This document shows positions 1-37,528 of a DNA stretch of 37,528 nt, in pieces; position 1 is the first letter of the stretch, and each line of letters starts with the position of its first letter. The DNA lies in NCBI GenBank assembly GCA_012798805.1, contig JAAZMM010000109.1, forward strand, positions 1-37,528, in the 5' to 3' direction. The DNA is from Bacteroidales bacterium (lineage in GTDB: Bacteria > Bacteroidota > Bacteroidia > Bacteroidales > UBA932). A program made the position numbers and the translations under genes. Below the pieces are notes generated by a model, which searched no databases, was not told the DNA's origin, and was given only the letters and a program-made list of their open reading frames with translations.

Positions 1-2
1 AT

Positions 3-692
3 GCCTACGAAGGCGTAGAACCTCCCAAAATGACCCTCACCACTACCAAGAACTTCGGCGAAACCATTTCATTATCTATTAGAGCTGCTGAGGCCGACAA
101 AGCCGATGTTTGGATAGATCTAAATAATGATGGAATAAAGGATCCGGGTGAAGATGACATATTATTTGATGGTTATAAGGATTATACCCTCGGTGCGCAA
201 ACCGTTACTATCTATGGTAAGGCGAATACGATGGACTGTTTAGACAACTCACTCACCACGCTTGACGTAAGCTATAACACTGCATTACAGTTTTTGTATT
301 GTTCCTCCAACTCACTCTCTACGCTTGATGTCACAAATAACACTGCATTACTGGGCTTGCATTGTAGTGAAAACTCTCTTACCGAACTTGATGTAAGCAA
401 TAACACTGAATTACTGAGCTTGTATTGTAGTGAAAACTCTCTTACCGAACTTGATGTAACCAATAATACGGAATTGTTGGTTATAGATTGCTCTGCCAAC
501 CAAATAGAAGGAGAAAAAATGGAGATTTTGGTCAATAGTTTGTTCAATAGAAAAAACACAACCGAAGGTTATTTTAGGGTTCATAGTAGTACCACGCCCA
601 ATAATGTCATTACAAAAGCACAAGTAGCAAAAGCAAAGGCTAAAAATTGGCGCGTTGTTGATGATCAAAATAATGACTACGAAGGCATTTAA
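3..692 (+). CDS. Internalin-like leucine-rich repeat protein, 5' end outside window
   Basis: The frame is open from the first bases, so the gene begins upstream; the in-frame ATG at 30 is internal. The protein opens with the tail of one module (AYEGVEPP), then a beta-rich segment with a DLNNDGIKDPGED motif resembling a Ca-binding loop, then four 21-residue LRRs of the pattern LxxLDVxxNTxLxxLxCxxN, then a tail ending in YEGI. Because the visible start and the visible end both carry YEG, at least two tandem copies of the module are likely. Such proteins are known from Porphyromonas and relatives as surface or secreted internalin-like proteins; no ligand can be inferred. I see no sorting domain at the C terminus. 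The following lipoprotein gene, 55 bases downstream, carries a copy of the same module. Confidence 0.85.
   Translation, partial: AYEGVEPPKMTLTTTKNFGETISLSIRAAEADKADVWIDLNNDGIKDPGEDDILFDGYKDYTLGAQTVTIYGKANTMDCLDNSLTTLDVSYNTALQFLYCSSNSLSTLDVTNNTALLGLHCSENSLTELDVSNNTELLSLYCSENSLTELDVTNNTELLVIDCSANQIEGEKMEILVNSLFNRKNTTEGYFRVHSSTTPNNVITKAQVAKAKAKNWRVVDDQNNDYEGI
246..497 (+). repeat. Four 63-bp direct repeats encoding LRRs
   Basis: Units start at 246, 309, 372 and 435, each with an AAC codon followed by TCA/TCT-CTC/CTT, and each encodes 21 residues. Units 3 and 4 are nearly identical at DNA level, which suggests recent unit duplication. Confidence 0.9.
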
Positions 693-747
693 GGTGATTT
701 TCTTCTGTTAAGTTTAACAACAATTTGTATAATAATAGATAATCAAT

Positions 748-2232
748 ATGAAAAAGTTTTTTACAACAATAACAATTTTGGCGATGTTCCTGGTTGTAGG
801 CTGCGTTGACCTGGATGAGCTTTGGAGTGAGATAGATTCCTTGAAAAAGCAAGGTGAGGAGCAGTCTGCCGAACTTGCTGAAAGGAGAGCCAAAATCGCA
901 GAGTATAAGGCTTGGCTGGAGAGCTTGAAGCAGGTGACAAGTGATGCAAACTCTGAGGTTAGCTCCATCAAGGGATTGGTGGATGCCATGACCAAAAAGG
1001 TCTATATAGTCTCTTATAATGAGCTTGAAGACAAGAGTGGTTATGAGCTTGTCCTGAGTGATGGCACCAAGATGGTTTTGAAGCACGGTCCTGCCGGTGC
1101 CGACGGCAAAGATGGCAAGGATGGAGCTGAGGGAAAAGCCGGTAACGATGGCATTGCTCCGAATATCGGCGTTAAAAAGCACAGCGACGGCTTACTCTAC
1201 TGGAGTGTCAACGGCGAGTTTCTGATAGATAGTGATGGCAAAATGGTACCCGCACAGGGTAAGGATGGTGCCGATGGCAAGGATGGCAAAGATGGTGCAG
1301 ACGGCGCTCCGGGTACCGATGGCAAGGATGGCAAAGATGGAGCTGACGGCGCTACCGGCGCTACCGGTGCTTCCGGAAAAGATGGTTTTACTCCACTTTT
1401 GCGGATTAACAGTAACCTTTATTGGGAGATGAGTCTCGACGGTGGTAAAACCTGGCAGCTTGTAAAGGACACCAACAATAAACCTGTATATTCACGAGGC
1501 CCGAAAGGCACACCCGGTGCAGATGCTGCTGCCGGTAGTGTGGGTCCTCAAGGTCCCACAGGCTCCGAAGGCCCTGAAGGCCCTAAAGGCGAAACGGGTG
1601 ATCCCGGCCAGGATGGCGACCCCAACCTTACCATCACCGAAGCCAACGGAGTCGTAACCATCGTTTACAAAGGCAATGTTTTCATTATTCCGAAACTACC
1701 TCTAATGTCACATAGTATGACATTTACTACCACCAAGAATGTAGGAGAAAGCCTTCGCCTAAAACTTGATGCCGCTGAGGCTGACCGCACCGATATATGG
1801 ATTGACCTCAATAACAACGGTACAAAAGACTCCGGGGAAGACGAGATTACATTTGATGATTTTGTGTATTTTAACCTCGGAGCACAAACTGTTACGATAT
1901 ATGGCAAAGTAACTACTTTTAATTGCTCAAACCAAAATATCACTGAGCTTGACGTAACAAAAAATCCGGTATTACAGGCACTTAACTGTTCTCACAACTC
2001 ACTATCTACGCTGGATGTAAGTAAAAATACCGGATTAATGAAACTCTATAGTCATATGAACAAAATCAAAAAAGCTGCAATGGATAATTTGGTGAACTCC
2101 ATAGTCAATCGCACAGGAAACACTCCGGGAATATATTATTTATATTATGGATCATTAGACGAAAATGAATTCGAGGCTTCCCACGCAAGTACTCTCGCTG
2201 ATAAGAATTGGCAGAAAGGTAGTCTGGGCTAG
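748..2232 (+). CDS. DUF4988-like lipoprotein with collagen-like repeats and LRR module
   Basis: A 494-residue secreted lipoprotein of unknown role. A signal peptide ends in the lipobox LVVGC with Cys19. Residues about 22-62 are rich in heptad-like Leu/Glu/Lys and look like a coiled coil, as in the DUF4988 (PL29 N-terminal) family of Bacteroidota. Three Gly-X-Y tracts follow, about 114-135, 171-213 and 251-290, rich in GKDG and GADG, separated by two short domains with YWSVNG and YWEMSLDGGKTW motifs. Residues about 324-494 repeat the module of the upstream gene (TTTKN, AAEADR, WIDLNNNG, LGAQTVTIYGK) with two LRRs. The architecture suggests a trimeric stalk carrying an LRR tip on the cell surface; this is inference. 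The gene ends just before a strong terminator. Confidence 0.9.
   Translation: MKKFFTTITILAMFLVVGCVDLDELWSEIDSLKKQGEEQSAELAERRAKIAEYKAWLESLKQVTSDANSEVSSIKGLVDAMTKKVYIVSYNELEDKSGYELVLSDGTKMVLKHGPAGADGKDGKDGAEGKAGNDGIAPNIGVKKHSDGLLYWSVNGEFLIDSDGKMVPAQGKDGADGKDGKDGADGAPGTDGKDGKDGADGATGATGASGKDGFTPLLRINSNLYWEMSLDGGKTWQLVKDTNNKPVYSRGPKGTPGADAAAGSVGPQGPTGSEGPEGPKGETGDPGQDGDPNLTITEANGVVTIVYKGNVFIIPKLPLMSHSMTFTTTKNVGESLRLKLDAAEADRTDIWIDLNNNGTKDSGEDEITFDDFVYFNLGAQTVTIYGKVTTFNCSNQNITELDVTKNPVLQALNCSHNSLSTLDVSKNTGLMKLYSHMNKIKKAAMDNLVNSIVNRTGNTPGIYYLYYGSLDENEFEASHASTLADKNWQKGSLG
1258..1386 (+). repeat. Collagen-like Gly-X-Y coding tract
   Basis: Fourteen consecutive Gly-X-Y triplets (residues 171 to about 213). 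At DNA level a block beginning GATGGCAAGGATGGCAAAG at 1273 recurs at 1318, a 45-bp direct repeat, so the tract can change length by slippage or recombination. Two other Gly-X-Y tracts lie at about 1087-1152 and 1498-1617. Confidence 0.85.
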
Positions 2233-2246
2233 GTCCAGGTTTAACG

Positions 2247-2278
2247 AAAAAAGGTTTGGAAAACTCCAAACCTTTTTT
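2247..2278. terminator. Bidirectional intrinsic terminator
   Basis: A perfect 13-bp stem (2247-2259 with 2266-2278) has a 6-base loop and A6/T6 flanks that make it work on both strands. It sits between the convergent lipoprotein gene and CoA-transferase gene. Confidence 0.9.
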
Positions 2279-2305
2279 GTTTACTGCTTACCTCGGACTG
2301 CGAAG

Positions 2306-3607
2306 CTATCCTACAAAGTGAAAATGGGGGCCAAAACGCTCGAATGCTGCTTTGTCGAGTTCCTCTCTTGCATCCGGATGTGCAATGCTGATTATGAGCT
2401 TAGCGCGTTCCTGGAGGGATTTCCCATAGAGATTTACTGCACCATACTCTGTCACCAACCAATGAATATGGTTACGGGAGGTGACAACACCTGCTCCCGG
2501 GGTCAGTACCGGAGCTATCTTGCTGATACCCTTATTAGTAGCCGATGGCATCGCTATGATTGCCTTACCTCCTTCTGATCTGGATGCACCATAAGTAAAG
2601 TCCATCTGTCCACCTACGCCGGAGTAAAATTTTGTGCCGAGAGAGTCGGCGCACACCTGGCCTGTGATATCGACCTGGAGTGCGGAGTTGATGGCAGTTA
2701 CCTTGGGGTTTTGTGCAATGATAAAGGGGTCGTTTGTGTAGGCTACATCCTTCATAAGCACCATAGGGTTGTCATCGATGAAGTCATAGCAAGTCTGAGA
2801 GCCCATAAGGAAGGTAGCCACCAATTTGCCTTTGTCAATCGCTTTGTTGGCTCCATTGATCACTCCTTTTTCTACCAGAGGGAGTACTCCATCTGCAAAC
2901 ATTTCGGTATGGATGCCGAGATTTTTATGGTTGCCAAGTTGTGCAAGTACTGCGTTGGGGATAGCTCCGATTCCCATTTGGAGCGTAGCTCCATCCTCGA
3001 TGAGGTTGGCACAATGTGTACCGATGGCCTTTTCTATCTCAGAGGGCTCGGAGAAGTGAGCCGGTTCAAGAGGAGTATTATCCTCCACAAAGAGATCAAT
3101 CATCGATGCGGGGATTATCGCATCACCCCAGGAACGGGGCACGTTTTTATTTACAACGGCTATAACATGCTCTGCACATTCGATAGCAGCCAAAGTAGCA
3201 TCAACTGAGGTGCCGAGAGAAACATATCCATTCTTATCCACGGGGGATACCTGGATCATTGCCACATTGCAGGGGAGATAGCCGGCCCTGTAGAGTTTCT
3301 GCGTCTCTCCGAGTAATATGGGAATATAGTCGGCATATCCGGCCTGAACGCTCTTGCGTACATTGCTTCCTACGAAAAATGCCTGGTGGAAGAAGATGCC
3401 TTCATATTTGGGATCGGCATAAGGAGCCGGACCTTCGGTGTGGAGATGGTGGATACGTACATCCGTAAATTCGCGGGCATCACCTCGACGGCAGAGAGCC
3501 TGAATCAGGATCTGAGGGGCGCTTGCCACGCTGCTCAAATGAATGTGGTCGCCTGATTTTACCACTTTTACCGCCTCATCGGCGCTGATAAACTTAATAT
3601 TTTGCAT
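2306..3607 (-). CDS. Acetyl-CoA hydrolase/transferase family acyl-CoA:acetate CoA-transferase
   Basis: A 433-residue class I CoA-transferase of the 4-hydroxybutyrate/butyryl-CoA:acetate group (Cat2/AbfT-like), moving CoA between an acyl-CoA and acetate in the cytoplasm. The catalytic glutamate is visible in GIHTEMFADG (Glu235), preceded by the glycine-rich MGIGAIPNAVL; the CoA-binding region near the end has GGQMDFTYGASRS and ITPGAGV-type residues (LTPGAGVVTSRN). Length and motifs fit the family. The substrate cannot be fixed from sequence: butyryl-, propionyl-, succinyl- or 4-hydroxybutyryl-CoA are all possible; the mutAB genes elsewhere in the window make propionate or succinate metabolism plausible. 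The gene is monocistronic, with a candidate promoter at 3655-3662 and the shared terminator at 2247-2278. Confidence 0.93.
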   Translation of the reverse strand: MQNIKFISADEAVKVVKSGDHIHLSSVASAPQILIQALCRRGDAREFTDVRIHHLHTEGPAPYADPKYEGIFFHQAFFVGSNVRKSVQAGYADYIPILLGETQKLYRAGYLPCNVAMIQVSPVDKNGYVSLGTSVDATLAAIECAEHVIAVVNKNVPRSWGDAIIPASMIDLFVEDNTPLEPAHFSEPSEIEKAIGTHCANLIEDGATLQMGIGAIPNAVLAQLGNHKNLGIHTEMFADGVLPLVEKGVINGANKAIDKGKLVATFLMGSQTCYDFIDDNPMVLMKDVAYTNDPFIIAQNPKVTAINSALQVDITGQVCADSLGTKFYSGVGGQMDFTYGASRSEGGKAIIAMPSATNKGISKIAPVLTPGAGVVTSRNHIHWLVTEYGAVNLYGKSLQERAKLIISIAHPDAREELDKAAFERFGPHFHFVG

Positions 3608-3654
3608 TGTTATTCTATTTTAACTGTTTTTTGTCATTTATTTTATGCGAAAGG

Positions 3655-3662
3655 CAAATGTA
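3655..3662 (-). promoter_or_regulatory. Candidate -7 element for the CoA-transferase gene
   Basis: Minus-strand TACATTTG matches the Bacteroidota TAnnTTTG consensus and lies about 48 bases before the start codon. No convincing -33 TTTG is present at the right spacing. Confidence 0.45.
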
Positions 3663-3693
3663 TGAAAACATATCCGATTTGAGAAACTTTTGG

Positions 3694-3701
3694 TAAATTT
3701 G
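3694..3701 (+). promoter_or_regulatory. Candidate -7 element for mazG-tcdA
   Basis: TAAATTTG matches TAnnTTTG and ends 24 bases before the mazG ATG. A TTTG at 3678-3681 is only 12 bases upstream, too close for a standard -33. Confidence 0.45.
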
Positions 3702-3725
3702 CAACCATCACGGAAATAATGAATA

Positions 3726-4526
3726 ATGAGTACAGATAAAAGACTGCAGGCATTTGAGCGGCTGCTCGACATTATGGATGAGCTGCGCGCCAAATGTCCC
3801 TGGGATAGGGAACAGACACTCGAATCCATAAGACCGCTCACTATTGAAGAGACTTATGAGTTGAGCGAAGCCATCCTCGCGGGCGATTCGCGCAATATTG
3901 CAAAGGAGCTGGGCGATATCCTGCTCCATATAGTTTTTTATGCCAAAATCGGGAGCGAAGAGGGCAAATTTGACATCACGGACGTCATTACCATGCTAAA
4001 CGACAAGCTTGTTTACCGCCATCCCCATGTTTTCTCTTCCGGCAGCGCTGAGGATTCCGACCAGGTAATACGCAATTGGGAATCTCTGAAGCAGACGGAA
4101 AAGGGGGGCAACAAGACCGTGCTTTCCGGTGTTCCCGACTCTATGCCTTCGCTATTGAAAGCCTACCGTATGCAGGATAAGGCAAGGGCGGTGGGATTTG
4201 ACTGGGAGGAGAGATCTCAGGTGTGGGATAAGGTAGAGGAGGAGATAGGGGAGTTTTGCGCTGAGCTTGACTCTATGGATGCTTCCGATCCTGACTCTGT
4301 GGCAAGGGCAGAAGGTGAGTTGGGGGATTTGTTGTTTTCGATCGTCAATGCAGCACGTCTTTATGATCTCAATCCCGATACCGCGCTGGAGATGACCTGC
4401 AGAAGATTTAAGGAGAGGTTTACCTATCTCGAATTAAAAAGCAAGGAGCTTGGACGGGACTTGAAGGAAATGACCCTCGAAGAAATGGATGCCATTTGGG
4501 ACGAGGCGAAAAGTAAAGGACTTTAA
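3726..4526 (+). CDS. mazG: Nucleoside triphosphate pyrophosphohydrolase MazG
   Basis: A 266-residue MazG that hydrolyses NTPs and dNTPs to monophosphates and pyrophosphate, a house-cleaning role. Two MazG folds are visible. The first has the Mg-binding set EETYELSEAI (EExxE) at residues about 39-48 and KELGDILLHIVFYA (ExxD) about 60-73, preceded by LRAKCPWDREQT, typical of the family. The second has EEEIGEFCAEL and EGELGDLLFSIVNAARL near residues 170-215. Length equals the E. coli enzyme (about 263). The start ATG follows a candidate promoter by 24 bases. tcdA begins one base after the stop, so the two are cotranscribed. Confidence 0.97.
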   Translation: MSTDKRLQAFERLLDIMDELRAKCPWDREQTLESIRPLTIEETYELSEAILAGDSRNIAKELGDILLHIVFYAKIGSEEGKFDITDVITMLNDKLVYRHPHVFSSGSAEDSDQVIRNWESLKQTEKGGNKTVLSGVPDSMPSLLKAYRMQDKARAVGFDWEERSQVWDKVEEEIGEFCAELDSMDASDPDSVARAEGELGDLLFSIVNAARLYDLNPDTALEMTCRRFKERFTYLELKSKELGRDLKEMTLEEMDAIWDEAKSKGL

Positions 4527-4527
4527 T

Positions 4528-5232
4528 ATGTGGCAGGAGAGGACGGCACTGCTCCTGGATCCGGAGCAAATGGAGCGATTGCACAATGCACGTATAGCGG
4601 TTATAGGACTTGGAGGTGTAGGCGCCTACGCTGCCGAAATGCTGGCCCGTGCCGGTGTCGGATCGCTGCTGATACTCGACTCCGACAATGTCTCCCTTTC
4701 CAACCGAAACCGCCAATTGCTTGCGCTGGAGTCCACTACAGGCAGACCCAAAAGTGAAGTGATGGCGGAGCGTCTGCGGGAAATCAATCCCGATCTCTCC
4801 CTGACTATTATCAACGATTATCTCACTCCGGAGAATGTGGAGCAGCTTCTGGCCGGACATCCAATAGACTTCCTGGTAGATGCAATTGACACCCTTTCTC
4901 CAAAGATAGCTCTTATCAAATATTGCGTTTCACAACGGATACCACTCGTCTCCTCGATGGGGGCGGGAGCTAAGTTCGATATTACCAAAATCAGGATTAC
5001 TGATATATCAAAGTCTTTTAACTGTCCTCTTGCCTATATTCTCCGCAAGAAACTCCGAAAGGAGGGCATTACCAAGGGTTTTAAGGTGGTTTTTTCTGAG
5101 GAACTTCCCGACAGGGATGCCATTATTCCCGTTGAGGAAACCAATAAAAAATCTCAGGTGGGTACAATTTCCTATCTTCCGGCAGCTTTTGGCCTGGCTT
5201 GTGCTCAGACAGCTGTTGCATTTTTCATTTAA
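4528..5232 (+). CDS. tcdA: tRNA threonylcarbamoyladenosine dehydratase TcdA
   Basis: A 234-residue E1-like ThiF/MoeB-family enzyme that cyclises t6A37 to ct6A in ANN-decoding tRNAs using ATP. The nucleotide-binding motif IGLGGVGAYAAEMLARAG follows the family N terminus (RTALLLDPEQMERL), and D-S-D-N-V-S-L-S-N-R-N-R-Q matches the adenylating-site pattern DxDxVxxSNxNRQ. The SMGAGAKFDITKI motif is typical of TcdA. I chose the ATG at 4528 over an upstream ATG at 4489, because 4489 overlaps mazG and adds 13 residues without family resemblance; AAAGGA at 4515-4520 precedes 4528. It is translationally close-coupled to mazG (one-base gap). Confidence 0.95.
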   Translation: MWQERTALLLDPEQMERLHNARIAVIGLGGVGAYAAEMLARAGVGSLLILDSDNVSLSNRNRQLLALESTTGRPKSEVMAERLREINPDLSLTIINDYLTPENVEQLLAGHPIDFLVDAIDTLSPKIALIKYCVSQRIPLVSSMGAGAKFDITKIRITDISKSFNCPLAYILRKKLRKEGITKGFKVVFSEELPDRDAIIPVEETNKKSQVGTISYLPAAFGLACAQTAVAFFI

Positions 5233-5246
5233 TGACATTATATTTG
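5215..5246 (+). promoter_or_regulatory. Candidate promoter of the DRTGG/H-cluster sensor operon
   Basis: TATATTTG at 5239-5246 matches the -7 consensus exactly, and GTTG at 5215-5218, 20 bases upstream, is a near -33 match. It would give a leader of roughly 40 bases before the ATG at 5293. The -33 lies inside the end of tcdA. Confidence 0.55.
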
Positions 5247-5292
5247 CCTTCTGACAAACAAAATAATATTCCTTATTTAATATATATTTTTT

Positions 5293-5637
5293 ATGAAACT
5301 AAAAGAGATAGTCGCCCTTGTTGAAGGAAAGGTGGTTTGTGGTGAACAACACCTTGATGATTCTGTTGAGTATGCCTTTTCTTCCGATCTGATGAGTGAT
5401 GTGCTAACGCTGAGAATTACAGATTTTCTTCTTGTGACGGGACTTAGCAATATTCAGGCTATAAGGACGGCCGAGATGTCCGACCTTAAACACATTCTTA
5501 TTGTGCGTGATAAGAAAGTTACCCAGGATATGATAGAGCTGGCGGAGGACAACGATATGACCATCATCACTACGGAGTTCTCTATGTTTAAGACTTCCGG
5601 ACTGCTCTTCAGTGCAGGCCTTAAGCCTGTTTATTGA
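5293..5637 (+). CDS. DRTGG domain protein, copy 1 of sensor operon
   Basis: A 114-residue single-domain protein of the DRTGG type, the domain also found fused to CBS domains and phosphotransacetylases, with unknown ligand. Visible features are an N-terminal helix with V-E-G-K-V, the segment AFSSDLMSDVLTL, a hydrophobic core strand KHILIVRD, and the ending FKTSGLLFSAG corresponding to the family's C-terminal Thr/Gly motif. It is paralogous to the protein at 7387-7719: both share (S/V)SDL(M/L)SDV and (T/F)(S/T)GLL. First gene of a six-gene run before the hydrogenase. The next start codon lies within three bases of its stop. Likely a ligand- or protein-binding partner of the neighbouring ATPases; this is inference from context. 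Confidence 0.88.
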   Translation: MKLKEIVALVEGKVVCGEQHLDDSVEYAFSSDLMSDVLTLRITDFLLVTGLSNIQAIRTAEMSDLKHILIVRDKKVTQDMIELAEDNDMTIITTEFSMFKTSGLLFSAGLKPVY

Positions 5638-5639
5638 TT

Positions 5640-6050
5640 ATGGAACTCGTTTATAAAGTAGAAGGGGGTGACTTCAACAAGGCTGGTCATGCCTCTTCGC
5701 AAATCAAGAGAGTGCTCAAACAACTCGGAGTGCCTCCTGTGATAATCAAGCGTGTCGTGGTGGCTCTCTATGAGGCAGAGGTCAATATTGTAGCCCACGC
5801 ATGGCGCGGAGTTATTACCGCAGGCATAGATGAGTCCGGTATCAGGGTGGTTCTCGATGACGAGGGCCCAGGTATCCCAAACATAGAGAAGGCTATGGAG
5901 AAGGGATATTCTACCGCCTCACAAGAGGTTCGCGATATGGGTTTTGGTGCCGGTATGGGGCTGCCAAATATACGTTCCAATGTGGATGATTTCAAAATTT
6001 CTTCGGAGGTCAACAAAGGTACGGTTTTAGATTTTTTCATTAAATTCTGA
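5640..6050 (+). CDS. RsbW/SpoIIAB-like GHKL ATP-binding protein
   Basis: A 136-residue GHKL ATPase of the anti-sigma-factor serine kinase (HATPase_c_2) class. The N-box is VALYEAEVNIVAHA, the G1 box DDEGPGIPN, and the G2 box GFGAGMGLPNI, all well kept, so ATP binding and possibly Ser/Thr kinase activity are likely. No sigma factor or STAS anti-anti-sigma gene is nearby, so the usual partner-switch role is not supported; partners may be the DRTGG proteins. I chose the ATG at 5640 over a TTG at 5634 that overlaps the previous stop. Homologous genes are known beside bifurcating hydrogenase genes in Thermotogae and Clostridia. Confidence 0.9.
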   Translation: MELVYKVEGGDFNKAGHASSQIKRVLKQLGVPPVIIKRVVVALYEAEVNIVAHAWRGVITAGIDESGIRVVLDDEGPGIPNIEKAMEKGYSTASQEVRDMGFGAGMGLPNIRSNVDDFKISSEVNKGTVLDFFIKF

Positions 6051-6056
6051 TAATAT

Positions 6057-7397
6057 ATGGTTTCGGGTGAACATTGTAGATACTACCGTGGACTGGAGAT
6101 CATCTCTGATCTTTGCGTCGGTTGCTCACACTGTATGAGAGTGTGTCCGACTGAGGCTTTGAGGGTCAATGGTGGTAAAGCTACAATACATCCCAATCTC
6201 TGTATCGATTGCGGCCGTTGTTATCGTGAATGTCCCACAAGTGCAATAAGGGTGGTGGATGACGACTTTGATCACATTTTTGATTATAAGCATCGTCTGC
6301 TGCTAATACCGAGTCTCTTCTATTCTCAGTTTGAAGATAGGATAGAGATAGAGGAAGTCAACAATATCATAGGCTCGCTGGGTTTTACCGAGGTAAGTCC
6401 CGTGGAGCTTGGCGTGGATTATCTCATTGAAGAAATGAATCTCTATATCGATGAGGCTTCGCCTGACTTGAAACCGGTAATTTCTTCCTATTGCCCCGCC
6501 GTAGTGCGTCTTATACAGGTGCGCTTCCCCTCGTTGGTGGATAATATAATGACGCTCTTACCTCCTCTGGAGATTACTGCCCAATATTATAAGAGTAAAT
6601 ACCGTGAAGCCGGCATACCTGAGGATGATCTGGGTATATTTTATCTTACTCCCTGCGTAGCCAAGATTGCTGCAGTCAAAGATCCTGTGGGAGGCTATGT
6701 TTCTCCGATTACAGGAGTAATCAATATGGATTTGGTTTACAGCAAAGTGATGATGGCACACCGTAACCACACTGTTACAGAGAATAACATTCGCGTCAAT
6801 GAGGAAATTACTTCCAACGCCATCCGCTGGTCCACTACCCGTGGAGAGTCCAATGCCACGCGTGGTGTCGCTTTGGCTATTGACGGTATGACCAATGTGA
6901 TTGAATTTTTGGAAAAGGTGGAGAATGGTGATATAGAAGGAGTGGATTTTCTGGAACTCAGAGGATGTGATGAGTCCTGTTCCGGTGGAATACTGGTTAG
7001 GGGCAATCGTTTTCTGGTGGCTGACGGTCTCCATAAGAGGGCTTCCACAGCCCCGTGGGTCAATCCATATCTTAAGGATTTTCGCAAATATTGCGCTGAC
7101 TATATGAGGTTTGACAATGTGCAGCCACGTGTCTTTATGAAGTATGGAAGGGATATAAAGGAGGCGATCCGTAAGATGGAACAGGTGCGTAACCTAAAGC
7201 ACATATTGCCCGGTATCGATTGCGGAGCCTGTGGCTCTCCCGGCTGTGAGGCTCTTGCCGGGGATATCGTTAATGGTGAAAGAAATATTAACAACTGCGT
7301 CTTCATGCAGATTGCCAATGAAAGAAAAGGCACGCTGCAGGTGGAAGAGGCCATCGAGCTGATGGAAGAAATATGGGGTAAAAGATATGACTATTAG
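6057..7397 (+). CDS. [FeFe]-hydrogenase-like H-cluster sensor protein with ferredoxin and terminal Fe-S domains
   Basis: A 446-residue Fe-S protein. Two [4Fe-4S] motifs come first (Cys20-23-26-30 and Cys49-52-55-59). The hydrogenase large-subunit domain follows with altered loops: SSYCP (residues 143-147) in place of TSCCP, TPCVAK (198-203) in place of MPCxxK, and GCDESC (303-308) in place of ACPGGC. All four cysteines expected to hold the H-cluster (146, 200, 304, 308) remain, but the proton-relay Cys is Tyr145 and the loop-2 Glu is Ala206. A third Fe-S module lies at the C terminus (Cys389, 392, 397, 414; CGACGSPGC type). This suits a low-turnover H2 or redox sensor rather than a production enzyme, though no PAS domain is present as in classic HydS. 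Its end overlaps the next gene by 11 bases. Confidence 0.88.
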   Translation: MVSGEHCRYYRGLEIISDLCVGCSHCMRVCPTEALRVNGGKATIHPNLCIDCGRCYRECPTSAIRVVDDDFDHIFDYKHRLLLIPSLFYSQFEDRIEIEEVNNIIGSLGFTEVSPVELGVDYLIEEMNLYIDEASPDLKPVISSYCPAVVRLIQVRFPSLVDNIMTLLPPLEITAQYYKSKYREAGIPEDDLGIFYLTPCVAKIAAVKDPVGGYVSPITGVINMDLVYSKVMMAHRNHTVTENNIRVNEEITSNAIRWSTTRGESNATRGVALAIDGMTNVIEFLEKVENGDIEGVDFLELRGCDESCSGGILVRGNRFLVADGLHKRASTAPWVNPYLKDFRKYCADYMRFDNVQPRVFMKYGRDIKEAIRKMEQVRNLKHILPGIDCGACGSPGCEALAGDIVNGERNINNCVFMQIANERKGTLQVEEAIELMEEIWGKRYDY

Positions 7398-7719
7398 AGA
7401 ATTAGTAAAAAAAATGGACCTGCAGGTATTCTCTGGCGAGAATGGACTGGACAGGGAGATTGAGGGTGGCTATGTTTCAGACCTGCTCTCTGATGTTATG
7501 GGATTTTCACAGGAAGGTGAGGTATGGGTCACTCTCCAAACACACAAAAACATAATGGCAGTGGCCTCTCTCAAAGATCTGGCTGCCATTGTGCTGGTCA
7601 AGGGACTCAAACCTGATGAGGATGCAATGGAGGTCTCAAATGAAGAGGAAATACCCATTCTTGGTACCGACAAATCCTGTTTTGAATTTACAGGCTTGCT
7701 CTGGTCGCTTATAAAGTAA
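7387..7719 (+). CDS. DRTGG domain protein, copy 2 of sensor operon
   Basis: A 110-residue DRTGG-type protein, paralogue of the one at 5293-5637. It shows GGYVSDLLSDVMG, a strand VWVTLQTH, a central LAAIVLVKG and the end SCFEFTGLLWSLI. Function is unknown; in other proteins the domain is regulatory. Its ATG lies 11 bases inside the H-cluster protein gene, so translation of the two is coupled and the proteins are probably made in equal amounts. That coupling suggests direct interaction with the H-cluster protein. The next gene starts five bases after its stop. Confidence 0.88.
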   Translation: MTIRELVKKMDLQVFSGENGLDREIEGGYVSDLLSDVMGFSQEGEVWVTLQTHKNIMAVASLKDLAAIVLVKGLKPDEDAMEVSNEEEIPILGTDKSCFEFTGLLWSLIK

Positions 7720-7724
7720 GAGTT

Positions 7725-8471
7725 GTGGAGCTAGGGTCATACAGAGGGGATTTGCACACTCACACTCTTCTCTCCCCCTGCGGTGACATCGAAATGACCC
7801 CGGAATTCATAGTCCGCCGCGCCCGGGAGAAGGGGTGCAGTATTGTGGGCATAACCGACCACAACACCACCCGTCAAGCTCCGTTGATACGTGAACTTGG
7901 TATGGAAAATGATATTTTGGTGCTTTGTGGAGCGGAAATTACCACAAGAGAAGAAGTGCACTGTCTCGGTTTTGTTGAGGATCAGGAGCGGCTTGATATG
8001 TTGCAGGAGTATCTATCCAAACACCTTCCCCCGATACCTAACGTTCCTGAAAAATTTGGTTATCAGGTCTGGGTGGACCGCGATGAAAACATAGTCGGCG
8101 AAGAGGAGTATCTTCTCATCTCCGCCATTGATCAGTCCATAGAACAAATAGAATCCTTTATCAGGAGTTTGGATGGCATTTTTGTGCTTGCACATATAGA
8201 CAAAAGCCGTTATTCGGTACTAAGTCAACTTGGATTCATTCCATTTGATCTAACCCCGGATGCTCTCGAGATCTCCCCCCGGTGTGATCTTGATCAATTG
8301 CTCCAAACTCACAAATACCTCTCAAAATATCGTTTCATTCGTTCCTCGGATGCCCATTATCAGGAGGATTTTGCCACTTCCGGCTCTTATTTCCACATAA
8401 AAGAACTTACATTTGCGGAGGTAGCAATGGCTATCAGGGGGCAGGAGGGGAGGTTTGTTTCACTTAATTGA
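7725..8471 (+). CDS. PHP domain metal-dependent phosphoesterase
   Basis: A 248-residue PHP-fold protein. Metal-binding motifs are in order: DLHTHTLLSPCGD near the N terminus, GITDHNT, CGAEITT, VLAHIDKS and RSSDAHY near the C terminus, so a trinuclear-type site looks intact. Family members hydrolyse phosphomonoesters or cyclic phosphodiesters (histidinol phosphatase, RNase AM types), so this one could remove a phosphate placed by the neighbouring GHKL ATPases; this is inference. The start is GTG at 7725, five bases after the previous stop; no in-frame ATG fits because the first motif begins at residue 7. It ends just before the second GHKL gene. Confidence 0.92.
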   Translation: MELGSYRGDLHTHTLLSPCGDIEMTPEFIVRRAREKGCSIVGITDHNTTRQAPLIRELGMENDILVLCGAEITTREEVHCLGFVEDQERLDMLQEYLSKHLPPIPNVPEKFGYQVWVDRDENIVGEEEYLLISAIDQSIEQIESFIRSLDGIFVLAHIDKSRYSVLSQLGFIPFDLTPDALEISPRCDLDQLLQTHKYLSKYRFIRSSDAHYQEDFATSGSYFHIKELTFAEVAMAIRGQEGRFVSLN

Positions 8472-8482
8472 CTTTTGAAAGT

Positions 8483-9010
8483 ATGAATGACCTTGCAATG
8501 CATATCCTGGACATTGTCCAAAATTCCATTTCGGCGGGAGCCAAAAATATATGGATTGAGGTGCTGGTGTCGGTGGCCCGCGATCTGCTCTCCATCTCCA
8601 TACGTGATGACGGTAAGGGAATGACCCCTGAGATGATAGCAAAGGTAACGGATCCCTACTGTACTACCCGTACTACCCGTAAAGTGGGACTCGGACTTCC
8701 ACTTTTCAGACAGACTGCAGAGCAGGCGGGAGGCTCTCTTTCCATTGAGTCCACCCTCGGAGTAGGTACTACCGTAACGGCGAATTTTGGCCTGAATCAC
8801 ATAGATCGTCCTCCTATGGGAGACCTGGCCAATGCCTACGTGCTGCTGCTCGGTGCCAATCCCGATATTAACCTGATACTGCACTATGTTACGGATGAAA
8901 ATGAGTTTAGTGTCAGTACGAGAGAAATCAATGAGGCTCTGGATGGATTGCCGCTTAACGATCCTCAGGTTATGAGAATGATTTATGAGATGGTCGAAAG
9001 TAACATCTAA
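8483..9010 (+). CDS. GHKL histidine-kinase-like ATPase without a dimerisation domain
   Basis: A 175-residue protein made of a HATPase_c domain (N-box HILDIVQNSISAGAK, G1 DDGKGM, F/G2 DPYCTTRTTRKVGLGLP, final GVGTTVTANF) and a C-terminal extension of about 65 residues that I do not recognise. It lacks any DHp phosphoacceptor or sensor domain, so it must act on a partner. I chose ATG 8483 over the TTG at 8468, which overlaps the PHP stop; ATG 8498 (MHILDIV) is another possible start. Last gene of the six-gene sensor set; the hydrogenase genes begin 122 bases later. Confidence 0.88.
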   Translation: MNDLAMHILDIVQNSISAGAKNIWIEVLVSVARDLLSISIRDDGKGMTPEMIAKVTDPYCTTRTTRKVGLGLPLFRQTAEQAGGSLSIESTLGVGTTVTANFGLNHIDRPPMGDLANAYVLLLGANPDINLILHYVTDENEFSVSTREINEALDGLPLNDPQVMRMIYEMVESNI

Positions 9011-9057
9011 AAACTTTCTTTTTGCTAATGAGAAATAATATAACTATTTTTACACCC

Positions 9058-9065
9058 TATATTTG
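9058..9065 (+). promoter_or_regulatory. Candidate -7 element for the hydrogenase operon
   Basis: TATATTTG matches TAnnTTTG, 67 bases before the first hydrogenase ATG. No TTG is found 17-23 bases upstream. An imperfect TGTTAG-AACA-TTAAAC dyad at 9092-9107 lies between it and the start codon. Confidence 0.35.
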
Positions 9066-9084
9066 GGAAAACTCTGTTTTTCCC
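9065..9084 (+). terminator. Possible weak terminator or leader hairpin
   Basis: GGGAAAA (9065-9071) pairs with TTTTCCC (9078-9084) across a 6-base loop and is followed by TTTATT. It lies between the sensor set and the hydrogenase genes and could partly separate their expression. The stem is short, so this is tentative. Confidence 0.35.
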
Positions 9085-9132
9085 TTTATTATGTTAGAAC
9101 ATTAAACACTTTATAATATAAAATTCACCAAT

Positions 9133-9534
9133 ATGAACAAGATTAGATCGCTTGATGATTTGCGCAAAATGAAGCAAAACCTCAAGTCGGACATTTCAAT
9201 CCGCGAGAAAAGTGATAAAGCGGAGGAGATGGTTAGAATCAGGGTAGCAATGGCTACCTGCGGTATTGCAGCCGGCGCACGTGATGTGATGAATACATTG
9301 CTGGCGAAGGTCGAAAAAGATTCCCTCCCCGTAGTTGTCACCCAGGGCGGCTGTATGGGCTATTGTTATGCAGAGCCTACCATCGAAGTTGCTATTCCGG
9401 GCAAAGATCCCGTAGTTTTCGGTAACGTTGACTCAGCCAAGGCGCTTGAGATCGTTGACAAGTACATTGTCGGAGGAGAACTCATTGATGGCGTTATTCC
9501 GGTTAATTACCAGACAATCCAGGAAAAGCTCTAG
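9133..9534 (+). CDS. HndB-like thioredoxin-fold (2Fe-2S) ferredoxin subunit
   Basis: A 133-residue protein resembling HndB of the Desulfovibrio Hnd hydrogenase and the N-terminal ferredoxin domain of NuoF-like HydB. MATCGIAAGARDVMN (Cys43) and GGCMGYCYAEP (Cys74 and Cys78) are the cluster region. Only three cysteines are in the expected places; the first Cys of the usual C-x4-C pair is Val38, a deviation I recall from HndB-type proteins, so whether a [2Fe-2S] cluster binds is uncertain. It begins the hydrogenase operon, with the NuoF-like gene two bases after its stop, so it is probably a fourth subunit or an electron-transfer adaptor of the complex. Confidence 0.9.
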   Translation: MNKIRSLDDLRKMKQNLKSDISIREKSDKAEEMVRIRVAMATCGIAAGARDVMNTLLAKVEKDSLPVVVTQGGCMGYCYAEPTIEVAIPGKDPVVFGNVDSAKALEIVDKYIVGGELIDGVIPVNYQTIQEKL

Positions 9535-9536
9535 TT

Positions 9537-11327
9537 ATGGTACAGATAAAAATGCATTTACTGGTATGTGGCGGTACAGGTTGCCGCGCATCCGAGAGCG
9601 CTGTTCTGGTTGAGCAGCTAAATCATCAGCTTAAGCTTAATGGGCTTGCAGATGAGGTTAAGGTTATTACCACAGGTTGCTTTGGTTTCTGCGAAAAGGG
9701 ACCCATCGTTAAGGTAATTCCCGACAATACCTTCTACACTAATGTTACACCCGAGGATGCCGAAGAGATTGTAAAAGAACATGTGCTCAAAGGCAGGAAA
9801 GTGAATCGTCTGCTATATGAGGATCCGGAGACACAGGAGCATGTGAGTGATTCCAAACACATGGAGTTCTATCAGAAGCAGGTTAGAATAGCTCTGCGCA
9901 ACTGCGGATTCATCGATCCTGAAAATATTGACGAGTACATCGTTCGTGACGGCTATGCCGCTCTTGGTCAGGTGCTCGCATCCGACCCTAAGGAGACTAT
10001 TGATATCATCAAGAAGTCGGGCCTGAGGGGCAGGGGAGGTGCCGGTTTTCCTACCGGTCTCAAATGGGAGATAGCAGCAGGCAACAAGGCTGATCAGAAG
10101 TATGTGGTTTGTAATGCTGACGAGGGTGACCCGGGAGCCTTTATGGACCGTTCCATTCTTGAGGGTGACCCCAACTCCATTATTGAAGCTATGGCAATTT
10201 GCGGTTATTGCATTGGAGCAACCAAAGGTCTGATATATATCAGGGCCGAGTATCCTCTTGCAATTCATCGTCTCGAGATTGCCATCAAGCAGGCTCGCGA
10301 ATATGGTCTTCTTGGAAAAGATATTCTGGGTAGCGGATTTGATTTTGATATCGAACTGCGTCTTGGTGCCGGAGCATTTGTCTGCGGTGAAGAGACTGCA
10401 TTGATCCACTCTATGGAGGGATTCCGCGGAGAACCCACTATCAAGCCGCCATTCCCGGCGCAGTCCGGATATTTGGGCAAACCGACAAACGTTAATAACG
10501 TCGAGACCTTCGCCAATGTGCCCCCTATTATTCTCAAGGGGTGGGAGTGGTTTAATTCCATTGGTTCGGAGAAGTCCAAAGGCACCAAGGTGTTTGCACT
10601 TGCAGGTAAGATCAACAACGTGGGTCTTATCGAGGTTCCCATGGGTACCACCCTTCGCGATGTGATTTTTGAAATTGGAGGCGGTATCAAGGATGGTAAG
10701 CGCTTCAAGGCTGTACAGACCGGAGGTCCTTCCGGCGGATGTCTGACGGAGCAGCATCTCGATACCCCCATTGACTTTGAACATCTCGCCGCTGCCGGCT
10801 CAATGATGGGTTCCGGTGGTATGATTGTGATGGATGAAGATGACTGTATGGTATCCGTTGCCAAGTTCTATCTCGACTTCATCGTTGAGGAGTCTTGTGG
10901 AAAATGCGCCCCATGTCGTATCGGCAGCAAGCGTATGCATGAGATCCTTGAGAAGATATGTCAGGGTAAAGGCACTATGGAAGATCTCGATTACCTCGAA
11001 AATCTCGGTAAGGTAATCAAGGATACCGCTCTTTGCGGTCTGGGCCAGACGGCACCCAATCCGGTGCTCTCCACCTTGCTATATTTCAGAGATGAATATG
11101 TTGCTCACGTGATAGACAAGAAGTGCCCTGCAGGACAGTGTAAAGCTCTTAAGAGTTACACTATCGATCCTGAAAAGTGTATCGGATGTACTCTGTGCGC
11201 TCGCACTTGTCCTACCAATGCCATCATTGGCGATAAGAAGGTACCTCACGTAATCGACCAGTCGAAATGCATCAAGTGTGGTGCTTGTTATGATAAATGT
11301 AAGTTCGGTGCAATCCAAATACGCTGA
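9537..11327 (+). CDS. hydB: Electron-bifurcating hydrogenase NADH-binding subunit (HydB/HndC, NuoF-like)
   Basis: A 596-residue flavoprotein that exchanges electrons with NAD(P)H in the bifurcating hydrogenase complex. The N-terminal thioredoxin-like [2Fe-2S] domain has CGGTGC (Cys11, Cys16) and GCFGFC. The NuoF core has GLRGRGGAGFPTGLKW (FMN/NADH site), NADEGDPGAFMDR, and GAGAYVCGEETAL-type residues (GAGAFVCGEETAL). The SCGKCAPCRIGS motif binds the [4Fe-4S] cluster near residue 450, with ALCGLGQ downstream. The last 60 residues hold two ferredoxin motifs, CIGCTLCARTCP and CIKCGACYDKC. Length is as in Thermotoga HydB. It shares an operon with the HndB-like gene before it and hydA eight bases after. 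Confidence 0.96.
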   Translation: MVQIKMHLLVCGGTGCRASESAVLVEQLNHQLKLNGLADEVKVITTGCFGFCEKGPIVKVIPDNTFYTNVTPEDAEEIVKEHVLKGRKVNRLLYEDPETQEHVSDSKHMEFYQKQVRIALRNCGFIDPENIDEYIVRDGYAALGQVLASDPKETIDIIKKSGLRGRGGAGFPTGLKWEIAAGNKADQKYVVCNADEGDPGAFMDRSILEGDPNSIIEAMAICGYCIGATKGLIYIRAEYPLAIHRLEIAIKQAREYGLLGKDILGSGFDFDIELRLGAGAFVCGEETALIHSMEGFRGEPTIKPPFPAQSGYLGKPTNVNNVETFANVPPIILKGWEWFNSIGSEKSKGTKVFALAGKINNVGLIEVPMGTTLRDVIFEIGGGIKDGKRFKAVQTGGPSGGCLTEQHLDTPIDFEHLAAAGSMMGSGGMIVMDEDDCMVSVAKFYLDFIVEESCGKCAPCRIGSKRMHEILEKICQGKGTMEDLDYLENLGKVIKDTALCGLGQTAPNPVLSTLLYFRDEYVAHVIDKKCPAGQCKALKSYTIDPEKCIGCTLCARTCPTNAIIGDKKVPHVIDQSKCIKCGACYDKCKFGAIQIR

Positions 11328-11335
11328 TAATAATT

Positions 11336-13102
11336 ATGGACAAAATAAAACTCACTATAGATAATATGCCTGTAGAGGTTGTTAAAGGTACAACCATATT
11401 TCAGGCTGCACGTCAGGTCGGTATTAATATCCCTGCACTGTGCTATATGAACCTGGAGCATCTGGGTGTGGAAAATCGCCCCGGTGCCTGCCGCATTTGT
11501 GTGGTAGAGGTAGAGGGACGCCGCAATCTGGCTCCTTCCTGCTCCACTGACTGTACTGAAGGTATGGTTGTTAAAACCAATACTCCAAAAGTACTCAATG
11601 CTCGCAAAGTGGTTATGGAACTAATCCTCTCGAACCACCCTAATGATTGCCTCGCATGTCCTTCAAACAATAAATGCGAGTTGCAGACACTTGCTGCAAC
11701 ACTTGGTATAAGAGAGATACCCATGGTAGAAAACGCTGCGATGTCCACCTATCGTAAGGATCACTCACTCTCTTTGCAGAGAGATATGGACAAGTGTATT
11801 CTATGCCGCCGTTGTGAGACCATGTGTAACGATGTACAGACTGTAGGTGCTCTGGGAACCATCAATCGTGGCTTTATCTCGGTTGTAGCCCCTGCTTTCG
11901 AACAGGACCTTGCGGATTCCTCCTGTGTATTCTGTGGACAGTGCGTTGCTGTTTGTCCTACCGGAGCTTTGACCAGGACCGATGATACAGGAAGAGTCTT
12001 CAAGGCTTTGGCCGATCCTACCAAGACCGTTGTGGTACAGACGGCGCCTGCCGTTCGTGCTGCTCTGGGAGAGGAGTTCGGTATCAAGCCCGGTACAAGT
12101 GTTACCGGTAAGATGGCTGCTGCATTACGCAGACTTGGATTTGACAAGGTGTTCGATACCGATTTTGCTGCTGACCTTACCATTATGGAGGAGGGAACAG
12201 AGCTTCTCGGACGTATTGGAGCCTTCCTTGGGGGTGACACTTCGGTTAAACTTCCGTTACTTACCTCATGCTGTCCTGCATGGATTAATTTCTTTGAACA
12301 GAATTACTCCGATATGCTGGATCAGCCCTCTACTGCCAAATCGCCTCAGCAGATGTTTGGAGCGGTAGCCAAGAACTATTTGGCCAAGAAAATGGGTGTC
12401 AAGAGGGAGGATCTCGTTGTAGTATCGGTAATGCCTTGCATTGCCAAGAAATATGAGTGTACCAGAAAGGAATTCTCGGTGGATGGCAATCCCGATGTGG
12501 ATATCTCCATTTCTACCGTAGAGCTGGCTTCCATGATTAAGATGGCCAATATCGATTTTGTTTCGTTACCGGATGAGGATTTTGATCATCCTCTGGGCGA
12601 ATCTACCGGTGCGGCTGTGATCTTCGGTGCTACCGGAGGTGTTATGGAGGCTGCCGTACGTACTGCTTATGAGGTATTTACCGGCAAGACACTTGAGCGT
12701 CTCGATTTCAAGGAGCTCCGCGGTTTTGAGGGTATCCGTACGGCAAGTGTTGATTTCAACGGTACTACGGTTAATGTCTGCATCGCACACCAGTTGGGCA
12801 ATGCCCGTAAGGTAATGGATGGTGTCCGTAGTGGAGAATTAAATTTCCACGCAATTGAGGTGATGGCATGCCCCGGAGGCTGTATCGGTGGAGCCGGACA
12901 GCCCTATCACCTGGGTGACTCATCAGTACTTAAGGCCAGAGCAGAATCACTCTATAAAGAGGATGCCGACAAACCCTTGCGTAAGTCTCACGAGAACCCT
13001 TACATCACCAAGCTCTATGAGGAATTCCTTGGTGAGCCGATGAGCGAACTTGCACACCATTTGCTCCATACACACTATTTTGACAAACACCATAAAATAT
13101 AG
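11336..13102 (+). CDS. hydA: [FeFe] hydrogenase catalytic subunit (HydA/HndD, group A)
   Basis: A 588-residue cytoplasmic catalytic subunit that reduces protons to H2 (or the reverse). Domains in order: plant-type [2Fe-2S] (Cys36, 52, 55, 69), His-Cys [4Fe-4S] (His101, Cys105, 108, 114), two [4Fe-4S] clusters (Cys154-157-160-164 and 197-200-203-207), and the H-domain. All three canonical H-cluster loops are present: TSCCPAW (310-316), MPCIAKKYE (366-374) and ACPGGCIGGAGQP (511-523). A C-terminal small-subunit-like segment (YEEFLGEPMSELAHHLL) closes the protein. This is the multi-cluster M3 arrangement used with NuoE/NuoF-like partners, here encoded on both sides. Maturases HydE, F and G are not in the window. 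Confidence 0.97.
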   Translation: MDKIKLTIDNMPVEVVKGTTIFQAARQVGINIPALCYMNLEHLGVENRPGACRICVVEVEGRRNLAPSCSTDCTEGMVVKTNTPKVLNARKVVMELILSNHPNDCLACPSNNKCELQTLAATLGIREIPMVENAAMSTYRKDHSLSLQRDMDKCILCRRCETMCNDVQTVGALGTINRGFISVVAPAFEQDLADSSCVFCGQCVAVCPTGALTRTDDTGRVFKALADPTKTVVVQTAPAVRAALGEEFGIKPGTSVTGKMAAALRRLGFDKVFDTDFAADLTIMEEGTELLGRIGAFLGGDTSVKLPLLTSCCPAWINFFEQNYSDMLDQPSTAKSPQQMFGAVAKNYLAKKMGVKREDLVVVSVMPCIAKKYECTRKEFSVDGNPDVDISISTVELASMIKMANIDFVSLPDEDFDHPLGESTGAAVIFGATGGVMEAAVRTAYEVFTGKTLERLDFKELRGFEGIRTASVDFNGTTVNVCIAHQLGNARKVMDGVRSGELNFHAIEVMACPGGCIGGAGQPYHLGDSSVLKARAESLYKEDADKPLRKSHENPYITKLYEEFLGEPMSELAHHLLHTHYFDKHHKI

Positions 13103-13111
13103 GATAGAGAT

Positions 13112-13585
13112 ATGAAAATCGAATTACATGATAGCCATATCAGGCAGATTAAAGAGATATGCGACTCATTTGACAACAATCCGGGTGAGTTGATTAATGT
13201 TCTGCACAAGACACAAAATGTCTTCGGATACCTTCCCGAAGAGATCCAGAGGGTTATAGCCCGCAATCTCGGGATCCCAGTAACCAGGGTTTATGGTGTT
13301 GTGAGCTTCTACTCATTCTTTACTATGAAGCCCAAGGGCAAATATGCCGTGTCGCTTTGTATGGGAACGGCTTGCTATGTGCGCGGAGCCGAAGATGTTC
13401 TGGATGAACTAAAGAAAGAGCTTGGAATTGAAGTCGGCGGTGTGACCGAAGATGGAAAATTCTCCCTCGATTGTCTGCGTTGCGTTGGTGCTTGCGGACT
13501 GGCTCCCGTGCTTATGATAGGAGAGAAGGTTTATGGCCGTCTTACTCCTTCCATGGTAAAGGGTGTTCTTGCAGAGTATGAATAA
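13112..13585 (+). CDS. hydC: Bifurcating hydrogenase NuoE-like subunit (HydC/HndA)
   Basis: A 157-residue thioredoxin-fold [2Fe-2S] protein. The cluster ligands are CMGTACYVRGA (C-x4-C) and CLRCVGACGLAP, with the GACG pattern typical of NuoE. The N-terminal helical bundle has NVFGYLPEEIQRVIA and VYGVVSFYSFF, as in the family. It completes the set needed for confurcation of NADH and reduced ferredoxin to H2. The gene follows hydA by nine bases and is followed by a 15-bp hairpin. Gene order here is HndB-, HydB-, HydA-, HydC-like, different from Thermotoga hydC-hydB-hydA. Confidence 0.96.
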   Translation: MKIELHDSHIRQIKEICDSFDNNPGELINVLHKTQNVFGYLPEEIQRVIARNLGIPVTRVYGVVSFYSFFTMKPKGKYAVSLCMGTACYVRGAEDVLDELKKELGIEVGGVTEDGKFSLDCLRCVGACGLAPVLMIGEKVYGRLTPSMVKGVLAEYE

Positions 13586-13633
13586 TGGATGATGGGACGT
13601 CAGGTACGTCTCTGATCTTATACCACGTTTGAT

Positions 13634-13676
13634 GCCGGATGATTTGACGACATTTAAGTTTGTCAAATCATCCGGC
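13634..13676 (+). terminator. Hairpin ending the hydrogenase operon
   Basis: A perfect 15-bp stem (13634-13648 with 13662-13676) with a 13-base loop lies 48 bases after hydC. It has no long T-run, only a T-rich tail (ATCATTTTG), so it may be a processing or stabilising hairpin instead. Confidence 0.6.
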
Positions 13677-13721
13677 TCAATCATTTTGCTCTAAACGCAC
13701 CCTCTTTCTACAAAAAACAGT

Positions 13722-13729
13722 TAAATTTG
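13722..13729 (+). promoter_or_regulatory. Candidate -7 element close to the aldehyde dehydrogenase start
   Basis: TAAATTTG matches TAnnTTTG but ends only four bases before the ATG at 13734, so if used the message would be leaderless or nearly so. No -33 is seen at standard spacing. Confidence 0.35.
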
Positions 13730-13733
13730 CAGT

Positions 13734-15107
13734 ATGGACAGGATTATAGAGTTACAACGTAATTATTTTAAAACCGGAGCCACTTTGGGTTATGATTTTC
13801 GAATCAATCAGCTCAAAAGACTCAGGGAGATTATTCGAAAATATGAACCGGAGATCCTTGATGCATTTCTCAAGGATTACAATAAATCTGCATTTGATGT
13901 TATTTCAACGGAGATAGGCTATGCTCTCATCGAGCTGAACCATCTTATTAGGCGACTCAAGAAACTGATGAAGCCGAAGAGGGTCAAAACCTCCATTATC
14001 AACCGGCCATCAAAAGGATACATTGTGCCGGAACCCTACGGTGTTGCTTTGGTGGTGGCCCCATGGAATTATCCCTTCCATCTCTCCATCGTTCCCCTTG
14101 CGGCTGCTATGGCTGCAGGCAATACTGTGGTGCTTAAGCTCTCCACCAATACTCCCGCTATCTCGGAGCTTCTCCATCAAATATTGATGCAGTACTTTCC
14201 CGAAGACTACATTTATGTTACCTGGAGCTCACCAGAAGAGAGAGAAGCGCTCTTCGGAGGTAGATTTGACTATATCTTCTATACCGGATCGCCGGCAGTT
14301 GCACGTAAATTACAGTTGCGACAGGCTCAGGATGGTCGTTTGACTCCTATGACTCTTGAACTCGGGGGCAAGTCACCTTGTATAGTGGACAGTGATGCCG
14401 ATATTGATGCTGCTGCCCGCAGGATAGTTTGGGGCAAGTATTTAAATGCAGGTCAAACTTGTGTCGCACCCGATCACGTTTATGTGGAGAGGAGTCTTAA
14501 GGATGAGCTCGTGTCAAAAATGATTGGCTATATCAAAGAGTTTTACTATCACAAAACCGGTGGAGAGTACACTCTGCGGGAGGATTTTACCTTCGTGGTA
14601 AATGCAAAGGCCGTTGAGCGATTGCAAAGCGCTTTGGAGAATACAAGGATCCTCTGGGGCGGTAAGGTGCAGGAGCGTAGAATGGAGCCCACAATTATAG
14701 ATATGGTTACTGAAAAGAGTCCCATAATGCAAGAGGAGATATTTGGCCCGGTATTGCCCGTATTGGCATTCGACGATATATTTGCACTGGTGCGCAACAT
14801 CAAGAGTCTTGAAAAGCCTCTTGCTTTCTATTTTTTCGGTAAGAGGCATGCAGCTATGATGATGAGAGAGTGTCACTTTGGTGGCGGGTGTGTAAATGAT
14901 ACCATAATGCATTTGACTGAGCCCTCGATGCCCTTCGGTGGAGTCGGTCAAAGTGGTATGGGAGCATACCATGGAGATAAGAGCTTTGAAACCTTTTCCC
15001 ACTACAAGAGTATCCTAGTCAAGCATCCGCGCAAGGAACTTAAACTCAAATACCCTCCACACAATGCTTTTAAACTTCGCCTAAGTAAAAAATATCTAGG
15101 TCTATGA
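13734..15107 (+). CDS. ALDH3-type NAD(P)-dependent aldehyde dehydrogenase
   Basis: A 457-residue class 3 aldehyde dehydrogenase oxidising aldehydes to acids. Motifs are VVAPWNYPFHLSIVPLAAAMAAGNTVVLK (nucleotide fold), the general base in TLELGGKSP (Glu209) and the nucleophile in NAGQTCVAPDH (Cys243), plus EEIFGPVLPV and MPFGGVGQSGMGAYHG near the C terminus. Positions 209 and 243 and the length fit the ALDH3 family. The segment before TLELGG, residues 195-202 (LRQAQDGR), differs from the usual Ala-rich helix and may derive from a small repeat. A hydrophobic anchor, as in fatty aldehyde dehydrogenases, is not evident. Substrate is unknown. The next gene overlaps by four bases. Confidence 0.93.
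   Translation: MDRIIELQRNYFKTGATLGYDFRINQLKRLREIIRKYEPEILDAFLKDYNKSAFDVISTEIGYALIELNHLIRRLKKLMKPKRVKTSIINRPSKGYIVPEPYGVALVVAPWNYPFHLSIVPLAAAMAAGNTVVLKLSTNTPAISELLHQILMQYFPEDYIYVTWSSPEEREALFGGRFDYIFYTGSPAVARKLQLRQAQDGRLTPMTLELGGKSPCIVDSDADIDAAARRIVWGKYLNAGQTCVAPDHVYVERSLKDELVSKMIGYIKEFYYHKTGGEYTLREDFTFVVNAKAVERLQSALENTRILWGGKVQERRMEPTIIDMVTEKSPIMQEEIFGPVLPVLAFDDIFALVRNIKSLEKPLAFYFFGKRHAAMMMRECHFGGGCVNDTIMHLTEPSMPFGGVGQSGMGAYHGDKSFETFSHYKSILVKHPRKELKLKYPPHNAFKLRLSKKYLGL
14316..14339 (+). repeat. Possible REP-like palindromic-unit fragment within the aldehyde dehydrogenase gene
   Basis: The bases TTGCGACAGGCTCAGGATGG (14316-14335) resemble the dispersed CGACAAGCTCAGGATGA-type repeat seen in many bacterial genomes, and they encode the odd LRQAQDGR. 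One copy only in this window; resemblance is from memory. Confidence 0.25.
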
Positions 15108-15601
15108 AGAAAATAGTGTTGACAGTACTTTTAATAATTATTTCCTTTGGGGCGATAGGTGCCAATGAGGGGAAGATTGATTCGATCCTGCTCAGTATGG
15201 AGTCGCAGTATGAGATTGAATCGGTAAGGATGAAAGGGTCACTTTTCAGAATGATGATGCCTCTTATGAAAATTGATCGTCAGACCAGAAAGGCATTTAA
15301 GGCAATGAATATCGAAGAGATCGTCATTACTGATTTTCAGGATGAGCCGAAGCAGATTGCTTCAAAAGTGGTTGTGCAGCTATCTGAAGCTCTTGAGGCG
15401 ACTGGTTATATGATGGTACAACAGAAAGAACCGGCCTCTGATGAAGAGGTTAAAGTTGATTCTTATGCATTGATAGAGAGCGAGAAAGTGCTTGGTATGG
15501 CGATTCTTACACATTTTCCAAAAGCGAGCTTTCTCTGGATACGCTGTTCGATGGATATTGAGAAACTTGAAGAAATGGTGGGAGCAACGATGCCTAAATG
15601 A
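15104..15601 (+). CDS. Small secreted protein, DUF4252-like
   Basis: A 165-residue protein with a clear signal peptide (MKKIVLTVLLIIISFGAIGA). The mature part has SLFRMMMPLMKID, a strand EEIVITDFQ, a helix region with QLSEALEATGYMMV, and the end SMDIEKLEEMVGA. The order is reminiscent of the DUF4252 family of Bacteroidota exported proteins, but I hold this loosely. It has no lipobox or membrane segment beyond the signal peptide, so it is probably periplasmic. Its ATG overlaps the aldehyde dehydrogenase stop (ATGA), so the two are cotranslated. ftsY follows after 75 bases. Confidence 0.82.
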   Translation: MKKIVLTVLLIIISFGAIGANEGKIDSILLSMESQYEIESVRMKGSLFRMMMPLMKIDRQTRKAFKAMNIEEIVITDFQDEPKQIASKVVVQLSEALEATGYMMVQQKEPASDEEVKVDSYALIESEKVLGMAILTHFPKASFLWIRCSMDIEKLEEMVGATMPK

Positions 15602-15676
15602 TCTTTTTTTGCCCGATGGGGAAATGGTCTGGAATAAATGCTTACCTTTACCGGTTAACAAAATAAATAATGAAAA

Positions 15677-16648
15677 ATGGCAATTTTTGGAATATTCGGC
15701 AAAAAGAAAGCTTCACAGGAGGAAGTTGAGCAGAAAGATTTGGCTCTTGAAGAGGGGTTGAAGAAGACCAAGACCTCTATATTCAGTAAAATTACCTATG
15801 CCATAGCCGGCAAAAGCATTGTCGATGATGATGTGCTTGACTCAATCGAGGAGGCACTCATCACATCCGATGTCGGAGTTGACACTACACAGAAGATTAT
15901 CGAGCGTCTTGAGGCCCGGGTGGCCAGAGACAAATACCTGAATACATCCGAACTCAATCAGATTCTCTGTGAAGAGATTGAGGCGCTGCTCGATGTCGCC
16001 TCAGGATCGCAGGTAGAGCCTTTTGACTTCTCTAAAAAACCCTATGTCATGATGGTGGTGGGAGTCAATGGAGTCGGCAAGACTACCACTATCGGCAAGC
16101 TTGCCGCTCAACTCAAAAATGAGGGCAAAAAGGTGATTCTTGGAGCTGCCGATACCTTCAGAGCTGCCGCCGTGGATCAGCTTGTGATCTGGAGCGAACG
16201 TGCCGGAGTCGATATTGTTAAGCAAGAAATGGGTGCAGATCCTGCTTCTGTGGCATTTGATACGGTAACATCTGCTGTAGCTAAGGAGGCCGATGTGGTA
16301 ATCATCGATACGGCCGGTCGTCTGCACAATAAAATCAACCTGATGAACGAACTTACCAAAATCCGCAAGGTGATGAGTAAGGTTGTGCCTGATGCACCCC
16401 ATGAAGTGCTGCTCATAATTGATGGTTCTACCGGCCAGAATGGGTTTTTACAGGCAAGAGAATTTGTTAAAGCGACAGAAGTAACCGCACTCGCAGTTAC
16501 CAAACTGGATGGAACGGCAAAAGGCGGTGTGGTAATAGGGATCAGCGACCAATTCCAGATTCCCATCAAATTTATCGGGGTAGGCGAGAAGATTGAAGAT
16601 CTTAAGCTCTTCGACAAGAAAGAGTTCGTTGAATCCCTGTTCAAGTAG
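15677..16648 (+). CDS. ftsY: Signal recognition particle receptor FtsY
   Basis: A 323-residue SRP GTPase that docks ribosome-SRP complexes at the membrane. It lacks the long acidic A domain of the E. coli protein, having only a short charged N terminus, as usual for Bacteroidota. The N domain (residues about 25-110) has ALITSDVGVDTT. The G domain has GVNGVGKTTTIGKLA (P loop, about 129-143), DTFRAAAVDQL (insertion box), DTAGRLHNK (G3), TKLDGTAKGG (G4) and the end FIGVGEKIEDLKLFD. Its start ATG at 15677 gives the typical MAIFGIFGKKK. pheT starts 18 bases after its stop. Confidence 0.98.
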   Translation: MAIFGIFGKKKASQEEVEQKDLALEEGLKKTKTSIFSKITYAIAGKSIVDDDVLDSIEEALITSDVGVDTTQKIIERLEARVARDKYLNTSELNQILCEEIEALLDVASGSQVEPFDFSKKPYVMMVVGVNGVGKTTTIGKLAAQLKNEGKKVILGAADTFRAAAVDQLVIWSERAGVDIVKQEMGADPASVAFDTVTSAVAKEADVVIIDTAGRLHNKINLMNELTKIRKVMSKVVPDAPHEVLLIIDGSTGQNGFLQAREFVKATEVTALAVTKLDGTAKGGVVIGISDQFQIPIKFIGVGEKIEDLKLFDKKEFVESLFK

Positions 16649-16666
16649 AGAAAAAACATACGATAT

Positions 16667-19126
16667 ATGACAGTTTCCTATAATTGGCTTAAAGATTATC
16701 TGAAATTTGATCTTCAGCCTTCAGAAGTTGAAAAGATATTGACATCCACAGGCCTGGAAGTGGAACAGATGAGGCAGGTGGAACAAATTCCGGGCGGACT
16801 CGCCGGAGTTATCGTGGCCGAGGTGGTTGAGTGCACGGACCACCCCGATTCGGACCATTTGCATGTGACCAAACTCAATACCGGTACCCCTGAACTACTT
16901 CAGGTGGTTTGTGGTGCTCCCAATGTTGCGGCAGGGCAGAAGGTGCTCCTGGCAACTATCGGAACGACGCTCCCAAACGAAGAGGGCAGCGGCTTCAAAA
17001 TTAAAAAATCTAAAATTCGTGGAGTAGATAGCTTCGGAATGATCTGTGCCGAAGATGAACTGGGTATAGGCACTGATCACCAAGGCATAATGGTCCTGGA
17101 GCCTGACGCTGTAGTGGGCACTCCGGCCAGGGATTATCTTCAGCTCAAGAGCGACACAGTCTTTGAGATCGGTCTCACGCCCAATCGTATTGATGGAGCA
17201 TCCCATATTGGAGTAGCGCGTGACCTCTATGCATATTGCAAGCATAATAATATGCCGGTTGAGTTTGCACTGCCTTCGGTAGAGGGCTTCAGCGAAGGCA
17301 AGGGAGAGGCCATTCCCATCAGGGTTGAGGCGACTGACCTTGCTCCCAGATATATAGGCATCACTATAAGTGGCGTTAAAGTAGGACCTTCTCCAGATTG
17401 GCTTAAGGAGCGTCTGATGATGATTGGTCAGCGTCCGATCAACAATATTGTGGACATTACCAACTTCCTTCTCAACGAGAATGGACATCCGCTGCATGTG
17501 TTTGATGCAGCTAAAATAGAGGGAAGGGAAGTAGTAGTACGCCGTAGCACACCTGACTGTAAATTCATAACTCTGGATGGAGTAGAGAGGACTCTTTCAT
17601 CCGAAGACCTTGTCATCTGCAATGCACGGAAGCCGATGTGTATTGCCGGAGTATTTGGAGGAGCCGATTCGGGAGTAACGGAGTCAACTACCGAAATATT
17701 TCTGGAGAGTGCATATTTCAATCCTACCACTATTCGTAAGAGCTCAAAGAGACATGGTCTTAAGACTGATGCTTCATTCAGATATGAGCGTGGAGTTGAT
17801 CCTCTAAACACGATGTATGCTGCAAAACGTGCTGCAATGCTCATCATGGAGGTTGCCGGCGGACATATTGTGGGAGAAATTCAGGAGTCCTATCCGGAAA
17901 AATTTCGTGAAGTGCAGGTTGAGCTCAATTATGACCGCATTGAAGCCCTTATTGGTAAAAGAATAGAGAGTCAGGTAATCAAGGATATTTTGGTTTCACT
18001 CGATTTCTATATCAGAAATGAGAGCGAGGAGGGATGCCTTGTAGATGTTCCATCATATAGGGTGGATGTCACCAGAGAATGTGATGTGGTTGAAGAGATA
18101 CTCCGTATCTATGGTTACAACAATGTTGAATTGCCTCTAAATATGAAGGTCGGTATCAACAGGACACCCAGCCCCGATCCTGAAAATATTCGCTCCCGTA
18201 TATCGGATTTCCTTGCCAACAATGGTTTTGTGGAGACAATGAACAACTCACTTACAAAGAGTGGGTATTACAAAAAACTCAAGACTTATCCTGCTGAGAA
18301 GCTTGTAAGATTGCTCAATCCTTTGAGCCAGGATCTCGATTGTATGCGGCAGACTTTGATTCTCAATGCTCTTGAGGTTGTGGAATATAATCTCAACCGA
18401 CAGAGTGGAGATTTGAAGATATTCGAGATAGGCAATGTCTATTCCTATTTTCCGAAAGCAAATGAAGAAGATCCTGCTGCAAATCTGAAGTCATATAGAG
18501 AGGAGATGCGTCTCTCAATGGCTATCACCGGGCAGGGTGCTAAATCCTGGCGTAACGAAACCGGTCGCGGTCACTATTTTGCCCTCAAGGGTTATTTTGA
18601 GTTGCTTCTTAAGAGGCTTGGTTGCAACATTTATGATCTCCAGACAGATGCTGCTCCTTCGGATCTCTTCAGTGAAGGGCTTGAATATAAGCTTCAGAGC
18701 AAACAAGTGGCAGTTTTGGGTCTTATTCAGCCCGCTTTGGCACGTCAATATGGTATCAAACAGCCCGTTTTTGTTGCTGAAATAAGATGGGAGGCCATAA
18801 TGGAGTTGCTAAAACGCAATAAGGTGAGATATAAGGAGCTTCCTAAATATCCGGAGGTTCGCAGAGATCTTGCCCTGCTGCTTGATGAGAGTGTAACCTT
18901 TGCCGAACTTCGCAAATGTGCTTTCCAGACTGAGAAGGCTCTGCTTCGTCAGGTGACCCTGTTTGATGTTTATCGTGGTGATAAGATCCCTTCCGACAAG
19001 AAGCAATATGCATTGAGCTTCACTCTTCAGCATCCGGACCAGACTCTTACCGATGCAGATGTGGAAAAAGCTATTGACAGGCTCTACAAGGCCTTCCAGA
19101 CCAAATTCGGTGCTGTTTTAAGATAG
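16667..19126 (+). CDS. pheT: Phenylalanine--tRNA ligase beta subunit
   Basis: An 819-residue beta chain of the alpha2-beta2 PheRS, which binds tRNA and edits Tyr-tRNA(Phe). It starts with MTVSYNWLKDYL, typical of the family. The OB-fold tRNA-binding domain (about 40-150) has VVECTDHPDSDHLHVTKLN. The B3/B4 editing domain lies near 210-400 (IVDITNFLLNENGHPLHVFD), the B5 domain near 400-480, the catalytic-like core near 490-690 (LLNPLSQDLDCMRQTL), and the C-terminal FDX-ACB anticodon-binding domain begins with KYPEVRRDLALLLDE. pheS is not in the window. ftsY precedes, and the prenyltransferase follows after four bases, suggesting one transcript. Confidence 0.98.
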   Translation: MTVSYNWLKDYLKFDLQPSEVEKILTSTGLEVEQMRQVEQIPGGLAGVIVAEVVECTDHPDSDHLHVTKLNTGTPELLQVVCGAPNVAAGQKVLLATIGTTLPNEEGSGFKIKKSKIRGVDSFGMICAEDELGIGTDHQGIMVLEPDAVVGTPARDYLQLKSDTVFEIGLTPNRIDGASHIGVARDLYAYCKHNNMPVEFALPSVEGFSEGKGEAIPIRVEATDLAPRYIGITISGVKVGPSPDWLKERLMMIGQRPINNIVDITNFLLNENGHPLHVFDAAKIEGREVVVRRSTPDCKFITLDGVERTLSSEDLVICNARKPMCIAGVFGGADSGVTESTTEIFLESAYFNPTTIRKSSKRHGLKTDASFRYERGVDPLNTMYAAKRAAMLIMEVAGGHIVGEIQESYPEKFREVQVELNYDRIEALIGKRIESQVIKDILVSLDFYIRNESEEGCLVDVPSYRVDVTRECDVVEEILRIYGYNNVELPLNMKVGINRTPSPDPENIRSRISDFLANNGFVETMNNSLTKSGYYKKLKTYPAEKLVRLLNPLSQDLDCMRQTLILNALEVVEYNLNRQSGDLKIFEIGNVYSYFPKANEEDPAANLKSYREEMRLSMAITGQGAKSWRNETGRGHYFALKGYFELLLKRLGCNIYDLQTDAAPSDLFSEGLEYKLQSKQVAVLGLIQPALARQYGIKQPVFVAEIRWEAIMELLKRNKVRYKELPKYPEVRRDLALLLDESVTFAELRKCAFQTEKALLRQVTLFDVYRGDKIPSDKKQYALSFTLQHPDQTLTDADVEKAIDRLYKAFQTKFGAVLR

Positions 19127-19130
19127 AAAC

Positions 19131-20006
19131 ATGTCTGGTTTTTTCAAGAAGGTCGGCCACTATTTTTCTTTGGTAAAATTTGCGCATACCATTTTTGCGC
19201 TCCCTTTTGCAATTATAGGATTTGTGCTTGCCCTTCAGGAACCGGGAGTAAACTTTGAATGGCTATCTCTTTTAAAGATAGTGGGATGTATGTTTTTTGC
19301 GCGCAACAGCGCAATGGGGTTCAATCGTTATGCCGATAGGGATATTGATGCAAATAATCCCAGAACACTTTTCAGGGAGCTTCCCTCCGGAAAAATGTCA
19401 CCGCGTCAAGCCTTAGTGTTTGTGATAGTCAATATTGTACTCTTCCTATTGACCGCTTTGAGCATCAATATGCTCTGTTTCATATTGGCTTTTCCGGCTC
19501 TGGTCGTGCTTCTGGGCTATAGTTATATGAAACGCTATACCTGGCTTTGCCATTACGTGCTCGGACTCGCCCTTGCAATTGCTCCATCGGCAGCTTTTAT
19601 AGCTCTGACAGGCTATTTTACACCGGCAATCCTGGTGTTGTCATTCTCTGTTTTTCTATGGTCTGCACATTTTGATATTCTCTATTCTCTTTCCGATGAA
19701 GAGATAGATCGCCGGCAGGGTCTTCATTCGATACCACAGAAGTATGGGCGCGTAAAAGCAATGCGCATATCTCTGCTGGGACATCTGCTGCTCTTTATTT
19801 TAATTCCGCTTTTCGGATGGTTAATTTCGGGTAGTTGGCTCTATATCATAGGTGCAATCATATTTCTTGCGCTGCTGGTTTACCAGCACGCGATAATATC
19901 TCCCACAAATCTGAAAAGATTAAATGCCGCTTTTTTTACATCAAACGGCATTGCATCAGTTGTTTTTATGATATTTGTGGTCGCTGACCTTCTATTATTG
20001 CAGTAG
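19131..20006 (+). CDS. UbiA-family prenyltransferase, possibly MqnP of the futalosine route
   Basis: A 291-residue membrane protein with about eight to nine hydrophobic segments that transfers a polyprenyl chain to an aromatic ring. The two Asp-rich Mg-diphosphate motifs are NRYADRDID (first) and DEEIDRRQG (second). The NPRTLFRELPSGKMS segment after the first motif matches the 4-hydroxybenzoate/MqnP-type subgroup rather than MenA. In organisms using the futalosine pathway this enzyme would be MqnP; the amidohydrolase at 25116-26312 could be another step, but no other mqn genes are visible, so the assignment is tentative. Starts four bases after pheT and ends one base before the convergent VOC gene. 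Confidence 0.92.
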   Translation: MSGFFKKVGHYFSLVKFAHTIFALPFAIIGFVLALQEPGVNFEWLSLLKIVGCMFFARNSAMGFNRYADRDIDANNPRTLFRELPSGKMSPRQALVFVIVNIVLFLLTALSINMLCFILAFPALVVLLGYSYMKRYTWLCHYVLGLALAIAPSAAFIALTGYFTPAILVLSFSVFLWSAHFDILYSLSDEEIDRRQGLHSIPQKYGRVKAMRISLLGHLLLFILIPLFGWLISGSWLYIIGAIIFLALLVYQHAIISPTNLKRLNAAFFTSNGIASVVFMIFVVADLLLLQ

Positions 20007-20007
20007 T

Positions 20008-21084
20008 CTATTTTTCGGGCTTTACCCTGAGAAATCTGAATGCTTTGGTGATGATTCTGGGCAGTGGCTTTCGATCATCTTTGCCGGCAAGATTGAGGTA
20101 GATGCCTAGTTTTTTGTGAATAGGCACCTTGTAGGTCTCTACAAACTCAATCAGTGTGCCGTCGGGATCCTCTATATAGGTAAAATGCCCATTGGCTTCA
20201 CCCATACCGAAGTCTGACCCGCTGTCGCAAACAAATGGGTGTCCTGCCGCTTCGCAATCTTTGCGGATGGCCTCCATATTGCGTACGTCAAAGCAGAGAT
20301 GGATATATCCGGGGTCGCCCCAGAAACGGTCCTGGTAGAGTTTGACAGGTTTGCGGTCGAGTGATTGTACCAGTTCGAGATGAGAAGTGCCGAGTACCGC
20401 ACTGAAAGGACCCTGAAGTGGCTGGGAGCGCTCCAACATTACACGCCGTAGCTTCTGTTCAGCACCGGGGACTCCTTTGATATCTTCAAAAACGCCTTCG
20501 GCATCGGCAACCTTACGGTCGTAACCGAGTAGTTTTCCGTAAAACTCTATGGACTTCTCCATATCCGAAACTCCCAGTACAACTCCATTTGAGCCTCCTG
20601 TGATGGCACCTTTAACTTTTGTGAATTCAAAGTAATCTTCCTCTATTTCGAAGATATTGCCCCATGGGTCTTTCAAATAGAAGTGATCCAGTCCGGCAAA
20701 TGACTTACAGGGTTCGCCAAGCAGATCAAGGCCTCTGGATTTATAGGTATCATATGCAAGTTGTACATCGGGACATTTTACTTTGCAAATAAAGATACCG
20801 GTATCCCCCAAAAGCGGGGTAGAGGCAGGCCAGTTGAGCTCTCTGCCACGCGGTTCCCATACTTCAAATCCTCCACCTCCGCGGTGGTTGAGAGCCAGAA
20901 TTGCAAATCTTGGCTGGGGCTTGCCGCCTGTGTAGGGTAACATCCTGTCAGCTACTCCTTCTGAGGCAAGTACTCTTATATCAATTCCAAATTGTTCGAT
21001 ATACCATTTCCAGGCAGCTTGTGCGTCAGGTACTCCGATGCCTATCTGCTGGATGGCGCTAATAACTTTGATTCTCTCTTTCAT
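20008..21084 (-). CDS. VOC (glyoxalase/dioxygenase fold) family protein with two domains
   Basis: A 358-residue protein built of two vicinal-oxygen-chelate domains. The first begins QIGIGVPDAQAAWKWYIEQFG and ends with DPWGNIFEIEED; the second begins VLGVSDMEKSIEFYGKLLGYD and ends with DPDGTLIEFVETY. His and Glu residues suited to a metal site are visible (LDHFYL, EIEED, YIHLCF, LIEFVE), so it may be a dioxygenase, isomerase or lyase; I cannot choose. I placed the start at 21084 (MKERIKVISAIQQIG) because the upstream ATG at 21141 lies inside the SDR gene and its 19 extra residues do not fit the domain. It follows the SDR gene by 14 bases; the pair probably acts on one substrate. Confidence 0.88.
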   Translation of the reverse strand: MKERIKVISAIQQIGIGVPDAQAAWKWYIEQFGIDIRVLASEGVADRMLPYTGGKPQPRFAILALNHRGGGGFEVWEPRGRELNWPASTPLLGDTGIFICKVKCPDVQLAYDTYKSRGLDLLGEPCKSFAGLDHFYLKDPWGNIFEIEEDYFEFTKVKGAITGGSNGVVLGVSDMEKSIEFYGKLLGYDRKVADAEGVFEDIKGVPGAEQKLRRVMLERSQPLQGPFSAVLGTSHLELVQSLDRKPVKLYQDRFWGDPGYIHLCFDVRNMEAIRKDCEAAGHPFVCDSGSDFGMGEANGHFTYIEDPDGTLIEFVETYKVPIHKKLGIYLNLAGKDDRKPLPRIITKAFRFLRVKPEK

Positions 21085-21098
21085 ATCTGTAAATGGGA

Positions 21099-21899
21099 TC
21101 AGGTGGCGGAGACTTTTTTGGCTAGTCTCCAGTAGAGCCACGGTGTATATTTATAAATGTAGCACATCAGCAATTCAATTCGTCCGATGAGCTTTCTGTG
21201 TTTTCCTTTGGCAACTGCCCTTACTGCTGCTTTTCCGCAAAGATCGACATCCATTCCGTTGGCCTGGCCCTGATCCATTTTGGCGTAACGGGAGCCATCT
21301 GCCAATATCGCGCTTTTGCTGATTTGGGTATTTACACGTCCGGGAATGATGAATGTCACTTTTATGTTGTCGTTCTCAAGGTCGAGCGACTCGAAAAAGC
21401 CGAACAGGGCTCTTTTGGAGGCACAATAGGCTGACCTAAGGGGAAATCCGAAGAGTCCTGAGATCGAGGTGTTGACACCGATGTGCGTGCATTTGGCGGC
21501 CTTCAACATAGGAGCAAGTTTTTTTGTCATATAGACCGAACCAAGATAGTTGATATTCATGAGCTTGAGGTCCACGGAGAAATCGGTATCAAGTGCAAGT
21601 GCCCTTTGGGAAACACCAGCATTGAATATTATGACTTCAGGTGTAAGAGCCTCTTTTTCCATAAATGAAACCAGGTCATCAATGGTCTCCCTCTTTTCGA
21701 GGTCGAATTCGAAAGGCCATGCCTTCACACCATAACTGCGGCATATTTCGCAAACTCTCTCCAGCTGGTCCATACCCAGGCCGGTTACAATTACATTAGC
21801 ACCGTTTTTAGCCAGATTACAGGAAATGGCTTCTCCGATGCCGGATCCGGCACCTGTAACAAGTGCAGTCTTACCGGTATAAAATTTCTTTGTTCTCAC
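21099..21899 (-). CDS. Short-chain dehydrogenase/reductase
   Basis: A 266-residue classical SDR using NAD(P)H. The cofactor motif is TGAGSGIGEA near residue 15, the structural motif is NAGVS, and the catalytic set includes NTSISG (Ser) and YCASK (Tyr-x3-Lys) near residues 155-160, followed by IIPGRVNT. The C terminus is hydrophobic and aromatic (CYIYKYTPWLYW), suggesting membrane contact as in lipid- or steroid-directed SDRs. Substrate is unknown. It is cotranscribed with the VOC gene after it and divergent from the 2-hydroxyacid dehydrogenase gene, with a dyad-rich spacer between them. Confidence 0.92.
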   Translation of the reverse strand: MRTKKFYTGKTALVTGAGSGIGEAISCNLAKNGANVIVTGLGMDQLERVCEICRSYGVKAWPFEFDLEKRETIDDLVSFMEKEALTPEVIIFNAGVSQRALALDTDFSVDLKLMNINYLGSVYMTKKLAPMLKAAKCTHIGVNTSISGLFGFPLRSAYCASKRALFGFFESLDLENDNIKVTFIIPGRVNTQISKSAILADGSRYAKMDQGQANGMDVDLCGKAAVRAVAKGKHRKLIGRIELLMCYIYKYTPWLYWRLAKKVSAT

Positions 21900-21925
21900 G
21901 TCGTTCTATTTATTTTCAAAACATA

Positions 21926-21970
21926 CAAAGTTAACAATAATAATTTGTTATTTTTGTAATATAACAAAAA
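21926..21970. promoter_or_regulatory. Divergent promoter region with inverted repeats
   Basis: Minus-strand TAACTTTG (21926-21933) and plus-strand TATTTTTG (21949-21956) both match the -7 consensus. They are interlaced with two perfect dyads: TAACAA-N7-TTGTTA (21932-21950) and TTTTTGT-N6-ACAAAAA (21951-21970). The layout fits an operator controlling the SDR and dehydrogenase genes together; the regulator is unknown. Confidence 0.4.
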
Positions 21971-21979
21971 CTTGAGGAT

Positions 21980-22915
21980 ATGCAGAAACTGAAAATTGTT
22001 TTTCTTGATTCAGCCACTATAGGTGATGATGTTTCCCTTCAGCCGATCTCATCTCTTGGAGAATTGACAACATATCACTCTACAGCTCCGGAAGAGGTTG
22101 TTGAACGCATCAGCGGATATGATGTAGTGATAACAAATAAAGTTTGGGTAGGAAAGCGTGAGATGGATTCCAATCCGGCCCTGAAACTTATTTGTGTGGC
22201 TGCCACCGGTATGAATAATGTGGATTTGGCTTATGCGGCATCAAAAGATATCCCTGTGCGTAATGCAGTAAACTATTCTACCGAAAGTGTTGCCCAGGTG
22301 ACCTTTATGCACATTCTCAATCTGGTAGGCAAGGCCCCCTATTTTGATAATGTTGTCAAAAGTGGTCACTATAGTGCAGCCGGCTCATTTACCGATGTTA
22401 CAAATCCATTTTTTGAACTTAAAGGCAAACGTCTGGGTATAATCGGCCTTGGTAATATAGGCTCCAGGGTGGCACAGATTGCCGAAGTATTCGGTATGGA
22501 GGTATTCTATTTTCCTACTTCGGGAAAGGCACATTCAGATAAATATCCGGCAAAAAAGTTGGAACAATTACTTGCCGAGAGTGATGTAATATCCATACAT
22601 GCGCCGCTCAATGAACGCACTGAAGATCTGATTACACTCAAAGAATTGAAGGTGATGAACCCTAAGGGTTATATAGTCAATATGGGGCGCGGAGGTATCA
22701 TAAATGAGGCTGATCTGGCTGCAGCTCTGGATGAAGAAGTTATAGCAGGAGCAGCCGTAGATGTCTTTACGCGGGAGCCTCTACCTGCAGACCATCCCTA
22801 TTTGACAATGAAAAAGAGGGATAAGCTGTTGCTTACCCCTCATATCGGTTGGGCCAGCAAAGAGGCCAGAGAAGTACTTGTGGCCAAAATTGCCGACAAC
22901 ATCAAGTCTCTTTAG
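21980..22915 (+). CDS. D-2-hydroxyacid dehydrogenase
   Basis: A 311-residue NAD-dependent D-isomer-specific 2-hydroxyacid dehydrogenase, closest in pattern to glycerate dehydrogenase/hydroxypyruvate reductase. The Rossmann motif is GLGNIGSRVAQIAE; the catalytic triad is Arg237 (NMGRGGIIN), Glu266 (DVFTREPLP) and His288 (LTPHIGWAS). The substrate-side loop is AATGMNNVDL. No ACT or other regulatory domain is present, so it is not a long-type SerA. Its TAG stop overlaps the TAA of the convergent deoC by sharing TTAG. A divergent promoter region precedes it. Confidence 0.93.
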   Translation: MQKLKIVFLDSATIGDDVSLQPISSLGELTTYHSTAPEEVVERISGYDVVITNKVWVGKREMDSNPALKLICVAATGMNNVDLAYAASKDIPVRNAVNYSTESVAQVTFMHILNLVGKAPYFDNVVKSGHYSAAGSFTDVTNPFFELKGKRLGIIGLGNIGSRVAQIAEVFGMEVFYFPTSGKAHSDKYPAKKLEQLLAESDVISIHAPLNERTEDLITLKELKVMNPKGYIVNMGRGGIINEADLAAALDEEVIAGAAVDVFTREPLPADHPYLTMKKRDKLLLTPHIGWASKEAREVLVAKIADNIKSL

Positions 22916-23697
22916 AAATACTTCACTTCTTTCCCCTCAAGGGCTGAAAGGATATTGTTTGCCATTCGGCTTGCTCCAAAGCGGAAAAGTTTGGGAGTTA
23001 GCCACTTGCTGCCAAGTGTATCATGCACGATATTGTAATATATGAGTGCCTCTTCGGGGGTAGCAATGCCGCCGGCAGGTTTGAATCCTACTTTTCGTCC
23101 CGTCTTCTTGTAATACTTCGCAATGGCCTGACACATCACCTCTGCTGCCTCAGGAGTAGCTGAGGGGGAGATTTTTCCTGTAGATGTCTTGATGAAATCA
23201 GCTCCCGCTTCCATTGCAAGCAATGATGCCTCCTCTATCATTTGGGCATCTTTAAGTGCCCCCGTCTCGAGGATAACCTTAAGATGGACATCGGCATTTA
23301 TTGCCTTTATAGCTTTATTTATCTCATAAATTTCCCTCGAGGCCTCCTTCGGACGGCCATCGAGGAAGGAGTTGAGTGCAAGGACGATATCCACTTCATC
23401 CGCTCCCTCGGTCACCGCCTCGGTACACTCCAGCAATTTGACCTTCAGGGGACTCTGCGATGCAGGGAAACAGCCCCCTACCACTGTTACATGGATCTCC
23501 TTGCTTTTTCGTGCAGCTGCAACAACTCCTGCAAAATTGGGATATACACATATCGAAGCCGGCATTGGATAGTCCGGGAATATATTGTTGAAGTTGTTTA
23601 CCTTCTCCACCATAGCTTTAATCGATGTTGGGGTATCTGTGACTGTAAGGGATGTAAGGTCGATCATCCCGAGAATGTTCTTGTAAATCTCTTTCAT
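22912..23697 (-). CDS. deoC: Deoxyribose-phosphate aldolase
   Basis: A 261-residue class I aldolase splitting 2-deoxyribose 5-phosphate into glyceraldehyde 3-phosphate and acetaldehyde. The Schiff-base lysine is Lys170 in DFIKTSTGK; the proton relay is Asp103 (ADEVDIVLALN) and Lys206 (VGFKPAGGI). SICVYPNF and the C-terminal tyrosine (KYF, Tyr260) also match the E. coli enzyme. It serves deoxynucleoside catabolism; the acetaldehyde made could feed an aldehyde dehydrogenase, but the ALDH3 in this window is not adjacent. It starts two bases after the dtd stop on the same strand, so the two form an operon. Confidence 0.97.
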   Translation of the reverse strand: MKEIYKNILGMIDLTSLTVTDTPTSIKAMVEKVNNFNNIFPDYPMPASICVYPNFAGVVAAARKSKEIHVTVVGGCFPASQSPLKVKLLECTEAVTEGADEVDIVLALNSFLDGRPKEASREIYEINKAIKAINADVHLKVILETGALKDAQMIEEASLLAMEAGADFIKTSTGKISPSATPEAAEVMCQAIAKYYKKTGRKVGFKPAGGIATPEEALIYYNIVHDTLGSKWLTPKLFRFGASRMANNILSALEGKEVKYF

Positions 23698-23699
23698 AT

Positions 23700-24152
23700 C
23701 TAATATTTGTTTTTGCTATCAATAATAATGGTTACAGGGCCGTCATTGATCAGCGCAACCTCCATTTCAGCTCCAAATTCGCCACATTCAACCCTCTTGC
23801 CAATGCAGTCGGAGAGAGTGTTTTTAAACTCTTCATAGAGAGGAATTGCTATTTCAGGCTTTGCTGCAAAGATATAGGAGGGACGGTTGCCTTTTTTTGT
23901 CGAGGCAAAAAGTGTAAATTGGCTTACTACCAGCACCTCGCCACCGGTGTCGGTCACGGAGAGATTCATAACTCCATTTTCATCATCAAAAATCCGCAGA
24001 GCTGCAATTTTACGGCACATCCAATCGATATCTTCTTTTGTGTCGGCATTTTCAAATCCTACAAGCACCATCATGCCGTAGCCTATTTCTCCCACTATCT
24101 TGCCGGCGATGGTGACACTCGAAGAAGAAACCCTTTGTATTACGACTCTCAT
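23700..24152 (-). CDS. dtd: D-aminoacyl-tRNA deacylase
   Basis: A 150-residue Dtd that removes D-amino acids (and glycine) wrongly attached to tRNA. The family N terminus MRVVIQRVSSSSVTI, the SQFTLFA active-site motif (about residues 78-84) and the proline-containing motif NDGPVT near residue 137 are present, along with KGNRPSY. Length is standard. deoC follows two bases after its stop. Upstream is a 178-base spacer with an inverted repeat and a heptamer array; no exact TAnnTTTG promoter is seen there. Confidence 0.97.
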   Translation of the reverse strand: MRVVIQRVSSSSVTIAGKIVGEIGYGMMVLVGFENADTKEDIDWMCRKIAALRIFDDENGVMNLSVTDTGGEVLVVSQFTLFASTKKGNRPSYIFAAKPEIAIPLYEEFKNTLSDCIGKRVECGEFGAEMEVALINDGPVTIIIDSKNKY

Positions 24153-24182
24153 ATTGTTCAGTTTTTAGTTCCAATGCTTAAT

Positions 24183-24239
24183 ATTCAAATAACACGGCTC
24201 CGAAAACACAAAAATTTTCTACGCCCGTATTATTTGAAT
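24183..24239. repeat. Imperfect 15-bp inverted repeat upstream of dtd
   Basis: ATTCAAATAACACGG (24183-24197) pairs with CCGTATTATTTGAAT (24225-24239) with one mismatch and a 27-base spacer. No T-run follows, so it is not a standard terminator. It could be an operator or an RNA hairpin between the radical SAM gene end and dtd. Confidence 0.5.
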
Positions 24240-24263
24240 TTATTTTACCTATAATTTTTCTCA

Positions 24264-24333
24264 CTCCATACTCAGAACTCCATACTCCATGCTCCACACT
24301 CCACACCCCGCACCCCGCAACCCGCAACCCTCA
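24264..24333. repeat. Degenerate heptanucleotide tandem repeat, ten units
   Basis: Ten 7-bp units run without a break: CTCCATA, CTCAGAA, CTCCATA, CTCCATG, CTCCACA, CTCCACA, CCCCGCA, CCCCGCA, ACCCGCA, ACCCTCA. Neighbouring units differ by zero to three bases, so the sequence drifts along the array. The last unit contains the stop codon (TCA on this strand) of the radical SAM gene. Confidence 0.85.
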
Positions 24334-25107
24334 TCCGCTTATGCGGATCTTTATTCCCGCTTTTTTCAGCGGCTCGGCGGCTCGCTCCATTTCCTCTACT
24401 GAAACCTTTTCAAGCGTGGAAAGCGGTGGTTTTCGATCGAGGGTGTAGAGCATCACTTCACGCGGATGCAGCTCAAGTGCCATTTTCTGCCATCCCTCCA
24501 GCAGATCACTCCTCATTGAGTCTATTTCCACACCATCCACCACTCCACGTAAAAACATAGTCTGCAGGATGAAATCCCCCTCAAACCATTTCAGATGTGA
24601 AATCACCTCTTCAATGTTGTAATCGGGATTTTGAGGACGGTCGAGAACCTTAACATAATCCATATCCACACCATCCAGTTTGAGAATGGGATTCTCTACC
24701 TTGCGTAGTGCCTCTTTGACTCCGGGCCTGCCCAGCATAGTAGCATTTGAGAGCACTGAAATAACCGCTTCCGGGAAAAGCTCATCCCTAAGTGCCACAG
24801 TATAATCGATAATTTCCGGAAAATCCGGATGTAGTGTAGGCTCTCCGTTGCCGGAAAATGTGATGGAATCTATCGGTGCGTTGTTACGATGGCATTCGCG
24901 CAATCCTCTCTCAAGTGCTTCTTGCACTTGCTCCAATGAGGGAATCCTGGTATCTTGGCGTCCCTCGGAATTCCATCCGCATTCACAGTAGATACAGTCA
25001 AACGAGCAAACCTTGCCTTTGAGAGGAAGGAGGTTCACGCCGAGCGAACTCCCCAAACGCCTGCTCCTGACCGGACCGAAAACTATACTGTCAAAATATA
25101 TTGCCAT
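24331..25107 (-). CDS. Radical SAM protein (COG0731-like)
   Basis: A 258-residue radical SAM enzyme of unknown substrate. The [4Fe-4S]/SAM motif is CSFDCIYC (C-x3-C-x2-C) near residue 34, preceded by FGPVRSRRLGSSLGVNLLP, a typical opening for the COG0731 group. FSGNGEPTLHPDF is the SAM-binding GNGEP motif, and KLDG and VLSNATML follow. No extra C-terminal Fe-S domain (SPASM) is visible. It is the last gene of a three-gene minus-strand run, eight bases after the amidohydrolase. Its stop codon lies within the heptamer array. Confidence 0.9.
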   Translation of the reverse strand: MAIYFDSIVFGPVRSRRLGSSLGVNLLPLKGKVCSFDCIYCECGWNSEGRQDTRIPSLEQVQEALERGLRECHRNNAPIDSITFSGNGEPTLHPDFPEIIDYTVALRDELFPEAVISVLSNATMLGRPGVKEALRKVENPILKLDGVDMDYVKVLDRPQNPDYNIEEVISHLKWFEGDFILQTMFLRGVVDGVEIDSMRSDLLEGWQKMALELHPREVMLYTLDRKPPLSTLEKVSVEEMERAAEPLKKAGIKIRISG

Positions 25108-25115
25108 GATCTTAA

Positions 25116-26312
25116 TTATAAAATTCTTCGGGATCTGCTCTCTTTTGTGAGTAGCATCCCATCGTAATCCACATTGTCAATAAGTACAATGCCGGGTCTT
25201 TTGCCGGGCGTAAAGGATCCAAAGCGCTCTTGTGCACCGACTGCGCAAGCTCCGTTGAGAGTAGCCCATTTCAGGATCTCCTCCAGCGGTATGTGGGGAA
25301 AGCGCCCTTGAATACAACGAATCTCTTCTACCATCGAGAGCTGGAGATTGCTTGAAAGACTATCGGTACCGACACAGATGGTGAGGTTGTTGTCCCTCAG
25401 CAGGTCAAGCGGAGGCAACATTCTGTGTATAAATATATTAGAGAGCGGACAGATTGCCCAAAATGGACTCTTGAGCACTTTTAGCGCTTCATCGATGCTC
25501 TCCTGGTCGGTAACCGTATTGTGGACCAGAAGTACCCGCCCCTCTATCGGAGCCTTTAACTCTTTCCGGAGGTTGTCAAGAAAATATTTAAGTGCCGACT
25601 CACCGGTAACAGGTGGCATCGAGCAACCGCGCGCCTTGTAGTCTTCTGCGAGCTCACCTGTACCATATCTGATCATATCCTCCTCCTGGTCGCTCTCCTG
25701 ATTATGATAGGAGAGATACCCCGATTTGAGCCCTTCTACAGCTGAAAGGCGGTTGAGCAGCGGACTCATCGTATAGGGAGAATGGGGGGTAGGTGCAGCT
25801 TCCAGCCCCATACTTTTAGCCTTCTGTTGCAGCTCAACTGCCCCTGCAACTATTTGAGGTGCATCTTCAGGCTCCGTGCCGAATACCTCAATATAGGTGC
25901 GGGTGAAGATAGGTGAGGAGGCTTTGCATTCAAAACTCTCATCGCAGTTGCTTATATCGGCCATTACGGAAATACCATCCGCATACATCTGCTCCATTTG
26001 CTCCGAGAGTGCTGCTACCCGTTCCTCACGGCTGACTGTCAGGCGCAGTGCATTGATCTGCTGAATGAATCCATCCATACCTGTGTTTTGGCGGAACAGC
26101 CCCTTCATATGAGAGAGTTCAACATGGCAGTGGGCATTGGTGAACCCCGGAAGGAGTATGCCTTCCAGATATTTTGCCTTTTCCTTTTTAGTTGTATCAA
26201 GAGTATCCACAGCACCGTAGGAGAGGATAGTTCCCTCATTGTCAACCTCCACATATCCATTTTTGATAGGTTTTCCCTCAATTGGAAAAATATAGTCGGC
26301 TTTATAGATCAT
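25116..26312 (-). CDS. Amidohydrolase (TRZ/ATZ-type deaminase), possibly aminodeoxyfutalosine deaminase
   Basis: A 398-residue metal-dependent hydrolase of the cytosine/S-adenosylhomocysteine deaminase group. Metal ligands are visible in GFTNAHCHVELSH (HxH), TPHSPYTMSP (His), LVHNT (His) and CVGTDSLSSN (Asp), with the family's C-terminal WATLNGA and FGSFTPGKRPGIVLID. In futalosine-pathway organisms such a protein deaminates 6-amino-6-deoxyfutalosine; the prenyltransferase at 19131 would fit, but guanine or chlorohydrolase-like roles remain possible. Its ATG overlaps the stop of the upstream lipoprotein gene by four bases, an unusual partner. Confidence 0.88.
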   Translation of the reverse strand: MIYKADYIFPIEGKPIKNGYVEVDNEGTILSYGAVDTLDTTKKEKAKYLEGILLPGFTNAHCHVELSHMKGLFRQNTGMDGFIQQINALRLTVSREERVAALSEQMEQMYADGISVMADISNCDESFECKASSPIFTRTYIEVFGTEPEDAPQIVAGAVELQQKAKSMGLEAAPTPHSPYTMSPLLNRLSAVEGLKSGYLSYHNQESDQEEDMIRYGTGELAEDYKARGCSMPPVTGESALKYFLDNLRKELKAPIEGRVLLVHNTVTDQESIDEALKVLKSPFWAICPLSNIFIHRMLPPLDLLRDNNLTICVGTDSLSSNLQLSMVEEIRCIQGRFPHIPLEEILKWATLNGACAVGAQERFGSFTPGKRPGIVLIDNVDYDGMLLTKESRSRRIL

Positions 26313-26938
26313 TTCTTGTCTTGTTCCTTAAATTTCTTGCTGATTTCGAGAAGATCCTCTTTGCTCAGACGCTTTTCACGGGTTTTAGTACGACGTTTTT
26401 TGGTCTCCGGAAGTTTCCGGGCAGAGGTGTCTTGAATTGAGGTATCTCTAATGGAGGGCTCCGGAGCCTCGCTATCCCGGATCGATCTCTCATCTTCCTG
26501 ACGGATACCTCTCTCATATCCCTGAATGATATTCCTGTCGTCAATTGGTGCATTTTCGTCAAATTCCACCACCTCATCCATCATTCGTCTATCGTCACCT
26601 TCCTCTGTTTGTTGCAGATCGGAAAGGTATTGTTCGCGTTCACTAAGCTTTTGATTTACCGCTTCGATGATCCGTAGGAAATTTTCAGGATCCCTGAGGT
26701 AGAAATGGATTGAATTGAGAAACTCCTCTTCGGTATAGCCATATTTGTCCAGAAGAGGGGCATAAACCTTCATTGAGTCGCTCTGAGTCCTCATTTCAGG
26801 ATTGTTATCAACAAATTGATCGAGAATGGCAATCTCGTAATAGATCTCTACCATCTTTTTGACAGGAATATCTGCCCTGGGGGCACAGGAAATAACTGTC
26901 AACAGAAGTGAGAGTGTAAATATACCTATACGTTTCAT
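26309..26938 (-). CDS. DUF4296-like lipoprotein
   Basis: A 209-residue lipoprotein. The signal peptide MKRIGIFTLSLLLTVISC ends in a lipobox Cys18. Residues about 25-105 (KKMVEIYYEIAILDQFV, DKYGYTEEEFLNSIHFYLRDPENF) match the helical DUF4296 family, common in Bacteroidota and of unknown function. The rest is highly charged and low complexity, with SIRDS, SIRDT, SIQDT repeats and a Lys/Arg-rich end. I chose 26938 over an upstream ATG at 27058, because the signal peptide begins at 26938 and the longer form would cross the purD promoter. A candidate promoter lies at 26964-26998. Confidence 0.9.
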   Translation of the reverse strand: MKRIGIFTLSLLLTVISCAPRADIPVKKMVEIYYEIAILDQFVDNNPEMRTQSDSMKVYAPLLDKYGYTEEEFLNSIHFYLRDPENFLRIIEAVNQKLSEREQYLSDLQQTEEGDDRRMMDEVVEFDENAPIDDRNIIQGYERGIRQEDERSIRDSEAPEPSIRDTSIQDTSARKLPETKKRRTKTREKRLSKEDLLEISKKFKEQDKK

Positions 26939-26963
26939 CGTAAAAGTTTTACCATACAAATCC

Positions 26964-26998
26964 CAAATATAGCAATTTTTATACCTATCTTTGTCAAA
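26964..26998 (-). promoter_or_regulatory. Candidate promoter of the lipoprotein-amidohydrolase-radical SAM operon
   Basis: On the minus strand, TTTG (26998-26995) is followed after 23 bases by TATATTTG (26971-26964), matching the Bacteroidota consensus. It gives a short leader of about 20 bases. Confidence 0.6.
26986..26993 (+). promoter_or_regulatory. Candidate -7 element for purD
   Basis: TATCTTTG matches TAnnTTTG, ends 21 bases before the purD ATG, and lies within the divergent promoter of the lipoprotein operon. No -33 is evident. Confidence 0.45.
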
Positions 26999-27014
26999 AT
27001 TAGTATCAAATAAT

Positions 27015-28298
27015 ATGAATGTCCTCGTATTGGGTTCGGGTGGAAGGGAAAGTTCCATAGCCTGGAAAATAGCCGACAGTCCTCTTTTAAAGCATCTTTA
27101 CTGTATGCCGGGCAACCCCGGTACTGCCTCTTTTGCAACAAATGTGGATTGCAACCTATCCGATTTTGACTCTATCGCAAACCATATTTCCGACCTTTCG
27201 GTAGATATGCTTATAGTTGGCCCGGAAAATCCTCTGGTAGAGGGTCTTACTGATTTTTTGCATGAGAGGATACCTTCCCTGATGGTTATTGGTCCCGGTC
27301 GGGAAGGGGCGCAGCTCGAAGGCAGCAAGGATTTTGCCAAGTCTTTTATGGCCAAATATTCCATTCCTACTGCTGCATACAGGACTTTTGATGCCACTGA
27401 GTTTGATGATGCTTCAGCTTTTTTGGAACAGATTAAGCCTCCTTACGTGCTCAAGGCTGATGGCCTGGCGGCCGGTAAGGGTGTAATTATTTGCCAATCC
27501 ATAGAAGAGGCTCGTCAAGAGCTCTCCTCCATGTTTGGAGGCCGATTTGGCCGTGCCGGCGCTAAAGTCTTGATAGAGGAGTATCTTGATGGCATTGAGC
27601 TTTCGGTCTTTGTGCTGACTGATGGCAGGGATTATCTGATGCTTCCCCATGCAAAGGATTACAAACGTGTTGGAGAGGGTGATACGGGACCTAATACAGG
27701 GGGTATGGGTTCGGTCTCTCCGGTTCCTTTTGCTGATGATTTCTTCATGTCAAAAGTTGAGGAGCGTATCGTCAAGCCTACGGTACGCGGTATTGCCTGT
27801 GAAGGTATGAAGTACTGCGGTTTCATATTTATAGGTTTGATGAATTGTGGTGGTGATCCCTATGTAATAGAGTATAATGTCCGAATGGGAGATCCCGAGA
27901 GCGAGTCGGTTATGAGGCGAATAGATAGCGACCTTCTAAAACATCTTCAGGCCGCTGCAAAGGGTGAACTTTCCTCCGAGAAGATAGAGGTGTCGCCAAT
28001 GAGTTCAGTAACAGTGATGGCTGTATCAGGTGGTTATCCCGGCAGTTATGGTAAGGGATTTCCGATTTCGGGACTCGATGTCGATACCGGGGAGGATGAT
28101 ACGGTGATATTTCATGCCGGTACTAAGGTTTCCGGAGCCGATGTGGTGACATCCGGTGGGAGAGTGCTTGCCGTTACATCTTTGGCTACATCTTTGGATG
28201 AGGCACGAAAGGCCTCCTACAGAAGGCTTGCAAATATCTCCTTTGAGGGTATCTTTTACCGTAGTGATATTGGGTGCGACCTGTTGGATCTCAAATAA
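27015..28298 (+). CDS. purD: Phosphoribosylamine--glycine ligase
   Basis: A 427-residue ATP-grasp enzyme making glycinamide ribonucleotide in purine synthesis. It opens with MNVLVLGSGGRESSIAWK, the family's phosphoribosylamine-site glycine loop. GPENPLVEGLTDF, KADGLAAGKGVII (ATP-grasp Lys and Gly loop), EEYLDGIELSVFVLTDG, DYKRVGEGDTGPNTGGMGS and YVIEYNVRMGDPE are all present. Start 27015 is chosen over a TTG at 26991 that lies within the -7 element. Next comes a membrane protein gene 12 bases later. Confidence 0.97.
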   Translation: MNVLVLGSGGRESSIAWKIADSPLLKHLYCMPGNPGTASFATNVDCNLSDFDSIANHISDLSVDMLIVGPENPLVEGLTDFLHERIPSLMVIGPGREGAQLEGSKDFAKSFMAKYSIPTAAYRTFDATEFDDASAFLEQIKPPYVLKADGLAAGKGVIICQSIEEARQELSSMFGGRFGRAGAKVLIEEYLDGIELSVFVLTDGRDYLMLPHAKDYKRVGEGDTGPNTGGMGSVSPVPFADDFFMSKVEERIVKPTVRGIACEGMKYCGFIFIGLMNCGGDPYVIEYNVRMGDPESESVMRRIDSDLLKHLQAAAKGELSSEKIEVSPMSSVTVMAVSGGYPGSYGKGFPISGLDVDTGEDDTVIFHAGTKVSGADVVTSGGRVLAVTSLATSLDEARKASYRRLANISFEGIFYRSDIGCDLLDLK

Positions 28299-28310
28299 GG
28301 GGAATCTGGA

Positions 28311-29297
28311 GTGAGTACATCTAAAATAAATGGCAGGGTAATAGTGCTGCTGCTTTTAGCGGCAGCACTCTATGTGAGTGCATTTTTTACTGCTCCGAAA
28401 CCGATGAATTATGATGCGGTACTGCCTTTTGGCAATCTGGAGTTCCTGGATGCACTGTTTGGTGCTACTACTCTATCCTACATTCTTTCAATCTCGTTTT
28501 TGATTATTATTGCTGTAAGCATCTATGCTTTCAATCTTATGTTCACTACCGGTATCAATTATCTGTTGCCGGTATTGTATGTCTTTCTGGCAGTTAATAA
28601 TCCGAGAGTTATCTTTTTCTCTCCGCTCCATATAGTGGCGTTGCTGCTGCTTTGGGCATTGGTCTTCTCTGCCCGATACAGGAGTTCCGCCCAGAATTTG
28701 AGTGATAACTTTCTCTCTTTTTTCCTTTATGGGGCTGCGGTAATTTTCTTCCCACCATTGGTGTGGATTTTTCCTCTGGTTGTACTAATCAATCTTAGGG
28801 CTACTGAGGAGAAGATAAAGTACATTTTTACCTCGTTTTTTGGGATGATTACACCTTTGGTGATGGTTTGTGCTGTATGTTATGTGGTTGGTGGAAATGA
28901 GTTTTTTAAAGGATTGGGAGGCTCTTTTTGGACTTCAATGAGTGCCGTTGGCAGACATGATTTTGATTTTTCAGCTGTGGAAATAGCTACTTGCCTCGTC
29001 ATTATAAGCTTTACTCTGATTTCGATATTTTATTTGCTGCGCCATTTAAATAGGTACAAGATAATTCACTCCAATACCGCAATTCGCATTATAATTTTTG
29101 CAGTACTGATTACTCTGATTTGTGCATTATTTCTTACGGACAACCATGATCCATATGGTGTGGTATTGTTCGTGCCGGTATCCCTGATTCTTTTTGAATA
29201 TCTCTCATCACCAACAAACAACAAGGGAGCCACGATATTTTACACAGTGGTGGCCGGACTTGCTATAATTTCCAGAATTATTGTGTTTGTTCGCTAG
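28311..29297 (+). CDS. Polytopic membrane protein of unknown function
   Basis: A 328-residue protein with about nine to ten hydrophobic segments spread over its full length (for example VIVLLLLAAALYVSAFF, ISFLIIIAVSIYAFNLMF, LHIVALLLLWALVF, YGAAVIFFPPLVWIFPLVV). I recognise no catalytic motif; it resembles uncharacterised Bacteroidota membrane proteins near purD. The start is GTG at 28311, 12 bases after purD, with CTGGAG directly before it. The TAG stop overlaps that of the convergent acyltransferase by sharing CTAG. Confidence 0.85.
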   Translation: MSTSKINGRVIVLLLLAAALYVSAFFTAPKPMNYDAVLPFGNLEFLDALFGATTLSYILSISFLIIIAVSIYAFNLMFTTGINYLLPVLYVFLAVNNPRVIFFSPLHIVALLLLWALVFSARYRSSAQNLSDNFLSFFLYGAAVIFFPPLVWIFPLVVLINLRATEEKIKYIFTSFFGMITPLVMVCAVCYVVGGNEFFKGLGGSFWTSMSAVGRHDFDFSAVEIATCLVIISFTLISIFYLLRHLNRYKIIHSNTAIRIIIFAVLITLICALFLTDNHDPYGVVLFVPVSLILFEYLSSPTNNKGATIFYTVVAGLAIISRIIVFVR

Positions 29298-29857
29298 ATG
29301 CCATCCATAAAGTCGAAGCATCCGTCGTGGTATCCTTTAAGGTCCATGGCCTTGTAGATTTTCTGAATTTCACGCAGATCAGCCATGGAGTCATCCGAAA
29401 GCTCAAAACGCTCTCCGTATCCTACAATTTTGCGCCCCCAGTCAAAATAACCGAGATAGACCGGAACGCCGGTTGCCTTGGCAATTGTATGAAATCCGAG
29501 TTTCCATCTTTTTACGGCCTTGCGTGTTCCTTCGGGTGCCAGTGCCAGGTGAAATTTTTCGCGGGAATTGAAAATATCAATCATCTGTTTAACAACTGAG
29601 GCCCCGCTGTTGCGGTCAATAGGGATAGCGTGGAGTTTTTTTAGCAACCAACCCAGCGGCCAGAAAAACATCTCCTTTTTTATCATACATTTTGCTTCTC
29701 CTCCAATTGACATATAATAGAGATAGGCAATTGCGAAATCCCATATTGATGTATGGGGCACCCCCAATATTATGCATTTATCTACAGGTACGGGAGTGTC
29801 GTGGGTAACTTTCCAGCCCAGACTTTTCAAAAGAAATTTACAGAATTTGCGCCACAT
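29294..29857 (-). CDS. 1-acylglycerol-3-phosphate acyltransferase-like protein
   Basis: A 187-residue PlsC-fold acyltransferase. The catalytic HX4D motif is VPHTSIWDF (about residues 34-42) and the substrate motif is APEGTRK (about 108-114). A hydrophobic stretch FFWPLGWLLKKL follows the first motif. The short length and lack of a clear transmembrane helix set it apart from full PlsC, so the acceptor could be lysophosphatidate or another lipid. It starts on the parE stop (TAATG overlap), so it is translated from the parE message. Confidence 0.9.
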   Translation of the reverse strand: MWRKFCKFLLKSLGWKVTHDTPVPVDKCIILGVPHTSIWDFAIAYLYYMSIGGEAKCMIKKEMFFWPLGWLLKKLHAIPIDRNSGASVVKQMIDIFNSREKFHLALAPEGTRKAVKRWKLGFHTIAKATGVPVYLGYFDWGRKIVGYGERFELSDDSMADLREIQKIYKAMDLKGYHDGCFDFMDGI

Positions 29858-31806
29858 TATAGAACTTCCTGAGTATTATTGATATCGGAACGGAGATTAT
29901 TTCTTATAAATTTCTGTCTCACGGGTGTATTGGTGCCCATGTAGAACTCTATTATATCGTTGATGTTCTCCTCTTTTGTCAGACGTACTGCATCCAGACG
30001 CATTTCAGGTCCGATAAAGCCCTTAAATTCTTCGGGGGAAATCTCTCCCAGACCTTTGAAACGGGTCACTTCAGCATTTTTTCCCAGTTTGCTCACAGCT
30101 TTGTCTTTTTCGGCAGAGTTGTAACAATAGATGTTGTTTTTCTTATCCGATACTCTGAAAAGAGGGGTTCTTAGTATATATAAGTGGCCCATACGTACGA
30201 GATCGGGGTGGAACTTGAGGAAAAATGTCAGTAGCAGCAGACGAATATGCATTCCGTCCACGTCGGCATCGGTAGCTATTACCACATTATTGTAGCGCAG
30301 GTTTTCAATATCCTCTTCAACGCCAAGGGCAGACTGCAGTAAGCATAGCTCTTCATTACGATCCACATAGAGATCTTTTTTAGAGGCCTTGGCACAATTG
30401 AAGGGTTTTCCCTTGAGGCTGAACACAGCCTGGACATTTGCATCCCTGCTGGATGTGATGGAGCCAGACGCAGAGTCTCCCTCAGTAATAAATATGGTGG
30501 TTTCCTTTGCGAGAGGATGCATTTCTCCCCTGGAGTTCTTGTCATTATAGTGAATACGGCAGTCTCTGAGTTTTTTGTTGTGGATATTGGCTTTTTTGAG
30601 ACGCTCCCTGGCCTTCCTGCTCACTCTCGAGATGGCTGTACGCTCCTGTTCCGACTCCTGTATCTTTTTTAGGATAATATCCGCTACATCTAGATTTTTG
30701 TGGAGATAGTTATCGAGTTCATTTGTCAGGAAGTCGGTCATCGTCTTGGTTATAGTCGGACCGTGGGTGCCATCCTGTTTGTTCTGCCACATATATTTGG
30801 AGCCCAGCTGTACCTTTGTCTGTCCCTCAAATTCCGGCTCCTGAATACGCACGCTGACAGCTCCTATTATCGACTGTCGGATATCACCCGGATTGAAGTC
30901 TTTTTTGTAATACTCCCTGAGAGTTTTGGTCAGTGCCTCTTTGAATGCCGAAAGATGTGTGCCTCCGAGAGTGGTATTCTGTCCGTTGACAAATGAGTGG
31001 ATGTTCTCCCCATAATCATTTCCGTGGGTAAATACTACTTCAATATCTCCATTTTTGAGGTGGATAGGGGGATAGAGTGGCTCCTCGACCAAATTGTCAT
31101 TGAGCAGATCGAGCAGACCATTCTCCGATTTGTAGTCGGTACCGTTGAAATTGAGCTTAAGACCTACATTGAGGTATGAATAGTTGCGGAGCATCGTGTC
31201 GATATACTCCATATTATATTCATAGGGCTCAAAGAGGGTGTCATCAGGTATGAAAGTTACCAGTGTGCCGTTTTTCTCCGTGGTTGCTTTTGGAGTAAAA
31301 TCGGGAGTGGTCAAAATGCCTTTTTCATATGCAAGAGCAAGAGTCTCGCCGGAGCGGAAAGATTGTACGGTAAAATATGAGGAAAGAGCATTAACGGCCT
31401 TAAGACCCACTCCATTCATACCTACCGATTTCTGGAAGGTCTTGTCATCAAATTTTGCTCCGGTGTGAAGTTTGGTAACAGCTGCGTCAAGCTGGTTGAC
31501 GTTTTTGTCTTTTTCGCTAAAACCAAAAGGGATTCCGCGACCATAGTCTCTTATCTGGATTTTCTTATCCTCGATCATCATATCGATTTGTTTGCCATGT
31601 CCCATGGCAAATTCGTCAATCGAGTTGTCAATAACCTCCTTCATTAGCACATACATTCCGTCGTTGGGCTCGGTACCATCTCCGAGGCGGCCAATGTACA
31701 TTCCGGGCCTCAGTCTTATATGTTCCAGATCCTCGAGAGTGACGATGCTCTCATCGTCATATACGTAATTGTTCAATTTATCTTTTTGTTCCATCAAATA
31801 TTCCAT
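29857..31806 (-). CDS. parE: DNA topoisomerase IV subunit B
   Basis: A 649-residue type II topoisomerase ATPase subunit for decatenation. The GHKL domain has EVIDNSIDEFAMG, DYGRGIPFG and SVGMNGVGLKAVNALSS; the TOPRIM domain has FITEGDSASGS and ATDADVDGMHIRLLLLTFF; the end has RFKGLGEISPEEF. The short form without the GyrB insert, and features like YVYDDESIVTLEDLEHIRLRPGMYIG, favour ParE over GyrB. Start is 31806 or an ATG four codons later (31794, MEQKDK); the candidate -7 element at 31826-31833 makes the later start give a more usual leader. parC is not downstream here; the acyltransferase gene is. Confidence 0.94.
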   Translation of the reverse strand: MEYLMEQKDKLNNYVYDDESIVTLEDLEHIRLRPGMYIGRLGDGTEPNDGMYVLMKEVIDNSIDEFAMGHGKQIDMMIEDKKIQIRDYGRGIPFGFSEKDKNVNQLDAAVTKLHTGAKFDDKTFQKSVGMNGVGLKAVNALSSYFTVQSFRSGETLALAYEKGILTTPDFTPKATTEKNGTLVTFIPDDTLFEPYEYNMEYIDTMLRNYSYLNVGLKLNFNGTDYKSENGLLDLLNDNLVEEPLYPPIHLKNGDIEVVFTHGNDYGENIHSFVNGQNTTLGGTHLSAFKEALTKTLREYYKKDFNPGDIRQSIIGAVSVRIQEPEFEGQTKVQLGSKYMWQNKQDGTHGPTITKTMTDFLTNELDNYLHKNLDVADIILKKIQESEQERTAISRVSRKARERLKKANIHNKKLRDCRIHYNDKNSRGEMHPLAKETTIFITEGDSASGSITSSRDANVQAVFSLKGKPFNCAKASKKDLYVDRNEELCLLQSALGVEEDIENLRYNNVVIATDADVDGMHIRLLLLTFFLKFHPDLVRMGHLYILRTPLFRVSDKKNNIYCYNSAEKDKAVSKLGKNAEVTRFKGLGEISPEEFKGFIGPEMRLDAVRLTKEENINDIIEFYMGTNTPVRQKFIRNNLRSDINNTQEVL

Positions 31807-31825
31807 CTATTTTACAATATGAGTG

Positions 31826-31833
31826 CAAATATA
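31826..31833 (-). promoter_or_regulatory. Candidate -7 element for parE
   Basis: Minus-strand TATATTTG matches TAnnTTTG and lies about 20 bases before the first possible parE start. No -33 TTTG is evident. Confidence 0.5.
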
Positions 31834-31839
31834 GTACTT

Positions 31840-31874
31840 TTTGTACCTTTATTAAGAATAAAACCTTATTTTTG
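31840..31874 (+). promoter_or_regulatory. Candidate promoter of mutAB
   Basis: TTTG at 31840-31843 and TATTTTTG at 31867-31874 with a 23-base spacer match the consensus. It leaves an AT-rich leader of about 45 bases before the mutA ATG. Confidence 0.6.
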
Positions 31875-31926
31875 TCGGATATTCAAAGTTGATAATTAAA
31901 ACAATATAATAAAAAAAATATAATTT

Positions 31927-33825
31927 ATGGATAACAAATTTTTTACTGAATTTCCTCCGGTTTCTACCGAGAAATGGGAAGAGGTAATTACCAGGGACCT
32001 AAAGGGTGCCGATTACGAGAAGAGGCTCGTATGGAAGACACACGAAGGGTTTAAAGTACGTCCCTATTACCGTCTGGAAGACCTGCAGGATTTGCAGCAT
32101 ATGGGTGGCCAACCCGGCTGTTTTCCTTTTGTCAGAGGGACAAAAAAGGACAATGAATGGTATATTCATCAGGGGTTAGGTGCCTGTGACGGTGATTTCG
32201 CCAAGGCCAATGCCGAAGCAAGGGTTCTTTTAACCAAAGGTGCAGAATCTCTGGGGTTTTACCTTGATGCCGGGAAAGTTCAGACTAAAGAGGATTACGC
32301 ACTCCTGCTTAAGGGTATCGACCTGACTGTCGTTCCCGTTTCATTCTGCGGTAGTTCTTTAAAAAACACCGAATCTCTCACAAATTTCCTCGCTTATGTT
32401 GATACTCTTGGAGTTGATAAGGATGCAGTGAATGTTTTGTTTGACTTCAATCCTTTAATGACTCTCACTACAAAGGGTTATTTCTGTGAGGATTCCTCTT
32501 TTGTTAAACTTGCAGAATGTGTTAAAGCAACACAGGAATATAAAAATATTCGCGTTATCGCAGTTGATGCCACTACCTTCAATGGAGCAGGTGCTTCCTC
32601 TACCCAGGAACTGGCATTCGCTCTCTCTGAAGGCAGTGAGTATCTTTCACGGTTGACGGATCTCGGCCTTTCGGCGAAAGATGTGGCCAAAAAGATGCTA
32701 TTCGTCTTTTCGGTTGGTAGCTCATACTTTATGGAAATTGCAAAATTCCGTGCAGCGCGTCTGCTTTGGGCCAATGTTGTAGAGGCCTATGGAGTTGACT
32801 CCAACTGTGCGAAAAAGATGAAGATCTTTGCATATACCGGTGAGTGGAACCAGACAGTATATGATTCCTATGTAAATATGCTCCGTGCAACTACAGAGGC
32901 TATGAGCGCAGCTCTCGCAGGTGTCGATTTTCTGGAGGTGGTTCCTTTCGACTTCGCTTATCAGGTGCCCGGTGAGTTTTCCACCAGGATTGCACGCAAT
33001 ATACAGAGCATCCTCAAAGAAGAGTCATATTTCAACAAAGTTGTTGACCCTGCTGCAGGTTCATATTATGTGGAGAATCTCACAAACTCACTCGCAGAAG
33101 CTGCCTGGAAACTCTTTACTGATGTAGAGAAGGATGGTGGTTATGTGAAAAAGTTTAAAGAGGGCTTTATCCAGTCAGAGATTAAAGCTGTTTCCGACAA
33201 GAAAGATAAAAATATTGCTACCCGTAGGCAGACTCTTCTCGGTACCAACCAATTTCCCAACTTCCTCGAAGTTGCGGAAGACAACATTACAAAGGAGATC
33301 GTTTCCAGAGAGATACCTACTCTCATGGGTATGAAGGTAGAAGAGAGTTGCAACAGCTGTGAAAAGATGGTAGAGCCTCTCAGACCCTACCGTGGAGCTC
33401 AGGCATTCGAGGCTCTTCGTCTTGCTACTGACCGTAGCGGCAAAGAACCTAAAGCATTTATGCTAACTTTCGGTAATCTCGCAATGTGCCGTGCAAGGGC
33501 TCAGTTCTCATCCAACTTCTTTGCTATTGCAGGTATCAGGGTTATTGACAATAACCGTTTCGATACAATAGAAGAGGGAGCAAAAGCTGCGCTTGAGTCG
33601 GGAGCTGAGATTGTGGTTGCATGCTCATCTGATGATGAGTATGCAGAGGCAGTACCTCAGATTGCGAAGCTGCTTGGCGACAAGGCTATCCTGGTAGTTG
33701 CCGGTGATCCCGCTTGCAGAGAGGAGCTCTCAGCAGCAGGAATTAACAATTTTATCCATGTAAGAAGCAATGTTCTTGAGACTTTGAAAGAGTATCAGAA
33801 GATGCTTGGTATCGAAGAACTGTAA
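31927..33825 (+). CDS. mutA: Methylmalonyl-CoA mutase small subunit
   Basis: A 632-residue beta chain of the heterodimeric mutase. It begins with FPPVSTEKWEEVITRDLKGADYEKRLVWKTHEGFKVRPYY, typical of the family, followed by a TIM-barrel-like domain with LRATTEAMSAALAG and VPGEFSTRIARNIQSIL motifs and DPAAGSYYVE. The C-terminal Rossmann-like region (about 500-632) lacks the DxHxxG cobalamin motif, as expected of the non-catalytic subunit. It supports the fold of MutB in propionate formation from succinyl-CoA. mutB follows after 12 bases. Confidence 0.97.
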   Translation: MDNKFFTEFPPVSTEKWEEVITRDLKGADYEKRLVWKTHEGFKVRPYYRLEDLQDLQHMGGQPGCFPFVRGTKKDNEWYIHQGLGACDGDFAKANAEARVLLTKGAESLGFYLDAGKVQTKEDYALLLKGIDLTVVPVSFCGSSLKNTESLTNFLAYVDTLGVDKDAVNVLFDFNPLMTLTTKGYFCEDSSFVKLAECVKATQEYKNIRVIAVDATTFNGAGASSTQELAFALSEGSEYLSRLTDLGLSAKDVAKKMLFVFSVGSSYFMEIAKFRAARLLWANVVEAYGVDSNCAKKMKIFAYTGEWNQTVYDSYVNMLRATTEAMSAALAGVDFLEVVPFDFAYQVPGEFSTRIARNIQSILKEESYFNKVVDPAAGSYYVENLTNSLAEAAWKLFTDVEKDGGYVKKFKEGFIQSEIKAVSDKKDKNIATRRQTLLGTNQFPNFLEVAEDNITKEIVSREIPTLMGMKVEESCNSCEKMVEPLRPYRGAQAFEALRLATDRSGKEPKAFMLTFGNLAMCRARAQFSSNFFAIAGIRVIDNNRFDTIEEGAKAALESGAEIVVACSSDDEYAEAVPQIAKLLGDKAILVVAGDPACREELSAAGINNFIHVRSNVLETLKEYQKMLGIEEL

Positions 33826-33837
33826 AAATTGAAAGAT

Positions 33838-35970
33838 ATGAGACCAAATTTTAAAGATATAAAGTTTACCGGAGCTCCCGTAGAGTCCTGCAGTGCCAAA
33901 GAGTCTTCCTCTTCCTGGTTAACTGCGGAAAGTATAGAGGTAAAATCGATCTATACTGAAAAGGATCTTGAAGGTATGGAGCACCTTGATTTTGCAGCCG
34001 GCATTCCGCCTTACCTCCGGGGACCCTACTCTACAATGTATGTAATGAGGCCATGGACAATTCGTCAGTATGCCGGATTCTCTACGGCAGAAGAGTCCAA
34101 CGCATTTTACCGCCGCAATCTTGCCGCCGGTCAGAGAGGCCTTTCCGTGGCATTTGACCTGGCAACACACCGCGGATATGACGCTGATCACCCGAGAGTT
34201 GTGGGTGATGTGGGTAAAGCCGGTGTTAGCATTTGCTCAGTAGAGGATATGAAGGTTCTTTTTGATCAGATCCCTCTGGGAAAGATGTCAGTCTCAATGA
34301 CGATGAATGGTGCTGTCCTCCCCATTTTGGCCTTCTATATTGTAGCAGGTCTTGAACAGGGAGTGAAGCTTGAGGAGATGGCCGGAACTATCCAGAACGA
34401 TATTCTTAAGGAGTTTATGGTGCGAAACACCTACATCTATCCACCTGAGTTTTCCATGAGGATAATAGGCGACATTTTCGCATTTACCTCCCAATATATG
34501 CCCAAGTTCAACTCCATCTCAATCTCCGGTTATCATATGCAGGAGGCTGGTGCTACCAGCGATATTGAGATGGCTTATACTTTGGCTGACGGTCTTGAGT
34601 ACCTTCGCACAGGTATCAAGGCAGGGATAGACGTTGATGCATTTGCTCCCCGTCTTTCATTCTTCTGGGCTATTGGTATGAATCACTTTATGGAGATAGC
34701 CAAGATGCGTGCAGCCCGTATGCTCTGGGCAAAACTGGTAAGCCAATTCAATCCTAAGAATCCTAAATCCCTCTCTCTGAGGACCCATAGCCAAACTTCA
34801 GGCTGGTCCCTTACTGAGCAGGATCCATTTAATAACGTTGCAAGGACCTGTATCGAGGCAATGGGTGCTGTTTTGGGCCATACCCAGTCGCTTCACACCA
34901 ATGCTCTTGACGAGGCGATTGCACTTCCTACAGACTTCTCAGCACGTATTGCACGTAATACCCAGATCTATATTCAGGAAGAGACAGATGTTTGTCGCTC
35001 GCTTGACCCCTGGGCAGGTTCATACTTTGTTGAGAGCCTGACTAAAGATATTGCACTCAGGGCATGGGATCTCATCCAGGAGATTGAGAAACTTGGCGGT
35101 ATGGCAAAAGCCATTGAGACAGGTCTTCCCAAGCTCCGCATCGAGGAAGCTGCTGCCCGTAAACAGGCTCGCATTGACTCAGGTATTGAAAAGATTATCG
35201 GTGTAAATCAATACAGACTTGATAAGGAAGATCCTATCGAGATACTTGACGTTGACAACACTAAGGTTCGCGAGTCACAGATTGCAAGGCTCAAGGAGCT
35301 ACGTGCCAACAGGGATGAGGCTAAGGTTGAGGCTGCTCTTGCAGCAATTACACACGCTGTTGAGACCAAGACCGGCAACTTGCTCGCACTTGCAGTTGAG
35401 GCAGCTAAAGCACGTGCAACACTCGGTGAGATCTCAGATGCTTGTGAAAAAGTAGTAGGCAGATATAAAGCAGTTATCCGTATGAATACAGGTGTTTACT
35501 CATCAGAGGTAAAGAATGACTCTGATTTTGAAAAAGCTAAAGCAATGGTTGCGGAGTTCGCAAAGAAAGAGGGACGCCAACCTCGTATTATGGTTGCAAA
35601 ACTAGGTCAGGATGGTCACGACCGTGGTGCTAAGGTAGTATCTACCGGTTATGCCGATTGTGGTTTTGACGTGGACGTAGGTCCTCTATTCCAGACTCCC
35701 GAAGAGGCAGCCAAGCAGGCAGTGGAGAATGACGTACATATAGTAGGCGTTTCTTCTCTGGCAGCGGGTCACAAGACACTCGTTCCGCAAATTGTAAGCG
35801 AGCTTGCAAAGCTTGGTCGCGAGGATATTCTCGTAGTTGTGGGCGGTGTAATCCCAGCACAGGATTATGATGCCCTCTACAAAGCAGGTGCTATTGCCAT
35901 TTTCGGCCCGGGCACTCCAATTGCGACGGCAGCCATCAAGATGATGGAAATATTAAATCAAAGATTTTAA
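33838..35970 (+). CDS. mutB: Methylmalonyl-CoA mutase large (catalytic) subunit
   Basis: A 710-residue adenosylcobalamin enzyme interconverting succinyl-CoA and methylmalonyl-CoA. The substrate barrel includes [48 protein letters not shown] and [12 protein letters not shown]; the cobalamin domain has [13 protein letters not shown] with the lower ligand His594 in DxHxxG, followed by [17 protein letters not shown] and [13 protein letters not shown]. All conserved blocks are intact. I chose ATG 33838 over TTG 33829. It ends at a strong terminator. No epimerase, decarboxylase or MeaB gene is in this window. Confidence 0.98.
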
Positions 35971-36005
35971 AAATTAAAGGGTTCGGATTTCGAACCCTTT
36001 AATTT
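35971..36005 (+). terminator. Terminator of mutAB
   Basis: A perfect 15-bp stem (35971-35985 with 35991-36005) has a 5-base loop GATTT and a T-rich tail. It begins right after the mutB stop. Confidence 0.92.
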
Positions 36006-36006
36006 T

Positions 36007-36034
36007 TAGTGTGTAGTGTGTAGTGTGTAGTACA
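36007..36034. repeat. Heptanucleotide tandem repeat TAGTGTG
   Basis: Three perfect TAGTGTG units (36007-36027) plus a variant TAGTACA (36028-36034), directly after the mutB terminator. The unit is close to the reverse complement of the ACTACAT-like unit 57 bases downstream. Confidence 0.8.
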
Positions 36035-36090
36035 ATATGTCTCAACTACAACTCGCTGTGAATTTCTTGGGATGATAAAACTTATTCCGA

Positions 36091-36125
36091 ACTACATACT
36101 AGAGACTCCTAACTCCTAACTATAA
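36091..36125. repeat. Heptanucleotide tandem repeat ACTCCTA-like
   Basis: Five units: ACTACAT, ACTAGAG, ACTCCTA, ACTCCTA, ACTATAA. The last overlaps the A-run of the rpsU terminator. It is of the same family as the array at 24264-24333 and inverted with respect to 36007-36034. Confidence 0.8.
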
Positions 36126-36156
36126 AAAAAGGGCTCCCTTGATTAAGGGGAGCCCC
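36124..36156 (-). terminator. Terminator of rpsU
   Basis: Read on the minus strand, GGGCTCCC (36155-36148) pairs with GGGAGCCC (36138-36131), extended by G-T and A-T pairs, loop of five bases, then seven T. It lies about 50 bases past the rpsU stop. Confidence 0.9.
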
Positions 36157-36206
36157 AAGCTATGAAAACGGTTTATTTATGATTTTTTTGCAAAAATCCA
36201 AAGTTA

Positions 36207-36398
36207 TTATTCGTCAAGTTGCTGCATTTTTTGCACATAGATAGCTTTATTCTTCTGTGCTCTTCTCTTGACAGAGGGTTTTTCAAAAGTCTTACGTCTC
36301 CTTAGTTCGCGTAAGGTGCCTGTCCTCTCAAATTTGCGTTTGAATTTTTTTAATGCTCTTTCAATATTTTCACCTTCCTTAACGGGTACGATAATCAT
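36207..36398 (-). CDS. rpsU: 30S ribosomal protein bS21
   Basis: A 63-residue basic ribosomal protein of the small subunit platform. It starts MIIVPVKEGENIERALKKFKRKF, the Bacteroidota form, and contains RRRKTFEKPSVKRRAQKNKA. I placed the start at 36398; the GTG at 36410 that extends the frame overlaps the Shine-Dalgarno. In Bacteroidota bS21, with bS6 and bS18, helps hide the anti-Shine-Dalgarno of 16S rRNA. The gene has its own promoter and terminator and is divergent from hutU. Confidence 0.97.
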   Translation of the reverse strand: MIIVPVKEGENIERALKKFKRKFERTGTLRELRRRKTFEKPSVKRRAQKNKAIYVQKMQQLDE

Positions 36399-36407
36399 TC
36401 TGTGTAA

Positions 36408-36416
36408 CACCTCCTT
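36408..36416 (-). promoter_or_regulatory. Unusually strong Shine-Dalgarno of rpsU
   Basis: Minus-strand AAGGAGGTG is complementary to nine bases of the 16S 3' end and sits nine bases before the ATG. No other gene in this window has such a match, which fits the reported autoregulation of bS21 in Bacteroidota. Confidence 0.9.
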
Positions 36417-36429
36417 TTTTTTGTGGGCA

Positions 36430-36460
36430 CAAATATATGCAAGTTTTTTGGTTTGACAAA
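36430..36460 (-). promoter_or_regulatory. Promoter of rpsU
   Basis: On the minus strand TTTG (36460-36457) is followed after exactly 19 bases by TATATTTG (36437-36430), the best match to the Bacteroidota consensus in the window. The leader would be about 25 bases. Confidence 0.75.
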
Positions 36461-36486
36461 TTATTGGATAAAAAAATGTACTTTTG
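36452..36486 (+). promoter_or_regulatory. Candidate promoter of hutU
   Basis: TTTG at 36452-36455 and TACTTTTG at 36479-36486 with a 23-base spacer. Its -33 is almost adjacent to the -33 of the divergent rpsU promoter (TTTGACAAA, 36452-36460). Confidence 0.55.
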
Positions 36487-36530
36487 TAAATATAACTATA
36501 CTTAAATATACTAAAAATTATTGATACTAC

Positions 36531-37528
36531 ATGAATAATAAAGAATTAAAACGATTTAAAGAGCTGATTGTGCAGGGAATCCCTGCGCAGCTTCCTCCAC
36601 CCGCAAAATATGACAACGACATCAGTCATGCACCAAAACGCAAAGAGATACTTACGAGGGAAGAGAAAGTTCTTGCTCTTAAAAATGCGCTCAGATATTT
36701 TCCGAAGGAGCACCACAAAGAGCTTTCGGTGGAGTTTGCAGAGGAGCTTGAGAAATATGGACGCATCTATATGTACAGATTCCGTCCCGAATATCGTATA
36801 ACTGCGCGCTCGATTGATGATTTTCCCCATAAATCCCGCCAGGCGGCAGCAATTATGCTGATGTTAAGCAATAACCTTGACTATGCGGTAGCTCAGCACC
36901 CGCACGAGCTTATCACTTACGGTGGCAATGGAGCTGCTTTTCAAAACTGGGCACAATATCTGCTCACCATGCAGTATCTCTCTCAGATGACTGACGAACA
37001 GACTCTTGTGCTATACAGCGGCCATCCGATGGGGCTTTTTCCTTCTCATAAAGAAGCACCCCGTCTGGTGATTACAAATGGCATGGTGATCCCCAATTAC
37101 TCCTCACAGGATCATTGGGAGAAATTCAACGCGCTGGGGGTCTCGCAATATGGACAGATGACGGCCGGCTCTTTTATGTATATAGGACCTCAAGGTATTG
37201 TACATGGTACTACCATTACCGTGCTCAACGCAGCGAGGATGAGAAATAATGGCAGTGACGATATCAGAGGCAAGATTTTCGTTAGTTCCGGACTTGGAGG
37301 AATGTCGGGAGCACAGCCAAAGGCGGCGGTAATTGCAGGAGTGGTAGGAATAGTGGCAGAAATCAATCCCAAAGCGGTAAGTAAGCGTTATGAGCAGGGT
37401 TGGGTGGATGAGGTATTTACCGATTGCGATCTTTTAATAGATAGGGCTCTCGAAGCGAGTGCTGCGCGTGAAGCGGTTTCCCTTGCATATCAGGGCAATA
37501 TTGTGGATCTTTGGGAGCGTCTTGCCGA
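36531..37528 (+). CDS. hutU: Urocanate hydratase, 3' end outside window
   Basis: The first 332 codons of urocanase, which hydrates urocanate to imidazolonepropionate in histidine breakdown using tightly bound NAD. The ATG at 36531 opens MNNKELKRFKELIVQGIP. Family motifs visible are the HELITYGGNGAAFQNWAQY segment, TLVLYSGHPMGLFPSH, NYSSQDHWEKFNALGVSQYGQMTAGS, and the NAD-binding SSGLGGMSGAQPKAA. The full protein is usually 550-670 residues; the catalytic region with the conserved Cys is beyond the window edge. The spacing of its N terminus suggests the longer Bacteroidota form. Other hut genes may follow downstream; none is visible here. Confidence 0.95.
   Translation, partial: MNNKELKRFKELIVQGIPAQLPPPAKYDNDISHAPKRKEILTREEKVLALKNALRYFPKEHHKELSVEFAEELEKYGRIYMYRFRPEYRITARSIDDFPHKSRQAAAIMLMLSNNLDYAVAQHPHELITYGGNGAAFQNWAQYLLTMQYLSQMTDEQTLVLYSGHPMGLFPSHKEAPRLVITNGMVIPNYSSQDHWEKFNALGVSQYGQMTAGSFMYIGPQGIVHGTTITVLNAARMRNNGSDDIRGKIFVSSGLGGMSGAQPKAAVIAGVVGIVAEINPKAVSKRYEQGWVDEVFTDCDLLIDRALEASAAREAVSLAYQGNIVDLWERLA

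Follow-up and report, generated by a model that had tools for sequence, protein, structure and literature searches.

What six closely packed genes do upstream of an electron-bifurcating hydrogenase is the question raised by a locus of a Bacteroidales bacterium (UBA932; GCA_012798805.1), which lies on the forward strand of contig JAAZMM010000109.1 and was analyzed over the full 37,528 nt (the window). Electron-bifurcating enzymes decide how electrons are split among H2, ferredoxin, and NADH in anaerobes, and we know of no established post-translational control of them. All six genes lie on the + strand at positions 5293 to 9010, upstream of the genes for a ferredoxin (Fd), HydB, HydA, and HydC (Table 1). 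The earlier note, made from the sequence alone, had described them in this order with gaps of 32 bases or fewer; every reading frame could be placed, and the packing is tighter still, with gaps of −4, +6, −11, +5, and −4 followed by 122 bases to the ferredoxin gene, which relatives also keep between the module and HydB. Genes 2 and 6 have TTG starts, and their true starts may be ATGs a few codons downstream.

Table 1. Genes of the six-gene module and of the adjoining enzyme operon in the window.
Feature	Coordinates	Strand	Place and matches
DRTGG1, 114 aa	5293..5637	+	Opens unit A; motif S31-D32-L-M-S35-D36-V; Pfam DRTGG 27.2 bits (cut-off 25.2)
RsbW/SpoIIAB-like GHKL ATPase, probable Ser/Thr protein kinase	5634..6050	+	Unit A; Pfam HATPase_c_2 43.9 bits
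HydS	6057..7397	+	Unit A; Pfam Fe_hyd_lg_C 77.1 bits, with ferredoxin (Fer4) and FeS domains
DRTGG2, 110 aa	7387..7719	+	Opens unit B; Hpr_kinase_N 34.7 bits (above cut-off); DRTGG 24.7 bits (just below cut-off 25.2)
PHP phosphoesterase	7725..8471	+	Unit B; Pfam PHP 38.2 bits
Second GHKL ATPase	8468..9010	+	Unit B; Pfam HATPase_c 63.3 bits
[2Fe-2S] thioredoxin-like ferredoxin	9133..9534	+	Opens downstream enzyme operon; weak Pfam/NCBIfam matches
HydB (BfuB-type NADH/FMN subunit)	9537..11327	+	Complex1_51K, NADH_4Fe-4S (Pfam)
HydA, [FeFe]-hydrogenase catalytic subunit, group A6	11336..13102	+	NCBIfam NF040763 (NADH-dependent) 896 bits (cut-off 765)
HydC (NuoE-like)	13112..13585	+	Pfam 2Fe-2S_thioredx 172 bits

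The six genes are a real module and form a conserved set. Among the loci recovered through HydS, 28 of 30 have the complete set, co-directional and in unchanged order, and the remaining two are truncated by contig ends. Across 295 Bacteroidales genomes, mostly MAGs, HydS occurs in 85 and the PHP protein in 87 (both in 82, HydS only in 3, PHP only in 5, neither in 205), counts that ignore phylogeny; the canonical six-gene order is found in 65 of 87 loci. The module also appears in two Bacteroidota genomes outside the Bacteroidales and in one clostridial record (L039), so the set is not restricted to this lineage and the unified module proposed in the earlier note is supported on this point. Because the contig scan with HydS returned Bacteroidales and Bacteroidota records only, the clostridial evidence rests on L039 and a published table. 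A scan of viral contigs with the HydS profile gave no matches, and loci L151 and L152 gave none to the module. The gene 5′ of DRTGG1 differs between loci (in L140 and L096 it encodes a Rex repressor), and this comparison of upstream genes therefore bears out the earlier view that no transcription factor or other DNA-binding protein is a member of the set.

The module is built from two units, DRTGG1-RsbW-HydS (unit A) and DRTGG2-PHP-GHKL (unit B). Their order is swapped in three genomes, and they lie apart in G132, G183, G148, G001, G120, G218, and G096. Fusion occurs within each unit, joining DRTGG1 and the RsbW-like protein in G069 and G145 and the PHP protein and its GHKL neighbor in G217. 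Since G069 and G145 are without the PHP protein and the second ATPase, and HydS is missing from four otherwise retained modules, the set can do without any one sensor or eraser. New relative to the group D sensory [FeFe]-hydrogenases are the capacity of the two units to separate, swap, or fuse and, as described below, the tracking of the HydBC core, the conflicting evidence on the HydS cofactor, and the invariant DRTGG serine; excerpts of the group D literature do not describe the six-gene set as a whole, its two units, forms lacking HydS, or non-[FeFe] partners.

The enzymes beside the module vary as well. Fd/HydB follows within 1.5 kb in 51 of the 65 canonical loci, and in 11 the module does not adjoin HydABC. 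Searches with Fe_hyd_lg_C and HydA located HydA elsewhere in all 11 of the latter genomes, and the idea that genomes lacking a neighboring HydABC have no hydrogenase was dropped. Group A6 HydA is present in 84 of 90 module genomes versus 28 of 205 genomes without the module, a comparison that likewise ignores phylogeny. The HydBC partner is a Mo formate-dehydrogenase-like subunit in L142 and a [NiFe] complex in L150 and, by reading, in L149; L105 has HydBC without an A subunit. What the module tracks is the bifurcating HydBC core, with an [FeFe], [NiFe], or formate-dehydrogenase-like partner. Given these non-[FeFe] neighbors and the 11 loci away from HydABC, direct control of hydrogenase activity, the output suggested at first, is too narrow. 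Varied catalytic partners are also a feature of the electron-bifurcating Bfu family, which, like the NiFe operon of A. mobile with hisK, hydD, and hydP, shares the downstream enzyme type of the window; the excerpts of that work (PMC9304861) treat the enzyme and mention the accessory set only in passing.

In a PDB search at E ≤ 0.001, the profile of the RsbW-like ATPase matched solely chains of the anti-sigma F factor SpoIIAB (best 4e-11), and E47 and N51 are kept in 91 of 91 rows. RsbW/SpoIIAB partner switches share with the window set the kinase fold, the catalytic Glu/Asn, and a small partner protein that has a single invariant serine; they differ in having a STAS antagonist, a sigma factor, and a PP2C phosphatase, whereas Pfam found none of the three among the six module proteins. 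In the DRTGG proteins, S35, D32, and T49 are invariant (90 of 90 rows for each of DRTGG1 and DRTGG2). Present in all 180 rows and encoded alongside a gene for a SpoIIAB-like ATPase, S35 is a candidate phosphoserine; its role may instead be structural. The lone PDB alignment spanning this serine, to HPr kinase, is weak and gapped, so generic DRTGG domains are not comparable there, and the designed Pizza proteins matched by the DRTGG profile were discarded as repeat artifacts. HPr kinase/phosphatase also differs from DRTGG2 in its C-terminal kinase domain, which DRTGG2 lacks, having the Hpr_kinase_N match alone. A two-component histidine kinase system was rejected, as Pfam detected no HisKA/DHp domain in either module ATPase.

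The PHP protein retains a complete set of metal ligands (H11, H13, H46, E71, H79, H157, D209, and H211, invariant in 50 rows) and, judging from its AlphaFold2 model (pLDDT 97.8), has a confidently predicted PHP fold, for which Foldseek returned PfuEndoQ as the best match (6.4e-13) and TM0559 as the next. The second ATPase consists of a GHKL domain and a conserved C-terminal domain of ~70 aa, and its model (pLDDT 90.1) matched MutL/histidine-kinase ATPase domains at ~1e-6. It carries Asp15 at a position occupied by Glu in MutL-type ATPases, and its activity is therefore uncertain.

We propose, with a probability of roughly one-half, that the six genes encode a cytoplasmic signaling cassette for HydBC (Bfu)-type bifurcating enzymes, arranged as a partner-switch-like phospho-circuit. 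Electron or hydrogen status is probably the input and protein phosphorylation the relay, with phosphorylation steps, a direction of control, and a target that we infer. The Fe-S clusters of HydS, whether or not a [2Fe] subcluster is among them, would report on ferredoxin redox state, H2, or both, and HydS would accordingly set how active the SpoIIAB-like kinase is. DRTGG1, possibly along with DRTGG2, would be the substrate of this kinase, with the phosphate placed on the invariant serine of S-D-L-[LM]-S35-D-V; the PHP protein, working as a pair with the second ATPase, would strip the phosphate off again. Free or phosphorylated, the DRTGG proteins would adjust the HydBC core, or a shared partner, by binding to it. 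The logic would be that of an RsbW/SpoIIAB partner switch in which DRTGG stands in for STAS and PHP for PP2C. The sensor of this circuit appears, from its sequence, to be of a type already known, and the remainder is proposed here. We put forward only tentatively the combination in which the DRTGG proteins are serine substrates of the SpoIIAB-like kinase in the STAS role, PHP is the eraser, the circuit directly tunes any Bfu enzyme, and HydS, as a plug-in redox sensor, makes do in some lineages with [4Fe-4S] clusters alone.

By Pfam, HydS comprises two N-terminal [4Fe-4S] motifs, an H-cluster-type domain, and a C-terminal FeS domain, and in domains, residues, and operon layout it resembles the group D (M2e) sensory [FeFe]-hydrogenases. 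As in the clostridial group D operons, the H-domain comes without PAS (none in the window HydS up to E 0.1 by Pfam) and with a C-terminal FeS domain, the proton-relay Cys is lost, and HydS precedes a trimeric bifurcating hydrogenase by five genes (HydS, DRTGG2, PHP, GHKL, Fd, and HydB in the window; Cthe_0335 upstream of Cthe_0340-0342 in excerpts of PMC3561251). Excerpts of PMC8163306 place a histidine-kinase-like ATPase next to group D HydS, as is also the case in the window, and give as the expected pattern a replaced proton-relay Cys and a hydroxyl residue at M353, with Leu at M497 in Tam HydS. Among 87 HydS sequences, the proton-relay position (CpI C299; position 145) is Phe in 78, Tyr in 8, and Ala in 1, and the M353 position (position 198) is Thr in 82, Ser in 4, and Ala in 1. 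The M497 position is Arg in 82 of the 87, in contrast to the Leu of Tam HydS, which is no defining group D rule because it comes from one published member. Group C (M2f) HydS is likewise encoded in a hydrogenase operon and combines an H-domain with ferredoxin and FeS domains, but it is associated with PAS and a SpoIIE-type phosphatase, whereas the window module has neither PAS nor PP2C and its HydS falls into its own no-PAS clade, which includes a clostridial member and is separate from the PAS-type proteins (support 100/100). Group C identity was therefore rejected. The tree label 'PAS_type' for L105 and L142 was set by length and neighbors, and that group is to be read as 'long HydS'; Pfam, applied to L105 of the two, found no PAS.

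A canonical H2 sensor is a possible but rather improbable alternative: HydS with a full H-cluster would measure H2, and the kinase would act on hydrogenase-gene transcription by way of a regulator encoded elsewhere, a route suggested for group C HydS. Consistent with this, all 87 sequences have the H-domain cysteines C146, C200, C304, and C308, 84 of them have the Lys beside motif 2, and an H-cluster is bound by HydS proteins described from groups C and D (excerpts of PMC8163306 and PMC10055695), but the Phe/Tyr at the proton-relay position (86 of 87), the Arg at M497, and the lack of a transcription factor in the set argue against it. HydF, according to the per-genome table, accompanies HydS in 75 of 85 genomes, a co-occurrence that favors the sensor and that we dropped as proof of H2 sensing, as two genomes in which HydS is the sole Fe_hyd_lg_C protein conflict: HydG was not found in G466, whereas G001, in which HydA is absent at E ≤ 1e-80, retains HydE, HydF, and HydG. 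Further against H2 sensing, HydE, HydF, and HydG were jointly undetected in 9 of 24 chosen HydS genomes; all nine encode other [FeFe]-type proteins, so missed detection is possible. The H-cluster ascribed to HydS in the earlier note is favored by G001 and contradicted by G466, and the four HydS-less modules do without this protein entirely.

It is unlikely that the genes form an assembly or maturation cassette, in which the GHKL ATPases and DRTGG proteins would be ATP-driven chaperones inserting Fe-S clusters or flavin into HydBC, HydS a scaffold or electron donor, and PHP a nucleotide phosphatase. Tracking of the HydBC core regardless of catalytic subunit would fit such a role, as would the MutL-like, not kinase-linked second ATPase, and in excerpts of PMC8880783 the HydD, HydP, and HisK encoded close to the NiFe enzyme are assigned to 'maturation and/or regulation'. 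The first ATPase, however, matches a protein kinase, SpoIIAB, and no chaperone, and the module is absent from 28 of 112 A6-HydA genomes, so the enzyme can manage without it. HydABC of other organisms has, moreover, been purified in active form from heterologous hosts lacking such genes. Anti-sigma-type transcription control, with the RsbW-like protein holding a sigma factor that DRTGG1 releases, draws on the closeness of the first ATPase to SpoIIAB and is very improbable for a set without sigma factor or STAS protein whose upstream gene varies.

If the proposed signaling cassette accompanies the bifurcating core whether the partner is of the [FeFe], [NiFe], or formate-dehydrogenase-like kind, it would be a strong candidate for post-translational control, and, if the circuit is true, the group D 'sensory' hydrogenases would gain their missing circuit, with one serine and one kinase named. 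For the group C counterpart, excerpts of PMC5707799 report that deletion of hfsB led to higher ethanol yield in several thermophiles. The genome of the window itself has a second locus, L037, that is of the group C type, with PAS_8/PAS_9 and SpoIIE matches.

Open reading frames in the window bore out the earlier note's six genes, tightly packed in one direction, and Pfam recovered the families assigned to them: DRTGG1, an RsbW-like ATPase, HydS (an H-cluster-type protein), DRTGG2, a PHP phosphoesterase, and a second ATPase, GHKL. DRTGG2 scored over the Hpr_kinase_N cut-off and slightly under that for DRTGG. On the 3' side, Pfam and NCBIfam place Fd, HydB, HydA (group A6), and HydC, genes of an electron-bifurcating hydrogenase. 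Pfam detected no HisKA domain in either ATPase, no PAS domain in HydS, no STAS protein or sigma factor among the six genes and, as had been claimed, no DNA-binding protein among them. Elsewhere in the window, inspection by eye shows a 494-aa protein (748-2232) with a long Gly-X-Y collagen-like stretch N-terminal to its last part, and its C-terminal part resembles the neighboring ORF 30-692.

We searched a genome collection with HydS, obtaining 30 loci, all from Bacteroidales or Bacteroidota records; 28 carry the six genes in one order on one strand, and the remaining two are truncated by contig ends. Among 295 sampled Bacteroidales genomes, HydS was found in 85 at E≤4.9e-74, a threshold separated by a clear gap from the next match class at 1e-42, and PHP in 87 at E≤1e-50, spanning 60 of 184 genera. 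The two occur together in 82 genomes (Fisher p ≈1e-62, uncorrected for phylogeny). HydS without PHP is confined to G069 and G145, which represent a different sub-type, and G177, a fragment; the five genomes with PHP alone (G032, G071, G089, G146, and G149) comprise four HydS-less modules and one module that begins at a contig edge. Beyond the order, sampling of 296 Bacteroidota genomes added two with HydS. In Parabacteroides distasonis the six-gene set is complete and correctly ordered, yet it adjoins gyrA and an aminopeptidase, and in the clostridial Subdoligranulum variabile five module genes share a strand, with GHKL, Fd, HydB, HydA, and HydC divergent. Open-licence literature returned no match for DRTGG, hydrogenase, and PHP domain together and nothing related to the module for DRTGG and hydrogenase; "PHP domain" was absent among the matches listed for a further search.

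Gene order was tallied over 87 loci, of which four lack HydS and 83 come from HydS genomes; two of the 85 HydS genomes were omitted, namely G005, whose module is shared by two contigs, and the fragment G177. The order DRTGG1-RsbW-HydS-DRTGG2-PHP-GHKL accounts for 65. In three loci DRTGG2-PHP-GHKL (unit B) stands ahead of DRTGG1-RsbW-HydS (unit A), in six unit A is alone, in four HydS is missing, and in two the order is DRTGG2, a DRTGG1-RsbW fusion, and HydS. Five lack a separate GHKL gene (one PHP-GHKL fusion, three contig-end cuts, and G029, where none was found); of the last two, one has GHKL apart and one is cut. Fd/HydB lie within 1.5 kb 3' of the module in 51 of the 65 canonical loci and do not come next in 11 despite >4 kb of downstream sequence; the other three fetched stretches are too short to judge, one being the window, where Fd/HydB do follow. 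The gene 5' of DRTGG1 differs among loci, so the set starts with DRTGG1. An additional HydA match (500-700 bits) lies nearby in 28 tallied loci, in one of which (L090) it is the A6 gene truncated by the contig end. By eye, some Bacteroidales (L012, and similarly L013 and L027) have a GNAT-like gene 5' of DRTGG1 (L012 8115-9230) and a sirtuin-like gene that separates GHKL from the ferredoxin gene (L012 12925-13632).

Units A and B are separable. Unit B adjoins HydABC in G132, with unit A on a different contig; its genes are grouped away from unit A in G183, G148, and G120, and lie ≈27 kb from it on the same contig in G001. In G218 PHP is the sole unit B gene seen, at a contig end, and in G096 (L134) DRTGG2 is seen beside a PHP gene split into two frames. 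The fusions join partners of the same unit. DRTGG1 is fused to RsbW in two genomes from different families (279 and 272 aa), with DRTGG domain scores of 31.4 bits, over the cut-off, and 24.2 bits, slightly short of it; a single genome has a PHP-GHKL fusion (427 aa).

Among the 295 genomes, 112 carry A6-type HydA (E≤1e-250) and 90 carry the module; the two coincide in 84, leaving 28 with only the HydA and six with only the module. Of these six, G001 yielded no HydA, G050 has HydB and HydC with HydA missing between them, and G247 has an A6 HydA truncated at a contig end. G069 and G145 have NuoE-NuoF and a further subunit that matches molybdopterin domains weakly (Pfam on the G069 subunit), and in G089 a module without HydS adjoins a formate-dehydrogenase-like subunit (table). 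At L138 and L127 (G069 and G145), DRTGG2, the DRTGG1-RsbW fusion, and HydS adjoin NuoE-NuoF and the Mo-domain subunit; the next gene in L138 encodes a DHODB Fe-S-domain protein. Both non-Bacteroidales Bacteroidota have the canonical six genes, followed by HydC, Fd, HydB, an Fe-S subunit lacking Fe_hyd_lg_C (the Pfam H-domain), and [NiFe]-hydrogenase genes, identified by Pfam in L150 (NiFeSe_Hases 130 bits, Oxidored_q6, and FlpD) and by reading alone in L149. These varied HydBC partners agree with published Bfu enzymes, in which one BfuBC core combines with many partners (PMC9304861). With [FeFe], formate-dehydrogenase-like, and [NiFe] partners represented, the module is therefore tied more closely to the bifurcating core than to the chemistry of hydrogenases.

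Coordinates of loci outside the window
Feature	Location	Content
Formate-dehydrogenase-like Mo subunit (G089)	L142:12761-15463, between HydB and HydC, in the place of HydA	Molybdopterin 289 bits (Pfam)
Second hydrogenase locus of the window's genome (L037)	G000 contig C45, 60000-75878	Rex, PAS-HydS, SpoIIE, NuoE, NuoF, HydA

The four H-domain cysteines of HydS are present in 87 of 87 sequences, as are its other Fe-S cysteines save C23 (83/87); Cys23 is lost in L138 and L127. The Lys that follows motif 2 is retained in 84/87. The proton-relay Cys (C299) position is Phe/Tyr in 86/87, M353 is Thr in 82/87, and M497 is Arg in 82/87 (C299, M353, and M497 numbered as in PMC8163306).

Of the 295 genomes, 173 have HydF above its cut-off, and it is absent from 10 of the 85 with HydS. 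Among 24 HydS genomes picked for an unusual locus or HydF, nine had none of the three [2Fe]-subcluster maturases, HydE, HydF, and HydG, detected (G289, G105, G205, G003, G096, G050, G043, G154, and G072), including 3/3 of the Parabacteroides-like family f105 (99% complete), into which P. distasonis falls in the HydS tree. Each of these nine genomes encodes further Fe_hyd_lg_C proteins (HydA), so the missing-maturase puzzle extends to their hydrogenases. Two clean cases point opposite ways: HydS is the sole Fe_hyd_lg_C protein in both G001, which has HydE, HydF, and HydG, and G466 (10 contigs, 99% complete), where HydG was not found. Presence of the [2Fe] subcluster in HydS may differ by lineage.

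Against the PDB, the RsbW profile matched solely SpoIIAB chains at E≤0.001, and E47 and N51, which correspond to the catalytic Glu and the Mg-binding Asn of SpoIIAB, are present in 91/91 rows. Asp32, Ser35, and Thr49 are invariant across 90 rows each of DRTGG1 and DRTGG2, comprising those with a profile score of at least 80 together with the fusions and four outgroup loci; Ser31 varies in 10. The PHP fold is predicted confidently (pLDDT 97.8), with EndoQ and TM0559 as the closest structures, ahead of RNase AM and the amidohydrolase 2yb1, and every likely metal ligand is invariant. The second ATPase is similar to the ATP domains of MutL and of histidine kinases; comparison of its structure model gave no independent identification for its conserved C-terminal domain.

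From these gene-level observations we infer the chemical steps of a partner-switch-like circuit, in which the state of HydS would set the RsbW-like kinase, the kinase would act on Ser35 of DRTGG, PHP would serve as eraser with its own ATPase, and the output would fall on HydBC. PP2C phosphatases could provide an additional eraser: in L054 and L105 the module has a long HydS and a gene for a SpoIIE-type phosphatase as neighbors, and another SpoIIE gene lies at L037 (table), where the PAS-type HydS is 565 aa long.
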